Source of the DNA: Desulfocapsaceae bacterium | Lineage (GTDB): Bacteria > Desulfobacterota > Desulfobulbia > Desulfobulbales > Desulfocapsaceae | Direction of reading: 5' to 3' | Length of the DNA: 64,000 bases | Assembly: GCA_031292275.1 (NCBI GenBank) | Contig: JARLHL010000074.1 | Span: 1-64,000, forward strand | In this document: positions 1 to 64,000 of the stretch, one piece after another | How positions within the stretch are numbered: position 1 is the stretch's first letter | Layout of the letters: each line of letters starts with the position of its first letter | Notes under the pieces: generated by a model | What the model was told of the DNA's origin: nothing | The model's input: the letters and a program-made list of their open reading frames with translations, nothing else | Database searches by the model: none | Translations under genes and position numbers: made by a program

Positions 1-1413
1 CAGCCAGGGCCACAATCTGTCCGGCGCGGAGAGATCGGTTATCCAGAGCATGAACGGCGCATGGCGGAGTTCGATACACTGCAGAAGGACCTTGTACAAG
101 GCAAAGAAGACGGGAATCTGCAGCACCATGGGCAGACAGCCACCCAGCGGGTTGACCTTGTAGGTCTTATACAGATTCATGACCTCCTTGTTCATCTGGG
201 CAGGATCGTCCTTATATTTCTCCTTGATTTTAACCATCTTCGGCTGCAGTTTCTGCATGTTTTTCATAGACTTCATACCCTTCTGCGTAATCGGCCAGAA
301 GGCAAGCTTGAAGAGTACGGTCACCATAATGATCGCAATGCCGTAATTCTTCACAAATCCGTAGAAGAAGTTCAACAGCCAGAGAGTCGGTTTGGCTATC
401 ACATCAAACCAGCCAAAATTAACAGATTTATCAAGATTATAGCCAATATCCTTCAGCAAGGACAATTTCTTGGGCCCATAATAGAGGCGGTAGCTATAGA
501 CAAGCTCCCCCCCGGGTGGCAGGGTCTCGAGTTTCCCGGTCATGACCATCTCCACAACATGGCCATTCTGTTGCATGGTGAGAGACTCCCCGGCATTCTG
601 CCCCGGCAGGATCCCGGCCATGAAGTAGGTCCCTTCGTAAGCAGCCCAATCATAGACGCCATGGACCGTCTTGGGCCCCTCACTCAATTCCTTACTTTTA
701 TACTCCTGAAGCTGGCTGTTGACAAACGCAGCCGGTCCTGTAAAGAGATAATTGCTCCCCGTAGGATGATCCTCAAAGGGTACATTGACCTGATACAGCT
801 GAGGTGCCCCCTGCAGCGGCTGTGCTGTAGTGTTTTTTACCTTTATCTCCAGATCAATTAGATACTGATCGCGGTCGAAGACATACTTCCGCTCCACCTC
901 GACACCCGAATCGGCATGACCGAGCAGAACCAGCTGTTCTTTTTTGTCGCCATCCTTGAACTTGACGTCCTGCGCCTGGCTTTTAAACAGGATCCCTCGC
1001 TCAACAGCACCGCCCCATGTGAAATCCAGAGGAAAACCTTCCTTGTCATCGGTGATAATCAACTGTTTTCCTTTTGAATCTGGCGCATCCGTTTCTTTGT
1101 ACTGTTTCAGGACAAAGTTCTGCAGAGTTCCACCCTGTTCCGAGAAAACAGCAGTGTAAAGATCCGTATCCACGACAATCTGCCGCGCATTATGATCTGC
1201 GGGTCTGGGCCTGCTGATCGCCGTTGAAGGGAGATTGCCCCCCTGAGGCGTCTCAGACTTGTCGGCAAGGCGCGGCCCAGCCTGTTCAACACGTGTACCC
1301 TGCGTGGTATCCTCCGGCGCCTTCTTGGGGGCAAATCCTGCAAAAAAATACTGATAAACTATTAGGATAACAAAGGAAATAACGATTGCCAGAAAGGCTC
1401 TATAATTGTCCAT
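1..1413 (-). CDS. yidC: membrane protein insertase YidC (C-terminus beyond window edge)
   Basis: YidC inserts and folds inner-membrane proteins, alone or with SecYEG. The frame is open from an ATG at 1413 to base 1, giving 471 residues; families of this type usually have about 540-560, so the last transmembrane segments are missing. Residues about 5-23 form the first membrane helix. A large periplasmic domain follows, then the conserved core, whose hydrophobic segment near residue 428 reads LPMVLQIPVFFALYKVLL. It is the fourth gene of the classical rpmH-rnpA-yidD-yidC order, 76 bp after yidD. The long periplasmic domain is the Gram-negative form. Confidence 0.96.
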   Translation of the reverse strand, partial: MDNYRAFLAIVISFVILIVYQYFFAGFAPKKAPEDTTQGTRVEQAGPRLADKSETPQGGNLPSTAISRPRPADHNARQIVVDTDLYTAVFSEQGGTLQNFVLKQYKETDAPDSKGKQLIITDDKEGFPLDFTWGGAVERGILFKSQAQDVKFKDGDKKEQLVLLGHADSGVEVERKYVFDRDQYLIDLEIKVKNTTAQPLQGAPQLYQVNVPFEDHPTGSNYLFTGPAAFVNSQLQEYKSKELSEGPKTVHGVYDWAAYEGTYFMAGILPGQNAGESLTMQQNGHVVEMVMTGKLETLPPGGELVYSYRLYYGPKKLSLLKDIGYNLDKSVNFGWFDVIAKPTLWLLNFFYGFVKNYGIAIIMVTVLFKLAFWPITQKGMKSMKNMQKLQPKMVKIKEKYKDDPAQMNKEVMNLYKTYKVNPLGGCLPMVLQIPVFFALYKVLLQCIELRHAPFMLWITDLSAPDRLWPWL

Positions 1414-1489
1414 GCAAATTTCCGTGTTGAAAAGACTCTTGAGTGTTGTTCCTTCTCTGAAGGGCCGTATGATGCTGATTTAAACAAAT

Positions 1490-1729
1490 TTATAATACGG
1501 GATCATAGCCGCCCCTGCAGAATGGATGGCAGCGCAGGATGCGGCGGGCGGCAAGAAAGGCCCCTCGCCAGAAACCATAGCGATCGATCGCCTGGAAGGC
1601 ATACTCTGAACAGGTGGGAATGAAGCGGCAGCTGGGAGGAAGCAGAGGCGAAAAAAAATATTGATAGCCCCTGATCAAACCGAGAAGAAGGTTTTTTGGC
1701 AGGTGACTGATTTTCATCTCAGCTTTCAT
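1490..1729 (-). CDS. yidD: membrane protein insertion efficiency factor YidD
   Basis: A 79-residue member of the YidD family (formerly haemolysin-like DUF37), a small membrane-associated protein that helps YidC-dependent insertion. The family signature is complete: an amphipathic N-terminal segment, then [20 protein letters not shown], then [12 protein letters not shown] near the C-terminus, including the conserved cysteines. The ATG overlaps the rnpA stop in an ATGA arrangement (1726-1729), so the two are translationally coupled. An internal Met at residue 5 is an alternative start. Confidence 0.95.
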
Positions 1730-2079
1730 GAAGTCACTTTGTCACCGAACAATAGAAGACGCGATATTGCCTGCCTGACCGCAAAGGGAGAATCCAGAGC
1801 GAAACCTGGCCGAACCGTAATAACAATATCGGCATCCGGCGGATATTCTTCCCTGTCCAGTCGGAACGATTCGCGTATTATCCGCTTGATACGGTTCCTT
1901 TTCACAGCACCTTTTATTTTCCCATTGATGCTTATTCCCAGCCGGTTCCAGCCCAGATCATTACCACAGAAAATGAGGGAAAATCCGTCTCCATGGCAAC
2001 GCTTCCCCTGTCTGTAAACCCGATCAAACTCCCAGCCCTTCCGCACCAGAGCAACCTTGGGTAATGTTAATTTTTTCAA
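1726..2079 (-). CDS. rnpA: ribonuclease P protein component
   Basis: A 117-residue basic protein that binds RNase P RNA and assists 5' maturation of tRNAs. The RNR signature is visible as [14 protein letters not shown] around residues 60-73, and the N-terminal F-D-R-V-Y-R-Q-G-K segment is typical. The start is a TTG at 2077-2079, just after the rpmH stop. The frame stays open upstream into rpmH and no strong Shine-Dalgarno is present, so the exact start is uncertain. It lies between rpmH and yidD as in most bacteria. Confidence 0.93.
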
Positions 2080-2083
2080 AAAA

Positions 2084-2221
2084 TCAGGCGGACAGACGCT
2101 TACGGCCCTTCGCGCGGCGTGCGCTCAAGATGGCTCGTCCGCCGCGGGTCTCCATACGGGCCCGAAAGCCATGCGATCGTTTGCGTTTCAGATTACTTGG
2201 TTGAAATGTACGTTTACTCAT
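2084..2221 (-). CDS. rpmH: 50S ribosomal protein L34
   Basis: A 45-residue, very basic protein that I translated directly. It begins [20 protein letters not shown] and ends with the arginine/lysine-rich tail KGRKRLSA, matching the L34 family over its full length. The ATG at 2219-2221 follows AGAAGGTG, a usable ribosome-binding site. It is the first gene of the rpmH-rnpA-yidD-yidC operon, and its promoter should lie in the roughly 580-bp non-coding stretch to its right. Confidence 0.97.
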
Positions 2222-2798
2222 TGTTGACACCTTCTGTTGCTCTAGTCATGAAATATCATGAAACAATCCACTTTTAACCAAAACGGGTCTCGAAAACTCG
2301 TCCATCCTGATCGTTTTGGCTCCCTTCCCTTCCATACTGAAAGGCCCCACTATCTGACAATTGAGGTTCAGAAATTACAAGAGAGTATTATTAACCATAC
2401 TGACCTCATGCTGTCAAACACTTTTGGCTCCCGCACCCTACATGATGGAACTGCATTTTGCCCGAAACCGGGCAGCCCTGAATCATCAGGTTTCCCGGAG
2501 AGTAGAATATTGGGGCAGCCTTTCGCAAGTGCATTTTGTCCTTGAAAGACAGAAGAGGAAGGAGTAGTCAATCGTGAAGAGTAAAGACATACCGGGGATT
2601 ACTTCAGAGGTTTCCTGCAGCAGCCCAGGATACAATCATCACTGATCTCCCTGAATTCTTGCCTTAGCCTAGTCTGGCTGGACCGGCCGGACGGGTACAA
2701 CGGAACATAAAAGCTCTTCACGCCTTGAAAAGTTCCCATATTAACAGGTATCAGACGGAGATGCCATCTTGGCTCTTCACCGAAAGGTCCCAGACATC
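2222..2798. other. non-coding region between rpmH and a divergent methyltransferase gene
   Basis: About 580 bp with no protein frame that looks real. It must hold the leftward rpmH promoter and possibly a rightward one. I see an inverted repeat CCAAAACG (2278-2285) / CGTTTTGG (2312-2319) with a 26-nt loop. The position beside rpmH-rnpA made me look for a replication origin, but there are no recognisable DnaA boxes and no dnaA gene. Confidence 0.5.
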
Positions 2799-3647
2799 AT
2801 GCCGCACCGACACCCGCAGACTTACGCAGACATAGACTGGAACCGCCTCTGGCAAAATGCCAGACGGCAAAAATCATGGACTGACAAGACGGCGGCTGAC
2901 TGGGATAAGAAGGCCCAGGCCTTTGCCGACAGAAATGCGGATTCACCCTATGCGGCCCTGGTCCTGTCCCGTTTGCCCCTGGATCCGTCCATGACGATTC
3001 TAGATATTGGCGCCGGACCTGGCACCCTGACTCTGCCGCTGGCCTCCCGCGTTGCCACAGTGACCGCCCTCGACTACTCGCCGCAGATGCTGGCCATTCT
3101 GCAGAAACAGGCACAGGCGTCAGACCTGGCCAACGTTCGAACCATCACATGCGCATGGGAAGACGACTGGGCCGCGAATGCAGTAGGCATCCATGACCTT
3201 GCCATTGCCTCAAGATCCCTGGGAGTGGAAGACCTTGACGGTGCTCTGAAAAAGCTTAACGATCACGCTAAGCGTTTTGTGTTTATCACGGATCGTATCG
3301 CCCCCACCCCCTTCGATCCGGCGGCTTTCCGGGCTATTGGCCGCCCATTCGACTCGGGCCCGGATTATATCTATACTCTGAACGCCCTCTATCGCCTCAA
3401 TATTCACCCCTGTGTTGAGATCCTTCAACTTGAGAGGGACCTTGTCTTTGCAGACATGGATGAGGCACTCGCCTCTTTCGCCTGGATGTTTTCAAACCTC
3501 ACTGCCGGAGAATACCAGAACCTGCGCAGGTATCTTACGACTCGCATCATCCGGTCGGAAGGGGACCGGGTAGTTATCCGCCGGGAATTTCCACCGCGCT
3601 GGGCAATGATCTGGTGGAAAAAAATGGCAGAGGAAGAATATATGTAA
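2799..3647 (+). CDS. class I SAM-dependent methyltransferase, substrate unknown
   Basis: A Rossmann-fold methyltransferase of 282 residues. Motif I (LDIGAGPGTLTLPLA) binds S-adenosylmethionine and is followed by the acidic strand TALDYS (motif II). The N-terminal segment DWNRLWQNARRQKSW and the late tryptophan-rich tail RWAMIWWKKM are not diagnostic to me. The start is uncertain: a TTG at 2769 would add ten residues, but the ATG at 2799 is preceded by GAAAGG and gives a more natural N-terminus. It is monocistronic, with a hairpin after it. No neighbour indicates the substrate. Confidence 0.85.
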   Translation: MPHRHPQTYADIDWNRLWQNARRQKSWTDKTAADWDKKAQAFADRNADSPYAALVLSRLPLDPSMTILDIGAGPGTLTLPLASRVATVTALDYSPQMLAILQKQAQASDLANVRTITCAWEDDWAANAVGIHDLAIASRSLGVEDLDGALKKLNDHAKRFVFITDRIAPTPFDPAAFRAIGRPFDSGPDYIYTLNALYRLNIHPCVEILQLERDLVFADMDEALASFAWMFSNLTAGEYQNLRRYLTTRIIRSEGDRVVIRREFPPRWAMIWWKKMAEEEYM

Positions 3648-3648
3648 G

Positions 3649-3677
3649 AGGAGCAATTGCCATTCTTCTCCTTTTTC
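3649..3677 (+). terminator. weak intrinsic terminator after the methyltransferase
   Basis: AGGAG (3649-3653) pairs with CTCCT (3668-3672) and is followed by a T run. The stem is only about five to six base pairs, so termination strength is doubtful. The position directly after the stop codon fits. Confidence 0.4.
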
Positions 3678-3822
3678 CTTATAGTGTGGCCCGATAAGTG
3701 AGGCAGTTGCGTTCTTCCATCTCGATCCGGAAGGACATGGCCATTGCGGTTTACAGCTATGACCAAAACGCTAAAAGACCGACCAAGGATAGCGTAATTA
3801 CGATGAATCTCTTAATTTTTCA

Positions 3823-5727
3823 ATGAATGCATTTGATGTTGCCGTCATAGGAGCCGGGCACGCCGGCTGCGAAGCTGCGCTGGCTGCCGCCAGAATGGGA
3901 TTGCGGACCCTCGTTGTCGTGATCAACGCCGACACCATCGGGGCAATGTCGTGCAATCCCGCAATCGGCGGTCTCGCCAAAGGCCATCTTGTCCGGGAGA
4001 TCGATGCGCTCGGCGGCGAGATGGCCGTAAATATAGATGCAACTTCCATCCAGTTCCGCTGTTTGAATACCAGTAAAGGGTCGGCTGTTCGGTCCTCGCG
4101 GGCCCAGGCCGACCGGCTGCTGTATCGGCTGCGGATGAAATCGGTGATGGAAAACCAGTCGAATCTGACCATTAAACAGGCCATCGTTGACTCTATTATT
4201 GTTGAAAACAATAAAGTTACCGGCATCCTCACCTCTTTGGAAGAGGTCATTAGGGTCAAGGCCGTGGTTGTGGCCACCGGCACCTTTCTCAACGGTCTTA
4301 TCCATGTGGGGCTAAAGCATTTTCCAGCGGGGCGTATGGGGGATGCTCCCTCTGTCAGCCTCTCAGCCTGGTTCAAGAAAATGGGGTTCAGGATGGGCAG
4401 GATGAAGACCGGTACGGTGCCGCGACTCCACGCCCACTCCATCAACTATGCCGACCTGGACGTGCAGCACAGCGATGAACCTCCGGGCCACTTTTCCTTT
4501 ATCGGCAAGGGGACCGGATACACCCTGCCCCAGCGGCCCTGCTATATCACCTACACCAATGAAAGGACCCATCAGATTATCCGTGACGGCATCGACAAAT
4601 CCCCCTTGTACGCTGGAATCATCGAGGGCGTGGGGGCCAGATACTGCCCCTCCATTGAAGATAAGGTGATGCGGTTCCCGGAAAAGGACCGGCATCAGAT
4701 CTTCCTTGAACCCGAGGGACTCGACACCGTGGAGGTCTATCCCAACGGTCTGCCGACCAGTCTTCCTCTTGCGACTCAGGAGGCCATGATCCACAGCATC
4801 AAGGGGCTTGAAAAAGCGGAGATTATCCGGTCAGGTTACGCCATCGAATATGACTATGTCGACCCCCTTGAGCTGTATCCGTCTCTGGCTGCAAAACGTC
4901 TGGCCGGCCTCTATCTGGCAGGCCAGATAAACGGCACCTCCGGATACGAGGAGGCTGCGGCCCAGGGACTTATGGCAGGGATCAATGCCGTTCGCTATAT
5001 CCAGGAGAAAGACCCGCTTATCCTGGACCGTTCCCAGGCCTATACCGGGGTCCTGATTGATGACCTGGTCACCTGCGGGACCAAAGAGCCCTATAGGCTC
5101 TTCACCTCCAGAGCCGAATACCGCCTGCTTCTGCGTGAAGACAACGCAGATGCGCGGCTGAGTAAAATTGGTCATGAAATCGGACTATTAACCGATGAGC
5201 GCTATACACTCTTCCTGGCCAAAGAGGCAGCCATCGCCGAAGGGCTTGCGCTGCTTAACTCCATTTCCATCAAACCCTCTTCAGAGATAGACGCCATCCT
5301 GGCCGGACATGCCAGCGTGGCCTTGAAGCAGAAATCCACTTTGGCCGACCTTCTTCGCAGGCCCGAACTTGCCATAGAGGACTTGACCGACCTGCCGTTG
5401 CCTGACGATATATCTGCAAGGGTGCAGGGACTGGCGGAATCAGCAGTAAAAGAAGAAGTGCAGTTGCAGGTGAAATTTGCAGGCTACATCCAGCGCCAGC
5501 ATGAGCAGGTACAGCGATTCAAGAAAGTGGAATCGATAACCCTCCCCGAAGATATGGAATATAAAGGGCTGTCCGGCCTTTCAAACGAGGTCGTGGAGAA
5601 GCTCTCCCGGGTGCGCCCCCACTCCCTCGGCCAGGCATCGAGGATTTCCGGGATCACCCCCGCGGCCATCTCTGTCCTCCAGGTTCATCTGAAAAAATTA
5701 CAAGAACAGAAAAAGGAGGATAGATGA
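3823..5727 (+). CDS. mnmG: tRNA uridine-5-carboxymethylaminomethyl(34) synthesis enzyme MnmG (GidA)
   Basis: MnmG, with MnmE, installs the carboxymethylaminomethyl group on wobble U34 of several tRNAs, using FAD and methylene-tetrahydrofolate. The protein is 634 residues, normal for the family. The N-terminal FAD-binding motif is [20 protein letters not shown], followed by the signature [23 protein letters not shown]. Further family blocks are [11 protein letters not shown] and [16 protein letters not shown], and the C-terminal helical GidA-associated domain is present. It overlaps lgt by four bases (ATGA), so both are cotranscribed. MnmE is not in the window; in many genomes it follows yidC. 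Confidence 0.98.
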
Positions 5728-6530
5728 TCAGTTTTCCCAACATCGATCCGGTCATCTTCAGTCTTGGCCCCTTACGTGTCCGCTGGTATGGGCTTATGTA
5801 TCTTCTGGGGTTCACGGCGAGTTATTTTCTCGTGAAGCGTCAGATCAGCGCCTTTAAGTTCAAAGAGCTTCAGGAAAATTTTGAAGACCTGAATCTCGTC
5901 CTTATCCTCTGCGTCATTCTGGGTGGGCGACTCGGATATGTACTTTTCTATAATTTGCCTTATTATCTGGCTCATCCGCTTGAAATCCCGGCGACCTGGA
6001 ACGGCGGCATGTCGGTCCACGGGGCAGCCATTTGTCTCATTGTCGGGGGCGCACTGTTCTGCCGCAGGAGAAGGATTGATTTCTGGGCTGCCGCGGATAT
6101 GTATGTAATTACCATGCCTGTTGGCATAGCGCTGGGAAGGATCGGCAACTTCATCAACGGGGAATTATTCGGGAGAACAACTACCTTACCATGGGGAATT
6201 GTATTTCCGGGCGGCGGCCCTCTGCCCCGGCACCCGTCTCAGCTCTATGAGGCCTTTCTCGAAGGGGTGCTTCTCTTTATCATTCTCTGGCCTCAGCGAA
6301 GCAAACCCTGGCAGACAAGGCCGTATTGGCCCCACGGTTCGCTCCTGGCACTCTTTCTTATCTGCTACGGTATCTTCCGCATCCTGGTCGAATGCGTGCG
6401 GCAGCCTGATCCGCAGATAGGCTTTCTGCCGGGCGGGACAACCATGGGACAATTGCTCAGCGGCTTCATGATTCTGGGCGGTGCTCTTATCTGGTGGTTG
6501 AGGACGAAAAGCGCAGCACCGTCAAAATAA
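5724..6530 (+). CDS. lgt: prolipoprotein diacylglyceryl transferase
   Basis: Lgt attaches diacylglycerol from phosphatidylglycerol to the lipobox cysteine of prolipoproteins in the inner membrane. The 268-residue protein is strongly hydrophobic with several membrane helices. It contains the Lgt signature [14 protein letters not shown] (around residue 138) and the N-terminal [11 protein letters not shown] block. The start overlaps the mnmG stop. The lipobox protein BamD at 57.7 kb would be one of its clients. Confidence 0.98.
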
Positions 6531-6661
6531 TATGTATTGATTTTTACAAGGGAAATATTGTTAGACTGCCACACATGAACACCAGGGAGGCACAGGTCTC
6601 GCCGCCTTTTCCTGCAACCCAGGTCTTCAGCTTTATGCTGAGCACCAAGGCGCCGGGCGGA

Positions 6662-7339
6662 CTATTTCTTCTGTGATATCTGGCTCAGATACAATTTCAT
6701 GGGGTCTATCAGTTCATAGCCCTTTTCCAATAACTTTTTTTTCACATTCATCACATTATTTGTGAGAAGGTAGGGGAAGATAGCCCTCTTGTCCTTATCC
6801 CAATGCCGTGCAACAAGGACACTGCCGAAGGATATTTTTTCTTCCGTAATAATATCTATAATTTTTTTCATCTGCCCCTGCCTGTCGTCCGCCAGGATGC
6901 ACAGCAGCGTCCCCGGCTCACCGAGTCCGATTACATCGATAAAAGATGCCAGGAGATCGCGCGTGGACAGGATCCCGAGCAAGCCCCCGTCTTCGTCAAC
7001 CACAGGGAGAGCCCCCACCTTTTTTTTCTGGAGCACCATAAGGGTATCTTCAATTGTGTAATATACAGGAATGGTCTGCGGATTCTTGGTCATTATTTCC
7101 CTGACAGTATGCGTCAAAACCTTCGCCAGAGTCATCTCATATGATTCTTTATCTAATAATATTGAGGGCATTGCATCCCGCATATCACGATCTGTAAGAA
7201 TTCCGACCAGGGCCCCGGAGCCGTCTACCACCGGGAGATGTCTGATGTGATTGACCTGCATCAACTCCCTGGCCTCGGATATCTGGGCATCCGGGTGAAT
7301 CGTCACCGGCTCTTTAGCCATCATTCCGCTGATAAACAT
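6662..7339 (-). CDS. acuB: AcuB-like protein: two CBS domains plus ACT-like domain
   Basis: A 225-residue protein with two CBS domains (about residues 1-60 and 75-130), which bind adenine nucleotides, and a C-terminal ACT-like regulatory domain (about 140-215). The same architecture is found in AcuB of the Bacillus acetoin/acetate (acu) operon. The gene lies 67 bp downstream of acuC on the same strand, and acs is the next gene beyond. This supports a role in sensing energy state to tune acetate activation, although the biochemical function of AcuB is poorly defined. GGAGG precedes the ATG. Confidence 0.85.
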   Translation of the reverse strand: MFISGMMAKEPVTIHPDAQISEARELMQVNHIRHLPVVDGSGALVGILTDRDMRDAMPSILLDKESYEMTLAKVLTHTVREIMTKNPQTIPVYYTIEDTLMVLQKKKVGALPVVDEDGGLLGILSTRDLLASFIDVIGLGEPGTLLCILADDRQGQMKKIIDIITEEKISFGSVLVARHWDKDKRAIFPYLLTNNVMNVKKKLLEKGYELIDPMKLYLSQISQKK

Positions 7340-7406
7340 ACGGCCTCCGTATTTTTTATTTTAACGTGCATGCATTTCGGGCCTTGCGGTATATATTCAA
7401 TATCAA

Positions 7407-8357
7407 TTAGATATCTGCAAGCCTCCGGATATGATTTTCAACCAGGATCGGCAGGACATCCAGATTATACCCTCCTTCCAGAATGGACACAAGCCTGCCC
7501 CCGGTATGCCTGTCCACGAGTTTCAAAATCTCATCCGTCAAAAAATCATACCCTTGGGTCGTCAGATTCACCCCTGACATCAGATCACTTTCATGGGCAT
7601 CAAAGCCTGCAGAGAGGAGAATGAACTCCGGCTTAAAGCTATCAAAGGCCGGGACCAGATGCTTCAGGATCATCGCCTTATATTCATCATCTCCCCGGCC
7701 GGGAAGGACCGGGGAATTCAGGGTAAATCCGACCCCTTCCCCTTTCCCGGTCTCGAACTCCCTTCCTGTTCCCGGATAGGCGAACGAAGGATGCTCGTGG
7801 ATGGAATAATAGAATACGGTGGGGTCGCCCTCAAAGGTATGCTGCGTGCCGTTACCGTGATGAACATCAAAGTCAATGATGCCGATACGACCAACTCCCC
7901 ACTTCTTCTGCAGGTACTTCGCCGCAATTGCGATATTGTTGAAATAGCAGAAGCCCATGGCTGTATCGACCTCGGCATGGTGGCCCGGAGGACGGACTGC
8001 GCAGAAGGCGTTATCAAGCGAGCCGTTCATCACCTCATCAATGACCCGAAGGATGCCTCCCACCGCCAGCAGTGCAATCTCATATGTATCCCGGCAAATA
8101 GAATTATCCTGGTGATCGAAGTCAGGAAAACCCATGATGCAGGCCTCCTCAAAGCGCAGGATGTACTGAATTTTGTGGACCGCTTCGATCCATCGCTGAT
8201 TGGCAATCTCAGCATTAATCAGTATGAGCTTATCGAGAACACCGGAAACTGCGAGGCGGGAATGAATTGACTGGAGTCTCGCTGGCGATTCAGGATGACC
8301 CTCAAAAGGAAGGTGAAGAAGATATCTTTCGTCAAATAAAAATCCCGTTCTTTTCAT
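7407..8357 (-). CDS. acuC: AcuC-like histone deacetylase family protein
   Basis: A 316-residue zinc-dependent deacetylase of the arginase/HDAC fold. The catalytic His pair is in RPPGHHAE (H126, H127). The metal ligands fit D164 and H166 (DFDVHHGNG) and D253 (GFDAHESD), and the catalytic Tyr of EGGYN is at 297, so all key residues are present. In Bacillus, AcuC removes the inhibitory acetyl group from acetyl-CoA synthetase. Here acs lies divergently about 720 bp away, so Acs is the obvious predicted substrate. The acetyltransferase partner (AcuA/Pat) is not in the window. Confidence 0.9.
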   Translation of the reverse strand: MKRTGFLFDERYLLHLPFEGHPESPARLQSIHSRLAVSGVLDKLILINAEIANQRWIEAVHKIQYILRFEEACIMGFPDFDHQDNSICRDTYEIALLAVGGILRVIDEVMNGSLDNAFCAVRPPGHHAEVDTAMGFCYFNNIAIAAKYLQKKWGVGRIGIIDFDVHHGNGTQHTFEGDPTVFYYSIHEHPSFAYPGTGREFETGKGEGVGFTLNSPVLPGRGDDEYKAMILKHLVPAFDSFKPEFILLSAGFDAHESDLMSGVNLTTQGYDFLTDEILKLVDRHTGGRLVSILEGGYNLDVLPILVENHIRRLADI

Positions 8358-8819
8358 AGGTTCGTACTCCGTATCACTGAGGGGGAATCCTGAATGAAGA
8401 AAGCCCCCTCAGATTTCGCCCGCATGTTTAAATACGCCTTCCCCAAACGACTCCATGTATCAGTCGGAGCCGAAGGAGTAAACCACAGCTGTACAAAGCC
8501 TTGACAAACTTTTATCCCTCTGAAGTTAAGCATATTTTTTGGAGGAATTCCCTCTTTTTTTATCCAGAGATAAAAAACGCCTCTTGCTGTTGCTCATACC
8601 GCAAACGAGAGATGAGCAGGCAAGCAAGAAATATCCCCGTTACAATAAAGGCCCTTGTTTTCGTAAATATTCGGCTCAACGGGCAATGTAACCAACCCCA
8701 CATCAATTTGTCTTAATCACAAGTTAAAACCAATTGCATTACCTTTATAATTATGTTACGGAGTAATTCTATAGTATTATCGTATAATATTTTATGATGT
8801 CACATAAGAATGCAGTGTT
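8358..8819. other. non-coding, AT-rich region between acuC and acs
   Basis: About 460 bp with no supportable gene. A 71-codon frame opening with TTG at 8501 has no ribosome-binding site and no recognisable sequence. A TTGACA at about 8501 and an AT-rich stretch with TATAAT-like words near 8782-8795 could belong to promoters of the divergent acuC and acs units, but I cannot assign them. Confidence 0.4.
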
Positions 8820-8949
8820 CCTTGAATAATTCGAATTTTCGCTCAAAATCAAGGCGTGCGAAAAATTTTACCGCAGGCATATAGTCGATATCTCAAGGAT
8901 AAAATTTTAAGCATAACGAAAAAACTTGACGAAAGGGCAATTATTCAAG
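8820..8949. repeat. imperfect long inverted repeat (MITE-like or long hairpin)
   Basis: The left end reads CTTGAATAATT followed by TTTTCGCTCAA. The right end, read in reverse complement, gives CTTGAATAATT followed by CTTTCGTCAA. An inner pair AAAATTTTA / TAAAATTTT continues the symmetry, so the whole roughly 130-bp unit can fold into one long hairpin. There is no coding capacity. Size, terminal symmetry and position between genes resemble a miniature inverted-repeat element, but I found no second copy in the window and no clear target duplication. Confidence 0.6.
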
Positions 8950-9080
8950 ATAACCTACAGTGTTTATCCTGCAAAGGCAGGCAATCAGGAACAACTGAAA
9001 AAAGGAGGGGGACTCGCGGCACCATCGGAAGCTGATCTTAAGTTAAATTCTTAACCAGATTCATGAAAGGAGCACGACTT

Positions 9081-11114
9081 ATGACTAAAGAGAAACAAGT
9101 TATCGAAACATCAGAAGCCCAAATAGCCGTTCACTGGCAGGAAGAGGAATATTTTCACCCGTCCCCAACGTTCATCGGTCAGGCCAATCTCACCGACGAA
9201 TCCGTCTTCGAGCGCTTCAGCCTTGATAACTTTCCTGATTATTATACAGAATATGCTGAACTTCTTACCTGGTATAAATATTGGGACGAGGTATTTGATG
9301 CAAGCGATGCGCCCTGCTGGAAATGGTTTAAAGGCGGCCTCCTCAATGCAAGCTACAATTGCATTGATCGTCATCTGAAGAAGAATAAAAATAAAACAGC
9401 CATCCACTTCGTCCCCGAGCTGGAGACTGAGCCCATACAGCATATCACCTATCAGGAACTCTACGTCAGAGTAAATGAATTTGCCGCATTATTGAGAGAT
9501 TATGCACAGCTCAAACGCGGAGACAGGGCAACTATCCATATGCCGATGTCAGCCGAGCTGGCGATCTCCATGCTTGCCTGCGCCCGACTTGGCGTCATCC
9601 ATTCTGTCGTATTCGGCGGTTTTTCAGCCAGCGCATGTGCCGACCGGGTCGTCGATTCCAACAGTCGCGTCCTGATCACCATGGATGCTTACTACAGGGC
9701 CGGAAAGCTCCTTGATCATAAGATCGTCGATGACGAGGCATGTCAGATTTCGGCAGAACAAGGGCAGAAAATCGATAAGATGTTGATATGGCAACGCTAT
9801 CAAGGAAAAATCAGTACAAAGGGACCGCTAATTGAAGGACGAGACTGCATAATCAACCAAAAACTGAAACATTACTACGGCAAGCGGATAGAGCCTGAGA
9901 AAATGTTGTCGGAGGAACCGCTCTTCCTGATGTATACAAGCGGCACAACGGGCAAACCCAAAGGCTGCCAGCACGGCACCGGCGGATATCTTTCCTATGT
10001 GACCGCAATGTCGAAATACATCCAGGACATCCATCCTGAAGATGTCTACTGGTGTATGGCCGACATCGGTTGGATCACCGGCCATTCCTTCATTGTCTAC
10101 GGACCGCTGGCCCTCTGCGCCTCGACCGTCATTTATGAAGGCGTTCCCACCTATCCGGACGCCGGACGCTGCTGGAGAATCGCCCAGGATCTGGACGTCA
10201 ACATCTTCCATACCGCCCCCACGGCAATCCGGGCCCTGCGAAAGGTAGGCCCCGACGAGCCTGCTAAATACAATTATAACTTCAAACATATGACCACGGT
10301 CGGCGAACCAATCGAGCCTGAGGTCTGGAAATGGTACCAGAAAGAAGTCGGCAAGGGAAAGGCCGTCATCGTCGATACCTGGTGGCAGACGGAAACCGGC
10401 GGCTTTCTCTGCAGCACGGTTCCCGGTATCAGCCCGATGAAACCGGGCAGCGCCGGCCGCGGCGTCCCCGGTATCCATCCCGTTATTTACGATGAGGACG
10501 GTAATGTCCTGCCTCCCGGATCAGGAAAGGCCGGAAATATCTGCATCAAGAATCCGTGGCCGGGTGCGCTCCAGACCGTATGGGGCAACCGCAAACGCTT
10601 CGTCGATACTTATTATGCCAGATATTGTAAAAATCCGGACAGCAAGGACTGGCGTGACTGGCCATATCTGGCCGGCGACGCCGCGGTGGAAGCGGCCGAC
10701 GGATATTTCCGTATCCTCGGCAGGATTGATGACGTCATCAACGTCTCCGGCCATCGCCTGGGGACCAAAGAGATCGAGTCGGCGGCCCTGACTGTCCTGG
10801 AGGTGGCGGAGGCTGCTGTTGTTCCGGTTGCCCATGAAATTAAGGGAAAAGAGCCGGATCTCTACGTTGCTTTAAAGCCCGGCTTTCAGGCTTCCGACGA
10901 GATCGCTCAGAGGATCAACGACGCCATCTGCAATCAGATCGGCAAAATTGCCAAATGCAGAAAGGTCTGGATCGTACCCGACATGCCGAAGACCCGCTCC
11001 GGCAAGATTATGCGACGCGTACTGGGCGCCATATCGAATCATGGCGACGTCGGTAATGTCATGACCCTGGCAAATCCTGAAATTGTAGAAGAAATCAAAA
11101 AGATGGTCGGCTGA
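9081..11114 (+). CDS. acs: acetyl-CoA synthetase (acetate--CoA ligase, AMP-forming)
   Basis: Converts acetate, ATP and CoA to acetyl-CoA via acetyl-AMP. The ANL-superfamily P-loop MYTSGTTGKPKG is present, as are the DTWWQTETGG block and the C-terminal motif PKTRSGK. The lysine of that motif is residue 642 and is the residue reversibly acetylated in characterised Acs enzymes. The start at 9081 is chosen because AAAGGAG lies eight bases upstream; an ATG at 9063 would contain that ribosome-binding site inside the gene. Length is 677 residues, slightly longer than typical. acuC/acuB lie divergently upstream, which suggests post-translational control by deacetylation. Confidence 0.97.
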   Translation: MTKEKQVIETSEAQIAVHWQEEEYFHPSPTFIGQANLTDESVFERFSLDNFPDYYTEYAELLTWYKYWDEVFDASDAPCWKWFKGGLLNASYNCIDRHLKKNKNKTAIHFVPELETEPIQHITYQELYVRVNEFAALLRDYAQLKRGDRATIHMPMSAELAISMLACARLGVIHSVVFGGFSASACADRVVDSNSRVLITMDAYYRAGKLLDHKIVDDEACQISAEQGQKIDKMLIWQRYQGKISTKGPLIEGRDCIINQKLKHYYGKRIEPEKMLSEEPLFLMYTSGTTGKPKGCQHGTGGYLSYVTAMSKYIQDIHPEDVYWCMADIGWITGHSFIVYGPLALCASTVIYEGVPTYPDAGRCWRIAQDLDVNIFHTAPTAIRALRKVGPDEPAKYNYNFKHMTTVGEPIEPEVWKWYQKEVGKGKAVIVDTWWQTETGGFLCSTVPGISPMKPGSAGRGVPGIHPVIYDEDGNVLPPGSGKAGNICIKNPWPGALQTVWGNRKRFVDTYYARYCKNPDSKDWRDWPYLAGDAAVEAADGYFRILGRIDDVINVSGHRLGTKEIESAALTVLEVAEAAVVPVAHEIKGKEPDLYVALKPGFQASDEIAQRINDAICNQIGKIAKCRKVWIVPDMPKTRSGKIMRRVLGAISNHGDVGNVMTLANPEIVEEIKKMVG

Positions 11115-11142
11115 TTCCAGGCACGTCTGGGTCTAGCCCATC

Positions 11143-11186
11143 AAAAAAAGGCGGATGGACACGTATCTTGGCCATCCGCCTTTTTT
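11143..11186. terminator. bidirectional intrinsic terminator between acs and a response regulator
   Basis: Perfect 9-bp stem GGCGGATGG (11150-11158) / CCATCCGCC (11172-11180). It is flanked by seven A's on the left and six T's on the right, so it can terminate both converging transcripts. Confidence 0.88.
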
Positions 11187-11218
11187 ATGAACATTTCCGA
11201 AACATCTTCCGGAAATAC

Positions 11219-11902
11219 TTAGAATTCCTCAAAAGGGACAAAACCGTTTCTGACGGCAAAGTTGACCAGATCAACAGTATTTTTCATATTCAGTTTCTGC
11301 AGCAGTCGCGCCCGGTGGTGGTCTACGGTCCGGGAACTCAGGCGGAGTTTCTCCGCCATTGCCTTGCTGGTGAACCCGGCGACAACTAGGCGCAGGATCT
11401 CCTGCTCCCTGCCCGTCAAGCCTTTGAAGGGGCTGTCCTGCTGGTTGCGATGGGCAGTCAGTACATCATCAGTAAAATCATCGGCGAGGAGCGGTGAAAG
11501 ATAGGTCTTCCCCTCCTGAATTTTTTTGATGGCCACCAGAAGTTCTTCGCCGGAATCGCCCTTCATCAGATAACCGTCCGCGCCCGCCGACATGGCGCTG
11601 TAAAAATATCCCATAGTCTTATGCATGGTCAGCATCAGAATCTTGATTCTCGGGTATTTGCGCTTCACAAGACTGACAGCCTCAATCCCCGACAGTTTTG
11701 GCATCATAATATCGAGGATCAGCATATCAGGGACATTTTTTTCAAGTTCTTCCAACAACTCCTTACCATTACCAGCTTCACCGACAACCTGGAACTCCGG
11801 AGTCTGGTTGATGATATTTTTGATTCCATGTCGGATCAGCACATGATCATCGGCCAGTACGATTGTGTATGTTTTTCGCTCCGACGCCACACTCAACCTC
11901 AT
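11219..11902 (-). CDS. NarL/FixJ-family response regulator
   Basis: A 227-residue two-component regulator. The receiver domain occupies about residues 12-130, with D19/D20 in the acidic pocket, the phospho-acceptor D64 (LILDIMMPK), and the conserved T and K positions. A LuxR/GerE-type HTH follows (LTGREQEILRLVVAGFTSKA, about 160-225). No histidine kinase is adjacent, so it is an orphan in this window. It converges on acs. In Vibrio and Pseudomonas, acs is controlled by CrbS/CrbR, whose regulator is also of this class, so control of acetate metabolism is a reasonable but unproven guess. Confidence 0.93.
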   Translation of the reverse strand: MRLSVASERKTYTIVLADDHVLIRHGIKNIINQTPEFQVVGEAGNGKELLEELEKNVPDMLILDIMMPKLSGIEAVSLVKRKYPRIKILMLTMHKTMGYFYSAMSAGADGYLMKGDSGEELLVAIKKIQEGKTYLSPLLADDFTDDVLTAHRNQQDSPFKGLTGREQEILRLVVAGFTSKAMAEKLRLSSRTVDHHRARLLQKLNMKNTVDLVNFAVRNGFVPFEEF

Positions 11903-12538
11903 CTATGTCTATGCGAGAGCCATTCTCTTCATACAGTTGGGCGCAGTTATTGCTCCGATGAGCAAATAACTAAAATATCCAACGATTATTTGCATTGAAC
12001 AGCAATTGAAAGTTTAATGACTTCAACATCAGATCAATAAGAAAGGGAAAGACCGTCCATCTCTGCATTATCGGCGCGACTATCCAATTTTCAGCCGTTT
12101 TCAATTCGCAATTGCCTCTTTCTTTCCCCGTTTACTTTCGAGTGATCGTTATTATATAAACAGAATTAAAGCTATTGCCGACAGTAGGGCCTCTGTTCTC
12201 GACAGCTGTTACAGAGTGTGGCCGCAAACGGTTTATGTAATGAAGCGTTTAATACACTGCCATGCCATACTGAAATGACGAGCTTACATATTTTGCTGTG
12301 GCTGGCCAGTTGAGTCCAGCAATGCTGGTTTATGTGTCTTCTGACAGCATAATGATCATTTTTATTATTCTCAAGCAAAGATACAGGCAGTAATAAACCA
12401 TTTCCGCAGACAAGGCGTTTCTCAAAGAGGTTGTCGCTAACCTGCGCTCACCCCGAACCGAAACAGGCTGATACTGGATTAGACCGCCCAGTTCGGCCAT
12501 CATCCTCTTCATCAATCCTGAAATGTATAGCCGAATCA
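11903..12538. other. non-coding region between response regulator and ygiQ
   Basis: About 630 bp upstream of two divergent genes. I see no tRNA, no recognisable riboswitch and no protein frame with support. The right part, 12431-12538, is open in the ygiQ frame from a TTG, but those 36 residues resemble nothing in the family and are probably untranslated. Confidence 0.45.
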
Positions 12539-14314
12539 ATGCAACGCCACATTCCACTTCCGTATCTCCCCACTTCAGGCCAGGAATGTAAGGCCCTGGG
12601 CTGGAATTTTGTCGATATTATCCTGGTCACGGGTGATGCCTACATCGACCACCCGTCCTTCGGTGTCGCCCTGATCGGCAGACTCCTGGAAAGTCACGGG
12701 TACCGAGTGGCAATCCTGCCCCAGCCCCATTATGACCATCTGAAAGATTTCCGGCAGTTTGGCCGCCCCCGTCTTTTCTTTGGCATCACCGCTGGCAACC
12801 TGGATTCCATTGTTGCAAATTATTCAGGCAACGGCAAGGTACGGACAACTGACGCCTATTCGCCCTCAGGGAATCCCTGGTTTGACCAGGCGCAGACCAG
12901 AAACAACCGCCGCCGTCCCGATAGGGCTGTAAGCCTGTATGCCAATCTGGCGCGTGCCGCTTTCAAAGATATTACGGTGATTTTAGGGGGTGTAGAGGCG
13001 TCTCTTCGTCGCTTTATCCACTATGATTATAAACAGGACCGGCTGCGGGGCTCTGTACTTACCGACGCCAAGGCAGATCTTCTGATCTACGGCATGGGAG
13101 AAAAAAGCGTTATTTTGACGGCGCAGGCGATCGCTGAAGGCCGGACATTGAATGGCATCCCTGGTACCTGCAGACGCATGACCGACAGGGAAATGGCCGC
13201 ACAATTCCCCAATATGGTTTCCCCTGCACAAGTCAGCAGCCTGCAAATCCTCCCCTCATGGGACGACATCGCAGCCAGAAGAGATGCCTTTATGGAGGCG
13301 GAGCGAACCGTGGATCGCCAGGCGAGAAGCTGTTCTCAGGACATTCTGGCCCAACGCCAGCAAAATACATGGCTTGTCCAATATCCGCCGCCCCCTCCAC
13401 TCTCCACGGAGGAAATGGATGCGGTTTATGAATTGCCCTTCTCCAGAAAACCGCATCCCGGCAGTCCGGACATCCCGGCCTATCATATGATCCGGCATTC
13501 CATCACCATTGTCAGGGGATGTTCAGGAAATTGCTCCTTCTGTGCCATTTCCAGGCATCAAGGGCCTGTCGTAAGCAGTCGCAGCAAAGAATCGATCGTC
13601 AGGGAGGCGGCTGCTGTTCGAAACATGGATGACTTCAGGGGAACGATAACGGATCTCGGAGGTCCGACCGCCAATCTATACCAGACAGCCTGCTCCCAGA
13701 AAAAGTGCAGCAAGCACGACTGCCTTTATCCTGAAATTTGCCCTCATCTTCACCTTGACGCGACGGCTCTCATCAAGGTATTACAGGATGTCTTGGCCAT
13801 AGAGGGAATCAATCATGTCTTTATATCATCAGGACTGCGTATGGAACTCCTCCTGCAATGCCCGTCGCTGCTGGAGGCACTTATCAGGGATCATCTTCCA
13901 GGCTCAATTAAAATCGCTCCAGAGCATACGGAGAACGATATCCTGTCTCTGATGCACAAGGAATCCCATCAAAAACTCTGCGATTTCATCAATCTTTGCC
14001 GGAAAGTCGCCAAAAGCATCGGGAAAGAGATTCATTTCAACCCCTATATAATCACAGCGCATCCCGGCTGCACTGTACAACATAGCAGAAGAATGATACA
14101 CAAGTTGGCAAAATTAGGGATTCAGGTCAGGCAGTTCCAGGATTTCACCCCGACACCCGGGACATTGTCCACGGCCATGTACGTCACAGGCCTGCATCGC
14201 GATTCTAAGGCCCGTATTTTTATCCCAAAAAATCAATCCGAGAAGAAACGTCAACGGCAGATCCTGGAAGAGAACCGTCCTCTGACACCCGAGAAGGCCA
14301 AAAGGCGTCCATAA
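12539..14314 (+). CDS. YgiQ family radical SAM protein
   Basis: A 591-residue radical S-adenosylmethionine protein of the YgiQ family, whose reaction is unknown. The N-terminal block ALGWNFVDIILVTGDAYIDH is the family hallmark. The [4Fe-4S] cysteines are C328, C332 and C335 in GCSGNCSFCAI. A later Cys-rich stretch (CSQKKCSKHDCLYPEICPHL) is typical of the family. The ATG at 12539 is preferred because family members begin a few residues before the 'LPTS...ALGW' segment. It is monocistronic and converges on the polysaccharide operon. Confidence 0.92.
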   Translation: MQRHIPLPYLPTSGQECKALGWNFVDIILVTGDAYIDHPSFGVALIGRLLESHGYRVAILPQPHYDHLKDFRQFGRPRLFFGITAGNLDSIVANYSGNGKVRTTDAYSPSGNPWFDQAQTRNNRRRPDRAVSLYANLARAAFKDITVILGGVEASLRRFIHYDYKQDRLRGSVLTDAKADLLIYGMGEKSVILTAQAIAEGRTLNGIPGTCRRMTDREMAAQFPNMVSPAQVSSLQILPSWDDIAARRDAFMEAERTVDRQARSCSQDILAQRQQNTWLVQYPPPPPLSTEEMDAVYELPFSRKPHPGSPDIPAYHMIRHSITIVRGCSGNCSFCAISRHQGPVVSSRSKESIVREAAAVRNMDDFRGTITDLGGPTANLYQTACSQKKCSKHDCLYPEICPHLHLDATALIKVLQDVLAIEGINHVFISSGLRMELLLQCPSLLEALIRDHLPGSIKIAPEHTENDILSLMHKESHQKLCDFINLCRKVAKSIGKEIHFNPYIITAHPGCTVQHSRRMIHKLAKLGIQVRQFQDFTPTPGTLSTAMYVTGLHRDSKARIFIPKNQSEKKRQRQILEENRPLTPEKAKRRP

Positions 14315-14365
14315 ACAGGAAGCGGAAGAAGGCGAAACAGAAGGGACAGGCAATCAGGGATCCCG

Positions 14366-14384
14366 CCCCCTCATCAGGAGGGGG
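14366..14384. terminator. GC-rich hairpin between convergent genes
   Basis: CCCCCTC (14366-14372) and GAGGGGG (14378-14384) form a 7-bp stem with a 5-base loop in the gap between ygiQ and the BY-kinase gene. There is no T run on either side, so it may be an RNA-stabilising or Rho-assisted end rather than a classical terminator. Confidence 0.45.
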
Positions 14385-14420
14385 TGCCGTCAGGCAGGAA
14401 AAAGCATACAAGAGAATGAT

Positions 14421-15308
14421 TTATTTTGTTTTCTGGTGCGTATAATCGTAATGGTAATGATCATAATAGTTAAGCACTTTTGATTCGATAATGTTACTTT
14501 TGAAACCGTTGAAAACGATACCGACAATCTTGTCCTTGCCAATATTATCAACCAATCTCTTGACATGGGCGCGTCCCGAAGCCCCCCATCTGACCACTAG
14601 GACAACACCGTCAACCTGCTTCGCCAGGACCGAGGTCTCAGAGGCGGCCTGAATTGGCGGACTATCAAAAATTATAAAACGATCATCATAACGGGACGAA
14701 AGTTCTTGAACCAGGCCCTCCATACGAGCCGAGCCTAAAAGTTCTGAGGGATTAACAGGAGGCCTGCCGCTGGAAAGAAGGCCGAGCTTATCCACCGATG
14801 TTTTCTGTATGACTTCCGGGACTTCACATTTTTTCTGCAGATATTCCGAAATCCCCGGTTCATTGCCCAGACCGAAGAGGCCCGCAAGCGTCGGCCGCCG
14901 GAGATCACAGTCGACCACCAGACAGTATTGGTCCATACCGCGGGCAAGGGATATTGCCAGGTTCGCACAGACAAAGCTCTTTCCTTCTCCGGGAGCAGTA
15001 GAGGTGACAAGGATTGTCTTCAGTTGCCTTTCCCCATCCGATGGGTGAAGAATCCTGCTTCTCAGAACTCGGAACGACTCAGAGAGCTGACCTGAAAACC
15101 CAGCGACCTTAAGCAGTCTTTCATCCCAATGGCCGGTCTGAGGTATTTTCCGGGTCGAAGATCGCTGCATTTCTCTTTCTGCCGATCCCGGACGCTGCTC
15201 TTCTCTGGATGTCTTCTGCTCGGTGCCCAGTCCTGTTGCGCCGGCGTCAACGCCTTGGCTGTATCCTTCTTCCTGGGATTTTTCCAATGCTTTAAAAACT
15301 TTTCCCAT
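14421..15308 (-). CDS. cytoplasmic BY-kinase (CpsD/CapB type tyrosine autokinase)
   Basis: A 295-residue bacterial tyrosine kinase that regulates polysaccharide assembly by autophosphorylation. Walker A is APGEGKS (K110), Walker A' is LVVDCDLRRP (130-139) and Walker B is FIIFDSPP (211-218). The C-terminus ends in a tyrosine cluster (Y281, Y282, Y285, Y287, Y289), the expected phosphorylation sites. There is no membrane segment; the partner membrane protein is the Wzz-like gene two genes upstream. The N-terminus MGKVFKALEK resembles the autokinases of exosortase/PEP-CTERM polysaccharide loci, but no exosortase is in the window. Confidence 0.93.
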   Translation of the reverse strand: MGKVFKALEKSQEEGYSQGVDAGATGLGTEQKTSREEQRPGSAEREMQRSSTRKIPQTGHWDERLLKVAGFSGQLSESFRVLRSRILHPSDGERQLKTILVTSTAPGEGKSFVCANLAISLARGMDQYCLVVDCDLRRPTLAGLFGLGNEPGISEYLQKKCEVPEVIQKTSVDKLGLLSSGRPPVNPSELLGSARMEGLVQELSSRYDDRFIIFDSPPIQAASETSVLAKQVDGVVLVVRWGASGRAHVKRLVDNIGKDKIVGIVFNGFKSNIIESKVLNYYDHYHYDYTHQKTK

Positions 15309-15329
15309 ATCAACTCACGCTGGTATTTT

Positions 15330-16304
15330 TTAATGTTTATACAAGAATTTGCTTATGGTTGTCCCGATGGAGCGCAGCTGGTCTGGAAAAACAAAAATAA
15401 CTGTAAGCATCATCAATGAGAGCACAACACAAACAAGCACCAACCGTTTCTTCTTTCCCTTGTCTTGAGAGAGCGGTAAAAGGTCAAACGTGGCTGTGTC
15501 TCCAGGGAGATGCAGCTCATTTACGCATTCCGTGATAATCGCCTCATCAACCGTCAACTTCTCCTGCGCAAAACCACTCAAGAGAGCATGGTCACTTAAA
15601 ATGTTTATTAACCGCGGGTTTCCATGCGTCGTCAGATGAATAAGCCTCACCGCCTCTTCAGAAAATAATCCGGTGTTAACAGCCCCGGCCTTGTTCAATC
15701 TGAAATGGATATACTGTTCAGTATCCTCCCGGGTAAAAGTATCAAGATGAAACCGAATACCAATTCTCTGGCGCAGGGGAAGGAGGCGCTCATGGGCCAG
15801 GCGATCGAGTAATTCAGGTTGGCCAACCAGAAAGATACTGAGCACATTATGTCCGTCTCCAGACAAATTCGAGAGAAGCCTGATTTCCTCAAGAAGCTCA
15901 ACCGGAAGGACGTGAGCCTCGTCTATAATCACCAGAATTTTGGAGTCATCTTCATACGATTTCTGCAACATCTCTGAGAAATCCTGAAGAAATTTCACTT
16001 TATTCTCAAAATTCGGCAGCCCGAGTTTTGAAGCAAGAAAATAAAGGAACTCTGATGCCGCCAGAATTGGATTGGATAGCACACATACCTTTACCGAGGG
16101 CTTCAGAGATTTGACCAAGACATTTATCAAGGTTGTTTTCCCTGTCCCCACTCCTCCGGTCAACAACAGGAAACCCTTGTTTGAAATGATCCCGTATTTG
16201 AGTGTTGCCAGCCCTTCCTTGTGGACCTCGCTGAGGAATAATACCTCTGAGTCCGGAGTCAACTCAAAAGGATTCCGCTGCAAGCCGTAATATTGCTTAT
16301 ACAT
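15330..16304 (-). CDS. ExeA/GspA-like AAA ATPase of polysaccharide locus
   Basis: A 324-residue protein with an ExeA-type ATPase domain: Walker A GGVGTGKTT (50-58), Walker B ILVIIDEAH (about 123-131) and the downstream sensor region GQPELLDRL. A single hydrophobic segment near residues 286-307 anchors the C-terminus in the membrane. Such ATPases are standard parts of XrtA/PEP-CTERM-associated exopolysaccharide loci; their exact mechanical role is unknown. The gene overlaps the end of the Wzz-like gene by eight bases and precedes the BY-kinase gene by 21 bases, so the three form one operon. Confidence 0.9.
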   Translation of the reverse strand: MYKQYYGLQRNPFELTPDSEVLFLSEVHKEGLATLKYGIISNKGFLLLTGGVGTGKTTLINVLVKSLKPSVKVCVLSNPILAASEFLYFLASKLGLPNFENKVKFLQDFSEMLQKSYEDDSKILVIIDEAHVLPVELLEEIRLLSNLSGDGHNVLSIFLVGQPELLDRLAHERLLPLRQRIGIRFHLDTFTREDTEQYIHFRLNKAGAVNTGLFSEEAVRLIHLTTHGNPRLINILSDHALLSGFAQEKLTVDEAIITECVNELHLPGDTATFDLLPLSQDKGKKKRLVLVCVVLSLMMLTVIFVFPDQLRSIGTTISKFLYKH

Positions 16305-17901
16305 TCAAATTCCCTTCACCGAGCTTGAGAATTATCTGCCCATGCTGCCAGCAATAAACAAAGGCGATCCCCAACATAACTACGCAGAGGGAGAAGGCAA
16401 TCGACCACATGAGCGATATTCTTTTTTCCCGGCGGGTCTCTTTCTCCGTATAAATAAAAGGTATTGAGCAAACGACAGGTATGCCGAGAGTCCCTTCCAC
16501 ATCCTCCATATCTTTGAAGGATGAATCAAGGAAAGCCTCTCCCAGGGCAAGCCCGCAGCCTGATATCAGGCCCAGTCCAATGGCAACCCCCATTATTTTG
16601 TAAAAATCAGGCCATACCGGTTTCTCCGGCATCCGGGCACCATCCTCAATCTTGAACTGACTTCCTTTCTGCTTCTGCTCAAGGTGCATCACAGAATCGG
16701 CCTGCAGATCCTGAGCAACCAAAAAATCGTAGTGTTTCTTCAATTCACCGTATTCGCGGGTAATCGCAGCCCATTCAGCCTCCCGGTTGGGTGCCTCTGA
16801 GACCCAGTCCTGATATTTTTTTATAAGAGTATTTGTATGTTGTTTTTCTGTATTCAAGTTGGCAGAGTCTATCTCAAGCTTCTTCATCTGCATTGTCAAC
16901 TCGTAGAGGATCGGGTCCAGTTCCACGCCGGCTCCCTTCTTCCCTGTCGCTCCGCCTGCTCCGGAGCCAACCGTTTTTTCGAGTTTTTCAATAATCCGTT
17001 GGACGCGAATAACTTCCGGATGTTTATCCGTATATTTCAGCAGGAGCGAACTGTAGAGCGCTCTCATCCGCTCGAGCCGCTGCGCATCTGTTTCTCCCGG
17101 CAGGCCGTTCTCCCTGGAATTCAACTGCAAAGCATCGCTGCTTGCTGCGGTTTTTTGCGCATAGAGGATACTTTTCCTGGTGTTGATCTGCTCTTGAAGC
17201 ATGACCTTTGTCCGTTCCAGGTCTTGAATATTACTCTGTTTAGTCTGAGCCTGCTGCTGAAGCGCAACGAGTTGGGCGAGATTGCTCTCCCGCTGGTCAG
17301 GCATTTCGTTGTAATACTTCAACTTATATTCCCGCATTGCATCTTCTTTTTTGTCGAGGACGACTTTTGCCATCTGGAGCTCGTTCTTGGTATAGGAAGA
17401 GGTCTCAGTGGCGCGCTCCTCCCGATACCGCAAATTTTCCTCAATGAATTTCGAAGCCAGAGAATTGGTCACCTTGACGACATCCCCAGGCACACTTGCC
17501 TGAAAACTGATGCGAAAGGTATCTCCCGACGGCGAAGTTTTGATCTCAATATTTTTTCGCATCCTGTCAACCACATCCTCCATTGGCATCTTGTTTCTGT
17601 CGACCCCGTAGAGGTTAAACTGCTTGATGACATTTTCCAGATTGGTCCGACTGGTCACAATCTGAGAAAGGGTACTTACCATTTCCCGGACCTTTTCCTG
17701 GACATCAGGAGACATCCTGGCTGGATTGACCTTCTGCTCCTGATAGCTGAGAAGAGCTGTGGCACGATAGGATTTTGGTATAATTGCGGTCATGGCAAGC
17801 CCGATCGCAATGCTCAATAGCAAGGTCGCAAAAATAAGGGCCTTCCTGCGATAAACAATATCGACATATTTTCTAAGTTGCTGACTTTGTTTTAAATCCA
17901 T
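16297..17901 (-). CDS. polysaccharide chain-length determinant (Wzz/Wzc-N type)
   Basis: A 534-residue inner-membrane polysaccharide co-polymerase. One membrane helix lies near the N-terminus (KALIFATLLLSIAIGLAMTA), followed by a long periplasmic coiled-coil-rich region. A second helix sits near the C-terminus, preceded by the proline-containing stretch ARMPEKPVWPDFYK seen in Wzz proteins. It controls chain length of an exported polysaccharide and should activate the separate BY-kinase. The ATG at 17901 (MDLKQSQQ) is preferred over one 24 bases upstream. First gene of the three-gene operon. Confidence 0.92.
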   Translation of the reverse strand: MDLKQSQQLRKYVDIVYRRKALIFATLLLSIAIGLAMTAIIPKSYRATALLSYQEQKVNPARMSPDVQEKVREMVSTLSQIVTSRTNLENVIKQFNLYGVDRNKMPMEDVVDRMRKNIEIKTSPSGDTFRISFQASVPGDVVKVTNSLASKFIEENLRYREERATETSSYTKNELQMAKVVLDKKEDAMREYKLKYYNEMPDQRESNLAQLVALQQQAQTKQSNIQDLERTKVMLQEQINTRKSILYAQKTAASSDALQLNSRENGLPGETDAQRLERMRALYSSLLLKYTDKHPEVIRVQRIIEKLEKTVGSGAGGATGKKGAGVELDPILYELTMQMKKLEIDSANLNTEKQHTNTLIKKYQDWVSEAPNREAEWAAITREYGELKKHYDFLVAQDLQADSVMHLEQKQKGSQFKIEDGARMPEKPVWPDFYKIMGVAIGLGLISGCGLALGEAFLDSSFKDMEDVEGTLGIPVVCSIPFIYTEKETRREKRISLMWSIAFSLCVVMLGIAFVYCWQHGQIILKLGEGNLNV

Positions 17902-18106
17902 AATAATTGAGTAATTTAGGCCCAATGATAGTCATTGAGCAAAGAATGGTTGAAAACTCCCCCGCGGATACTCACAAGTACTATCTCATATTTTTCACAC
18001 TGTTACAAATTCTTAATGAGAATTGAGGAAATTATACATCCTGAACACGACAACAAACAAGCCCGCCTTAGTAATAGCGTAACGAGAACCCCATTTTTCA
18101 GGTATC

Positions 18107-19036
18107 TTACAGATCAGACGGTGAAAAAGTCACAGCCTCATCAAGATTCCCTTTACCAAGAATCAGCATAAAGAGCCGGTCGAGCCCAAAGGCCGCGCCA
18201 GCCGCCGCCTCCAGGTTATCCAGTGCCTGCAGAAAACGCTCAGGCATTGCGGTAGCATACTGGTTATTCTCGCAAATATACTGAATTTCACTCTCAAACC
18301 TTCGCCGCTGTTCATCAGCGTCAGTCAATTCAGAAAATCCATTTGCCAGTTCAACCCCTGAAATATAGAGTTCAAATCGCTCGGCGACCTGACTGTTTTC
18401 GCTCTTATATTTTGCCAGGGAAGCCAGTTCCCGAGGATAATCATACAGGAAGAACGGGACATCCCAACCAAGATGCGGTTCAACGTTTTCTACCAGGAGT
18501 TCCTCGAATCTGTCCGTCTCCAGGGCCTGTTGCAGACTGACAGGACTAAAACGCTGAAAAGCCTCTTCGACGGTCAGCCGCCTTCCCTCGCGGGCCACAT
18601 CAACGGCCCCCCCCCCGTACAGGCTGCTTGTGTGCAAGCAGGAACACTCCCCGGGAAATTCCTTCTGCAAATTTTCTTTGATGAAGACAAGCAAGGCATG
18701 ACAGTCCATCATTAAATCAGTGTAATCGCCCCCCCTCCGATACCACTCCAGCATCGCAAACTCTTGCAAATGGAGGCGCCCCCTCTCCTCAGCCCTGAAG
18801 CAGGGGCATATCTGAAAAACCTTCTCACAGCCTGCGGCGAGCAGGCGCTTCATGCACAGTTCCGGAGAGGCCTGGAGAAACCAATTGCCGGATTGAAGCG
18901 GAACAATATTTTTTTCTGGGATAATTACTGGTTGACGGACCGGGGTATCCACCTCGAGAAACCCAAGCCCGGCGAAAAACGATCGAACGAGACGGAAAAG
19001 AGCTGCACGCATATGCAGCTCCGGCAGTGAAAGCAT
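18107..19036 (-). CDS. epmA: elongation factor P--lysine ligase EpmA (GenX/PoxA)
   Basis: A class II lysyl-tRNA-synthetase paralogue without the N-terminal anticodon-binding domain. It attaches (R)-beta-lysine or lysine to EF-P. The length of 309 residues matches EpmA. Motif 2 (FQICPCFRAEERGRLHLQEF) and motif 3 (AAGAAFGLDRLFMLIL) are intact. It lies six bases downstream of efp, its substrate gene, which makes the assignment strong. The lysine 2,3-aminomutase EpmB that makes beta-lysine is not in the window. Confidence 0.94.
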   Translation of the reverse strand: MLSLPELHMRAALFRLVRSFFAGLGFLEVDTPVRQPVIIPEKNIVPLQSGNWFLQASPELCMKRLLAAGCEKVFQICPCFRAEERGRLHLQEFAMLEWYRRGGDYTDLMMDCHALLVFIKENLQKEFPGECSCLHTSSLYGGGAVDVAREGRRLTVEEAFQRFSPVSLQQALETDRFEELLVENVEPHLGWDVPFFLYDYPRELASLAKYKSENSQVAERFELYISGVELANGFSELTDADEQRRRFESEIQYICENNQYATAMPERFLQALDNLEAAAGAAFGLDRLFMLILGKGNLDEAVTFSPSDL

Positions 19037-19042
19037 GAAGAC

Positions 19043-19606
19043 CTATTCTTTGACCCTGGTTACATATTGACCCGTGCGGGTATCAATCTGTATTTTTTCG
19101 CCCTCTTCAACAAATGGAGGGACCTGCAGAACATACCCGGTCTCCACGGTTACCGGCTTTGTATCCGTCCCCGAGGTATCACCCTTGGCCCAGGGATCCG
19201 CTTTGGTGACCACGAGATTGACAAAAATCGGCAGACTGACATCAATGGGTTTGCCGCCGAACAGGAGTACCTGCAGTTCCATGTTGTCTATCAGAAAATT
19301 TATATTACCTCCCAATTGCTCCTTGGTGATAAATATCTGTTCGTAACTCTCTATATCCATGAAATAATAATCATTTTCCTGATTATAGAGATACTGCATC
19401 TTCCGCTCTTCCAGGTCAGCCTTCTCAAATTTATCATTAGAACGGTATGTCTGAGTAAACTGGTTGCCGGAAATCATATTCCGCATTTTGCACCGGTAGA
19501 GGGCCTGTCCCTTTCCTGGTTTGGAAAACTCAAAATCCGTTACAATAAATGGGTTTCCATCAATCTGTATTTTCAGGCCTTTACGTAAATCTGAGGCATT
19601 GTACAT
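19043..19606 (-). CDS. efp: translation elongation factor EF-P
   Basis: EF-P relieves ribosome stalling at polyproline stretches. The 187-residue protein has the three beta-barrel domains expected. The tip loop reads SKPGKGQA with the modifiable lysine at position 32, equivalent to K34 of Escherichia coli, so it belongs to the lysine-modified class served by EpmA. The next gene is indeed epmA. A perfect palindrome lies 57 bp upstream of the start. Confidence 0.97.
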   Translation of the reverse strand: MYNASDLRKGLKIQIDGNPFIVTDFEFSKPGKGQALYRCKMRNMISGNQFTQTYRSNDKFEKADLEERKMQYLYNQENDYYFMDIESYEQIFITKEQLGGNINFLIDNMELQVLLFGGKPIDVSLPIFVNLVVTKADPWAKGDTSGTDTKPVTVETGYVLQVPPFVEEGEKIQIDTRTGQYVTRVKE

Positions 19607-19662
19607 CTGTCATCTCCATACACTCCGAATCTCTCGGATTTTTATTTCATTGATTTTTCTGC

Positions 19663-19678
19663 CGAACTGGACAGTTCG
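19663..19678. promoter_or_regulatory. 16-bp perfect palindrome upstream of efp
   Basis: CGAACTG-GA-CAGTTCG: two 7-base half-sites around a 2-base centre, in the gap between efp (minus) and the phosphoesterase gene (plus). It is a reasonable operator candidate. The half-site resembles the CGAAC of Gram-positive LexA boxes, but the spacing is wrong for that site. Confidence 0.4.
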
Positions 19679-19896
19679 AAAAGATCTCTACAAATTAAGC
19701 TGCGAGAACAGGTAACTGTTGTATAATATACCTATTGTGACAGGGTTTGCGCAACCGATAATGGCGATATTTTTTAAATCCCTGTCATATTTTTCGGATA
19801 TTGTATGCCTTTTTATGCCAGAATCTGGCCTTTTACAACCATGTTTATACGTTGTTGTCAAAATATTCATATGTGCGGAAGCCGGAGACAATTCAA

Positions 19897-20391
19897 ATGA
19901 TCAGTATCGGTATTCTCTCGGATACGCATCTCACTGCCTGCACGCCCGAATTTCAAGCGGATGCCTGCAGGGCATTTTCAGGATGTGAAATGATTATCCA
20001 TGCCGGAGATCTTACAGATACCTCTATCCTAGAGGCCTTTGCCGGAAAAATCGTCCATGCCGTTCAGGGCAATACGTGCAATTTCATGACCAGGCAAAAC
20101 CTTCCGATGGAAAAAACCCTTACTCTGGAGGGAAATATAATCGGGATCTGTCACGGTGCGGGGCCCCGCGCATCCATAGAGGAGAGGGTCTGGAATCTTT
20201 TTCCGCATGCCGATTGTATAATCTTCGGCCACACCCACGAGCCACTCTGCACCAGGAGAGGGAAAACCCTTTTTATCAATCCCGGAAGTTTCCGCAGCAC
20301 TGGCCCTTTTGGTTCACCCGCCACCTATGCAATTCTCACTGTTGCTCCAGAAGGATTGCAGGCCAAAATTTTCAGCCTCTCCCAATCCTGA
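19897..20391 (+). CDS. YfcE/MJ0936-type metallophosphoesterase
   Basis: A compact 164-residue calcineurin-like phosphodiesterase. Metal-binding motifs appear in order: SDTHL, HAGDLTD, GNTCN, CHGAG, FGHTHEP and NPGSF. Family members hydrolyse phosphodiesters in vitro; the physiological substrate is unknown. The ATG at 19897 is chosen because the conserved ISIGILSDTH strand starts immediately after it and GGAG lies upstream. The stop overlaps the start of the next gene (TGATG), so it is cotranscribed with the HIT protein and probably mutS. Confidence 0.9.
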   Translation: MISIGILSDTHLTACTPEFQADACRAFSGCEMIIHAGDLTDTSILEAFAGKIVHAVQGNTCNFMTRQNLPMEKTLTLEGNIIGICHGAGPRASIEERVWNLFPHADCIIFGHTHEPLCTRRGKTLFINPGSFRSTGPFGSPATYAILTVAPEGLQAKIFSLSQS

Positions 20392-20918
20392 TGAGACAAT
20401 TATGGACTCCATGGCGCATTGAACATGTGCGCGGCGAGACACCGGCCAGAGACGGCTGTCTTTTCGAACCGCCCGGAACTTCTACCTCCGATGAAGATTC
20501 CCTGCTCCTGTATCGCGACACGCACAGGCTTGTCCTGTTGAACAGGTATCCCTATGCGCATGGACACCTGCTCGTGGCCCCGGCCCGGCATATCGACTCC
20601 ATCACCCTTCTACAGCCCGCAGAAGGCCTGGCACTCATGGAGATGCTGCAAACCTGCACGATCATTCTGCAGAAACATTTCTCGCCCGAAGGATTCAACA
20701 TCGGCTGTAATATCGGCAAATCCGCCGGTGCTGGTATCGCAGAGCATCTCCATTTCCACATTGTACCCCGGTGGAACGGCGACCACAATTTTATGGCAGT
20801 GCTTGCAGACATCAAAACAATTCCAGAGCACTTATCGGCGACGTACAACCGTCTGCTCCCCGACTTTCTGACACTTACACACTTCAACTCAGCCAAGACC
20901 CATGCCCCTTCCCGTTAA
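20391..20918 (+). CDS. HIT family hydrolase (AP4A phosphorylase-like)
   Basis: A 175-residue nucleotide-binding protein of the histidine-triad superfamily. The active-site motif is [11 protein letters not shown], giving the HxHxHxx triad. The N-terminus [13 protein letters not shown] is typical of bacterial AP4A phosphorylase-like members. The start at 20391 overlaps the preceding stop by one base. The 3' end overlaps the mutS start by 17 bases, so the three genes are tightly coupled. Confidence 0.93.
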
Positions 20919-23571
20919 AATAACCCCGATGCTCCAGCAGTATCTGGAAATTAAAGAACAACACCCTGACGCCATCCTGTTTTATCGGATGGGCGATTTC
21001 TATGAGATGTTTTTTGACGATGCCCAGGTAGCATCCAAGGCCCTGGGTATCACCCTCACCTCCCGCAACAATAAAAGCGATTCAGAACCGATCCCCATGT
21101 GCGGCATTCCCTATCATGCAGCGCAATCCTATCTTGCAAAACTGATCAAGGCCGGGCACCGGGTAGCTATCTGCGAACAGACTGAGGACCCATCCCAGGC
21201 AAAAGGTATCGTCAAACGTGAGGTGACGCGGGTTATCTCTCCGGGAGTCGTCACAGACCATCAACTCCTTGATGATAAAGCCAACCATTATGTGGCGGCC
21301 TTAACCAAACGCAAACAGGGCAAGACCATCTCCTTCGGGCTAAGCTTTCTCGACCTCAGTACCGGACAGTTTCTCGTTGGAGAGTTTCAGGATCCGACAC
21401 CAGAAGGCAGCCTCGTTATTGATCAGATAGCGAGGCTGCTCCCGGCGGAAATTCTCATTGACGAGGCCGAAAGAGATGAACTTTCTCACATGCTGCAGAC
21501 AGCCGCCCTCTTCATTCCTGCACTCTGCATCACGACAAGGGCGTCATCGGCTTTTCACTACTCCACCTGTGAGCGGATACTCCTCGACAATTTTCAGGTT
21601 CTCAACCTCTCCGGATTTGGCTGTGATCAGATGCAGTCTGGAGTTATCGCCGCCGGTGTACTCCTCGACTATATCCGTGAAACCCAGAAGACGGACACCA
21701 GGCATATAGAAAAACTCTCTCCCATCGATCTCCACTCCATTCTTCTCATTGACGATTCATCAAGAAGAAACCTGGAGCTGACTCAAACTCTAGTCGGCGG
21801 CGCGAGGGAGGGTTCCCTGCTGTCTGTGCTTGACCATACCTGCACGCCTATGGGCGCCAGACTTCTCAGACAGCACATTCTTTTCCCACTGCAGGACCTG
21901 GCCCGTATCAACAGACGTCTTGATGCGGTCAATTTCTTCTTTATGAACAGCCGGCTTCGCCATAATCTCAGAGATATCCTGGGATCAATCCAGGATATCG
22001 AACGGCTCAACAGCCGCATGGTGCTGGGAGCCGGGAACGCCAGGGACATGCTGGCGATGAAACGGTCACTGGCCGCCTTTCCCGCAATAAAAAGGCTGCT
22101 GCTGCAATGCCAGACCGAAAAACTGCAGGCCCTTGCGATAGACTTTGATACGCTACCCGATCTGCATCTCCTGCTTGAACGCTCCATCAACGAAGATGCC
22201 CCCCTTACCCTTCACGACGGCGGGATCATTAAAGTGGGCTACGATGCTGAGCTAGATGAACTTATTGCCCTGTCTCGCGACGGGAAAAAACATATCATCG
22301 AACTGGAGGATAAGGAGCGGATTGCAACGGGCATACAAAAGCTTAAAATCGGCTACAACAGGGTTTTCGGCTATTACTTTGAAGTCAGCAGAATCAACGC
22401 GGACAAAATTCCTGACCGGTATACCCGCAAGCAGACCCTTGTAAACGCCGAACGATTCATAACTCCGGAGTTGAAGGAATTCGAGAGCAAGGTCATCGGC
22501 GCCGAGGACCAGCGCATCGAGATGGAATACAGCCTTTTTCAATACATACGGAATCAACTGGTCCAGGAAAGTCACAGGCTGATCAAGGTCTCACAGCTCC
22601 TGGCCCAGACAGACCTCTTCTCCTCCCTGGCGGAGAGCGCTTACCTCTACCATTATCGTCGTCCCGAGGTCAACGATGGCGAAGAAATCTGTATTGTCGA
22701 AGGCAGGCATCCGGTCATCGAGCGCTCACTTCCGGCAGGGAAATTCGTCCCCAATGATGTAAGCCTGAACCAGTCTACAGATGAAGTCCTGATCATTACC
22801 GGCCCCAATATGGCCGGCAAGTCTACGGTCTTGCGGCAGACGGCCCTCATCGTCCTCATGGCCCAGATGGGCAGCTTCGTACCTGCAGAGAGCGCCAGGA
22901 TCGGCATTGTCGATCGGATCTTCACCAGGGTCGGTGCCATGGATGATATCCGCAGAGGTCAATCGACATTCATGGTGGAAATGAATGAGACCGCAAATAT
23001 CTTAAACAATGCCACCCCTCGCAGCCTTGTCATTCTTGATGAAATCGGAAGAGGGACCTCAACGTTTGACGGTCTTGCCATAGCATGGGCAGTGGCCGAA
23101 GATCTGGTTACAAAAAAGGGCAAGGGAGTCAAGACCCTTTTTGCGACCCATTACCACGAGCTGACTGATCTTGTCAAGACCCAGGCCAGGGTTAAAAATT
23201 TTTCCATCGCCGTCCGCGAGTGGAACGAAACCATAATTTTTCTTCACAAACTGGTTCAGGGTGGGACAAGCAGAAGTTATGGCATTCAGGTAGCTGCCCT
23301 GGCAGGAGTTCCCAATAATGTCGTTCAGCGTGCAAGTGAGATCCTCAAGAATATTGAACATGGTGAATTTGACCCTGATGGTGAGCCGGTTATTGCCAGG
23401 AGCAAGGCAACCAAATTGCCGAAGAGTAAAGTGCATCCTAATCAACTTTCGCTCTTTCGACAGCCGCCTGATCCCATGCAAAATTTCCTGAAAAATCAGA
23501 ATGTCGATGATCTGACCCCCAGAGAGGCCCTGGAAATGCTCTATGAAATGAAAAAACTCTTCAATTGCTGA
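20902..23571 (+). CDS. mutS: DNA mismatch repair protein MutS
   Basis: Recognises base mismatches and small loops and starts repair with MutL. The 889-residue protein has the mismatch-reading motif GDFYEMF near residue 35. Connector, lever and clamp domains follow, then the ABC-type ATPase with Walker [10 protein letters not shown] (634-642) and Walker B/signature [12 protein letters not shown], and a C-terminal helix-turn-helix tail. All key residues are intact. MutL is not in the window. Confidence 0.98.
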
Positions 23572-23667
23572 TGATTTTTTTCGTATCGCGTGCTATTTTC
23601 CATTCTGCATCGTATAGTGGCTATGAAATATTCCAGGATTTAGACTTCTTATATCTTATTAGGGTGA

Positions 23668-25665
23668 ATGACCTCCTGGACTTTCATCTCTGACAACTCC
23701 AAGCTCATGCCTCGTTCAGTCCTCATACTTTTTCTTCTTTTTGTCTGCCTGCTGAATGGGCTTCCATCTTTTGCCGCCCGTGCCGACAAGGATAATGCCA
23801 ACCAGACTGCATCGCTGGAGAAGAGATATGCGGCCGCCAGGACTTCCTATAACCGGCTCCAAAGCAGTCCCGAAGGAAAATCCCGTGAAAACTGGCTCAA
23901 ATGCACCCTGGTTTTCAAAAATATTTATCTCAACAATCCCCGCTCCGAATATGCGCCGAAATGTCTTTTTATGCTCGGTAAGACTTATCAGCAGATGTTC
24001 TCGCGTTTCAACATCAAAAAGGATCTTGATGATGCGATCTCATCCTTTCAGGATTGTGCCTCCCTTTTTCCAGACGGCAATCTCGCAGACGACGCACTCT
24101 GGAATGTTGCGAATATCTACCTGGACAATCTGAACGATAAGAATAATGCTATAGATACCTTAAAGAAAATTGTCGCCACCTATCCGAAGGGCGATATGTA
24201 CGATAAGTCGGTGAATGAGCTGAAAGCACTGACAGCGGATTCTAACCAAGGTCCCGCCCGCCCCACAGGCAACAACTTGAGATCCAAACAGCTCAATCAT
24301 GTTCTGCCAATAAAATACTGGTCATCTCATGACTATACCCGGATCGTCATTGATGCATCAGGCCCTGTTTCCTTTAAAGAACAGCTTCTTGAGCAAGAAG
24401 GCAATCAGCCTCGACGTCTCTATATTGATTTTGCCAACAGCTATGTTCAACCTAAATTCCGGGCACCGGTTCCCATCGAGGACGGGCTGCTAAAGAGAAT
24501 ACGGACTGGCCAGTACAATGCCGATACGGTAAGAGTGGTGCTCGATATAGAGTCCATCTCTTCCTATAAGGTGTTCAGTTTACCAGACCCATTCCGTGTA
24601 GTTGTCGATATTCGCGGAGTCGGTAGGGGGGAAGAAGCCAAGAGCCCCGACAAGACACGCCAGGCAGAAGAAATCGCAGAGGTAAATACGCCTGAGCAAT
24701 CTTCGACAGAAAAGATTGAAGAAGCTCCTATCGTCACCAAGGCAGCACCAGAAATCCAGCCTGAGGAGGCCCCCTCCACTTCCATTAAAATCGCCGCTGA
24801 AAAGGCCAACAGCAGGGAACCAGCGCGCACACGGGTTGCGCCTCAGGACAGTAAACCAAAAATCATCCCTGAGGCATCAGTTGCAGACACAGCCAACAGG
24901 CCTCCTCCTGTGGTGCAGGCCTCTACCTCCAAAAAACCTCTGTCTCTTGCTCAGCAGCTTGGACTGCGAGTAAAGAAAATTGTCATTGACCCGGGACATG
25001 GAGGAAAGGACCCTGGGGCTATGGCTAATGGCCTCAAAGAGAAGGATATCGTATTGAATGTGGCCAAAAGACTTGCCCCACTTCTGGAAAAAAGGCTGGG
25101 TTGCAAGGTAATCCTGACCCGTTCAAAGGATGTCTTCATTCCCCTTGAAGAAAGGACTGCTATTGCTAATAAGAATGACGCAGACCTCTTTATCTCCTTA
25201 CATGTCAATTCCAGTGAGTCAACATCAGCAAGCGGCATTGAAACCTATTATTTGAATCTTACTTCCAATCCTGAAGCGATGCGCGTTGCTGCATTCGAAA
25301 ACGCAACCTCAGCCCACCAGATGAGCGATCTGCAGAATATCCTCTCAGATATCCTGAAAAATTCAAAAATCAGCGAATCCTCCCGTCTCGCCCAACAGGT
25401 GCATAACACTGTTGTCATCGGCATTAACAAAAATTATTCACCCGTCAAAAATCTTGGTGTAAAACAGGCACCATTCTATGTTTTGATCGGCGCAGAGATG
25501 CCGGCAATTTTGATTGAAATGTCGTTTATCAGCAATCCGGGTGATGCCAAGCACTTGAATGACGACCGATATCTTGACAGGTTGGCATATGATATCTCCG
25601 CAGGCGTCCAGTCATATATCAATAGTAATACGGCAAATACGCAGACTCCACGGCAAAACAAATAA
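23668..25665 (+). CDS. N-acetylmuramoyl-L-alanine amidase with TPR and AMIN domains
   Basis: A periplasmic cell-wall amidase of 665 residues, acting in daughter-cell separation like AmiC. A hydrophobic signal peptide covers about residues 14-35; an ATG at 23707 (MPRSVLILFLL) would give a cleaner signal sequence. TPR-like helices follow (about 70-185), then an AMIN domain (about 210-315) for septal or envelope targeting, and a Pro/Ala/Glu-rich linker (320-425). The Amidase_3 domain (434-655) has the zinc ligands in IDPGHGGKDPG and SLHVNS and the catalytic Glu in IEMSFISN. The TPR region before AMIN is an extra compared with Escherichia coli AmiC. Confidence 0.94.
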   Translation: MTSWTFISDNSKLMPRSVLILFLLFVCLLNGLPSFAARADKDNANQTASLEKRYAAARTSYNRLQSSPEGKSRENWLKCTLVFKNIYLNNPRSEYAPKCLFMLGKTYQQMFSRFNIKKDLDDAISSFQDCASLFPDGNLADDALWNVANIYLDNLNDKNNAIDTLKKIVATYPKGDMYDKSVNELKALTADSNQGPARPTGNNLRSKQLNHVLPIKYWSSHDYTRIVIDASGPVSFKEQLLEQEGNQPRRLYIDFANSYVQPKFRAPVPIEDGLLKRIRTGQYNADTVRVVLDIESISSYKVFSLPDPFRVVVDIRGVGRGEEAKSPDKTRQAEEIAEVNTPEQSSTEKIEEAPIVTKAAPEIQPEEAPSTSIKIAAEKANSREPARTRVAPQDSKPKIIPEASVADTANRPPPVVQASTSKKPLSLAQQLGLRVKKIVIDPGHGGKDPGAMANGLKEKDIVLNVAKRLAPLLEKRLGCKVILTRSKDVFIPLEERTAIANKNDADLFISLHVNSSESTSASGIETYYLNLTSNPEAMRVAAFENATSAHQMSDLQNILSDILKNSKISESSRLAQQVHNTVVIGINKNYSPVKNLGVKQAPFYVLIGAEMPAILIEMSFISNPGDAKHLNDDRYLDRLAYDISAGVQSYINSNTANTQTPRQNK

Positions 25666-25936
25666 AATACTTTCAGGGACCTGGTTGAAATCAGATTTTC
25701 TCTTCTTTCAAATCTATTCTGGCATTTCGCTGTCCGGCAGACAAATAGTTACACCATCAACACAGTTTTTCACCTCGCGCTCCACGCGCATCCTTATCCG
25801 AAAAGAGCACTCCAGAAATACGGATTGCCATAAAGGAGAGTGAATTTCAAATTTGTTGCAGGTGGCTGTCTGCTTATTCCGACCCATTCACTCAGGGTAA
25901 AATGATCAAGATGCCCAATGAGTTGTCTACCATATA

Positions 25937-25975
25937 AATAAAGCCGTTCCTCCTTGATGAAGGAACGGCTTTATT
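25937..25975. terminator. bidirectional terminator between amidase and atpC
   Basis: A perfect 15-bp inverted repeat AATAAAGCCGTTCCT (25937-25951) / AGGAACGGCTTTATT (25961-25975) lies between two converging genes. AT-rich ends on both sides serve either direction. It closes the F1 ATP synthase operon on the minus strand and the amidase unit on the plus strand. The rest of the 334-bp gap (25666-25999) shows no other feature. Confidence 0.88.
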
Positions 25976-25999
25976 AATTGTACGACTTGAAACAGGTAA

Positions 26000-26413
26000 T
26001 CAATTTACATTTGCAGCCTTTAATCTCGCCAGGGCCCGCTGAAGTGCAGCCTCGGCTCTCGTCCTGTTTATGGACTCGCTATGCTGAGCAGCCTCGGCAA
26101 GGCGTTTTTCTGCCCGCTCCTTGGCCTTCATCGCCCTACTAACATCAATCTGCTTACCAAATTCAGCACTCTCGACTAAAAAAGTGATCGTATTGTTGGA
26201 AACCTCACAAAAGCCACCACTGATCATGAGATTCTCCCGTTTCTGACCTCGTTCATAAGAGAGAATTCCAATTTTTATTGTCGAGAGAAACGGCGCATGA
26301 TTGGCAAGTACACCGAAATCGCCACCATAACCAGGTGCATTAACGATATCAACATCCTCGCTAACTGCAGCACCATTTGGTGTTACAACTTCCAATCGTA
26401 TCTGTTGTGCCAT
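26000..26413 (-). CDS. atpC: F1F0 ATP synthase subunit epsilon
   Basis: A 137-residue central-stalk subunit that couples and inhibits the F1 motor. The N-terminal beta-sandwich ([20 protein letters not shown], then the [17 protein letters not shown] block) is followed by a helical C-terminal hairpin rich in Ala, Arg and Glu. It is the last gene of the atpF'-F-H-A-G-D-C operon and ends just before a strong terminator. Confidence 0.97.
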
Positions 26414-26442
26414 TGAACTGACCTCGTTTATCGTTTAGGAGA

Positions 26443-27864
<1,422 letters not shown>

Positions 27865-27906
27865 TTACCCCTCCTCAAGAGTCTTAGTTTTTCCGTATGA
27901 TCAAAA

Positions 27907-28776
27907 TTATTTAAGGGCTTCGGCACCGCCAACAATATCCATGAGTTCCGCCGTAATTGAGGCTTGGCGAGCCTTGTTATAAACTATGGTCAGATGGTCA
28001 ACGATCTCTTTACATGCACTAGTTGCATTGTCCATGGCCGTCATACGGGCAGCATGCTCGCTTGCACCCACTTCGAGCATGGCATGATAAATCATGACAT
28101 TCAAGTACAAAGGCTGCAAAACATCCATGATCTCTTCTGTAGAAGGTTCATAAATGTACTCTCCCGAGATTTTTTTTGTGCTCTCACCCTGCCCCTGCAC
28201 CGGTTGTACCGGCAGGAAAGGCTTAACAGCCGGCTTCTGAATCCCTACGGACAAGAACTCTCCGTAAATGATTTCGACCTTGTCGACCTTACCGGCAAGG
28301 AAATTCTCGGAAGCATCCGTTGCAACTTCACGCGCATTAAACATCTGAAAGGAGGACATTATGTCTGTGTATTGCTTTCTGACCTTCCCTGTCTTCTTCA
28401 ACAGCTGAAAGCCTTTCTTCCCAACACAGACCAAGCTTACACCAATACCTTTTGCATCGCATTCTGCTATCTTCCTGAGCGCAGTTTTGATGATATTGGA
28501 GTTGAATGAGCCGCAGAGTCCCCTATCGGAGGTAATCACGACAAGCTCAATATTCTTGATGTCGCGCACCTCCATTAAAGGAAAACTACTCGTATTCGAT
28601 CCGCCGGACAAGTTTGACATAGCCTCATTAAACTTGGAAGTATATGGCCTGAAATTCTCCATTTTCTCCTGGGCGCTACGCAGCCTTGCAGAGGCGACCA
28701 TGTTCATGGCCTTCGTGATCTGGGATGTCTTTTTGACACCCTTGATCTTTGTCTTTACGTCTTTTAAACTGGGCAT
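27907..28776 (-). CDS. atpG: F1F0 ATP synthase subunit gamma
   Basis: The rotating central shaft, 289 residues. It has the N-terminal helix (KDVKTKIKGVKKTSQITKAM), the conserved TSDRGLCGSFNSN strand, and the C-terminal helix ending in RQASITAELMDIVGGAEAL. It is located 19 bp after atpA. Confidence 0.98.
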   Translation of the reverse strand: MPSLKDVKTKIKGVKKTSQITKAMNMVASARLRSAQEKMENFRPYTSKFNEAMSNLSGGSNTSSFPLMEVRDIKNIELVVITSDRGLCGSFNSNIIKTALRKIAECDAKGIGVSLVCVGKKGFQLLKKTGKVRKQYTDIMSSFQMFNAREVATDASENFLAGKVDKVEIIYGEFLSVGIQKPAVKPFLPVQPVQGQGESTKKISGEYIYEPSTEEIMDVLQPLYLNVMIYHAMLEVGASEHAARMTAMDNATSACKEIVDHLTIVYNKARQASITAELMDIVGGAEALK

Positions 28777-28795
28777 AGCGTGGACCTATCTTTGA

Positions 28796-30319
28796 TTAGT
28801 TAAGACCTTTCGTCGCCTTGAATGTAGTACCAAAGCTGGTCAGTGCTTTATTCAGTTTCGCCTTAATCTCATCAGTAAATATCTTCTGCTCTTTCAAATC
28901 ACTAAAGATCGAAGGCTCATTTGACTCGATATAGGAGTAGAGCTCAGTCTCATAACTCGCCAAGGTGTTCACCGGCAGCTTATCAAGATAGCCATTTGTT
29001 CCAGCATACAAAATTGTAACCTGCTTTTCCATGGGCAGCGGCTGGTACTGCGGCTGCTTCAGGATCTCAACCAGGCGTTCACCGCGGGTCAGCTGAGCCT
29101 GGGTAGCGGCATCAAGATCAGATCCGAATGCTGCAAAGGCCGCCAATTCGCGATACTGGGCAAGATCAAGACGCAGAGTTCCTGCAACCTGCTTCATTGC
29201 CTTGACCTGCGCGCTACCTCCAACCCGGGAAACTGACAATCCGACATTGATCGCCGGACGAACACCGGAGAAAAAGAGGTTCGGTTCGAGATATACCTGT
29301 CCGTCGGTAATGGAAATAACATTGGTAGGAATGAAGGCAGATACGTCACCTGCCTGGGTCTCAATAATAGGCAGTGCAGTCAGTGACCCAGCACCCAAGG
29401 CATCGCTGACTTTTGAAGATCTCTCCAGCAGACGTGAGTGGTTGAAGAAGATATCGCCGGGGTAGGCCTCACGTCCAGGCGGACGTCTGAGCAGCAGGGA
29501 AAGCTCACGGTAAGCGACTGCCTGCTTGGACAGATCATCGTAGATAATCAAAGCATGCATGCCGTTGTCGCGGAAATACTCGCCCATGGAACAGCCGGCG
29601 AACGGCGCAATATACTGCATGGGTGCGGGATCGGACGCACAGGCGGCAACAACGGTAGTGTACGACATTGCACCGTGTTTTCTCAGTGCCTCAACAACCA
29701 GGGCCACGGTAGATTTCTTCTGTCCTACAGCAACATAGATACAGTGTACATCGGTATCCTTCTGGGCAATGATGGCATCAACACAGAGTGCAGTCTTGCC
29801 AATCTGACGGTCGCCGATAACCAACTCGCGCTGTCCCCTGCCGACTGGAGTCATGGCATCAACGGCTTTTGCACCTGTGTAGCATGGCTCATGCACACCC
29901 TTACGGGCGATAACGCCTGGCGCAAGGACCTCAATCTTTGAAGACAGCTTGGCGTTCAACGGACCCTGCCCATCAATTGGCTGACCAATACCATCAACCA
30001 CCCGGCCTTCCATCTCAGGCCCGACGGGAACCTCAGCGATCTTTCCGGTACGTTTGACTATATCGCCCTCTTTGATACCCTGTACACTGCCAAGGACGGC
30101 ACAACCGACATTGTCCTCTTCCAGGTTCAGCGCCAGTCCCATTACCCCGCCCGGAAACTCGAGTAGCTCCATGGCCATACAGTTCTGAACGCCATAAATA
30201 CGCGCTATACCGTCACCTACAGATATAACGGTACCGGTCTCATTAAGGTCAATACTTGTCTCATACTCCCCAATCTGATCCTTTATAATCTGACTGATTT
30301 CTTCGGCTTTGATCTGCAT
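28796..30319 (-). CDS. atpA: F1F0 ATP synthase subunit alpha
   Basis: The non-catalytic nucleotide-binding subunit, 507 residues. The P-loop GDRQIGKTA is present. The arginine finger lies in the conserved [13 protein letters not shown] region. Starts one base after the atpH stop, indicating tight coupling. Confidence 0.99.
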
Positions 30320-30865
30320 CTATTCTCTCCCCTTAATGGAATCTTTTAAACCTGCAAGCTGTGTCCTGATGCTGCCATCCAGTACCAGGTCTCCGACTTT
30401 CGCAATAATCCCGCCTATCAACGATGGATCGACACTGGTCGACAGCTCCACTTTCTTGCCTGTTAATTTTTCAAGCGCAGCCCGAATACTGGCCTGCAAT
30501 TCATCACTGAGCTCTACCGCTGAAACCACAGTTCCATGGCTGATATTCTTTTCCGTATCGACCAGTATCTGGAATGCCTCTGCAATTTCGGGGAGTATTT
30601 CAGCACGCTTTTTCTGCACCAGCAGGTTCAGAAAATTACCCATGATCTTATCTACACCGATGGAGTTCACCAACCCAACCATCACCTTCTCCCGCACATC
30701 CAGCGGATATAGAGGATTGGTTAGAGCATCTTCAACTTCAGAGTGAGAAAGGTAAAGCCCAGCCACTCCCTGAAGAGCTTCATTATAGGCTTCGAAATTA
30801 TCATTTTCCTTGCCAACTGCAAAAAGCGCCTTGGCATATCTTCGCGCTAAGATTGTCTGTTTCAC
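30320..30865 (-). CDS. atpH: F1F0 ATP synthase subunit delta
   Basis: The stator cap that joins F1 to the b/b' stalk, 181 residues. It has an N-terminal six-helix domain beginning LARRYAKALFAVG and the C-terminal signature IGGIIAKVGDLVLDGSIRTQ. It overlaps the atpF stop by four bases. Confidence 0.97.
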   Translation of the reverse strand: MKQTILARRYAKALFAVGKENDNFEAYNEALQGVAGLYLSHSEVEDALTNPLYPLDVREKVMVGLVNSIGVDKIMGNFLNLLVQKKRAEILPEIAEAFQILVDTEKNISHGTVVSAVELSDELQASIRAALEKLTGKKVELSTSVDPSLIGGIIAKVGDLVLDGSIRTQLAGLKDSIKGRE

Positions 30866-31584
30866 TGGACGGCCTCTACTTTGATTAGATAATCTTCAAC
30901 GATCTTCACCTGATCCGCCGCGGTTAGATTCTTAATAATCAATTCTTCAGCCATGGCTGCAGCATGATCTGCGATCTCGTTCTTCAGCTTTCTTCTCGCC
31001 TCCATAACCTCTCGCTGGACGGCCAATTCCGCCTGACGCTGAATGTCTGCTGCCGCCTGTTCCGCCTTTTCTATAATTCTGGCCTTCTCGATGGTCGCCT
31101 GAGCTACAGCCTTTTCCACAATAGAATCTATATCTTTCTCGACACTTGCAAGCTTAGCCTCAAAATCCTTATACGTCTTCTCCGCTTCGGCCTTGCGAGC
31201 TTCAAGGTCCTCAATCTCTGTCTTTATTTTGTTTCTTCTGCTGCTCAATCCGGCGGCAATGGGTTTGGCACCGAATTTGATGAGGATGATCATCAAAGCA
31301 ATGAAATTCATGACCCGCAGGCCAAAATCCTTAATTTTTGCAGGAGAGAGGCTGTCATGATGGGCAGCGCCATGCTCACCTGCCGCATGCTCTTCGGTCT
31401 TGACCTCATGGGCAGAAACCATCCCCTCTTGAGCCTGCCCTCCTTCTGCTGTCATATGGGTGGTGTTTGCACCCGCATTTTCAGCCGAATCTGCCGTCGC
31501 CCAGACCGTCCCGCAGGACAGTGCGAACCAAAGTGCTGACGCGACCAGAACCGTACCTCTGGCTATTCGCTTCACCTCTCTCAT
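30862..31584 (-). CDS. atpF: F1F0 ATP synthase subunit b with N-terminal extension
   Basis: The peripheral stalk subunit, 240 residues, which is about 70-80 more than a standard b subunit. Residues 1-28 look like a cleavable signal peptide (GTVLVASALWFALS, possible cleavage after VWA). A His/Glu/Ala-rich linker follows (about 30-80, including EEHAAGEHGAAHH). The usual single membrane helix comes next (about 88-112), then a long charged coiled coil. This keeps the normal N-out, C-in topology but places a polar segment in the periplasm. It lies three bases after atpF'. Confidence 0.95.
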   Translation of the reverse strand: MREVKRIARGTVLVASALWFALSCGTVWATADSAENAGANTTHMTAEGGQAQEGMVSAHEVKTEEHAAGEHGAAHHDSLSPAKIKDFGLRVMNFIALMIILIKFGAKPIAAGLSSRRNKIKTEIEDLEARKAEAEKTYKDFEAKLASVEKDIDSIVEKAVAQATIEKARIIEKAEQAAADIQRQAELAVQREVMEARRKLKNEIADHAAAMAEELIIKNLTAADQVKIVEDYLIKVEAVQ

Positions 31585-31586
31585 CT

Positions 31587-32012
31587 CTAGAGACTCCTTC
31601 GCAGAATTTTACTGGCCATAGCGGTGGCGAATCCGTTGAGATTGCCCTGAAGACCCTGTGCAGCGGTATCGATCTGAGACCTTATATCCGCCATCATTTT
31701 TTCTTTTCCGGCCTCAACCTCGGCCTTTATCGATGCAAGTTTGGCATTCCCTGCAGAAGCCGCCTCGGCCCGTGCAGAATCAAGGGCCGCCTTCGCCCTT
31801 CCAGAAGCCTTGGCCATTTTGTTATCAACCTCTTGCTGCCGAAGACGGGCGTTTTCCTGAAATCTGACGACCTCAGACTGCATCCCCTTCATCTTCTCTG
31901 CTCTGTCGCGCAGAATCTGCCGTACAGGTTTGTACAGGACGCCATTCAGGATAAACATCAAGACTATGATGTTTATCATCTGAAACAGTAAAGTAATATC
32001 CATCGTAATCAT
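31587..32012 (-). CDS. F1F0 ATP synthase subunit b'
   Basis: A 141-residue b-like stalk subunit with an N-terminal membrane helix (LLFQMINIIVLMFILNGVLY) and a long coiled coil. Two different b-type genes in tandem indicate a b/b' heterodimeric stalk, as in photosynthetic bacteria and many Desulfobacterota. It is the first gene of the F1 operon; GGAG precedes the ATG. The b' gene has the normal short N-terminus, unlike its partner. Confidence 0.95.
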   Translation of the reverse strand: MITMDITLLFQMINIIVLMFILNGVLYKPVRQILRDRAEKMKGMQSEVVRFQENARLRQQEVDNKMAKASGRAKAALDSARAEAASAGNAKLASIKAEVEAGKEKMMADIRSQIDTAAQGLQGNLNGFATAMASKILRRSL

Positions 32013-32051
32013 GTCTGCAGTCTCCTGATCAACTTAAGTTTATAAGCTCAA

Positions 32052-32067
32052 CATTCAGAATTGAATG
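32052..32067. promoter_or_regulatory. inverted repeat CATTCA-N4-TGAATG near the F1 operon start site
   Basis: The same half-sites as the two palindromes 43 and 66 bp upstream, but in reversed polarity and separated by four bases. It lies immediately downstream of the proposed -10 element, where a bound protein would block transcription. Confidence 0.4.
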
Positions 32068-32069
32068 AG

Positions 32070-32098
32070 GACATACTCTAAAAATTACAAACTTGCAA
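32070..32098 (-). promoter_or_regulatory. possible promoter of the F1 ATP synthase operon
   Basis: On the minus strand TTGCAA (-35, 32093-32098) is followed after 17 bases by TATGTC (-10, 32070-32075). The -10 is a weak match to the consensus. The position, some 60 bp upstream of the atpF' start, is right, and operator-like repeats lie on both sides. Confidence 0.35.
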
Positions 32099-32109
32099 GC
32101 ATTGACACA

Positions 32110-32123
32110 TGAATGGCCATTCA
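32110..32123. promoter_or_regulatory. perfect palindrome TGAATGGCCATTCA upstream of the F1 operon
   Basis: A 14-bp perfect palindrome centred 104 bp upstream of atpF'. It differs from its neighbour at 32133 by one central base. The two centres are 23 bp apart, about two helical turns, which would place bound dimers on nearly the same DNA face. Confidence 0.6.
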
Positions 32124-32132
32124 CACGAAAAA

Positions 32133-32146
32133 TGAATGACCATTCA
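32133..32146. promoter_or_regulatory. palindrome TGAATGACCATTCA upstream of the F1 operon
   Basis: A 14-bp palindrome (6-base arms, 2-base centre) centred 127 bp upstream of atpF'. The identical 14-mer occurs at 55381-55394, upstream of the F0 operon. Arms of this kind resemble TetR-family operators. The regulator is unknown. Confidence 0.6.
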
Positions 32147-32277
32147 CAACGGGAAAATTTTTACTGTAAATAATCGACCGTGTCAACTGTCTATTTAACA
32201 AAAATCGTTCGGCTTGGAAACAATCAGCATTTGCAGCCTAAAGGCCTTCATTTCTGCCGCACCTCCGTAACTGACAA

Positions 32278-34923
32278 TCAAACGCCTATGATTTCAGAAA
32301 TATGCATCGGAACTGAACGAATAGCCTCTCCTAATTTATCGACCAAATTACCGCCGGCCTGAGCCATGTCAGGTCTCCCGCCGCCCTTGCCGCCCACAAT
32401 GGCCGCCACCCTGCCGACCAGAATCCCGGCACTGATCTTGTCGGTAAGATCCTTGCTTACTATTGCCAGCAGGGCCACCTTGTCCTTGACGACCCCCCCA
32501 AGAACGGCTACACCGGAACCAAGACCATCCCTCACCTTGTCTCCCACATCCCTGAGAGTTTTGGCGCTGTCAAGTGTGATCTCCGCCGCTATCACCTTGA
32601 TGCCTGCAACCGTCATGGCACCGCCAAAGAGATCGTCGAGATCTGAACTGGCCAGTCGGGTGGAGAGTGCGGCAATCTGTTTTTCGAGGGCCCTCTGGTG
32701 CGAGAGCAGACTTCTGATCTTGGCTGGAATCTCCTCTGCTGCAACGGCCAGAATCGCTGCGACCTCCGCTTCCCTGGTGCTCAGGGTCTGCAGGTACTCA
32801 AATGCCGATCGGCCGGTCAGGGCCTCGATCCTTCTTACTCCAGAAGCAATCCCGCTCTCGGAGAGGATCTTAAAGAGACCGATATCACCGGTGGCTCCGA
32901 CATGGGTGCCGCCGCAGAGTTCTTTACTGAAGGCCTCCACGGAAACGACCCGGACCTTTTCTCCGTATTTTTCCCCGAACAGGGCAGTCGCCCCCTCCTT
33001 CACAGCCTCCTCCTTGGCAAGAACCCTGGTCTCGACGGGGATATTCTCCCGGATTCGGGAGTTGACCAGTCGTTCGATGGCCGAGATCTCCTCTTGACTG
33101 AGAGGAGAAAAATGTGTGAAATCGAAGCGTAAGCGCTGAGGTCCTACAAGTGAGCCCGCCTGCTTAATATGATCGCCCAGAATCCGTTTCATCGCCGCCT
33201 GCAACAAATGCGTGGAGGTGTGGTTTGCAGCAGTCTCTGCTCGGGTTATCTCTTCCACCTGCAGGTTTATCCAGGAGCCAGTGATCAGTGTTCCTCGTTC
33301 TACCCTTATCTCATGAAATACCAGCGGCCCCTCGGCGAAGGTAGCAAGAACAGAGGCCTGCCCGCCCTGCCAACTCACAAGCCCCACATCACCCATCTGA
33401 CCACCTGACACCGCATAGAAGGGTGTTAACGGAGTGAACAATCTTCCGGAATCCTTCTCGGATAACTCCTTGCACTCATTACCATATTCATCAAGAAGCG
33501 TATCGACGACGGTCTCAGCCGTAAGTCCCTGATAACCGGTAAACTCGGTCTTCTTGTCCGATTCCAGAAGCCGTTTGACCCCCTCATCACGCAATCTGAT
33601 TCCCTCTCCCTTCTGCGAGGCCCTCGACTGGGCTCGCTGCCTCTCCATAGCCAGGTTGAAACCGGCCTCATCAAAACCGACAGCGCGCTCAAGAGAAATA
33701 TCCCGAACAATATCCACAGGGAATCCGTAAGTATCATAGAGTTTAAAAATAAAATCCCCGGAGATCACCTTCTCGTCATCCTTCAGCATCCTGGTGATCT
33801 CCTGATCGAGGATCATCAACCCGTTTTCCAGGGTCTCCCGAAACCGCTCCTCCTCATTATCGACAACCTTCTTCAGGAGTTCCCTCGCTGTGCTCAGATG
33901 AGGATAGGCATGCTCCATGGCGTCGACCACGGTGGCGGTAACAGTATCTATAAATGCGTGGTCAAGCCCCAGATTCTTCCCATAACGGACCGCACGCCGC
34001 ATAATGCGCCGCAGGACATATCCCCTCCCTTCGTTTGCCGGCAGAACACCGTCGGCAACAAGAAAGGCTGTAGCCCTGGCATGGTCGGCAATCACTCGCA
34101 TTGCCACGTTGTCATCAGGGTTTTTTCCATAGGGCCGGCGGCTGAGCCCTTCCAGACAGGAGATGATCGGAGCGAAGAGATCAGAGTCATAATTATTCGA
34201 TTTTCCCTGTAAAACTGCAGCAACACGCTCCAGACCCATCCCCGTATCTATGCTGGGCCGGGGCAGGCGGGTCATGGTCCCATCCTGGGCCCGGTTAAAC
34301 TGCATAAAAACCAGATTCCAAAGTTCAAGAAAACGGTCGCAATCACAACCGAGGGCACAATCAGGGCGGCCACAGCCGGCATTCACCCCCTGATCGATAT
34401 GGATCTCCGAGCAGGGGCCGCAGGGACCGGTGTCACCCATGGCCCAGAAATTATCTTTTTCGCCCATGCGGATGATACGCCCGTCAAGCAGACCGTCGAC
34501 CTTTTTCCAGAGGTCAAAGGCCTCATCGTCATCCTCGTATATGGTCACCCAGAGTTTTTCTTTGGGCAAGTGCAACTCTTCGGTCAGGAATTTCCAGGCA
34601 TGGGCGATGGCCTTCTCCTTGAAATAGTCCCCAAAAGAAAAATTGCCAAGCATCTCGAAAAAGGTATGATGCCTGGCCGTATACCCAACATTTTCCAGAT
34701 CATTATGCTTGCCCCCGGCCCGCACGCAGCGCTGGCTGGTGGTGGCCCGGACGTAATCACGGTGATCCTCGCCCATAAATACGGTCTTGAACTGCACCAT
34801 TCCGGCATTGGTGAACAGGAGTGTCGGATCGTCGGCCGGAACCAGAGAGGAGCTATCGACAATGGTATGACCATTTTTTTGAAAATATTCGAGGAATTTA
34901 GCACGTAATTCATTGCCAGTCAT
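32278..34923 (-). CDS. alaS: alanyl-tRNA synthetase
   Basis: Charges tRNA-Ala. The 881-residue protein begins with ELRAKFLEYFQKNGHTIVDS and the class II catalytic core (TLLFTNAGMVQFK). The editing domain carries the zinc-binding motifs NHTSTHLL and CGGTHV, and the C-terminal DHHA1-type domain ends in GGKGGGRPDMAQAGG. Complete and normal. Upstream of it, on the same strand, is a cysteine hydrolase gene. Confidence 0.99.
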   Translation of the reverse strand: MTGNELRAKFLEYFQKNGHTIVDSSSLVPADDPTLLFTNAGMVQFKTVFMGEDHRDYVRATTSQRCVRAGGKHNDLENVGYTARHHTFFEMLGNFSFGDYFKEKAIAHAWKFLTEELHLPKEKLWVTIYEDDDEAFDLWKKVDGLLDGRIIRMGEKDNFWAMGDTGPCGPCSEIHIDQGVNAGCGRPDCALGCDCDRFLELWNLVFMQFNRAQDGTMTRLPRPSIDTGMGLERVAAVLQGKSNNYDSDLFAPIISCLEGLSRRPYGKNPDDNVAMRVIADHARATAFLVADGVLPANEGRGYVLRRIMRRAVRYGKNLGLDHAFIDTVTATVVDAMEHAYPHLSTARELLKKVVDNEEERFRETLENGLMILDQEITRMLKDDEKVISGDFIFKLYDTYGFPVDIVRDISLERAVGFDEAGFNLAMERQRAQSRASQKGEGIRLRDEGVKRLLESDKKTEFTGYQGLTAETVVDTLLDEYGNECKELSEKDSGRLFTPLTPFYAVSGGQMGDVGLVSWQGGQASVLATFAEGPLVFHEIRVERGTLITGSWINLQVEEITRAETAANHTSTHLLQAAMKRILGDHIKQAGSLVGPQRLRFDFTHFSPLSQEEISAIERLVNSRIRENIPVETRVLAKEEAVKEGATALFGEKYGEKVRVVSVEAFSKELCGGTHVGATGDIGLFKILSESGIASGVRRIEALTGRSAFEYLQTLSTREAEVAAILAVAAEEIPAKIRSLLSHQRALEKQIAALSTRLASSDLDDLFGGAMTVAGIKVIAAEITLDSAKTLRDVGDKVRDGLGSGVAVLGGVVKDKVALLAIVSKDLTDKISAGILVGRVAAIVGGKGGGRPDMAQAGGNLVDKLGEAIRSVPMHISEIIGV

Positions 34924-34978
34924 GGTTCTCTTCTTCTCTCTATGATGTGTATGGTTATTGTCTGATACGTCTTTGATC

Positions 34979-35004
34979 AGCCTTCCCCTGCCAGTCGGAA
35001 GGCT
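34979..35004 (-). terminator. hairpin between cysteine hydrolase and alaS
   Basis: AGCCTTCC (34979-34986) and GGAAGGCT (34997-35004) form a perfect 8-bp stem right after the hydrolase stop codon. No T run follows on the minus strand, so it is at best a weak terminator. Confidence 0.4.
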
Positions 35005-35008
35005 CCGT

Positions 35009-35578
35009 CTATCTATTCAGCTCAAGAATAAAGGGTAAAATCTCTTTAAATTGAGGTGTTCCTGCCCTGCCCAGGAGTTCATAGATGATCATCTCGGCAG
35101 GGCCGATCGCCGCCCCAGCGGTCCGCAAGGCAGCCAGCCCCAGTTCGTGGTGCTCAGGATACCTCGCCGAGGTGCCATCGGCGACAATCCACGGGGTAAG
35201 CCCGCGTCCCAGATACCCGATTGCCGTCTGATAAACGCAGATATGGGTCTCCACTCCGACGATAATCATGGTATTGACGGTTAGAGGGAGCCCATCAACC
35301 AGCAAACAGGTTTCAGGATTGGCCAGCGCACCGAATTCAGTCTTATCCGGCCTCGGAAGACCCTCCATCAACACCTCGAGTTCAGCGACATAGCCGCCCA
35401 GTCCTTTTTTGTACTGGGTATTGGCAATAACAGGAATATTCAGAATCTTGGCCCCGGCAAGCATGAACTTGATAACCTTGACAACACGCTCTGCCTGATG
35501 AATATGGGCCATCAGGCTCTGTTGCGGATCTATGATATGGAGGCAGCATTCTGCAGGTGTCAGTAGTTTTTTCTTCAT
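35009..35578 (-). CDS. cysteine hydrolase of the isochorismatase family
   Basis: A 189-residue isochorismatase/nicotinamidase-fold hydrolase. The catalytic triad is visible: Asp in LHIIDPQQSLM, Lys in RPDKTEFGAL and Cys in VGVETHICVYQTA. The substrate cannot be told from sequence; it lacks the obvious metal-site pattern of nicotinamidases. The ATG at 35578 (MKKKLLTPAEC) is preferred because GGAG lies seven bases upstream; the frame extends 12 residues further. Confidence 0.9.
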   Translation of the reverse strand: MKKKLLTPAECCLHIIDPQQSLMAHIHQAERVVKVIKFMLAGAKILNIPVIANTQYKKGLGGYVAELEVLMEGLPRPDKTEFGALANPETCLLVDGLPLTVNTMIIVGVETHICVYQTAIGYLGRGLTPWIVADGTSARYPEHHELGLAALRTAGAAIGPAEMIIYELLGRAGTPQFKEILPFILELNR

Positions 35579-35852
35579 ATATGCTCCAAATATGCATTGA
35601 TGATGGCGGTCCAAAGCATAGTGCCCGGTTCCACATCATTCTTATCCTGATTGTTGAGAGGAAATGAATACCCTCCTCAAGCTTTTCACAATTAACCCCT
35701 TTTCCATACTGTATTCAAGCGTGAAACCGCCTTTTCCCTTTTTTTGCCTCATTGTTCCGTCTTCCCCTGCAGGAAAAACATCGCCGAAAAATCACTTTAC
35801 AACTGACAAGCAGGAATTACAGTATTCACTAAAATAAGCATATGGAGGTTCT

Positions 35853-36146
35853 ATGAAAGACGAGCAGATTGAAGCACTGGCGAAAATTCTCAAGTCCATG
35901 TCTCATCCCATCCGCCTGAAGATTCTCTGCCTTCTGCAGAACAGGGAACTGTCAGTCGGTGACATCAGGAAACAAGTGGAGACTACCAACGCCAATATTT
36001 CGCAACACCTGAACATCCTGCGGGCCCAAGGAATTATTGATTTTCGTAAAGAGGCAAATTTCATCTATAACAGGATTACCGACAAGCGCATCCTGGAGAT
36101 GATAGTAAAGATGCAGAAACTCTTCTGCCCGGACCATAAGGAATAG
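35853..36146 (+). CDS. ArsR-family repressor, SqrR/BigR-like (persulfide sensor candidate)
   Basis: A 97-residue winged-helix regulator. It lacks the arsenic/metal motif ELCVCDL; the equivalent stretch reads ELSVGDI. It has exactly two cysteines: C26 in the second helix (RLKILCLL) and C92 near the C-terminus (KLFCPDH). These are the positions of the dithiol pair in SqrR and BigR, which sense reactive sulfur species by forming a persulfide bridge. GGAGG precedes the start. The next gene, five bases on, encodes a DUF2892 membrane protein, a type that occurs in such sulfide-response operons. Function as an RSS sensor is inference. Confidence 0.85.
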   Translation: MKDEQIEALAKILKSMSHPIRLKILCLLQNRELSVGDIRKQVETTNANISQHLNILRAQGIIDFRKEANFIYNRITDKRILEMIVKMQKLFCPDHKE

Positions 36147-36150
36147 TACA

Positions 36151-36363
36151 ATGATTATCACAGACTGGGTACATACTCTTGCCGGCAGTTTTATCCTGTT
36201 GAGCCTCGCTCTCGGGGTACCGGCAAGCCCTGTTTTTCAGAGCCAGTACTGGCTGTACCTCACCGCCTTCGTCGGACTGAATCTCTTTCAATACGGTTTT
36301 TCAAGGTTCTGCCCGCTGGCCATTATGCTCAAGGCCCTGGGCGTACCGGATAAAAGGGTCTGA
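36151..36363 (+). CDS. DUF2892 (YgaP-type) small membrane protein
   Basis: A 70-residue protein with two hydrophobic helices (about 9-27 and 32-52), matching the membrane domain of the rhodanese YgaP: the segment LTAFVGLNLFQYGFSRFCPL and the tail MLKALGVPDK. The conserved Cys in RFCPL is present. It is cotranscribed with the ArsR regulator. A role in sulfur or thiocyanate handling is suggested by homologues fused to rhodanese, but no rhodanese domain is present here. Confidence 0.85.
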   Translation: MIITDWVHTLAGSFILLSLALGVPASPVFQSQYWLYLTAFVGLNLFQYGFSRFCPLAIMLKALGVPDKRV

Positions 36364-36549
36364 AAAAGAAAGGGGCACTTATCAGCCGGGTCCAGCGCCA
36401 AAGGCCTCTCCCCGGTTGTCGTATAATATGTTTGGGAAAGGCCGGCCAGACGATAAATGACTCCACTGCATTGACCTGACAAGGCTGAAGCGCCCGTCGG
36501 CTCCAGTCTTCAGACTCCTCCCCGGATAAGGATCGCCGGCCCATGGTTT

Positions 36550-36771
36550 TCAAGAGGCTATCATCTTGGCTCCACAGGAAGCCTGCCAGCAACAGTCCAG
36601 TTCCGGGCATGTCTTTTTTCCCCTGAAACAGGCAGTGTAGCCTTCCTTTTCCTGGATTGCACAGACCAGGACCTCAAGTTTCAGGCCATCACTGTTCAGC
36701 CCCACCTGCTGCGCCTTTTGTTTTGCCAGTGACAGCAGCTTCGGCCCTTTGAAAAATTTCTCCTTAGCCAT
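36550..36771 (-). CDS. small Cys-rich protein with SAP/Rho-N-like helix pair
   Basis: A 73-residue protein. The N-terminal part (KLLSLAKQKAQQVGLNSDGL, then KLEVLVCAIQ) resembles the SAP or Rho N-terminal helix-extended-loop-helix fold that can bind nucleic acids. The C-terminal part has a compact cysteine pattern (TACFRGKKTCPELDCCWQAS followed by C) that could bind a metal. The ATG is supported by AAAGGAGG nine bases upstream. I recall similar short proteins in Desulfobacterota but know no function. Confidence 0.7.
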   Translation of the reverse strand: MAKEKFFKGPKLLSLAKQKAQQVGLNSDGLKLEVLVCAIQEKEGYTACFRGKKTCPELDCCWQASCGAKMIAS

Positions 36772-36929
36772 AATCGCGCGCCTCCTTTAGTTACTCAGAC
36801 GTATTATTACTCATTTTTTTGAATTTAAGCACAATAGCAATCAACAAACCGGCGTACCGGCCTCACCGGAATAGGGCTTGCAGTTGATCCGCCTCTCGCC
36901 TCAGCCCATCTTTCATGCCACCCAACCCG

Positions 36930-39900
36930 CTATATCGGCAGGATATGCGTCTCCTCCTGGATCGGGTGTACCCCCATGAGGAGAAGGCCGTTGCGGCCAT
37001 CTATCGACACCTGATCGCCAAAACGGATGGTCTTGTTGCCGATCTGGCAATACTGGCCGGTCTCGTAGACTTTCAGATGCTTGCAGCCAACGACACAGGT
37101 CTTCTCCAGGCGCACCGCCACAACCGAGGCATGAGAGGTCTGCCCGCCCCTCGAGGTAATCAGCCCGTCGGCCATGTCTATCACCTTGATATCCTCAGGC
37201 ACGGTATCCTGTCTAAAGAGAATGAGCGGGGTATTCGGCTCAGACCGCCGCAGATCTCTGATATTGCTCTCTGAAAAGACCGCCTTGCCGGCCATGGCAG
37301 AGCCTGAGACCCCGACACCTTTACCCAGGATATCCCGGTTCAGGCCTTCGGTCTCGACAAAGACATGGAGATGCTCTTTTTTCTTTATGGTTATCATATC
37401 GCGGGTCTGCAGCAGGAACAACTTATCCGGCGTGGGGCCCTCGAAGGTGAACTCCATCTCTTGCGGATTCCAGTTATTCTCATAAACAAGGTCCCGCGAT
37501 ATGGAGAGAAGCCGCTCATAAATGGCGGGAAATCGCCGTTCCAGGGTCTCATCCACAGCCCTGCCGTCCAACTCCGCCTGCTCGACGGAAACGGCGAAAC
37601 TGGTAACCAGTCCCGAAACAATGTCCTCACCCTGATCCCCGTAGGCATAATCTCCCCAGAGGGCCACCCGGGAGACCTTGCGATAGGGATGGGCGGTAAA
37701 AAGGACCCCGGCCCCGGCATCATCGGAGCAGTTGCCGAAGACCATGGCCTGAACGATGACGGCGGTTCCCCAGGCGTCGGACACATCCATGATCTTCCTG
37801 TAATCCGAGGCCTTAAAGGTATCCCAGGAATCCAGAACCATCTCGATGGCGTTCACCAGTTGCAGCCAGGGATCGTCAGGAATGCCGTAGCCGCGTTTTC
37901 GGATCAGTTTCTGATAAGAAAGGGCCAGTTCCTTCATCTGCTCAGGAGAAAATTCCCTTTTAAGATTCACATGATACTTAGCCTTGGCCTTGTTCATCAA
38001 TTCCTGAAAATCTTCCCGCTGCATCCCTGAGATCATGGCCCAGGACTGCAGGAACCGACGATAATTGTCCCAGGAAAGATAGGCATTCCCGTGCTCCTGG
38101 ACATACTCCTCGATCAGTTCCTCATTCATGCCGACATTGTGAATGGTTGCCATCATGCCGGGCATGGAGATCGCCCCGCCGCTGCGGACCGAGACCAGAA
38201 GTGGCCGGTCCGGGGACCCATAGACCTTGCCGGTCATCTCCTCGATTTCCGAGAGCGAGGCCCGGATCCGCCGCATGAATTCATCCCGGGCCTTGGAGAA
38301 ACCAAAGACAACCTCCCGGCAGCGAAAAACCTCAGTAGTGATAATAAAAGCCGGCGGAACAGGTTTCTTATCGGCTGCGAGCACCATCAGGTTGTAGCCC
38401 TTGTTGCCAAGATGGATCAGATCATTGGTAAAGGGGTTGATGTGGTGCAGGGAGGAAATTGCCTTTTCGGGATTATAGGTCATCAGCAGGTCAAGCCTTT
38501 GCTTATCCAGAATATCCTTTTGATTCTCAAGGGTTTGAATAATCCTGACGATGAAATTATCCAGATGCTGCAACCCGAAGGTCGAGGAGATCAGATCGCG
38601 GAAAAACGACTCCGAAAGACGATGGATCGTATTGATCATATCGTCTCCATTCCATTGGGACCGGTATTTGGTCACCAGATCCGCCGGATTGATCTGGGGA
38701 ATGATGATCGACAGATTGTTTTGGTGGATATTGGTGTAAAAGGCATAGATGATGTCCTTCACTCCCTCTGACAATCCCCGGAAGATATCCAGGTACTGCG
38801 TATAGGAAAAGCGCCTGACTTTCAATGAGTTTATCAGCAGGGACATATGGATATCGAGACGCCTTGAGGTAATCCCGTCGATCCGCAGGGCCTGCAGAAA
38901 GAGCTTCAGGCATTTGACGATCCGGAAAAAGGTCGCCTGGGTGATAAAGGACAGATTGACAGTTTCCGGCAGCTTCTCCAGATAGATATTAGCTAGATTT
39001 TCGAGCCTGAATGTCAGACTCAGACTGTCGAATTTCCTTTCCCGGTACCTGCCGTAAACGGAGGGGATATCGACTGCGATATGCCTCTTGTAATAGATAT
39101 CCTCCCGGGCCTGAAAATGCTCTGGGGAGAGGATTGTCTCCTTAAGCCCCTCCAAGGTCTTCAACAGGGCCTCGAGACAGCCGATAGTACCGCAGACCTC
39201 AAGGTCGGCCAGGAGGTGTTCCATCTCCGGAAACCCCTCTTGTGATGCCTGGAGCAGTTCCGTCCGCAACTCTTGAAACCCGAGATTGTATTTCCTATGG
39301 AGGAGCTTGAACATCTGTACCAGCAACTCAAAGCGGCGGAGTTCCAGAGGATCAAGATCTGTCTGGAGGACGAGAAACGCCTTCAGGTCCTCACTGTCCC
39401 AGTCAAGGATATCCTGCATGCTGTGAAAATTCAGCTGGCCGATGATCCGTTGCGCTAGGCAATGCTGCACATCGACGAACGCCCCTTCCTCAGCCACCTG
39501 ATTATAGACCTCCTCCGGCAGAAAGGGCAGGAGGATGGTCTTATCCCTGGTCTTCCAGAAAAGGAAGATGGCCTTGATAAAATCGACGATCAGATTGGAG
39601 CTCTCGACATGACTCTGCTTCCGTAGAAAATGGATGAGGAGATCCTTGCGCTTGTACATCTCGTCCAGCTCTGTCGAGACATCGCGTAATTCGCCTTCCG
39701 CGCCGATCTCGTTGAAGAATACCGGCATCAGCTTGGTAAACTGTTTGGCCAGATTATAGATAGGCTTAATAGGATGATTCAGGAGCTCAGTGATATCCCG
39801 CTGGAAAAGATCGGTATCCTTGACACAGGTGCCGGTCAGTTTAAGATTGATAATCAGGGCGGAAAACAGCGTTGAACACCATTTGGGCTCTTGTTCAATC

Positions 39901-41201
39901 AGGGTCAGCCAGACCCGGATATTGTTCAAATGCGCCGGGTTGGTCAACGGCTGCCAATCCTCATCCACGCCCACGACCTTGGCATACTGAAAACCGAAGC
40001 GGACTACGCCCCAGAGAAAGGCCTCAACCATCCGGCTGTTGCCGCGGTTAAAGACTTCACCGCCTAGGACCTGGATACACTGGAGAGACGTGTGGGGGTA
40101 CTTATTGACGTTGGCCTTGAGGAGCTGAAAGGTCATGAGCAGAAACTGTTCGATCTCCTCGAAGCTCTGCTGCCTGATCAGCTGAACCAGGCTGCGGTTG
40201 ATCTCTCTCAGTGTCTCTTCATGGATGAGGTAGAGGCCTTTAGTATCCATGATTTTGAAGAGGAAGAGCAGCTTCTGGTTTTCAACAAAGGGATTGCCTG
40301 TATCGCCCTGCCCTTCCTCAGTGGACTCGGCATCGGACTCTGCCAGTTTTTCAGGTATCTCCTTGTAGAACCGGACGATGTCAACGTGGGCGGGCAACTC
40401 GAGAATATGAGCCAGTCCTGCCGGCGGATCAGATTCCAGATCCAGTCCCATCAGAATATCCCTGCTCCGTGATATGGAGTCGTGCGAAATCAAGTTGAAG
40501 AGCTTACCGAAACGAAAATCAGTGCAGAGAATGCCGCATTTCTCCAGAAACCAGGGCATGGGATCATCTTCTTTGAGCCAGTACTCGTAATTTTTGAGCA
40601 GGATGGCACGCATCAGATAGGCGATTGGACGATAATCAAAATCGATAGGCCGGGGGCTATTTGCAGCAAGCAGGCGACTCGCCACCCGCTTCATCGGATG
40701 CTGGCCCTGCACGATCTGCATCAGGGTTGAGGTATCGACCTTTTCCAGGTCACGGATCTGGGTAAAAATTCGGTTTAACGGTTGTTCAAACCGCCGCAGT
40801 TCATTCCCCTCCAGAAAGCTGATGGTCTTTTCTAACCAGGCTATCTTCGCCTCGATAATCAGGGCCAGGAGGGTGGCATTCTTCTCCGAATCCCTGATGG
40901 CCTCGAAAAACAGCTGCCCGAACAGCTCGATGGCCTGCGGCCCGTCGGCATGGCGGACAAAATAGCCACTGTTTTTCAGCACAAAACTCCTAAAAACAGG
41001 CAGGATCAGACTCCAGTTTCTAAACGGATGGCAGATTTCATAAAGCAGGCTCTCAAGACTCGAGTACAGTCCTTTATATTTTTTCATCATCTCGAGCAGA
41101 AGCAGAAGCTCCGGACGGATGACGACATGCTCAGCGGTCTCGATGAGATTTGCCCTCAAGGCATCCGACTCGATTATTGGAGAGGACGTTTTCGTATCCA
41201 T
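36930..41201 (-). CDS. PPDK-related ATP/phosphohistidine protein with ~900-residue unknown N-terminus
   Basis: A 1423-residue protein. From about residue 925 it matches the ATP-binding domain of pyruvate phosphate dikinase: HLGNKGYNLMVLA, VRSGGAISMPGMMATIHNVG, WGTAVIVQAMVFGN and FLLQTRD. A swivelling phosphohistidine domain follows with the catalytic His at about 1357 (SRGGQTSHASVV). The protein then ends, so the PEP/pyruvate-binding barrel is absent. Residues 1-900 appear helical and charged and match nothing I recognise. It could phosphorylate a partner or a substrate bound by the N-terminal half. It is a single open frame downstream of gap and glgA on the same strand. Confidence 0.88.
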   Translation of the reverse strand: MDTKTSSPIIESDALRANLIETAEHVVIRPELLLLLEMMKKYKGLYSSLESLLYEICHPFRNWSLILPVFRSFVLKNSGYFVRHADGPQAIELFGQLFFEAIRDSEKNATLLALIIEAKIAWLEKTISFLEGNELRRFEQPLNRIFTQIRDLEKVDTSTLMQIVQGQHPMKRVASRLLAANSPRPIDFDYRPIAYLMRAILLKNYEYWLKEDDPMPWFLEKCGILCTDFRFGKLFNLISHDSISRSRDILMGLDLESDPPAGLAHILELPAHVDIVRFYKEIPEKLAESDAESTEEGQGDTGNPFVENQKLLFLFKIMDTKGLYLIHEETLREINRSLVQLIRQQSFEEIEQFLLMTFQLLKANVNKYPHTSLQCIQVLGGEVFNRGNSRMVEAFLWGVVRFGFQYAKVVGVDEDWQPLTNPAHLNNIRVWLTLIEQEPKWCSTLFSALIINLKLTGTCVKDTDLFQRDITELLNHPIKPIYNLAKQFTKLMPVFFNEIGAEGELRDVSTELDEMYKRKDLLIHFLRKQSHVESSNLIVDFIKAIFLFWKTRDKTILLPFLPEEVYNQVAEEGAFVDVQHCLAQRIIGQLNFHSMQDILDWDSEDLKAFLVLQTDLDPLELRRFELLVQMFKLLHRKYNLGFQELRTELLQASQEGFPEMEHLLADLEVCGTIGCLEALLKTLEGLKETILSPEHFQAREDIYYKRHIAVDIPSVYGRYRERKFDSLSLTFRLENLANIYLEKLPETVNLSFITQATFFRIVKCLKLFLQALRIDGITSRRLDIHMSLLINSLKVRRFSYTQYLDIFRGLSEGVKDIIYAFYTNIHQNNLSIIIPQINPADLVTKYRSQWNGDDMINTIHRLSESFFRDLISSTFGLQHLDNFIVRIIQTLENQKDILDKQRLDLLMTYNPEKAISSLHHINPFTNDLIHLGNKGYNLMVLAADKKPVPPAFIITTEVFRCREVVFGFSKARDEFMRRIRASLSEIEEMTGKVYGSPDRPLLVSVRSGGAISMPGMMATIHNVGMNEELIEEYVQEHGNAYLSWDNYRRFLQSWAMISGMQREDFQELMNKAKAKYHVNLKREFSPEQMKELALSYQKLIRKRGYGIPDDPWLQLVNAIEMVLDSWDTFKASDYRKIMDVSDAWGTAVIVQAMVFGNCSDDAGAGVLFTAHPYRKVSRVALWGDYAYGDQGEDIVSGLVTSFAVSVEQAELDGRAVDETLERRFPAIYERLLSISRDLVYENNWNPQEMEFTFEGPTPDKLFLLQTRDMITIKKKEHLHVFVETEGLNRDILGKGVGVSGSAMAGKAVFSESNIRDLRRSEPNTPLILFRQDTVPEDIKVIDMADGLITSRGGQTSHASVVAVRLEKTCVVGCKHLKVYETGQYCQIGNKTIRFGDQVSIDGRNGLLLMGVHPIQEETHILPI

Positions 41202-41305
41202 TTATAATATAATTACGAATAAATCTTGCAGATTGAACCTCCAGAACGACAGAAGTCCCCGAGCCCCGGCTCATGCCGCCAGGGCCTTATGCGGTTTTAT
41301 CGGAA

Positions 41306-42310
41306 TCAGAGAGGCCTGTTCGCATCCATATGACAGATCAGGTCGAGCATACGGTTTGAATATCCCCACTCATTGTCATACCAGGTCATGATCTTCACCG
41401 TCGTGCCGATCACCTTGGTTGATTTGGCATCAATGACTGAGGAGTGATTGTCGCCCTGGAAATCGATGGAAACCAGAGGCAGATCCGTATAGCCGAGATA
41501 GCGGTTGGCTGCCTCCTTCAGGGCCTGATTAACCTCCTCTACGCTCGTCTCCTTCTCGACTTCCATAACGGCATCGACCAGTGAGACATTGGGGGTCGGT
41601 ACCCGGACGGCCAACCCGTCAAATTTTCCTTTTAACTCAGGGATAACGAGCGAGACAGCTGCTGCCGCCCCGGTCTTGGTAGGGATCATCGACAGTCCGG
41701 CAGCGCGGGCCCTGCGCAGATCGGAATGCGGGAAATCGAGGAGTCGCTGATCCCCGGTATAGGAGTGGATGGTGGTCATCAGGCCGCGTTTAATGCCAAA
41801 ATTATCGAGAATCACCTTGGCCATGGGGGCCAGGCAATTCGTCGTGCAGGAGGCGTTGGAGACGATATGATGCAGCGTAGCGTCATACTCATCTTCATTG
41901 ACGCCCATGACAAAGGTCTTCACATCCCCTTTGGCCGGGGCTGAGATCACCACTTTTTTGGCACCTGCATCGATATGTCCGTGGGCAGACTGGTTATCAA
42001 GAAAGAAGCCGGTACATTCTGCCACATAATCGACCCCCATGCTGCCCCAGGGGATATCGGCAGGGTTCCTGTGGCTGGTCACGGCAATGTGACGCCCATC
42101 CACCAGGACACCACGCTCATCGCTCTCCACCTCTCCTGCGAAAGGCCCCATCACGGAATCATATTTCAAGAGATGGGCCAGGGTCGCAGTATCGGTCAGA
42201 TCGTTGATGGCAACAATCTCAATGTCTTTAAAGAGTGCATCTTTGCTTGCAGCCCGGAATATATTTCTGCCAATCCGCCCAAAACCATTTATACCAATCC
42301 TGATCGTCAT
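41306..42310 (-). CDS. gap: glyceraldehyde-3-phosphate dehydrogenase, type I
   Basis: NAD-dependent glycolytic/gluconeogenic enzyme, 334 residues. The Rossmann start TIRIGINGFGRIGRNIFRAA, the active-site Cys in SNASCTTNCLAP and the C-terminal WYDNEWGYSNRM are all present. The ATG at 42310 follows GGAGG by six bases; a TTG two codons upstream is unlikely. It lies 43 bp after glgA on the same strand. Confidence 0.98.
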   Translation of the reverse strand: MTIRIGINGFGRIGRNIFRAASKDALFKDIEIVAINDLTDTATLAHLLKYDSVMGPFAGEVESDERGVLVDGRHIAVTSHRNPADIPWGSMGVDYVAECTGFFLDNQSAHGHIDAGAKKVVISAPAKGDVKTFVMGVNEDEYDATLHHIVSNASCTTNCLAPMAKVILDNFGIKRGLMTTIHSYTGDQRLLDFPHSDLRRARAAGLSMIPTKTGAAAAVSLVIPELKGKFDGLAVRVPTPNVSLVDAVMEVEKETSVEEVNQALKEAANRYLGYTDLPLVSIDFQGDNHSSVIDAKSTKVIGTTVKIMTWYDNEWGYSNRMLDLICHMDANRPL

Positions 42311-42352
42311 ACCCAACCTCCTTTTCGCTCTCTGATAAGAGACAAAATGCTG

Positions 42353-43969
42353 TCACATCAATTCTTGTCTCGCCTTTTTATAAAGCTGCAGATACTGTTT
42401 CATCACCTTGTCCCACGTGTGATTTTCCCGAATCTGCGTGACTGAATCCCTCTGCATTCTCCGCACACACTCCGGACTTGCATAACAAGCCATGGCCCGG
42501 GCTATCGCCTTTACCATATCCTCCCTGCTGTTCGTCTTGTAGGTAAAACCCGTCTTCCCATCCAGGACCTTGACCAGGCCGCCGACAGAGTGAACAATGG
42601 GTATATTGCCGAAAAGCTGGGCTATATAATCCGTTAATCCACAAGGCTCATACCGGGAAGGAATGAGAAAGAAATCCCCGGCAGCATAGAGCTGATTGGC
42701 CGTAGCCGGACTGAATCCCCGTAAAAAACAGACCCGCCCCCTGTTCCCCCGCTGCTCGGCCAGGGCAATCATCTGGTCTTCTTCCCAGGCCCCTCCGCTC
42801 CCGAGCAGCGCAACCCGGAAGTCCTCGTGATGATGGAGCATATAACGGATGGAGCTGATCAGGATATCGACACCCTTCTGCTGATTCAACCGCCCGATGA
42901 ACGTGAAGAGCGGCTTGTCCGGATCAGCATTCAGATGACCGAACTGCCTCACTTCAGGGAGTATCCCATTTCCTGAAAGTTTTTGCAAGATTGATATCTT
43001 ACAATTTCTTTTCCCCCCAACATCCTGATCGTCCAGTGGATCATAACCGGCAGCAATCCCGGTTTTTTCCGGCCGGCGGGAATCAAAATCGGCGGGGTCG
43101 ATACCGTTGGTCACCCCCTGCAGCACGATCCCCATTTCCGCCAGACGATGACCAAGCCAGCCGGTCAGATGATCATCATGGGTTTCCTGCAGTTCCCTGG
43201 CATAATTTTCACTCACCGTGTTCAAAACCGCATAACGGCCGGCGACGATCAAGGGATCAAAATTTTCTCCAAGACGATTTTCAAGAATGGTCTCCCTGGA
43301 CAGGCCGGTAATTTCCCGGGCAAAGGGCAGATCCGCCACATCCTGGTGGTATCCGGTGCCGGCATTATGGATGGTGACGATCAGACCGGTTCCCCGAAAA
43401 TAATGTCTGAAGCCGTCGATTTCCCGAATCATGGCGGGCAGGATGGCAGTATGACCGTCATGGCAATGGATAATGTCGGGGCGTTCATGCAGAAGCTGCA
43501 TGAGGGCAAGGGCGCCCTTCTGCAGCAGGACGTTCATCGCAAAATAGTCGACATGCCCCATTCCCTGTTTTTTCCACGGTTCCGGCCCCTCCTCTGCAGG
43601 GGTATAGGTATAGACATCGGCCTTTTCCCGAAATCGCTGAGCCTCCAAAAGATAGACATTCATCCGGTTGATCTTCTTATGCCATACTCCAAACGTCTCC
43701 TGACGTTCAACGTCGGTGTAGTTCATGGTAACGGCAAACTCGAGGTTCACTCCCGGCTGCAGAGGATCCTGCAGCGGCTCAAAACCCTGGTCAACTGCCT
43801 GGATCAACCCGTAGCGCGGCATAACCACGCTGACAGACCGTCCGTTCCAGCGCGCCAGGGTGCATGCCAGCTGTTTGACCACGTCCTTGACACCACCGGC
43901 TCCGGCCAGACCCGCATATTCCCTGGTCAGCATCCAGATATTTTTTATGGATCCCTGATCTTTAATCAT
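42353..43969 (-). CDS. glgA: glycogen/starch synthase (GT5 family)
   Basis: A 538-residue glucosyltransferase that elongates alpha-1,4-glucan from a nucleotide-glucose. The C-terminal half has the GT5 blocks FIGRLNQQKGVDIL, PSRYEPCGLTDYIAQLFGN and VGGLVKV. The N-terminal donor site is unusual: where classical GlgA has K-T-G-G-L-x-D-V, this protein reads G-A-G-G-V-K-D-V, so the lysine that contacts ADP-glucose is replaced. This occurs in a diverged GT5 branch and may mean a different donor. The start overlaps the aroC stop by four bases. Confidence 0.9.
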   Translation of the reverse strand: MIKDQGSIKNIWMLTREYAGLAGAGGVKDVVKQLACTLARWNGRSVSVVMPRYGLIQAVDQGFEPLQDPLQPGVNLEFAVTMNYTDVERQETFGVWHKKINRMNVYLLEAQRFREKADVYTYTPAEEGPEPWKKQGMGHVDYFAMNVLLQKGALALMQLLHERPDIIHCHDGHTAILPAMIREIDGFRHYFRGTGLIVTIHNAGTGYHQDVADLPFAREITGLSRETILENRLGENFDPLIVAGRYAVLNTVSENYARELQETHDDHLTGWLGHRLAEMGIVLQGVTNGIDPADFDSRRPEKTGIAAGYDPLDDQDVGGKRNCKISILQKLSGNGILPEVRQFGHLNADPDKPLFTFIGRLNQQKGVDILISSIRYMLHHHEDFRVALLGSGGAWEEDQMIALAEQRGNRGRVCFLRGFSPATANQLYAAGDFFLIPSRYEPCGLTDYIAQLFGNIPIVHSVGGLVKVLDGKTGFTYKTNSREDMVKAIARAMACYASPECVRRMQRDSVTQIRENHTWDKVMKQYLQLYKKARQELM

Positions 43970-45054
43970 ATCCAGGCCTGCATATTTCTTCTGACCGCCA
44001 TATCACGAAGCAGAAAGTCGGCCAACGTCAGACGGACCATAGCCTCGCAGACCGGGATTATCCGGGGGATGGCCGAGATATCATGACGACCGCCGACACG
44101 AATCGCCACCTCTTCGTTGGCCAGGTTAACGGTTTTTTGTTCTCTGGAAATGGAAGGAATGGGTTTTACCGCCACCCTGATCACTACCTCCTCCCCGTTG
44201 GATATACCTGCAAGCATCCCCCCTGCATTATTTCCTAAAAACCCGCCCGGACCGATTGCATCATTATTTTCAGAGCCAAGCATATCAGCGACGGCAAAGC
44301 CGGCCCCGATCTCAACACCCTTGACCGCACCGATGGACATCAGCGCATGGGCAAGGCTCGCATCAAGCTTATCGAATACCGGCTCTCCAAGGCCTTCAGG
44401 GCATGTGGCCCTGATTTCCACAATCCCTCCCAGGGTGTCGCCCTGGGCATGGACCTCACTGACACGCGCCTCCATCTGCCGGGCCGCCACCGGATCGGGG
44501 CAGAAAAAACGGTTATCCAGGATAGTCGAGAGATCACAGGTCCGGATACGAACCCCTCCCAGAGCCAGGGTATAGGCGCAAACCTCTATTCCATGCCTCT
44601 TCAGAAGCTGTTTGGCAATTGCCCCCGCCGCCACCCGTGCCGCTGTCTCTCTGGCAGAGGCCCTGCCGCCGCCGCGGTGATCCCTGATGCCGTATTTGGC
44701 CAGATAGGTTTTATCACCGTGTCCCGGCCTGAAAATCTCCCGAAGATCATCATAGGACTTCGAGTGAGCATCTTTATTGAATATGGCAAGAGAAATCGGT
44801 GTACCGGTGGTTCTCGGCATTTCTTCACCCTGGGGCGTGAAGATCCCCGACAGAATCTCCACCCGGTCAGGCTCCTTGCGCGGGCTCGAAGCCCCACCCT
44901 GTCCGGGCCTCCGACGAGCCATCTCGCGATTGATATCCTCCTGATCAATAAGGAGCCCCGGAGGACATCCGTCAATAACTGCTCCGATTGCAGTCCCGTG
45001 CGATTCCCCCCAGGTGGTCACCTTGAATGCCTCGCCAAATGTGTTCCCCGCCAT
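43966..45054 (-). CDS. aroC: chorismate synthase
   Basis: Last step of the shikimate pathway, FMN-dependent, 362 residues. It has the N-terminal FGEAFKVTTWGESHG, the three signature regions (GQGGASSPRKEPD; YLAKYGIRDHRGGGRASARE; GGMLAGISNGE) and the C-terminal RVGGRHDISAIPRI. It lies 12 bp downstream of aroK and overlaps glgA by four bases. Confidence 0.98.
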   Translation of the reverse strand: MAGNTFGEAFKVTTWGESHGTAIGAVIDGCPPGLLIDQEDINREMARRRPGQGGASSPRKEPDRVEILSGIFTPQGEEMPRTTGTPISLAIFNKDAHSKSYDDLREIFRPGHGDKTYLAKYGIRDHRGGGRASARETAARVAAGAIAKQLLKRHGIEVCAYTLALGGVRIRTCDLSTILDNRFFCPDPVAARQMEARVSEVHAQGDTLGGIVEIRATCPEGLGEPVFDKLDASLAHALMSIGAVKGVEIGAGFAVADMLGSENNDAIGPGGFLGNNAGGMLAGISNGEEVVIRVAVKPIPSISREQKTVNLANEEVAIRVGGRHDISAIPRIIPVCEAMVRLTLADFLLRDMAVRRNMQAWI

Positions 45055-45066
45055 TACCAGTCCGCC

Positions 45067-45597
45067 TCATTTTTTTATTGTTCCCACTTTTTTAAATATA
45101 TAGGCGACAGCCTCATCAATGGCCATCTGTCCTGTGTCAACTATACAATCGGCAATTTCTCGATACAAGGGTTCTCTTTCATTCAGGATTTCCTCCATCT
45201 CTTCGGCCAGCCCCTTTCCCGAAAGAGAAGGACGGCTGGCTGCTGTGGATTCATCCTTCAGAATTCGCTGCAGGAGGACACCGCTCTCAGCCCTGAGCCA
45301 GACCACGGTTGCCTTCTTTTTCAAATCCCTCCAGAGTTCCCGATGCAGCACCGCCCCACCGCCCGTTGCGACAACGCATCCCCCTACATCCGCCAATTCT
45401 CCAAGGACCTCTCTCTCGCAGCGGCGAAATCCCTCCCAGCCTTCCCGCTCGACAATAGCTTGCACTGTGGCTCCTTTTTTGAGACAGATCTGTTGATCCG
45501 TATCAATAAAGGCACAGCTCAATTTCCGGGCCAGCCGCTTTCCCGCCGTTGTCTTGCCGGTGGCGCGAAAGCCAATAAGAAAAATTGGTTCAATCAT
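45067..45597 (-). CDS. aroK: shikimate kinase
   Basis: Phosphorylates shikimate, 176 residues. Walker A is GFRATGKTT, the shikimate-binding region includes FIDTDQQI and FRRCEREVL, and the glycine loop ATGGGAV is present. First gene of aroK-aroC-glgA. Confidence 0.96.
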   Translation of the reverse strand: MIEPIFLIGFRATGKTTAGKRLARKLSCAFIDTDQQICLKKGATVQAIVEREGWEGFRRCEREVLGELADVGGCVVATGGGAVLHRELWRDLKKKATVVWLRAESGVLLQRILKDESTAASRPSLSGKGLAEEMEEILNEREPLYREIADCIVDTGQMAIDEAVAYIFKKVGTIKK

Positions 45598-45954
45598 ATT
45601 ATTTTGACGTCAATTGAGACCGGAATGCATATGTTTTGTCAATCCGATGGATGTACAGCCGTACAGCAGCACCTTGTCTGCCCATGGACAGAAAGGCAAT
45701 TCCGGAGAGTTGGTGATCGGCAGTTTGTGTATAAAAAAAGGGAAGGCCTTGAACTCTTGTCATTATTCCCTGTTCAATAAGTAATTGTATACGGTAAAAT
45801 GAGGATGTCAAGATAGGATATTTGCTGATTTTGGAAACGATTTCCTCATTTTCACTCCCGTCAGAGATACGCTTTGTAATCCGGCGGATATATCCTGCGA
45901 CAGATCGCAAGGAGATATGCCGCCCCTCTCACAGCAAGGAGCCCCGCTGAGCCG
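45598..45954. other. non-coding region between aroK and cbpA (divergent)
   Basis: About 357 bp between two divergent genes. Short frames on both strands have no ribosome-binding site and no recognisable sequence. It should contain the aroK and cbpA promoters; I cannot place them with confidence. Confidence 0.4.
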
Positions 45955-46899
45955 ATGAAGTTTAAGGACTATTATGAAATACTCGGATGCGCGAAAGACA
46001 CCAGCCAGGACGATATCAAAAAGGCCTACCGCCGCCTGGCACGAAAATTTCATCCCGATGTCAATAAGAATCCTGAAGCTGAGGAACGTTTCAAGGAAAT
46101 AGGAGAGGCCTACGAAGTACTCAATGATGCCGAAAAAAGAAAGGCATACGACCGATTCGGCAGCAACTGGAAGGCCGGGCAGGATTTCGAGCCGCCGCCG
46201 GGCTGGGATACAGGCTTCGATTTTCACCAAACCCGACAGGGTTATGCCGGTGCTCACGACTTCAGTGATTTTTTTGAGACACTCTTTGGCGGTCGCGGAT
46301 TCACGACTGACACCGATCCCCACGTCGGCCCCCGGGGGTTCATGTCCAGGGGCCAGGATATTCACGCCAAGATCGAGATCACTCTTGAGGACAGCTATTC
46401 AGGCAGCAGCCGCACCATCACCCTGAATAAAACCGTACTGGGACAGGGGAATCGCCTCATCAGCCATCCTTCTTCCCTCAACGTCACCCTCCCGAGGGGA
46501 ATCATTGAAGGACAGCAGATCCGGCTCGAAGGCCAGGGCTCGCCCGGGATGAATGGCCCCAGCGGCGATCTCTTCCTGGAGATCGTTTTTGCCAGACATC
46601 CGCTGTTTAATGTGCAGAAAAGAGACATTCTGCTATCGCTCCCGGTCGCTCCCTGGGAGGCAGCACTGGGAGCGATTATCAAGGTACCGACTTTGGGCGG
46701 CCTCGTCGATCTGAAGATCCCGCCGAACTCGCAAAACGGGAAACGACTGCGACTGAAAGGACGAGGGATATCCTCCAAGAGCCAGACCGGTGATCAGTAT
46801 ATCACTCTCATTATCATGACCCCTCCCGCCACAACCCAGCAGCAGAAGGCACTTTATGAACAGATGTCCAGACTCTTCTCTTTTAACCCCCGAAATTGA
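45955..46899 (+). CDS. cbpA: DnaJ-class co-chaperone CbpA
   Basis: A 314-residue type II Hsp40. The J domain (residues 1-70) has the HPD motif in [12 protein letters not shown]-like linker follows, then the C-terminal substrate-binding domains ([28 protein letters not shown]). The four zinc-finger repeats of true DnaJ are absent. The next gene encodes the matching inhibitor CbpM, which supports the CbpA name. Confidence 0.94.
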
Positions 46900-46913
46900 C
46901 AGGGAGGCTGACC

Positions 46914-47222
46914 ATGAATGAGGACTGCAGCTACACCGTCTTCGACGAATCCACCTGGATCTCTCTCTCCGAGGTCTGCAGGTTCTGCCGCGTGGACCAC
47001 CAGCACATCCAGGAGATGATTCAGGAAGGAGTCCTGGCACCCACAGGTACCTCTCCTCAGGATTGGCGTTTTGGAGTCCAGGAGTTGAAGCGCATTCAAA
47101 TCACCATCAGGCTGCAGCAGGATCTGGGAGTGAACCTGCCCGGCGCCGCACTGGCACTGGACCTGCTGGAGGAACTCGAACTCCTGCGCAACCTTACAAA
47201 AAATCTGGACATTGCCGGATAG
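46914..47222 (+). CDS. cbpM: chaperone modulator CbpM
   Basis: A 102-residue MerR-like helix-turn-helix protein. In Escherichia coli CbpM binds the J domain of CbpA and inhibits it. The segment WISLSEVCRFCRVDHQHIQE and the DWRFGVQELKRIQ region fit the family. The ATG at 46914 is preceded by AGGGAGG, 14 bp after the cbpA stop. Confidence 0.88.
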   Translation: MNEDCSYTVFDESTWISLSEVCRFCRVDHQHIQEMIQEGVLAPTGTSPQDWRFGVQELKRIQITIRLQQDLGVNLPGAALALDLLEELELLRNLTKNLDIAG

Positions 47223-47297
47223 TTCCTGTAGAAAATGTGCAATCCGCCAGCGGGGATACAAAATTCCATGGCCCCGTTCATCTTTGCCGAGGGAAAC

Positions 47298-47702
47298 ATG
47301 ATCGCCGGAAAATTTTCAATAACAACAGCGCGCCCCATGGAGATGATCGACATCACAGCCATGGTCAGCGACAGGCTCCGGCAGGCGTGCATCACCCAGG
47401 GGACATGTACGCTCTTCAACCCCCATACCACCGCAGGGCTCACCATCAATGAAGGTGCCGACCCCGACGTTCAGCAGGATATCATCAGCGGGCTGCAGAA
47501 GATCGTGCCCATGGCATACCCCTTTAAACATGCAGAAGGGAATTCACCGGCACACATCATGGCATCTCTGACGGGATCAGCCCTCACTATACTTATCGAA
47601 GACGGACAGCTGGTCCTCGGAACCTGGCAGAGAATCTTCTTCTGTGAGTTTGACGGACCGCGGCCCCGAACAGTGCTTTGGCGGATCCTGGTCTGCACCT
47701 GA
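47298..47702 (+). CDS. YjbQ/UPF0047 family protein
   Basis: A 134-residue member of the YjbQ family; the Escherichia coli protein has weak thiamine-phosphate synthase activity but its main role is unclear. The signature HTTAGLTINEGADPDVQQDI is present, with the later HAEGNSPAH and GTWQRIFFCEFDGPR blocks. The frame is open 21 codons further upstream, but the family begins close to the Met at 47298. Confidence 0.93.
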   Translation: MIAGKFSITTARPMEMIDITAMVSDRLRQACITQGTCTLFNPHTTAGLTINEGADPDVQQDIISGLQKIVPMAYPFKHAEGNSPAHIMASLTGSALTILIEDGQLVLGTWQRIFFCEFDGPRPRTVLWRILVCT

Positions 47703-47765
47703 GAGGGAACCAACCGGCAGGCTTTCCAGCAGGCACACTTCGGTTTTTCTTGTATTCACTCACCC

Positions 47766-47780
47766 TTGAATTTCATTCAA
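47766..47780. promoter_or_regulatory. palindrome TTGAATTTCATTCAA
   Basis: A 15-bp inverted repeat with six-base arms around TTC, 20 bp upstream of the small ORF that precedes ubiD. It shares the GAAT/ATTC core with the ATP synthase operators but has different spacing. Weak operator candidate. Confidence 0.3.
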
Positions 47781-47799
47781 CACTTCTTATCATTGCTTT

Positions 47800-48045
47800 A
47801 TGACTCTAAAAATCCAACCAGACCAGATATGCTTCGGCCTCTCTGATGAGCTTGACCGACAATCCTTTTCCTGTTTTCTGCAGCTTGCCGGGAAGCCGGA
47901 ATTCGCCGACGTTCTCGCCGGACGCCTTTCCAGCCAGGAGATAGACTCGTACGTCAATCTCCTGATGGGTCTGCTGCGGCAGCATCTTTCCGAAGATGAG
48001 TACCATCGGCTGTTTTTGGGCGATCCTGCTTTGCATCAGCACTGA
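47800..48045 (+). CDS. small conserved-looking protein of unknown function, upstream of ubiD
   Basis: 81 residues beginning MTLKIQPDQICFGLSDELDR, with helices likely through the Leu-rich segment VNLLMGLLRQHLSEDEY. There is no signal peptide or membrane segment. The start lacks a clear Shine-Dalgarno, but the frame is well positioned 22 bp before ubiD and codon use looks like its neighbours. I do not recognise a family function. Cotranscription with ubiD is likely. Confidence 0.6.
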   Translation: MTLKIQPDQICFGLSDELDRQSFSCFLQLAGKPEFADVLAGRLSSQEIDSYVNLLMGLLRQHLSEDEYHRLFLGDPALHQH

Positions 48046-48067
48046 ACAGCAGTGAGAGAGGAGAGAT

Positions 48068-49843
48068 ATGAGTAATCGGCTCTACGACTTGCGTCGATAT
48101 ATTGATCTCCTGCGCCGGGAGAACGAGCTTCTTGTGATTGATGAAGAGGTTGATCCCTACCTGGAGATTGCCGAAATCCACCGGAGGGTCATCGCTAGCC
48201 AGGGTCCGGCACTGCTGTTCTCCAGGGTAAAAGGCTCATCTTTTCCAGTAGTCACCAATCTTTTCGGCACAAACAGGCGCCTTGAGCTGGCCTTTGGCAA
48301 TAAGCCCCAGCAGTTTGTCCGCGACCTAGTCCATCTGGCCGAATCCATCATGCCCCTCACCTTGGGTAAGATCTGGGAAAACCGTTCCTTTTTTCTGGAA
48401 GGCCTGAGGATCGGCCTGAAGACCCGACCAGGCGGGCCGATCCTCGATGTCTGTCAAACGCCGCCTATATTGAGCAGCCTGCCGCTGCTGACCTCCTGGC
48501 AGAGCGACGCCGGGCCCTTCGTGACCCTGCCGCTGGTATACACCGAACACCCTGACGGACGGGGGCACAATCTCGGGATGTACCGGATTCAGCAGCATGA
48601 CGACACCACCACAGGCATCCATTGGCAGATCCACAAGGGCGGGGGCTATCATTACTTTGCCTCCGAACAGCAGAACAAGGCCCTGCCTCTGACCCTCTAC
48701 ATAGGCGGGCCGCCGGCCCTGATGCTGTCAGCCATTGCCCCGCTCCCCGAGGATATCCCCGAGCTCATACTCACCTCACTTCTCCTTGGGGACAAGCTGG
48801 ACATGACCGCCGACCCCAGAGGCGGACACAATCTTGTAGCCCATGCGGAATTTGCCCTCAAGGGTGAAGTCCCCCCCCACCTGCGCAGACCCGAGGGCCC
48901 CTTTGGCGATCATTACGGCTATAATTCCCTGCAGCACGACTATCCGGTCTTCCAGGTCAGCCACCTCTACCACCGCCGGGACGCTATCTATCCAGCAACG
49001 GTGGTAGGCCGGCCCAGACAAGAGGATTTTTTCATTGGCGACTTTCTGCAGGATCTCCTCTCCCCCCTTTTCCCCCTGGTCATGAAGGGGGTAAAGGCCT
49101 TGAAGACCTACGGGGAAACTGGATTCCACTGTCTGGCGGCAGCCCGCGTGGCTGATCGTTACCCGCGCGAGGCCTTTGCCTGCGGTCTGAGGATCCTGGG
49201 AGAAGGCCAGCTCTCCTTAACAAAATTTCTCATTGCCACCGACGGGGATGTGGATATAGCGGATTTCGCCAGACTGTGGCCCCATGTCCTTGAGCGGGTA
49301 CAATGGGATCGAGATCTCTTTGTCTTTGCAAACGTCTCTCAGGATACCCTCGACTACACCGGACCATCGGTCAACACAGGCTCCAAGGCTATGATTTTAG
49401 GCCTCGGTAAGGACAAGATCCGAGAACTGCCACGCTCCTTTGCGGGAGACCTGCCCTCTGGAGTCGGCCGGCCCCTCGTCTTCCTGCCCGGCACACTGGT
49501 CCTTCAGGGCAGTGCTTACGACGATACGCCCGATCTGGCCGGACTGATCGCCGCAACGGAGTCCCTGACAGCCTGGCCGGTCATTGTACTTGTGGATAAT
49601 ACAGCAACGGCCACCTCTTCCATGCAGGAATTCCTCTGGACCCTTTTCACCCGCTTCGAGCCCGCCGCTGATATCCACGCCGGGGGAACCTGCGTCAGAC
49701 GCTTCCACGTCGGCCTTACCCCCCCCGTTGTCTTTGACTGCCGGATGAAGCCCTGGTATACTGACGTCCTTGAGGTCGATATGCAAACGAAGATAAAAGT
49801 TGATAATATTTACAATAAAATCATCCCGGTACAATGGCGGTGA
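48068..49843 (+). CDS. UbiD family decarboxylase
   Basis: A 591-residue prenylated-FMN-dependent (de)carboxylase. The active-site block RRPEGPFGDHYGYNS and the R-rich VVGRPRQEDFFIGD region are those of UbiD/MqnL proteins. The length, longer than Escherichia coli UbiD (about 497), resembles the menaquinone futalosine-pathway decarboxylases. The flavin prenyltransferase UbiX is not in the window. GAGAGGAG precedes the ATG. The end overlaps the start of the pseudouridine synthase gene by ten bases. Confidence 0.92.
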   Translation: MSNRLYDLRRYIDLLRRENELLVIDEEVDPYLEIAEIHRRVIASQGPALLFSRVKGSSFPVVTNLFGTNRRLELAFGNKPQQFVRDLVHLAESIMPLTLGKIWENRSFFLEGLRIGLKTRPGGPILDVCQTPPILSSLPLLTSWQSDAGPFVTLPLVYTEHPDGRGHNLGMYRIQQHDDTTTGIHWQIHKGGGYHYFASEQQNKALPLTLYIGGPPALMLSAIAPLPEDIPELILTSLLLGDKLDMTADPRGGHNLVAHAEFALKGEVPPHLRRPEGPFGDHYGYNSLQHDYPVFQVSHLYHRRDAIYPATVVGRPRQEDFFIGDFLQDLLSPLFPLVMKGVKALKTYGETGFHCLAAARVADRYPREAFACGLRILGEGQLSLTKFLIATDGDVDIADFARLWPHVLERVQWDRDLFVFANVSQDTLDYTGPSVNTGSKAMILGLGKDKIRELPRSFAGDLPSGVGRPLVFLPGTLVLQGSAYDDTPDLAGLIAATESLTAWPVIVLVDNTATATSSMQEFLWTLFTRFEPAADIHAGGTCVRRFHVGLTPPVVFDCRMKPWYTDVLEVDMQTKIKVDNIYNKIIPVQWR

Positions 49844-50556
49844 ACGGCCCCCTGCGTCTACAGAAATATCTTGCCCAATGCGGACTTGCCTCCAGGCGCA
49901 AGGCAGAAGAGATGATCCGGCAGGGGCGGGTTAGTGTCGATGGCAAAGTCGTCATCGATATGGGCTTCTGCCTTACCGGCAATACGCAGACAGTACGTCT
50001 GGATGGAAAGATTGCAATTCTTCAGGATAAAACCGTAACTCTCCTTCTAAACAAGCCCAAGGGATTTGTCACCACCCTCTCCGACCCTCAGGGACGTCCG
50101 ATAGTCACCTCCCTGCTGCGCGGCCTTAAGGTTCGGGTTTTTCCGGTGGGACGACTGGACCTGGATACTGAAGGGGCGCTGATCTTGACCAGTGACGGTG
50201 AACTTGCCGAAAGCATTCAGCATCCGCGCTTTGAGGTAAAGAAAACCTATGAGGCTGTGGTCAGCGGACGCCCGGCCCGCCAGGGACTAAATCAGCTTGA
50301 ACAGGGAATCATGCTTGAGGGAAAAAAGACATCACCCGCCTCTATCGGGAAACTCAAGGAGTTGAATCACGCTACACGTGTCACCATCACAATCCATGAG
50401 GGGCGGAAGAGACAGGTGAAGAAAATGTTTGCATCTATCGGTAATCCTGTTCTTTCCCTTAAAAGAATCGCCTATGGCCAGTTGTTTTTAAAGGATCTCC
50501 CGGTCGGCGCATACAGGATTCTCACCGCCGATGATATTAAAAAAATCTTTTTATAG
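49834..50556 (+). CDS. RsuA/RluB-type pseudouridine synthase
   Basis: A 240-residue RNA-modifying enzyme. An N-terminal S4 domain (LRLQKYLAQCGLASRRKAEE) precedes the catalytic domain, whose Asp lies in VGRLDLDTEGALILTSDG. The likely substrate is 23S rRNA (RluB-like), but RsuA-type specificity cannot be excluded by eye. It overlaps the end of ubiD by ten bases. Confidence 0.94.
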   Translation: MAVNGPLRLQKYLAQCGLASRRKAEEMIRQGRVSVDGKVVIDMGFCLTGNTQTVRLDGKIAILQDKTVTLLLNKPKGFVTTLSDPQGRPIVTSLLRGLKVRVFPVGRLDLDTEGALILTSDGELAESIQHPRFEVKKTYEAVVSGRPARQGLNQLEQGIMLEGKKTSPASIGKLKELNHATRVTITIHEGRKRQVKKMFASIGNPVLSLKRIAYGQLFLKDLPVGAYRILTADDIKKIFL

Positions 50557-50797
50557 AAATTTCTTTACAAAAGAGGAATTAGCTGATTAAATCTAGACAG
50601 TTATAAGAATCGATGGAGACTTGGCAAATTATCTTTTTTTATGTTGTTGATTTTTAAGGTTTTTTTTGTGTCTTTATTATTTATAAAGATTTAAAATCTC
50701 TTTAATTAAAGTTTTTGACCAGGTCACACCCTAACCAAAAAACAGTGATAGTGTACCCACGGTGGCGCAATCAATCTTCCGGAAACAGGAGTAAAGC
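50557..50797 (+). promoter_or_regulatory. AT-rich leader upstream of the IHF/HU gene
   Basis: A 240-bp, very AT-rich stretch with several T and A tracts (about 50630-50715), which is likely curved DNA. It carries the promoter of the following nucleoid-protein gene; A-tract bending and autoregulation are common at such genes. I cannot fix a -35/-10 pair. Confidence 0.4.
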
Positions 50798-51088
50798 ATG
50801 AATAAATCAGAACTCATTGAAGCCCTCGCGCAGGACATCAACATACCTCATCGCGAAGCTGCTGCTATTACGAACACTGTTATCGAGACAATGACAGAGG
50901 CGCTGGCAAAAGGTGAAAGCATTGAAATCCGGGGATTCGGCAGTTTCGTCATTAAAAAATACGACTCCTATGAAGGACGCAACCCGAAAACTGGCAAAAA
51001 AATCAAGGTGAAACCAAAGAAACTGCCATTCTTCAAAGTCGGCAAGGACCTGCGGGAGCAAGTCAACACCAACAGATCCAAAAAATAG
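50798..51088 (+). CDS. HU/IHF family DNA-bending protein (IHF-beta-like)
   Basis: A 96-residue nucleoid protein. It begins MNKSELIEALAQDINIPHRE, contains the signature GFGSFVIKKYDSYEGRNPKT with the DNA-intercalating beta arm, and ends KLPFFKVGKDLREQVN. The FFK-x-GK-x-LRE ending is closer to IHF beta than to HU. CAGGAG precedes the ATG. Confidence 0.95.
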   Translation: MNKSELIEALAQDINIPHREAAAITNTVIETMTEALAKGESIEIRGFGSFVIKKYDSYEGRNPKTGKKIKVKPKKLPFFKVGKDLREQVNTNRSKK

Positions 51089-51104
51089 AATTCATTTCAG
51101 CACA

Positions 51105-51133
51105 GACGTTGGAGTCGGACGCCCTCCAACGTC
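51105..51133 (+). terminator. terminator-like hairpin between IHF/HU gene and rimO
   Basis: GACGTTGGAG pairs perfectly with CTCCAACGTC (10 bp, 9-base loop) between two converging genes. A T run (CTGTTTTTC) follows only 16 bases later, so it may be a partly Rho-dependent end. Confidence 0.6.
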
Positions 51134-51152
51134 TCAGAGATTGAACTGTTTT

Positions 51153-52508
51153 TCAAGGTGCCAGCCTTCCCTCTTCAGTTGTTTCAATGCCCCCGACCAG
51201 ATCATAGACCTGTGCGTTCTCCACGCGTACGTAAACAATATCCCCAGGGTTTGCCTGGCCGTCATTGATATACACCTGGCCGTCAATATCCGGTGCCTGA
51301 AACCTGGTCCGGCCCTCCAAAAGCAGATCGGTTTCCTTACTGAGGCCCTCTACCAAAACCGGTTCCAGTCTACCGATATATTTTTTTAAGATTTTTTGAG
51401 AGATGCCCGCCTGCAAAGAAAGGATGTGCTCGACCCTGTCACTCTTCTCCTCTTCAGGACATTGATCGGGAAAAAATTCTGCCGGGCAGCCTTCTTCGTT
51501 GGCATAGGCAAAGACTCCGACATGGTCAATCTTCACGTCCTGAAGAAAGTCTTCCAGCATCAGGATGTCTTTTTCTGTCTCACCGGGAAACCCGAGCAGA
51601 AATGTGGTCCGCAACGCGATATCTGGCAGAATGCGCCGAACCCGCTCGATCAGCCGGTACAGATCATCCCGTCGGTAGCGACGGTTCATCCTTTTCAAAA
51701 TTATATCACTGACGTGCTGAAAGGGGATATCAAGATAGGGCACGATCCTCGGATTTGCCGCCATCAGATGGAGAAGCGCATCGGAAATCCCTGTAGGATA
51801 CAGGTACATCAGACGGATCCAGGGAATAGAACTTTTGTCGACTAGGGCCGTAAGAAGTTCCAGCAGGCCATTCTTCTCCCCGGACTCCGCGCCAAAGGCT
51901 GTCAGATCCTGGGCAATAAGGGTCAGTTCCTTTACCCCTATCGCCTCAAGGCTGATGGTCTCCCGAACCAGATCCGGGATTGAACGGCTGCGCAATTCCC
52001 CCCGGATCGAGGGAATCTTACAGTAGGCACAGTGGTTGTTGCAACCTTCGGTAATCTTTAATAGAGACCTGAAAAATGGCGTTGCAAGCTGCCGCGGCAT
52101 GGTCGAATCCATCAGAAAGGGGGGCAGGATATGGATAGACCGTTGAATCTTCCCCGTCAACCGATCGTCTATCAGCCTGGCGATGGCAGGCACACCTTCA
52201 GTACCGACGAAGAGATCGACCTCGGGTAACTCTTCCATCAATTTTTCCTGATACCGCTGGACAAGACAGCCGGTTACTACCAGCAATTTTGGTGGATGAC
52301 GCTCTTTTAACGCAACAAGTTCGAGGATCTCTTCAATGGCCTCCTCCACCGCAGGCTGGATAAATCCGCAGGTATTAACCAGAAGGACATCACTTTCCGT
52401 AATCTCGTTTTCCACAGTCCAGCCGTCCTGCTGCAAAAATCCGAGCATGACCTCTGAATCGACAAAATTTTTTGGACATCCCAGGCTGATCAGATGAATT
52501 TTCTTCAT
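51153..52508 (-). CDS. rimO: ribosomal protein S12 methylthiotransferase RimO
   Basis: A radical-SAM methylthiotransferase, 451 residues, modifying an aspartate of S12. An N-terminal UPF0004 domain (ISLGCPKNFVDSEVMLG, further Cys in VNTCGFI and VTGCLVQRY) holds the auxiliary cluster. The radical-SAM motif is EGCNNHCAYCKIPSIRG, followed by a TRAM-like C-terminal domain. The CPKN/IPSIRG patterns favour RimO over MiaB. It starts one base after the phosphorylase stop. Confidence 0.95.
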   Translation of the reverse strand: MKKIHLISLGCPKNFVDSEVMLGFLQQDGWTVENEITESDVLLVNTCGFIQPAVEEAIEEILELVALKERHPPKLLVVTGCLVQRYQEKLMEELPEVDLFVGTEGVPAIARLIDDRLTGKIQRSIHILPPFLMDSTMPRQLATPFFRSLLKITEGCNNHCAYCKIPSIRGELRSRSIPDLVRETISLEAIGVKELTLIAQDLTAFGAESGEKNGLLELLTALVDKSSIPWIRLMYLYPTGISDALLHLMAANPRIVPYLDIPFQHVSDIILKRMNRRYRRDDLYRLIERVRRILPDIALRTTFLLGFPGETEKDILMLEDFLQDVKIDHVGVFAYANEEGCPAEFFPDQCPEEEKSDRVEHILSLQAGISQKILKKYIGRLEPVLVEGLSKETDLLLEGRTRFQAPDIDGQVYINDGQANPGDIVYVRVENAQVYDLVGGIETTEEGRLAP

Positions 52509-52509
52509 T

Positions 52510-53241
52510 TCAGTTTTTTAAGGGCAATTCGTTGAGGAGAAGATCAATGAGCGCTCGGCTCCTGGATTTAAAATCGTCACGGGAAAATCCCGGGTTCCAA
52601 CTCGCCCCCCATACCTCGTCAGACACAAGAAGAAGGGCGGCAAAATCAATCCGACGAAATGCGGCAGCACTGCAGAGGGCAGTATACTCCATATCGACGG
52701 CGCAGACTCCTTGCTGCTCATGCAGCATGCTCAGGACGCTTCTCCGTTCACGATAGGGGGCATCGGTAGACCAGACGCCGCCCTCGTGCCATGCCAGGGT
52801 ATTCCGTTTCAAGAGCCCTCTCAAGGTCTGGACAAGCGAAGGAGAGGATGCCGGCTGATCGCCGGTAACATAATACGCTGAAGTCCCTTCGCCACTCACA
52901 GCCCTGGTCGGCAGCAGGAGTTCGCCGATGGCCAGTGATTGGTGAAGAGAGCCGCACCAGCCGAAGAGAATGATTTTCCGGGCACCAAGGGCTATCAGCT
53001 TCTCCATTGTCATGACGGACAGAGGAGCTCCTATGGCCGGACCGGCGACGAAATAGCCCTTCTCCTCATGCACGCTGAGATTTGTGTGATACATATATCG
53101 CTTGCCGCAACCGGCAGCCAGGGATGTATCCAGTCCATAGCTAGCCTCAGAGGGATTGACAAGCAGAAGACCGGTGTCGGGAATCGGTCTTTCTTTTTTA
53201 AAACGTACGGGATGGATGACAACATCATCATCGATATCCAT
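52510..53241 (-). CDS. nucleoside phosphorylase (PNP/UDP family)
   Basis: A 243-residue member of the purine/uridine phosphorylase superfamily. The glycine-rich strand RKIILFGWCGSLHQSL and the substrate-binding AVDMEYTALCSAA segment, with M and E contacting ribose, are conserved. Base specificity is unclear. The ATG at 53241 (MDIDDDVV) follows AGGTGG by six bases; the frame extends 16 residues upstream without a good ribosome-binding site. Coupled to rimO. Confidence 0.88.
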   Translation of the reverse strand: MDIDDDVVIHPVRFKKERPIPDTGLLLVNPSEASYGLDTSLAAGCGKRYMYHTNLSVHEEKGYFVAGPAIGAPLSVMTMEKLIALGARKIILFGWCGSLHQSLAIGELLLPTRAVSGEGTSAYYVTGDQPASSPSLVQTLRGLLKRNTLAWHEGGVWSTDAPYRERRSVLSMLHEQQGVCAVDMEYTALCSAAAFRRIDFAALLLVSDEVWGASWNPGFSRDDFKSRSRALIDLLLNELPLKN

Positions 53242-53384
53242 ATTTTGCCACCTTGGAAAAAAGTCTGGAATGCTGGAAAAGGCTTGCATATGAAAGTCCC
53301 GGAGACTGCAGCCCCGTCTTGCCGAAGCGATACGCTTTCATAATGCATTTTGGCTGGTCGATCTGGCCCGGCCATTCCGGTTCA

Positions 53385-53419
53385 AAATAAAAAAAGGCTG
53401 CAGATTTCTCTGCAGCCTT
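53385..53419 (-). terminator. terminator of the F0 ATP synthase operon
   Basis: An 11-bp perfect stem AAGGCTGCAGA (53394-53404) / TCTGCAGCCTT (53409-53419) with a four-base loop. On the minus strand it is followed by a T-rich run corresponding to the A's at 53385-53393. It lies 45 bp after the atpE stop. Confidence 0.88.
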
Positions 53420-53464
53420 GCAATGACACCGGACCAAAAAAGAATAACTTGTGAATCCTTTTTC

Positions 53465-53725
53465 TTACACAATTGCCTTTGAGATCGGGTTTGCATACAG
53501 AAGGATCAGAGAGATAACCAGACCATAAATAGCAATGGACTCTGCAAGGGCCATACCGAGGATCATGAAAACCATCAATTTCGGCTGAACTTCAGGATTA
53601 CGGGCAAGACCTGTGGTAGCACCCTGGCCAACCAAACCAATTCCGATACCCGCTCCAAGACCTGCCAGACCGATTGAAAGCGCAGCACCCACACAGATCA
53701 AGGCTACTTGTAAATTACCTTCCAT
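53465..53725 (-). CDS. atpE: F1F0 ATP synthase subunit c
   Basis: The 86-residue rotor-ring subunit: two membrane helices joined by the RNPE loop (R42-E45). The ion-carrying carboxylate is E62 in [10 protein letters not shown]. The helix-1 Gln used in sodium-binding c-rings is Ile29 here, and the Thr after E-S is Ile64, so proton coupling is more likely. AAGGAG precedes the ATG. Last gene of the F0 operon. Confidence 0.98.
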
Positions 53726-53860
53726 TTTTTTCTCCTTAATAATAAATGTATTTTTGTATTGGCCTTCTTCCTTAACAGGAAAACTTTCTATAAACTGAAC
53801 CGTTTTCAGGGGAGAAATCAGGATATTCTCTCCCCTGAATTGGAATGTTCATACTCCTTA

Positions 53861-54583
53861 TTAATGGGCATGCTCTTGAGCCTGGGCGCAGTACACAACC
53901 GCCAGCAGGACAAAAACCATGGCCTGAACCAGAGAAACCAGCACGCCGAGCATCATGATCGGCAGCGGGGCAAAAAATGCTCCGGCCAACATGAACAGGA
54001 TACCCAAAAGTGTTTCCTTGGCCATGATATTTCCGAAAAGACGAATGGAGAGAGAGAGCAAACGAGCCACGTTTGAAATCAGCTCAATGGGCAGCATCAA
54101 CGGAATCAGCCACCACATCGGACCGATAAAATGCTTGTAGTAATTGAATCCATGAGCACGGAAACCGATCACATGATGTGTCACCCATACGATAATGGTC
54201 AAAGCGAGGGTAGTATTGAGATTTGAGGTCGGCGACATGAATCCGGGGATGAGACCGATGAGATTACCCACGGCTATATACAGGGCGAAGGTGGTCAGCA
54301 TGGGGAAAAGGGCATCAGCCATTTCTCTTCCCATATTCTCAACAAAGAAATCATCAAGGCCACCGATCAGAATCTCCCAGAAATTCTGGCCGCCGCCCGG
54401 TACCATTTCCAGATTACCAAGGGTCATTTTGGAAACAACAAAAAGAAATACCATGACCAGCCAGGTATAGGTCATATACGGCGCACACAACTGCTCAAGC
54501 AGACCGTTCCCGACAAAGCCGTGCGGCACTGGAAGCCCCAGCTTTTCCAGAATAATCGATATAAAAAGTATCGGATGTTCCAT
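53861..54583 (-). CDS. atpB: F1F0 ATP synthase subunit a
   Basis: The stator channel subunit, 240 residues, with five to six membrane helices. The essential arginine lies in LLSLSIRLFGNIMAKETLLG. The C-terminal helix LVSLVQAMVFVLLAVVY is conserved. AAGGGG precedes the ATG. There is a 135-bp gap to atpE, longer than usual, with no other gene in it. Confidence 0.98.
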   Translation of the reverse strand: MEHPILFISIILEKLGLPVPHGFVGNGLLEQLCAPYMTYTWLVMVFLFVVSKMTLGNLEMVPGGGQNFWEILIGGLDDFFVENMGREMADALFPMLTTFALYIAVGNLIGLIPGFMSPTSNLNTTLALTIIVWVTHHVIGFRAHGFNYYKHFIGPMWWLIPLMLPIELISNVARLLSLSIRLFGNIMAKETLLGILFMLAGAFFAPLPIMMLGVLVSLVQAMVFVLLAVVYCAQAQEHAH

Positions 54584-54591
54584 AACCCCTT

Positions 54592-55023
54592 TTACCTCCT
54601 CCCACTGAATAAATAGTGTCTGACCACGCCCAATGCCGTGATAGTGACAGTAAACACTACTGTTGACAATCCCAGAATCAGCCCAATGATATTGTCTCTA
54701 TTAATTTTCTGACTCCACATCAAGAGCCCGAGAGCTATGCCTATGATGAGAATCCGGAACCAGAATTTAATTATAAAACCAGCGCGTTTCTTTTTAATTT
54801 GCTTCTTGTCGCACTCTTCTCCCTGAATCGGGGTCAGAGATTCAATAAATCCAATTACATCTTTATGGGCGACCATAAAACTGACGATGGAAATAATCCC
54901 CCCCACCAGTACCGCCCAGGCAAACGACCAAGAGACAACAAGCCAGGATAAGGCCGTCAGAATGACCAGGTAGACCCAGCTCAAGACCTGCATCTTTCGC
55001 AGGGACATCAAATTATTTATCAC
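54592..55023 (-). CDS. ATP synthase subunit I-like membrane protein
   Basis: A 143-residue protein with four hydrophobic segments in the AtpI position between atpZ and atpB. AtpI-type proteins assist c-ring assembly or ion uptake. The start is a GTG at 55021-55023 overlapping the end of atpZ, with GAGG upstream. Sequence similarity within this group is weak, so the call rests largely on topology and context. Confidence 0.8.
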   Translation of the reverse strand: MINNLMSLRKMQVLSWVYLVILTALSWLVVSWSFAWAVLVGGIISIVSFMVAHKDVIGFIESLTPIQGEECDKKQIKKKRAGFIIKFWFRILIIGIALGLLMWSQKINRDNIIGLILGLSTVVFTVTITALGVVRHYLFSGRR

Positions 55024-55276
55024 TCAATCCTCTATCGTCTTTTCTGTCGTTTTTGTCTTTAACACGCCAGAGGATTTGAAGCAACGTCTTAAAGCCTGCC
55101 GCAATTCCGAAAGCAAGCCCGATAAAAGTGAACCAAGGAGCCGTACGACCGTTAAATACCTTCTGATCCAGGACAATCCCTCCCCCCAGACCCACAAAGA
55201 TACAGGCAACAAATGTAAAACCTACATGTCCATAATTTGCAAGCAGGTGGATCATCTCGTTCTTTAACTCAGACAT
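55013..55276 (-). CDS. AtpZ/AtpI-family small membrane protein
   Basis: An 87-residue protein with two membrane helices and the AtpZ-type pattern: GHVGFTFVACIFVGLGGGIV, then WFTFIGLAFGIAAGFKTLLQ. AtpZ with AtpI forms a Mg/Ca transporter or assembly factor in some bacteria. The ATG at 55276 is preceded by AGGTGG; GTG codons three positions upstream are less likely. First gene of the F0 operon atpZ-I-B-E. Confidence 0.85.
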   Translation of the reverse strand: MSELKNEMIHLLANYGHVGFTFVACIFVGLGGGIVLDQKVFNGRTAPWFTFIGLAFGIAAGFKTLLQILWRVKDKNDRKDDRGLSDK

Positions 55277-55323
55277 TATCACCACCTATTCTCTTTACGG
55301 GCACTCCCCTGATAATAGGCCTT

Positions 55324-55352
55324 TTGGTAGCACGGCCATTGCTCAAAGTCAA
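55324..55352 (-). promoter_or_regulatory. possible promoter of the F0 ATP synthase operon
   Basis: On the minus strand TTGACT (55347-55352), a 17-base spacer and TACCAA (55324-55329), about 48 bp upstream of the atpZ start, between hemL and atpZ. The -35 is good, the -10 moderate. Confidence 0.45.
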
Positions 55353-55360
55353 CGATTTTT

Positions 55361-56653
55361 TTAAACTTCCCGTAGTTTTTTGAATGACCATTCAGTCATT
55401 TTCACCATTCTTTCAAGGTCATCTCCGGTATGAGCCGCTGAAATAAAAGCAACTTCAAACTGGGATGGAGCAAGATAAATACCCTGGCTCAGCATCTGCC
55501 GATAATGCCTGGCATAACGATCCGTATCCGACTTCATTGCCGAAGTAAAATCCGTTACCGGCTCAGGCGTAAAAAAAGCGGTGAACAGCGAGCCTGCTCT
55601 GTTGATCTGTACAGCAATACCGATCCTCTCAGCAATATTGCCAAATTGCTCAACAAGCCAGGCAGTCTTTTTTTCAAGATCCGGATAAAAATCCTTCTGC
55701 TGTAATAATCGCAGAACCGCAACCCCGGCCGCCATGGCCAGAGGATTCCCCGACAGGGTGCCGGCCTGATAGACAGGCCCCTCTGGGGCGATACAATCCA
55801 TGATCTCCGTCTTGCCGCCATAGGCCCCTACCGGCAATCCTCCGCCAATAATTTTTCCCAGGCAGGTAAGATCAGGCATGATACCGAAAAACTCCTGCGC
55901 GCCTCCGTAGGCCAGCCTGAATCCGGTAATAACCTCATCAAATATCAGAATAATGCCCAGTTCTCCAGTCAGAGATCTCAGCGTCTCCAGAAAACCCGCC
56001 GCCGGGGGGACACAACCCATATTCCCCGCTACCGGCTCAACAATGACGCAGGCAATATCGAGAGTAGGATCTCTTAGCGTTTTTTCCAGTATTTCAACAT
56101 TGTTATATGGAATCGAAATCGTATTTTTAACAATATCATCAGGGACCCCCGGACTTCCCGGTATACCCAGTGTTATCACTCCTGAACCTGCCTTGACCAG
56201 AAAAGAATCGGCATGCCCATGATAGCACCCGTCAAACTTAACAACGATCTTTCTGCCTGTGTATCCGCGGGCCAGGCGGACAGCACTCATGGTAGCCTCG
56301 GTGCCGGAATTGACGAACCGAACCTTTTCGATGGAAGGGACGGCCTCAACAACCAGAGCTGCCAGTTCAATCTCTAAAGGAGTTGGCGCCCCGAAACTGG
56401 TACCATCACCAGCGGCCCTGCATATTTCTTGAACGACTGCAGGATGGGCATGGCCGAGGATCATAGGCCCCCATGAACCGACGAAGTCGAGAAACTCATT
56501 GCCGTCGACATCGGTCAGAAATGCTCCTCTGGCACTCTTAATAAAAAGGGGATCACAGCCTACGGCCCGACAGGCCCTGACAGGACTGTTTACCCCGCCT
56601 GGTATCAGTTCCCTGGCCTCGCGAAACATCATTGCAGACGTCTTGTTTTCCAT
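55361..56653 (-). CDS. hemL: glutamate-1-semialdehyde 2,1-aminomutase
   Basis: A PLP enzyme of C5-pathway tetrapyrrole synthesis, 430 residues, producing 5-aminolevulinate. It begins with [14 protein letters not shown] and contains [20 protein letters not shown]. The PLP lysine is in [19 protein letters not shown], followed by [15 protein letters not shown]. Its last codons contain the palindrome found upstream of both ATP synthase operons. No other heme gene is adjacent. Confidence 0.98.
55381..55394. promoter_or_regulatory. palindrome TGAATGACCATTCA upstream of the F0 operon
   Basis: Identical to the 14-mer at 32133-32146. It lies inside the last codons of hemL (encoding M-T-E-W-S-F), 29 bp upstream of the proposed -35 and about 112 bp upstream of the atpZ start, a distance close to that in the F1 operon (127 bp). 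It may be a shared operator, or a coincidence. Confidence 0.5.
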
Positions 56654-56917
56654 ACCGATTCCTCGCTCATCGCCTCTGCCATCCTGCCCGCATCGCCAAT
56701 AAACAAGGGGCCGTCGTCAGGGAAATACAGCTTTCAATTTCTTTCAGGCAGCACAGCACTCACCCAATAGCTTCTCATGTCATGAATTGAGGATTATAGC
56801 ATGAGAGATAAAATACTGTCAAATATGTTCCGGTCATCAAACCTACTTCAATTGCGGACCTGATGTCCAAGATGGCCTATACCTCCTCACATCTGGCCCA
56901 ACCTGAACACATTTTAC
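56654..56917. other. non-coding region between divergent hemL and trxA
   Basis: Left part of the 394-bp divergent gap. It should hold the hemL promoter; I see no gene, strong palindrome or known riboswitch pattern in it. Confidence 0.4.
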
Positions 56918-56946
56918 TTGTCTTGTAAAAATTCAGAAGGTAAACT
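56918..56946 (+). promoter_or_regulatory. probable trxA promoter
   Basis: TTGTCT (56918-56923), a 17-base spacer and TAAACT (56941-56946), about 100 bp upstream of trxA. Both hexamers are good sigma-70 matches. Confidence 0.5.
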
Positions 56947-57047
56947 AGGACGAAAGTTACGGAAATTCTCCGTTAGGCATCGCCGATCACATATTTAAAC
57001 ATCTGTATTTCGCATAGAGTAACCTTTAGCGGTTAAGGAGAGACACA

Positions 57048-57374
57048 ATGGCAAACGACAAGGTTCAACAGATTTCTGATGCTGAGTTCACTGTCAAAAT
57101 CGGCTCTGAGCAACCATCTCTGGTAGATTTCTGGGCGCCCTGGTGCGGACCGTGCAAGGCCATCGGCCCGGTTGTTGAAGAACTGGCCGCTGAATTCGAC
57201 GGCAAAGTGAACGTCTACAAGATGAATGTTGATGATAATCCGGCTACCCCGGGGAAGTTCGGCATCCGCGCAATTCCGACCCTCATACTGTTTAAGGGTG
57301 GAGAGGTAGTAGACCAGATTACCGGAGCAGTGGGCAAAGCCCAACTGGTAAGTCTCATCAAAAAAGCACTCTAA
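57048..57374 (+). CDS. trxA: thioredoxin
   Basis: A 108-residue cytoplasmic thiol-disulfide oxidoreductase. The active site is WAPWCGPCK and the cis-proline loop is IRAIPTLILF. AAGGAG lies upstream of the ATG. No thioredoxin reductase is adjacent. Confidence 0.97.
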   Translation: MANDKVQQISDAEFTVKIGSEQPSLVDFWAPWCGPCKAIGPVVEELAAEFDGKVNVYKMNVDDNPATPGKFGIRAIPTLILFKGGEVVDQITGAVGKAQLVSLIKKAL

Positions 57375-57443
57375 CCAGCATGGCTGGACCAGACCTGCCA
57401 GCCGCAGCAAAATAGGAAAACACGTCATATCAGCAAGGCAATG

Positions 57444-57481
57444 CCGCTGTTTCCGGGGGTTTTCATTTAAATAAACAGCGG
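57444..57481 (+). terminator. hairpin after trxA
   Basis: CCGCTGTTT (57444-57452) pairs perfectly with AAACAGCGG (57473-57481) across a 20-base loop, 70 bp after trxA. No T run follows, so termination by this hairpin is uncertain. Confidence 0.4.
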
Positions 57482-57516
57482 TCCCTGTAAGTGTTGTACT
57501 TTTCCTGAGCCTCACG

Positions 57517-57679
57517 GGTGTTGCAGGTCTCTGGAGACAGTTTTACATATTGGCGAGCAGAGGTTCTGCTCTGTCATGTTGCGGCAGAAATTTTCAGGGA
57601 TAGTTCTGCAGGCTGAACACAATGAACGCGACGGTTGGCGCGTAGCACTACAAAGAGTGGGGTGGAGACATCCTGCACC
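57517..57679 (+). ncRNA. candidate structured RNA upstream of bamD
   Basis: A 163-base stretch without coding potential that can form a closed multi-hairpin structure. A broken outer stem pairs 57517-57531 (GGT..GCAG..GTCTC) with 57665-57679 (GAGAC..CTGC..ACC). Inside it are three local hairpins: GAGCAGA/TCTGCTC (57554-57570), GCAGAA/TTCTGC (about 57584-57609) and ACGCG/CGCGT (57626-57643). It is not a tRNA, tmRNA, 4.5S or RNase P RNA by any motif I can see. It could be a leader of bamD or a separate small RNA. Confidence is low because pairing was found by eye. Confidence 0.25.
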
Positions 57680-57735
57680 ACAGAAATTATTTTCAGGACA
57701 GCCCCCGGGCTGATTCCGTCTCCCTTGGTCGGACC

Positions 57736-58551
57736 ATGCGATTACTTACTCAAAAGATTTTCCCTGCGCACCAGCAACGCCCCTCGTATTTCATATATTT
57801 TTTGGGTCTGATGCTGCTTCTCATCAGCTTGACAGGTTGCGCCACTATCAAGGATTTATTTGATTTTTCTGGAAAAAAGGCAGATGTTCACCTCCCTCCT
57901 GAGACCCTGATTGCGAAAGGTCTCGATGATTTCAATGTTGGGAGATATGATATGGCAGAGCAATATTTTACTGAAATTCTTGATCGGCACCCCTTCAGCG
58001 CCCAGGCTATATTGGCCGAATTGAAGGCGGCCGACTGTAAATACTACATGGGCAAAAATTATGAAGCATTAGTCCTTTACAAACAGTTTGAGGACCGACA
58101 TCCAACCAATGAGATAATGCCCTACGTCATGTATCAAAAGGCGATGTGCAACTATAACCGGATCGATACCGTAGACCGGGATCCGGAAGGAGCCGTTCAG
58201 GCGATTCAGGATTTCACCCAGCTCTTAAAGGCCTATCCGGTCTCTCCCTATACGGAAGAGGCCACGGCACGCATAAAGGCAGCCAAGGAATTTCTCGTCA
58301 ATCATGAATACTTCATCGTCGAATTTTATCTGAGGACAGAGAAGTACAAAGAGGCCGAGACCCGGCTCAGATATATCATTGCCATGTATCCCGACGCCAA
58401 GATAATTCCCAGGGCCAAGGATCTTCTTGCCAAGCTTGAAGAGGGAAAACCGCCCCATTCAGGCTTTGCAGAATGGTTCTCCGAGCTCTCCCTGCCAAGC
58501 TGGAAGAACTTCATAGACCGGGCAGAACTCCCTCCGTCAAAGAAAAAGTAG
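57736..58551 (+). CDS. bamD: outer membrane protein assembly lipoprotein BamD
   Basis: A 271-residue periplasmic lipoprotein of the beta-barrel assembly machine. A signal peptide with hydrophobic core ends in the lipobox LTGC (Cys at about 35), to be modified by Lgt. TPR-like repeats follow: GLDFN-type DDFNVGRYDMAEQYFTEILD, then YEALVLYKQFEDRHPTNE, and a later YKEAETRLRYIIAMYPD. It is in the size range of BamD proteins. A generic TPR lipoprotein is possible, but the YMGKNYEA and PY..EA spacing fits BamD. Confidence 0.9.
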   Translation: MRLLTQKIFPAHQQRPSYFIYFLGLMLLLISLTGCATIKDLFDFSGKKADVHLPPETLIAKGLDDFNVGRYDMAEQYFTEILDRHPFSAQAILAELKAADCKYYMGKNYEALVLYKQFEDRHPTNEIMPYVMYQKAMCNYNRIDTVDRDPEGAVQAIQDFTQLLKAYPVSPYTEEATARIKAAKEFLVNHEYFIVEFYLRTEKYKEAETRLRYIIAMYPDAKIIPRAKDLLAKLEEGKPPHSGFAEWFSELSLPSWKNFIDRAELPPSKKK

Positions 58552-58717
58552 TGGAGGCGGCTGAGCGCTGCCCCCCCCCTCCACCGAGAGCATTGGTGCC
58601 TGACAGTCTTCTCAGCATGCCTCTGTTTTTCCCTGACTGCACTGCCATCTGTCAGCCGTTTCCGCTACCTTGCAGCAAGGACCGGAAATGTGTCGATCTT
58701 GATCGAGCCAGCAGGCT

Positions 58718-59161
58718 TTACAATGCCGGCCCGTCAGGCAGGGCCCAATTCTGGCCGAGAGAGACCTCCATCGCCCTGACCGGACAAATGGTCACACACT
58801 GGCTGCAACCGGTGCACTTGTCTGCATCGAAGACAACAGCCATATCCGGACGATGCAGGGCCAGGGCGCCTGAAGGGCAGATGCCGGTGCAGGCCCCGCA
58901 CTGAAAACATTTCTCATCATCACGCCGAATACCTGCGGCAAGACGCTCGACCCGCACTCCAAATCCCTGCAGATACTCCAGGCCCGCCTTGACATTGCTT
59001 TTGCTACCCTTCAAGCCGAGGATCATCATTCCCTCCCGATGCGGCAGGATATCCGCCTTCAGGATATTGGACTCGACATCGAACTGCTTCACCAATTGAT
59101 AAATAAACGGCAGTTCGCTGGTATCTTTCGGAAATCGTAAAATGTAAATTCGTGAATACAT
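58718..59161 (-). CDS. NIL domain-containing 4Fe-4S ferredoxin
   Basis: A 147-residue protein. Residues about 1-72 form a NIL domain, the ligand-binding fold also found at the C-terminus of methionine importer MetN. Residues about 80-135 carry two [4Fe-4S] motifs: CFQCGACTGICPSGAL and CTGCSQCVTICPVRAM. The same architecture (methanogen MA1822) works with a COG1900 protein in forming homocysteine from aspartate semialdehyde with a sulfur donor. That partner is not adjacent here. The ATG at 59161 follows AAGGAAC. Confidence 0.9.
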   Translation of the reverse strand: MYSRIYILRFPKDTSELPFIYQLVKQFDVESNILKADILPHREGMMILGLKGSKSNVKAGLEYLQGFGVRVERLAAGIRRDDEKCFQCGACTGICPSGALALHRPDMAVVFDADKCTGCSQCVTICPVRAMEVSLGQNWALPDGPAL

Positions 59162-59228
59162 AAATGTTCCTTTTCTTCGCAAGACAAAAAAATCAAGAGT
59201 AAACTACAATTTCAGTCCGTACTGCATA

Positions 59229-59804
59229 TCAATCTTCCAAGTGTTCCAGGCCTTCCTCCACCTGGAACAACAGCGCAGGCAAAGGCCTGTCGGTGTCCAA
59301 AATCAAAAGTTGTTCCCGAGGCAGCTCATGAGGCAGCTCAAAGCGTTCCTTCTGCTGCAGGTAAATCTCCCAGCGCCCATCGGAAACAGCTCGGGGGTTA
59401 CGCAATCGCCGATCCATACGCCTTTTCATGACCTCCTCAGGGCACTGACAAAGAATAAAGACCAAACGATGATCAGCCCCAAAGGTGTTACACAGTCTCT
59501 CTCTTTCACTGCACCGCTGGTAGGAACCGTCCAGAACCACACAACTGCAGGGATCCTGCCCCAGACTGCTTTGGGCCCGGGACAGAAGGGCGTCATAGGT
59601 TCGACGGGAAAAATCGTTGCTGTAGATTCCAGTATCAACACTCTTGAGCTGGCGCTGATGCGGTGCAAGCCCGGCCAGCTCTTTCCGGACCAGGTCCGAA
59701 TTATAGTAAGCGCACCCCCATTTCTTAGCAAACGCCGCTGCAAGGACACTCTTCCCGGTGGCGATCATGCCAAAAAAAATTAGAAGTCGTTTGCGCTCGG
59801 ACAT
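59229..59804 (-). CDS. P-loop kinase-like protein (AAA_33 type), split from phosphotransferase
   Basis: A 191-residue nucleotide-binding protein. The P-loop is FFGMIATGKS and the Asp of YYNSDLVRKEL follows, as in zeta-toxin-like and nucleoside-kinase-like P-loop kinases. Homologues usually form the C-terminal half of a single protein fused to an aminoglycoside-phosphotransferase domain; here that domain is the preceding gene. The ATG at 59804 lies one base after the upstream stop and has AGGAGG six bases ahead, so it is a genuine separate start. Substrate unknown. Confidence 0.85.
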   Translation of the reverse strand: MSERKRLLIFFGMIATGKSVLAAAFAKKWGCAYYNSDLVRKELAGLAPHQRQLKSVDTGIYSNDFSRRTYDALLSRAQSSLGQDPCSCVVLDGSYQRCSERERLCNTFGADHRLVFILCQCPEEVMKRRMDRRLRNPRAVSDGRWEIYLQQKERFELPHELPREQLLILDTDRPLPALLFQVEEGLEHLED

Positions 59805-59805
59805 C

Positions 59806-60828
59806 TCAGACCTCCTGGGTTGCGGCATACTCCTCCGCCAAATGAAAATACCGGGCTGCCTGCGCCAAGCACTTCTCTGCCGCTCCGCGGTCCACAGCTG
59901 GATCGCCAGCGGTAAAAAGACCAATTTTGCCTCTGACATAGGCTCGATAGCATTTATAAAAATTGAGCATAGTCGGGAGGCCCTCGTCTCCGGATCCGGC
60001 AATAAAGCGAGAGATGAAATAGGAGGAGAGGTCCGACAGGCCGTGAAAATCCAGGTCCATGGCCAGAAAGGCGATGTCCGCCGCAATATCCGAATAGCGG
60101 AATCGATCATTGAATTCAATACAATCAAAGATGTGAACGCGATCAGCCAGACAGATATTTGCCGAATAGAGGTCACCGTGGCAATCGCGTATCCTGCCGG
60201 CCGCCACCCTGCCATCAAATCGTGCCCGATCCGCCAGAACTTTCTGCGCATACTCCCTGATCCGTTCAAAAGCCGGACGGCTCAACCCTCCCTGGCCGAC
60301 AAGTACTTCAGTCTGATCAAAATTTTCCAGGACATTGATCGCCACAGCCTCGGACCGTCCGAACTCCCGGATGCTCTCACCGGTCTCGGCCGCCTGATAA
60401 AACGGAATCAGAGTGGCAATGATCGCGTCAAGATTTCCTTTGGTCAAAGAGCCTGCCTGAATGATGTTCGACATCATCCGATCTTCGGGCATGCGCGCCA
60501 TTCTGATCCCGTACTCGACGACATCCCCGGGACCATTCAACGAGTACTGGCCAGCGGCGGTATTTACGGAAACCATATCCAGATAGATCTCCGGACACAA
60601 CCTGCGGTTGAGGACCAGTTCCTGCTCACAGCAGAATTTTCTTTTCTCCAGGGTAGAAAAATCCAGGAACCCGAAATTTATTGGTTTTTTCCACTTATAG
60701 ACAAATTCACCCGCCAAAACCACAAACGAAATATGAGTCTGAACCAGGTTTGTCTCCCGGACTGCATGAGGATAACTGCCGGTTAGTAAGAGATGCTGAA
60801 TATAGGGCGGAAGATTTTGCTGATGCAT
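59806..60828 (-). CDS. APH-like phosphotransferase
   Basis: A 340-residue kinase-fold protein. The catalytic loop reads CHGDLYSANICL, matching HGDxxxxN, and the metal-binding Asp is in IFDCIEFND. These proteins are annotated as aminoglycoside phosphotransferase-like, but this branch is not a resistance enzyme; the substrate is unknown. The ATG at 60828 (MHQQNLPPYI) has AGGAG seven bases upstream; the open frame begins 27 codons earlier. It forms a two-gene unit with the P-loop kinase. Confidence 0.85.
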   Translation of the reverse strand: MHQQNLPPYIQHLLLTGSYPHAVRETNLVQTHISFVVLAGEFVYKWKKPINFGFLDFSTLEKRKFCCEQELVLNRRLCPEIYLDMVSVNTAAGQYSLNGPGDVVEYGIRMARMPEDRMMSNIIQAGSLTKGNLDAIIATLIPFYQAAETGESIREFGRSEAVAINVLENFDQTEVLVGQGGLSRPAFERIREYAQKVLADRARFDGRVAAGRIRDCHGDLYSANICLADRVHIFDCIEFNDRFRYSDIAADIAFLAMDLDFHGLSDLSSYFISRFIAGSGDEGLPTMLNFYKCYRAYVRGKIGLFTAGDPAVDRGAAEKCLAQAARYFHLAEEYAATQEV

Positions 60829-61188
60829 GTACCTGCTCCTGGGGCCAAAAAGGTCATTGGGTTGTATGTTTCCGACAGCGGATTTTAATACTAACAGAAT
60901 CGCGGGCATCAGTAAACCTCATCACATGTACTGTCCCCGATTTCTCCCCCATCCCGGCCTGCAGAGAATATCCAACTGCGCCCCCTTTGCGCGGAAAATT
61001 TCAGCAAATCATCCTGCCGCCCTCTTTTTTCTTTGCACATGAGCAGAAAAAATTTTCCCACCGTTCATGTTGACCTGATAATTTTCTTTATTTTTTCATC
61101 AGAATCACATCGCGCGCAGACGGTCTGCAGGATCATCCGGTTTCACAGATAAAAAGTGATGCTTTTCCTATAAATTTCCTGCGGAACC
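60829..61188. other. non-coding region between the phosphotransferase and secDF (divergent)
   Basis: About 360 bp with pyrimidine-rich stretches and no gene. It should hold the leftward phosphotransferase promoter, which I cannot place. The right end merges into the secDF promoter. Confidence 0.4.
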
Positions 61189-61216
61189 TTGCAAGATTCG
61201 GGCATTGCGTTATAAT
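61189..61216 (+). promoter_or_regulatory. sigma-70 promoter of secDF
   Basis: TTGCAA (61189-61194), a 16-base spacer and a perfect TATAAT (61211-61216), about 74 bp upstream of the secDF start. Confidence 0.65.
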
Positions 61217-61246
61217 CGCGAAGCTATTAACATCAGTTTATTCCGC

Positions 61247-61267
61247 AGGAGGAAAAAACCTCCTTTT
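61247..61267 (+). terminator. attenuator-like hairpin in the secDF leader
   Basis: AGGAGG, six A's, CCTCCT and then a short T run, between the promoter and the secDF start. This is a miniature intrinsic terminator. The AGGAGG in the stem is also a Shine-Dalgarno sequence that would be masked, although it is about 40 bases from the secDF start codon. Confidence 0.4.
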
Positions 61268-61289
61268 CCAGAAGTCTCTTAGGACATTC

Positions 61290-63851
61290 ATGAATACATC
61301 ACTCAAATTAAAGCTTGCCCTGGTTGTTTTTCTTATTTTCAGCGCGATAGTCACCATCGTTCCATCGTTTTATTCTGCCACCCCCTCCTGGTGGAAAAAA
61401 TACATGGCGCCGGGCGGACTCCATTTGGGACTCGACCTTCAGGGCGGGATGCACCTGGTCTTAAAGGTCGACCTTGACAAGGCCGCTCAAAATTCTCTTG
61501 AGCTTGCGGCCAACGATCTGAAAGAACGCCTCGCTGAAGAATCTATCACTATCGTCCAGACCAGATCAGAGCAGGCCGGCACGCTGGTGTTCAGCCTTCC
61601 CAACGCCAGCACCGCCGACAAAATCAACTCTATTGTCAAGGATGACCCGGACCTCAAGGCTACAATCGAGACAAAGGAGGGGAGTTTTCCGCGCATTTTC
61701 CTTACCTTGTCAAAATCCAAGATTGATTACATCAAGACCAATGCAGTCAATCAGTCGCTGGAAATTCTGCGAAACAGGATTGATCAGTTCGGTGTTGCCG
61801 AACCGATTATCATCCGCCAGGGAGATGACGAGATCGTCATCCAGCTTCCCGGCATAAAGGACTCCAAACGGGCCATGAAACTCCTGGGCGATACTGCGCA
61901 GCTGGAATTCAAGATGGTGGCCGATGCCGATGGAATCAATCTTCCGGAACTGATCAAAAATGCTGTTGGCTCCGGTAAGTGGCACGAAGGGGAAGACACC
62001 AGAAAGCTTAACCGGGCCCTGGAAAATCAACTGCCCAAGGACACTACTATTTATTTTGAAAAGGACGTGGACAAGGTTACAAAAAAGGAAACCATCCACC
62101 CTCTCCTGCTGCAGAACAAGGTCCTGATGACCGGAGATATGGTCAAGGACGCACAGGTCCGGATTGGCGGGACCTTCAATGAGCCTTATGTCAGCCTCGA
62201 TCTCACCAGCAAAGGGGCGAGGGTGTTTGGCTCCATCACCGAAAAAAATGTCGGGAAGAGAATGGCCATTGTCCTTGATGATAATGTCCGTTCAGCCCCG
62301 GTGATCAGGGAAAAGATTTTGGGCGGATCAGCCCAGATTTCCGGAAGCTTCTCCCATGAGGAGGCCACCGATCTCGCCATTGTCCTCAGGGTCGGCGCCC
62401 TGCCCGCTCCTGTTGATATTATTCAAAATCTGACCGTAGGAGCCAGCCTTGGTCAGGACTCCATCCAGAAAGGCGTGCTCTCCGGCATCCTGGGTTTCAT
62501 CCTGGTGGTCGGCTTTATGGTTTTCTATTATCGCCTGTCGGGCCTCATAGCCAATACAGCGATGATTCTCAACATCCTCTTTCTTTTCACCGGCCTTGCG
62601 ATCCTCAGCGCCACTCTGACCATGCCCGGTATTGCCGGTATCGTCCTTTCCATCGGTATGGCGGTAGATTCCAATGTCCTTATTTTTGAAAGAATGCGGG
62701 ATGAAAATGCCCTGGGTAAATCCATCAAATCCAGTGTAGACGGGGGGTTCAGCAAGGCTTTTCTGACAATTATTGATGCCCATGTCACCACCCTGGTCAC
62801 CGCCCTTGCCCTCTTTCTGTTCGGAACCGGTCCAGTAAAGGGCTTTGCAGTCACCCTCTCGCTGGGCATTATCTTCAACCTCTTCACCTCGATAAACTAC
62901 TCACACTGGATCTTCGACACTCTTAACTCATATAAGATAATTAAAAAATTACATTACATGCATTTCATCAAAAAGCCGAATCTCAACTACATGAAGCTGA
63001 GAAAGGTTGCCTTCGGCTTTTCCGGAATCCTGACAGTGCTGGGCTTTATCGCTCTGGTCCAAATCAGCCTTGGCAATGCAAACATGGGCGTCGATTTTTC
63101 CGGCGGCTCTCTCCTGCAATACAAGGTCAACCAGGACTTTTCCATGGACGAGATCCGCAGCGCATTTGACAAAAGCCACATGGAAGGCATTGATCTGCAG
63201 AAGGTGGAAAATGAGCATCGTCTGATGGTTAAAATCAAGAAGTCGTCATCCGTCATTGCCGCGAACCTCAGCGAACAGATCACTGAAGTGCTGACAAGTC
63301 AGATTCCCGACAAGAAATTCTCACTGGAAAGTCAGTCCGAGATAGGATCCTCCGTCAGTGCTGTTCTCAGAAACAAGGCGATTCTGGCCATTGTCCTGTC
63401 CATGGCCGGGGTCATTCTCTATCTGGGATTCCGATTCAACCTCAGCTTTGGTATCGGTGCGGCTATTGCTACCTTCCATGATGTCTTTGCGGTTTTGGGC
63501 ATTTGCTGGGCCCTCAATATTGAGATGACCCTGCTGATTGTAACGGCCCTGCTCACCCTGGCGGGTTTTTCTCTCAATGATACAGTGGTTATTTTTGACC
63601 GTATCCGGGAAAATATGAACAAGTCGGAAAATGCCTCCTTCCTTACGGTCATCAACGACAGCGTCAATCAAGTACTGGCACGGTCCATCGTCACCTCATT
63701 TACCGCCTTTCTCAGTGTTCTTGCCCTCTACCTGTTCGGCGGATCGGTGATCCATGAATTTTCTTTTGCCCTGCTGATAGGGATCATTATCGGGACCTAT
63801 TCCTCAATTTTTGTTGCCAGTCCGATCCTGACCCTCTGGGAAAAGAACTAG
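61290..63851 (+). CDS. secDF: protein translocase SecDF (SecD-SecF fusion)
   Basis: An 853-residue fusion of the two proton-driven Sec accessory proteins. The SecD part (about 1-540) has GLDLQGGMHLVLKVDLDKA, a long periplasmic P1 domain and six membrane helices, with GIAGIVLSIGMAVDSNVLIF as the conserved core. The SecF part (about 550-853) begins with its own first helix and has GVDFSGGSLLQYK and LAGFSLNDTVVIFDRIREN. The frame is continuous with no stop between the halves. YajC is not visible upstream. Confidence 0.97.
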   Translation: MNTSLKLKLALVVFLIFSAIVTIVPSFYSATPSWWKKYMAPGGLHLGLDLQGGMHLVLKVDLDKAAQNSLELAANDLKERLAEESITIVQTRSEQAGTLVFSLPNASTADKINSIVKDDPDLKATIETKEGSFPRIFLTLSKSKIDYIKTNAVNQSLEILRNRIDQFGVAEPIIIRQGDDEIVIQLPGIKDSKRAMKLLGDTAQLEFKMVADADGINLPELIKNAVGSGKWHEGEDTRKLNRALENQLPKDTTIYFEKDVDKVTKKETIHPLLLQNKVLMTGDMVKDAQVRIGGTFNEPYVSLDLTSKGARVFGSITEKNVGKRMAIVLDDNVRSAPVIREKILGGSAQISGSFSHEEATDLAIVLRVGALPAPVDIIQNLTVGASLGQDSIQKGVLSGILGFILVVGFMVFYYRLSGLIANTAMILNILFLFTGLAILSATLTMPGIAGIVLSIGMAVDSNVLIFERMRDENALGKSIKSSVDGGFSKAFLTIIDAHVTTLVTALALFLFGTGPVKGFAVTLSLGIIFNLFTSINYSHWIFDTLNSYKIIKKLHYMHFIKKPNLNYMKLRKVAFGFSGILTVLGFIALVQISLGNANMGVDFSGGSLLQYKVNQDFSMDEIRSAFDKSHMEGIDLQKVENEHRLMVKIKKSSSVIAANLSEQITEVLTSQIPDKKFSLESQSEIGSSVSAVLRNKAILAIVLSMAGVILYLGFRFNLSFGIGAAIATFHDVFAVLGICWALNIEMTLLIVTALLTLAGFSLNDTVVIFDRIRENMNKSENASFLTVINDSVNQVLARSIVTSFTAFLSVLALYLFGGSVIHEFSFALLIGIIIGTYSSIFVASPILTLWEKN

Positions 63852-63884
63852 CCCCAGGACTCCACCTGTTGACTGAGAACACCT

Positions 63885-64000
63885 ATGGAAGATCTGCAGC
63901 TGCCCAAAAATGTGAGAATAATTGAGAGGGAGGCAGTCTTTTCATTTCGCTGTCATGCGGGCATTGACTGTTTCACCCGCTGCTGTCGGCAGCTGGAACT
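63885..64000 (+). CDS. YkgJ-type Cys-cluster protein (start only)
   Basis: Truncated by the window edge; 38 codons are visible. After the ATG at 63885 the sequence continues with FRCHAGIDCFTRCCRQLEL, the N-terminal Cys cluster of the YkgJ/UPF0153 zinc- or iron-chelating family. It follows secDF by 33 bp and may be cotranscribed. Confidence 0.75.
   Translation, partial: MEDLQLPKNVRIIEREAVFSFRCHAGIDCFTRCCRQLE

Follow-up and report, generated by a model that had tools for sequence, protein, structure and literature searches.

Conserved palindromes at ATP synthase and dsr promoters of Desulfobulbales as likely operators of a FadR-type TetR repressor

To our knowledge, little has been established about how the level of the respiratory chain is set in sulfate reducers outside Desulfovibrio, and we are aware of only rare reports of ATP synthase genes with a dedicated repressor. 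The predicted regulon of Rex, a protein of a different family from TetR, includes ATP synthase, and its motif is TTGTGAANNNNTTCACAA. A search of the window (the whole 64,000-nucleotide stretch of a Desulfocapsaceae genome analyzed here) gave seven matches to this motif at three mismatches, none of which lay in 32000–32300 or 55200–55450. As described in excerpts of a study of Desulfovibrio, Rex is a repressor that couples sat, a gene of sulfate reduction, to the redox state (PMC7531388). In this it is like the regulator proposed below, but it senses NADH/NAD+. Excerpts of another study present HcpR of the delta-proteobacteria, with Desulfotalea psychrophila among the genomes analyzed, as having a predicted regulon of sulfate reduction and energy genes; unlike TetR, it belongs to the CRP/FNR family, its Desulfotalea motif is atTTGAccnnggTCAAat, and “ATP synthase” does not occur in the text of that paper (PMC545781). 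When only the outer bases of the HcpR motif were used, no match with ≤ 2 mismatches was found near the F1 and F0 promoters of the window. A TetR-type repressor with a 16-bp palindromic operator is described, in the excerpted text, for the sulP clusters of Desulfobacteraceae; it shares with our system the repressor type, the palindromic operator, and the sulfate-reducing host, a likeness by description and not by operator sequence, but it controls sulfate uptake and adjoins its target (PMC11887813). Finally, excerpts on Clostridium autoethanogenum describe the TetR-family protein CAETHG_0459. It is likewise associated with energy genes, an ATPase group among them, but is an activator whose promoter motif consists of (A/T)G repeats; the text does not mention “FadR” (PMC6873888). 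A literature search of open-licence papers, in which long result lists were covered in part, gave no description that we recognized of the present motif or of a FadR-like regulator of ATP synthase. A TetR repressor with its operators is a well-known kind of system, and it is the set of targets that appears to be new.

The closest described system is FadR (YsiA) of Bacillus subtilis and B. halodurans. Bacillus FadR targets beta-oxidation genes, and its box is the 18-bp TGAATGAMTANTCATTCA, with the half-sites TGAATG...CATTCA. The TetR protein considered here is like these proteins in its TetR_C_4 family, in its identity of 33–34% over ~185 residues, and in having them as its closest fold. It also has a nearly identical sequence in what we take to be the DNA-reading region of the alignment with B. 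halodurans FadR, and the half-site TGAATG/CATTCA of its putative operator is shared with the Bacillus operator. It differs in its putative targets: in place of beta-oxidation genes, these are ATP synthase and DsrMKJOP, joined in some relatives by DsrAB and complex I. Its main predicted operator also differs, having 14 bp with a 2-bp center instead of the 18-bp box.

Palindromes, promoter, and leader of the F1 operon

The gap between alaS and the F1 operon measures 265 bp and contains two near-identical palindromes and a third, related repeat. The features of this region are listed below.

32278–34923, minus strand: alaS (named by inspection)
32181–32186, minus strand: inferred F1 −35 element TTGACA, which reads TTGACA in 28 of the 28 genomes with an F1 site
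32158–32163, minus strand: inferred F1 −10 element TAAAAA with a 17-bp spacer; a second promoter scan gave the neighboring register AAAAAT with a spacer of 18
32133–32146, minus strand: predicted operator O1, TGAATGACCATTCA in the window and TGAATGGTCATTCA when read on the minus strand; roughly +6 to +19, counted from the inferred F1 start
32110–32123, minus strand: predicted operator O2, TGAATGGCCATTCA; about +29 to +42 of the F1 transcript from the inferred start
32052–32067, minus strand: probable leader hairpin CATTCA-ATTC-TGAATG in the F1 mRNA, based on covariation; it ends 39 nt before the start codon
31587–32012, minus strand: P0001, which opens the F1 operon and encodes an ATP synthase subunit of the b' type (named by inspection)
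26000–31584, minus strand: remainder of the F1 operon, with the b, delta, alpha, gamma, beta, and epsilon subunits (translations, named by inspection)

An earlier note on this DNA had described the two palindromes, with centers 23 bp apart, and a third repeat with the same half-sites around a 4-base center; all three are present as described, the last as CATTCAGAATTGAATG at 32052–32067. In the whole genome (4,138,390 bases), exact TGAATGNNCATTCA occurs at four places, each matched on both strands, whereas 0.23 are expected from the base composition of the window, and the reversed TGAATGNNCATTCA used as a control had no match. Two of these places are at the F1 promoter, one is before the F0 operon within the window, and one is before RsbRD_N-dsrMKJOP. 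When ≤ 2 mismatches were allowed, TGAATGNNCATTCA was not enriched in the window (5 found vs. 4.73 expected), so only the exact or nearly exact palindrome is informative. This lack of enrichment of degenerate matches is what would be expected of chance occurrences or a dispersed repeat, but with the excess of exact copies and with the site at the same promoters in relatives, we regard that explanation as scarcely credible. The two F1 palindromes are confirmed as real and as more than chance, and they are very likely regulator-binding sites of the F1 operon, as had been suggested.

The earlier note had placed the palindromes upstream of the likely −35. On their other side, however, lies a conserved sigma-70-like promoter, in which TTGACA is followed by a spacer of N17 in 27 of 28 genomes and of N18 in one. 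The −10 element is 17–23 nt upstream of the operator in all 28 genomes that have an F1 site with ≤ 1 mismatch, the present genome included, and the order is the same in each. Because the conserved TTGACA-N17-TAAAAA is upstream of the palindromes, these appear to be downstream of the start, which we place by sequence near 32151, and not upstream of the −35. The promoter noted before was probably TTGCAA-N17-TATGTC (~32098–32070), which is weaker than the conserved one, and its assignment is probably wrong. By eye, it is kept in the genus but only loosely in two further genomes (G003 and G020), and we demoted it as the F1 promoter; it may still serve as a second F1 promoter. We also looked for a terminator-like site between alaS and the F1 operon (32013–32277). 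None was found there, and read-through from alaS is therefore possible.

The third repeat had been taken for another operator, and cooperative or looping repression by the whole set had been proposed. Within the genus, its half-sites do equal those of the operators. In 16 leaders from the family, which were picked from 30 F1 loci after the pattern had been seen by eye (the other 14 were left out), a stem starting with CATTC or CATCC is found ~40 nt before the start codon. The stem covaries in these 16 leaders: pair 4 is T-A, T-G, or C-G, and pair 6 is A-T, C-G, or G-C. The forms in relatives include CATTCC/GGAATG, CATCCC/GGGATG, and CATTCGG/CCGGATG, all with the pairing kept, and in CATTCC-TTCG-GGAATG the resemblance to the operator is gone. 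Since the repeat keeps its pairing but loses the half-site in relatives, it is probably not a third operator but an RNA hairpin formed in the leader of the F1 mRNA. A strict stem finder, anchored on CAT, detected the stem in 14 of the 16 leaders, as against 1.0% of 8000 mononucleotide shuffles. Counting against the hairpin, the z-scores of six folded leaders were only −0.4 to −1.6; it was absent from the minimum-energy fold of the present genome's leader and present in those of the other five. A search of 31500–32700 against Rfam gave no match at E up to 1. Furthermore, two tandem F1 sites occur only in G000 (the present genome), G001, G002, and G003, at spacings that vary (23, 23, 28, and 24 bp, respectively), and the other genomes have one or none. 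Both observations speak against a single set of three operators acting by cooperation or looping, which we now consider very improbable.

Putative target genes and the TetR regulator

The fourth exact site, on contig C89, precedes an RsbRD_N open frame, 24 bp away from its first ATG, and this frame is followed by the genes for DsrM, DsrK, DsrO, and DsrP (Dsr names were given by inspection and gene order, with Pfam supplying the domain types). With exact sites at F1, F0, and dsrMKJOP, one operator-like site is common to the two parts of the ATP synthase and to a membrane complex of sulfite reduction. To determine the extent of conservation, we searched loci of 2–4 kb from 30 genomes for each operon, scoring cut contigs as misses. 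Matches with ≤ 1 mismatch were found only at the promoters, namely, in 24/30 genomes for F1, 26/30 for F0, and 24/30 for dsrMKJOP. With the remaining loci added, as in the comparison below, none occurred in 1348 background windows, each of 200 bp and placed deeper in these loci. The −10 element of dsr is 15–23 nt upstream of the operator in 25 of 26 genomes. Among 29 readable dsrAB loci, 13 have a site with ≤ 1 mismatch and another 13 have one with 2–3 mismatches, the latter counted without a chance test; in G009, G018, and G035, all of which are without TetR, the best dsrAB match has 4 mismatches. In the present genome, a dsrA gene (G000:C13:76087-77298) is situated at the end of the window's contig, ~12 kb past the window, and its promoter is cut by the contig end. 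Exact sites precede nuoA in five of the 38 genomes (G006, G008, G024, G027, and G031) and in the locus L312, and others in relatives precede a c3-type cytochrome gene, a fumarate-reductase-like gene, and dsrA (named by inspection). A few exact sites in relatives have no clear target (e.g., L176 and L306).

Fatty-acid degradation genes were found at none of the four exact sites of the present genome. Of its 13 one-mismatch places, 11 were read; beside the TetR promoter, they showed no convincing target, and several were inside genes. The place at C106:12533 is ~250 bp before a heterodisulfide-reductase-like operon. Two side observations were made. At the loci L183, L289, and L310 of relatives, exact 14-bp or 18-bp sites are upstream of exported carbonic-anhydrase-like genes (named by inspection). 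In addition, distant matches to an ATP synthase a subunit (34% identity) and to b' were seen at G000:C58:74408-75644, outside the window, which suggests a second ATP synthase-like locus.

The genome has a single clear copy of the TetR gene, which is outside the window (G000:C35:97794-98387). Its product matches Pfam TetR_N (8.3e-14) and the “YsiA-like” TetR_C_4 (1.6e-20), both above the cut-off, and its best PDB matches by sequence are the Bacillus FadR proteins 5gp9, 5gpa, 1vi0, and 3whb. We also compared the fold model of a 95%-identical ortholog (L187, pLDDT 89) with known structures (Foldseek, VIA-align). The best match was B. subtilis FadR (Z 24.2, rmsd 1.7, 185 aligned), 3whb and 5gp9 were among the first matches (Z 24.2 and 23.4), and 3whc, a stearoyl-CoA complex, was also among the matches. 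By Pfam, sequence, and predicted fold, the protein is of the FadR (YsiA) type. Orthologs with at least 57% identity are present in 33 of the 38 genomes, this one included, and close orthologs are found in records named Desulfocapsa, Desulfoprunum, Desulfofustis, Desulfopila, and Desulfobulbaceae, names that point to Desulfobulbales as the order of the relatives.

In many genomes, the TetR gene carries the site at its own promoter. A site with ≤ 1 mismatch was found there in 21 of the 33 genomes with TetR, and the −10 element is 7–9 nt upstream of the operator in 16 of these 21; in the present genome, the site has one mismatch and is at −63. Among 80 named loci, some of them from the same genomes as the 38-genome set, 59 have a site within 200 bp and 21 have none, while the control gave one match with one mismatch in 260,819 positions. 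The consensus of the 21 sites, AATGAATGAATGGCCATTCATT, contains the 14-bp and an 18-bp arrangement together. The exact 18-bp TGAATGANNNNTCATTCA has nine matches in the 38 genomes, six of them at the TetR promoter, and none in the present genome, where only the 14-bp form occurs. Four of the six (G012, G013, G017, and G023) also fit the Bacillus FadR box.

The absence of TetR mostly goes with the absence of the sites. A site with ≤ 1 mismatch was found at F1 in 27 of 32 genomes with TetR vs. 1 of 5 without it (Fisher p 0.008), at F0 in 29 of 33 vs. 1 of 4 (p 0.010), and at dsrMKJOP in 26 of 30 vs. 0 of 3 (p 0.006), where the p values take the 38 genomes as independent and ignore kinship. G002 is among the 33 genomes counted for F0 but was left out of the F0 p value, as its miss reflects a cut contig and its hemL end, with the site, is on another contig. 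In a sample of 116 genomes, all from one order, exact TGAATGRYCATTCA was found in 80, and the reversed control had three matches in two genomes. In family f12 of this sample, TetR is present in 22 of 32 genomes, and the exact site was found in 7 of these 22 and in none of the 10 genomes without TetR (p 0.05). Loss of TetR alone does not account for the missing sites, given that 15 of the 22 f12 genomes with TetR have no exact site.

These exceptions bear on the possibility that another transcription factor binds the sites and that the FadR-like TetR is merely one of its targets. Besides the many f12 genomes that keep TetR while few have exact sites, this explanation has in its favor that sites occur where TetR was not found, in G042 and G073 (exact sites) and in G004, the one positive without TetR in the comparison above, whose exact sites come from a fragmented genome that is 91% complete. 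The joint absence of TetR and sites, the six TetR promoters with an 18-bp site of the Bacillus FadR type, and the near identity of the presumed DNA-reading region all argue against it, and we consider it unlikely. The palindromes are probably operators of the FadR (YsiA)-type TetR repressor, which would control an energy-metabolism regulon. What the sequences show are the sites and their conservation, their placement relative to the predicted promoters, the family of the regulator, and its joint occurrence with the sites; the binding, the repression, and the ligand are what we infer here.

Predicted F0 operator within hemL

The F0 operon has its own promoter in the window, and the predicted operator there overlaps the preceding gene.

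55361–56653, minus strand: hemL, glutamate-1-semialdehyde aminomutase (named by inspection), with the F0 operator in its last codons
55381–55394, minus strand: predicted F0 operator TGAATGGTCATTCA, at roughly −77 to −64 relative to the F0 promoter and within the 3' end of hemL
55347–55352, minus strand: inferred F0 −35 element TTGACT
55324–55329, minus strand: inferred F0 −10 element TACCAA
53465–55285, minus strand: F0 operon, with AtpZ-like, AtpI, a subunit, and c subunit genes (Pfam ATPase_gene1, ATP-synt_I, ATP-synt_A, and ATP-synt_C)

The C-terminus of HemL is mostly TEWSFK in the f1 family. In 23 of the 24 f1 genomes with a readable end, counted without selection by site pattern and with the end of G002 read on its second contig, the first two codons of this tail are ACT GAA and the last two are TCA TTC, with TGG between them in 22 of the 23. 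The sole f1 exception with a different tail is G009, which is without TetR; in other families, G030 (without TetR) and G033 (with TetR) also have different tails. At 12 of 12 other hemL positions where the residue is the same in 22 of 22 sequences (loci picked by site pattern), two or more codons are used. The invariance of the tail codons, while 12 other conserved positions vary, indicates that the F0 site is maintained at the DNA level, and a protein-level cause was rejected on this ground, since synonymous codons are frozen at the site and varied elsewhere in hemL. In G025, G028, G032, and G035, a search next to the F0 operon gave no hemL end, and no F0 site with ≤ 1 mismatch was present; the first three of these genomes carry TetR despite the absent site.

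The F0 operator is 64–66 nt upstream of the −10 element in 26 of 30 genomes, with its center at about −70. A position near −70 is that of a class-I activator; being upstream of the −35, the site is not where a simple repressor would bind, and this counts against simple repression at F0. An activating or dual regulator was thus considered, in which case the F1 start might be at the downstream promoter and the palindromes would be upstream of its −35. The fixed distance at F0 and the retention of TTGCAA/TATGTC within the genus fit this possibility, as does a precedent: in the excerpted text of PMC7382501, the long acyl-CoA sensor FasR, a TetR-family protein from Mycobacterium tuberculosis, is presented as an activator. 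In the other direction, TTGCAA/TATGTC is not kept by eye beyond the nearest genera, the FadR proteins of Thermus and of Sulfolobus are described as repressors in excerpts of the literature (papers excerpted here include PMC5343134, PMC5597230, and PMC6449355), and in most genomes the F1, dsr, and tetR operators coincide with the inferred start or closely follow it, which would be a polymerase-blocking position of a repressor. We therefore consider an activating or dual role rather unlikely and retain repression as the preferred explanation.

Proposed mechanism and its implications

Under repression by the FadR-like TetR, a dimer occupying the DNA just past the F1 promoter would block transcription of the F1 ATP synthase genes. 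The same TetR would control its own gene and RsbRD_N-dsrMKJOP, together with dsrAB and nuo in some relatives, and would also use the conserved F0 site, which is centered near −70, with an effect of either sign. Long-chain acyl-CoA would probably release the repressor, a signal suggested by the homology to Bacillus FadR, and upon release the ATP synthase and the sulfite-reduction electron chain would rise together. More tentatively, and with somewhat less than even confidence, we propose that in Desulfobulbales a FadR-type acyl-CoA sensor was diverted from fatty-acid breakdown and became a global switch of anaerobic respiration. At low acyl-CoA, it would repress ATP synthase and DsrMKJOP, as well as DsrAB and complex I in some lineages, and the F0 operator in the last hemL codons would dictate the tail of an unrelated enzyme. 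The hemL operator would then be a clean case of a DNA site that constrains the end of a protein.

The proposed regulon supplies a candidate regulator with its predicted operator, as well as a class of ligands that can be tested. If the proposal is true, acyl-CoA derived from lipids or substrates would be linked to energy conservation across a widespread group, whose members include sulfur disproportionators such as Desulfocapsa.

Follow-up and report, generated by a model that had tools for sequence, protein, structure and literature searches.

A large PPDK-like protein with a conserved helical N-terminal unit and a divergent GAPDH as its genomic partner in Desulfobulbales and other bacteria

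The DNA window analyzed here, 64,000 nucleotides from a Desulfocapsaceae bacterium, encodes a large protein related to pyruvate phosphate dikinase (hereinafter PPDKL, PPDK-like protein). We tentatively interpret this protein, with a probability of roughly 45 %, as a PPDK-type dikinase with a new acceptor unit that acts together with GAPDH at the triose-phosphate node. The acceptor is most likely a metabolite of this node, or GAPDH itself. The gene is an open reading frame with numerous orthologs:

36930..41201, minus strand: PPDKL, 1423 amino acids; the codon of residue n starts at 41201-3(n-1)

PPDKL is a real family, far beyond chance. Orthologs were detected in all 58 genomes sampled as relatives, from the same genus to the same order, and in 47 of the 47 good-quality relatives. 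Most of these proteins show 60-87 % identity to PPDKL and are uninterrupted and full length, whereas frameshifts, stop codons or the edges of contigs break up a few of them. In the wider samples, PPDKL is carried, mostly at full length, by approximately 28 % of the sampled Desulfobacterota and 22 % of the sampled Pseudomonadota. No plasmid record covered 80 % of the protein. Literature searches, with most subscription papers outside their coverage, produced no match for PPDKL or for a dikinase-GAPDH pair. The DVU0246 gene of the Desulfovibrio nitrate cluster (PMC4001038) was considered and dismissed as a counterpart because, at 2235 bp, it is half the length of the PPDKL gene and encodes a different protein.

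The C-terminal part of PPDKL contains the two-domain dikinase engine:

37398..38411, minus strand: PPDK-type ATP-grasp nucleotide-binding domain, residues 931-1268 (K934, R1006, R1049, E1192, D1193, E1250, Q1265, R1267)
36954..37337, minus strand: swivelling phosphohistidine domain, residues 1289-1416 (Pfam, phmmer, model superposition)
37131..37133, minus strand: His1357, the predicted phosphorylated histidine, equivalent to PPDK His455 (alignment to PPDK)

Pfam identified only two domains, PPDK_N at residues 974-1212 (E = 2e-26) and, at residues 1325-1405, the phosphohistidine domain PEP-utilizers (E = 2e-17). A Pfam search for the PEP-utilizers_C barrel (PF02896) in PPDKL was negative; the 1423-residue chain stops shortly after the histidine domain. 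In a phmmer comparison, residues 931-1416 aligned with residues 18-513 of the 873-residue PPDK of C. symbiosum (1kbl) with an E-value of 2e-71. His1357 and T1355, both in the TSH motif, are invariant in 95 of the 95 non-redundant orthologs, and so are the equivalents of PPDK residues K22, R92, R135, D280, E323, Q335, R337, T453 and H455. Thus, the original prediction of a PPDK relative that lacks the PEP barrel but retains the catalytic histidine was borne out. Given that the PPDK residues inspected for ATP/Pi chemistry and histidine phosphorylation are kept, PPDKL very probably functions as a phosphohistidine transferase whose acceptor differs from that of PPDK.

By domain content, the combination of an ATP-grasp domain with a swivelling phosphohistidine domain places PPDKL in the swivel-domain dikinase superfamily (PPDK/PEPS/RPH/HpeHI); the AMP-forming transfer of phosphate from ATP via histidine to an acceptor, typical of this superfamily, is predicted for PPDKL. 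PPDK is the closest of the families compared. The PPDK model of NCBIfam yielded 348 bits, whereas no PEP synthase model exceeded 75; the PPDK score is nonetheless well below the curated cut-off of TIGR01828 (843 bits). The PEP synthase families scored 65-75 bits against cut-offs of 598-740, and the barrel of these enzymes is missing; the rifampin phosphotransferase family scored 28 bits against a cut-off of 999, and its domain order differs. The fold of the modeled C-terminal part is PPDK-like: the model superimposed on 1kbl with a Z score of 41.9 and an rmsd of 2.5 over 485 residues, whereas superposition on the second conformational state (2r82) gave a much poorer fit (rmsd 14.1).

The remaining part of the protein, residues 1-925, is helical in the structural model and comprises the following regions:

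40302..41201, minus strand: residues 1-300, N-terminal stretch of helices with weak conservation, modeled as solenoid-like (conservation, model)
38427..40301, minus strand: residues 301-925, conserved helical core and proposed acceptor-binding unit, outside known families (conservation, model, profile and Pfam searches)
39555..39995, minus strand: residues 403-549, hot spot of conservation (W416, N421, H424, N427, R429, D462, D464, E502, R506, D513, E514, R527, K528, H531, E533)
39042..39107, minus strand: residues 699-720, principal beta hairpin modeled in the N-terminus (invariant KRH at 705-707, P713, S714, Y716, Y719; low pLDDT at the tip)

Residues 3-925 matched no Pfam family and, as a 93-sequence profile searched against the PDB, retrieved nothing better than E = 0.38, in agreement with the earlier view of this part as one of unfamiliar kind. 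A search for a known fold with the whole 923-residue model as the query returned only generic helical-repeat matches, both with Foldseek (best E = 3.6e-3) and with VIA (HEAT/ARM-like structures, Z up to 10.6, but with a large rmsd of the kind common to helical repeats). A barrel fold does not apply to the N-terminus, and part of it resembles HEAT/ARM-like solenoids at this generic level only, which is compatible with a simple scaffold but does not establish one. Because the model was searched whole rather than in parts, the lack of a fold match is weak evidence. Conservation of residues 403-549 and 699-735 equals that of the catalytic domain. In the 247-genome Desulfobacterota sample, the N-terminus was fused to the dikinase in all 68 genomes that encode it and never occurred alone, which speaks against a separable or widespread domain. 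A long and conserved N-terminus attached to an engine devoid of the pyruvate barrel probably carries or binds the acceptor, as was originally proposed.

The real partner of PPDKL is GAPDH. The pertinent protein, denoted GAPDH-2, is a divergent second GAPDH of about 420 amino acids (compared with 335) that shares approximately 33 % identity with the classical GAPDH of the window. Its distribution follows that of PPDKL almost perfectly. Among the Desulfobacterota, 67 genomes encode both proteins, 1 only PPDKL, 2 only GAPDH-2 and 177 neither (Fisher p = 6e-57), and the respective numbers for the Pseudomonadota are 40, 4, 3 and 153 (p = 8e-34), with counts uncorrected for phylogeny in both cases. 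Outside the Desulfobulbales, 78 PPDKL loci contain 60 nearby copies of GAPDH-2, nearly all directly downstream; this adjacency spans two phyla with differing outer neighbors, and some of these loci continue into pgk-tpiA-secG. In the Desulfobulbales, PPDKL and GAPDH-2 are located in separate operons. As in type I GAPDH, both Pfam GAPDH domains, the catalytic Cys and His and the phosphate-site residues are present in GAPDH-2, but apart from its greater length, it lacks the NAD-selecting Asp32. Two members scored 340 and 331 bits against the TIGR01534 cut-off of 367 and the source-genome copy is also below the cut-off, whereas those of genomes G306 and G314 exceed it (406 and 390 bits). In three genomes (G084, G120 and G279), GAPDH-2 is the sole GAPDH found.

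In the source genome, PPDKL belongs to a run of genes in the order aroK?-aroC-glgA-gap-PPDKL:

41306..42316, minus strand: gap (GAPDH-1), next gene upstream of PPDKL, a neighbor kept in three groups
42353..43969, minus strand: glgA (glycogen synthase), a neighbor of PPDKL in Desulfobulbales and elsewhere in only 1 Desulfobacterota locus
43966..45054, minus strand: aroC (chorismate synthase), part of the same gene run
45784..45811, minus strand: sigma-70-like promoter match (11/12) upstream of the run, a consensus match only

The cluster of glgA, gap and PPDKL is conserved in part: a GAPDH neighbor persists across the groups, whereas glgA adjoins PPDKL in 27 of the 39 Desulfobulbales loci, 1 of the 40 other Desulfobacterota loci and none of the 38 Pseudomonadota loci. 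Accordingly, of the two roles suggested at the outset, the link to lower glycolysis was much strengthened by the co-occurrence and adjacency of GAPDH-2 in two phyla, and storage glucan metabolism was rejected as a general explanation. The gene neighborhood shows a functional tie and not a substrate; we infer that PPDKL and GAPDH-2 are also physical partners.

Under the preferred reading, the ATP-grasp domain would use ATP and Pi, as in PPDK, to phosphorylate His1357, with the release of AMP and PPi. The histidine domain would then swing away and dock not on a C-terminal pyruvate barrel but on the N-terminal helical core (approximately residues 400-550 and the 699-735 hairpin), where the phosphate would be passed to the bound acceptor; in a reverse run, ATP might be produced from PPi. 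The acceptor or product would belong to triose-phosphate or gluconeogenic metabolism and might be handled by GAPDH-2.

The same observations admit other readings. If a protein rather than a metabolite is what the helical N-terminus binds, PPDKL might be a regulatory phosphotransferase that grips GAPDH-2 (and GAPDH-1) and phosphorylates GAPDH via the histidine domain, so that triose-phosphate flux would be switched by ATP, AMP, Pi and PPi. We consider this rather unlikely. The tight pairing with GAPDH proteins, the partial and generic similarity between the N-terminus and solenoids that bind proteins and the absence of a metabolic gap, with PGK present and a PEP synthase in the source genome, all fit such a switch; however, the known swivel-domain dikinases act mostly on small molecules (PMC4844700; PMC12167813), the N-terminal patches appear, judging from sequence conservation, more like a polar site than a diffuse docking surface, and in four PPDKL genomes of Pseudomonadota, of unstated completeness, GAPDH-2 was not found. 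A dikinase acting on some unrelated polymer, such as glucan, or small molecule, with the GAPDH linkage reflecting shared regulation only, would account for the glgA-gap-PPDKL run of the Desulfobulbales but is clearly unlikely considering the single glgA-containing locus elsewhere, the lack of a carbohydrate-binding domain detectable by Pfam and the extension of the GAPDH pairing over two phyla.

It is also quite improbable that PPDKL and GAPDH-2 form a dedicated module that couples triose-phosphate oxidation or reduction to ATP+Pi / AMP+PPi via phosphohistidine, with PPDKL as a dikinase of 3-phosphoglycerate (or another carboxylate) that feeds GAPDH. The two proteins would then interconvert 3-phosphoglycerate and glyceraldehyde-3-phosphate in parallel to PGK, which could be of use where PPi is abundant, for example, in dissimilatory sulfur metabolism. 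The NADP-type features and intact phosphate site of GAPDH-2 and the PPDK-type Pi/PPi residues of PPDKL are compatible with this scheme, and dsrA is present in 60 of the 68 PPDKL genomes compared with 62 of the 179 others, although this association is confounded by ancestry. Against it, we know of no member of the superfamily that makes acyl phosphates, and PGK was found in 79 of the 80 PPDKL genomes, which rules out PPDKL as a replacement of PGK. A very improbable scenario is that PPDKL is a PEP synthase or PPDK with the barrel supplied in trans by another protein, as in the two-component dikinases HpeHI and PpsAB (PMC12167813). The only barrel found in the source genome sits in a PEP-synthase-like frame of 836 residues, and no barrel match was obtained for 4 of the 33 good-quality relatives, yet PPDKL is present in every good-quality relative. 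Since PGK accompanies PPDKL and the source genome encodes a PEP synthase as well, PPDKL is a substitute for neither enzyme.

Comparison with characterized systems highlights the unusual architecture of PPDKL. The plant alpha-glucan, water dikinase is likewise a large enzyme in which a PPDK-type engine is joined to an extended N-terminal part for the acceptor, but its histidine domain precedes the ATP domain, the reverse of the order in PPDKL, and it contains carbohydrate-binding modules, none of which was found by Pfam in PPDKL. The PPDK of C. symbiosum shares with PPDKL the order of the ATP-grasp and phosphohistidine domains, 33 % identity over the structural alignment and the ATP/Pi-site and histidine residues; instead of its C-terminal PEP/pyruvate barrel, PPDKL has the 925-residue N-terminal helical unit. 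The rifampin phosphotransferase RPH-Lm combines the same two domains with an acceptor domain that is also devoid of structural relatives, but that domain, of about 430 residues and partly alpha/beta, is inserted between the ATP-grasp and histidine domains (PMC4844700). The two-component phenol-type dikinases HpeHI, CreHI and PpsAB have a PPDK-type engine serving a non-pyruvate acceptor, as predicted for PPDKL, and an ATP-grasp fold in common with the PPDKL model (9goj, Z = 17.4), but consist of two chains and act on aromatic substrates, unlike the single-chain, GAPDH-linked PPDKL (PMC12167813). The substrates of swivelling-histidine enzymes have been described as largely unexplored (PMC4844700), and PPDKL adds a new acceptor architecture to this group.

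Central carbon metabolism is generally regarded as completely charted. PPDKL is a 1400-residue, apparently catalytically intact protein; every sampled member of the Desulfobulbales encodes it, it is common in the two phyla surveyed, and its own divergent GAPDH almost always accompanies it, so central carbon metabolism may contain an unrecognized step or point of control. Together, PPDKL and GAPDH-2 suggest that, in sulfate reducers and numerous Pseudomonadota, a reaction or a control point is missing from the current picture of the triose-phosphate node and, with the partner known, the question of the acceptor is directly testable. Should the coupling module prove true, it would represent a previously undescribed energy-coupling site in the lower glycolysis and gluconeogenesis of sulfur-cycle bacteria of two phyla.

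The open reading frame at 36930-41201 (minus strand) is real, and its product, a pyruvate phosphate dikinase (PPDK)-like protein of 1423 residues (PPDKL), shows Pfam matches only to the PPDK ATP-binding and phosphohistidine domains, both within the last third. In a comparison with PDB sequences, residues 931-1416 align with residues 18-513 of the 873-residue PPDK of C. symbiosum; the C-terminal 360 residues of the latter, which form the PEP/pyruvate barrel, have no counterpart in PPDKL because the chain stops at 1423, in agreement with the original prediction of a PPDK relative devoid of this barrel. The NCBIfam PPDK model scores 348 bits against PPDKL (cut-off 843), and no other NCBIfam model comes near its own cut-off. 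Residues 3-925 matched no Pfam family and no PDB sequence, even with a profile query. Assignment of PPDKL as a PPDK, PEP synthase, rifampin phosphotransferase or glucan water dikinase was rejected on the defining features of these enzymes.

Among 95 non-redundant PPDKL sequences, the equivalents of PPDK residues K22, R92, G101, M103, R135, D280, E323, Q335, R337, T453 and H455 are invariant; the E279 equivalent is E or D and that of D321 is nearly always E. In the closing stretch of the ATP domain, where the phmmer alignment slips, residues were paired by motif. An AlphaFold2 model covering residues 255-1423 (pLDDT 86.5, pTM 0.74) matched PPDK 1kbl best (Z 41.9, rmsd 2.5 over 485 residues), and its rmsd to 2r82, an entry titled a second conformational state, was 14.1. 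The retained residues and the PPDK-like predicted fold suggest that PPDKL very probably works as a phosphohistidine transferase using ATP with Pi.

The N-terminal portion had been proposed to bind the phosphate acceptor. Its model (residues 3-925; pLDDT 86.6, pTM 0.76) is helical nearly throughout, with a single beta hairpin at about 699-720, the tip of which is uncertain, and fold searches matched only helical repeats of a generic kind, over about residues 35-500. Conservation is 0.37-0.55 over residues 1-300 and rises to the level of the catalytic domain over residues 401-550 (0.70-0.75) and 701-750 (0.75), where the invariant residues include many R, K, H, W, N, D and E. We interpret these patches as a predicted site for acceptor binding or for docking that includes a mobile loop, by analogy with rifampin phosphotransferase; the acceptor domain of that enzyme likewise lacked structural relatives, and parts of it are disordered when substrate is missing (PMC4844700).

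PPDKL orthologs are present in all 58 Desulfobulbales relatives (mostly 60-87% identity), and in 68 of the 247 Desulfobacterota and 44 of the 200 Pseudomonadota genomes sampled, mostly at full length and with about 38-67% identity outside the genus of the window. When queried with the N-terminal profile by itself, the Desulfobacterota sample yielded the same 68 genomes and no others; thus, within it, the N-terminus occurs solely within PPDKL. In the 95-sequence tree (midpoint root; one support value low), Pseudomonadota form one clade beside Desulfobulbales, inside the diversity of Desulfobacterota. In a few genomes, the gene lies in two frames or contains in-frame stops, reflecting frameshift, assembly error or real decay (G, genome; C, contig; L, locus):

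G120:C1:682944-687057, split or stop-bearing PPDKL (single-contig genome)
G043:C1:59137-63474, split or stop-bearing PPDKL
G051:C9:32217-36453, split or stop-bearing PPDKL
G318:C1:208661-212872, split or stop-bearing PPDKL

The phylogenetic profile revealed a partner, a second GAPDH (GAPDH-2), which tracks PPDKL almost one to one in two phyla: in Desulfobacterota, 67 genomes encode both, 1 only PPDKL, 2 only GAPDH-2 and 177 neither (Fisher p 6e-57, ancestry ignored), the exceptions being 62-79% complete genomes, and in Pseudomonadota the respective counts are 40, 4, 3 and 153 (p 8e-34, ancestry ignored). GAPDH-2 keeps the catalytic Cys, His and phosphate-site residues, and no other GAPDH was found in G084 and G120 (both single-contig genomes) or in G279, so it is very probably a working GAPDH; the missing Asp32 suggests that it is probably NADP(H)-dependent. 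The family (about 420 residues, divergent) frequently scores slightly under the curated GAPDH threshold and is apparently undescribed; two members are:

L085:12274-13518, GAPDH-2
G000:C61:77736-78962 (L173), GAPDH-2

In the single-contig genome G156, gap2-pgk occurs twice on C1 with identical scores (505482-507924 and 1777503-1779945), as a recent duplication spanning at least about 2.4 kb. The frame of 24389 residues reported around the GAPDH-2 match at G326:C175:72003-73169 probably reflects a stretch of N in that contig.

In the window, aroC, glgA and gap precede PPDKL in that order and in the same orientation, and a promoter-like site lies before this run:

41306-42316, minus strand, gap (GAPDH-1)
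35009-35614, minus strand, gene between alaS and PPDKL for a protein with an isochorismatase domain, a neighbor in some Desulfobulbales loci only
42308-42316, TTG start listed for gap; AGGAGG directly precedes an ATG two codons on (42310-42308), probably the true start

The glgA-gap-PPDKL cluster, which had been taken as a hint at a role in storage glucan or lower glycolysis, is conserved only in part: gap is immediately upstream in all three groups (26 Desulfobulbales, 18 other Desulfobacterota and 9 Pseudomonadota loci), but glgA is essentially confined to Desulfobulbales (27 of 39 loci, against 1 of 40 and 0 of 38, respectively). In most loci outside Desulfobulbales, GAPDH-2 is encoded directly downstream of PPDKL (the 78 loci have 60 copies, nearly all in this position). 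The cluster is longer in many Desulfobacterota, where lptB, rpoN, hpf, ptsN, rapZ, a PTS EIIA gene and rimI come before it and pgk, tpiA and secG extend it downstream (genes named from sequence reading, not family search). Pseudomonadota have other outer neighbors, which means that the pair persists in differing gene contexts. In the genome of the window, GAPDH-2 belongs to a gap2-rimI-pgk-tpiA-secG run on a separate contig; in other lineages, runs of this kind include PPDKL. In 16 Pseudomonadota loci (L126:5944-6633 and 15 further), the gene after GAPDH-2 encodes a protein of some 230 residues that is unmatched in Pfam and NCBIfam and is possibly a third member of the module.

Phosphoglycerate kinase is present in 79 of 80 PPDKL genomes and the genome of the window holds an apparent ordinary PEP synthase, so PPDKL fills neither step. 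One attractive but unproven form of the dikinase reading given below, that PPDKL is a 3-phosphoglycerate dikinase, we consider improbable; phosphorylation of the GAPDH protein itself appears somewhat less remote but still unlikely, and less likely than a metabolite as acceptor. The enrichment of dsrA (60 of 68 PPDKL genomes versus 62 of 179 others) fits a link to PPi-rich sulfur metabolism, although it may only reflect ancestry. The engine of PPDKL is already known; its architecture, N-terminal unit and partnership with GAPDH-2 are without description in the literature found. Our preferred reading, with a probability of roughly 0.45, is that PPDKL may be a dikinase with a new acceptor unit acting with GAPDH-2 at the triose-phosphate node, the acceptor most likely being a metabolite of that node.
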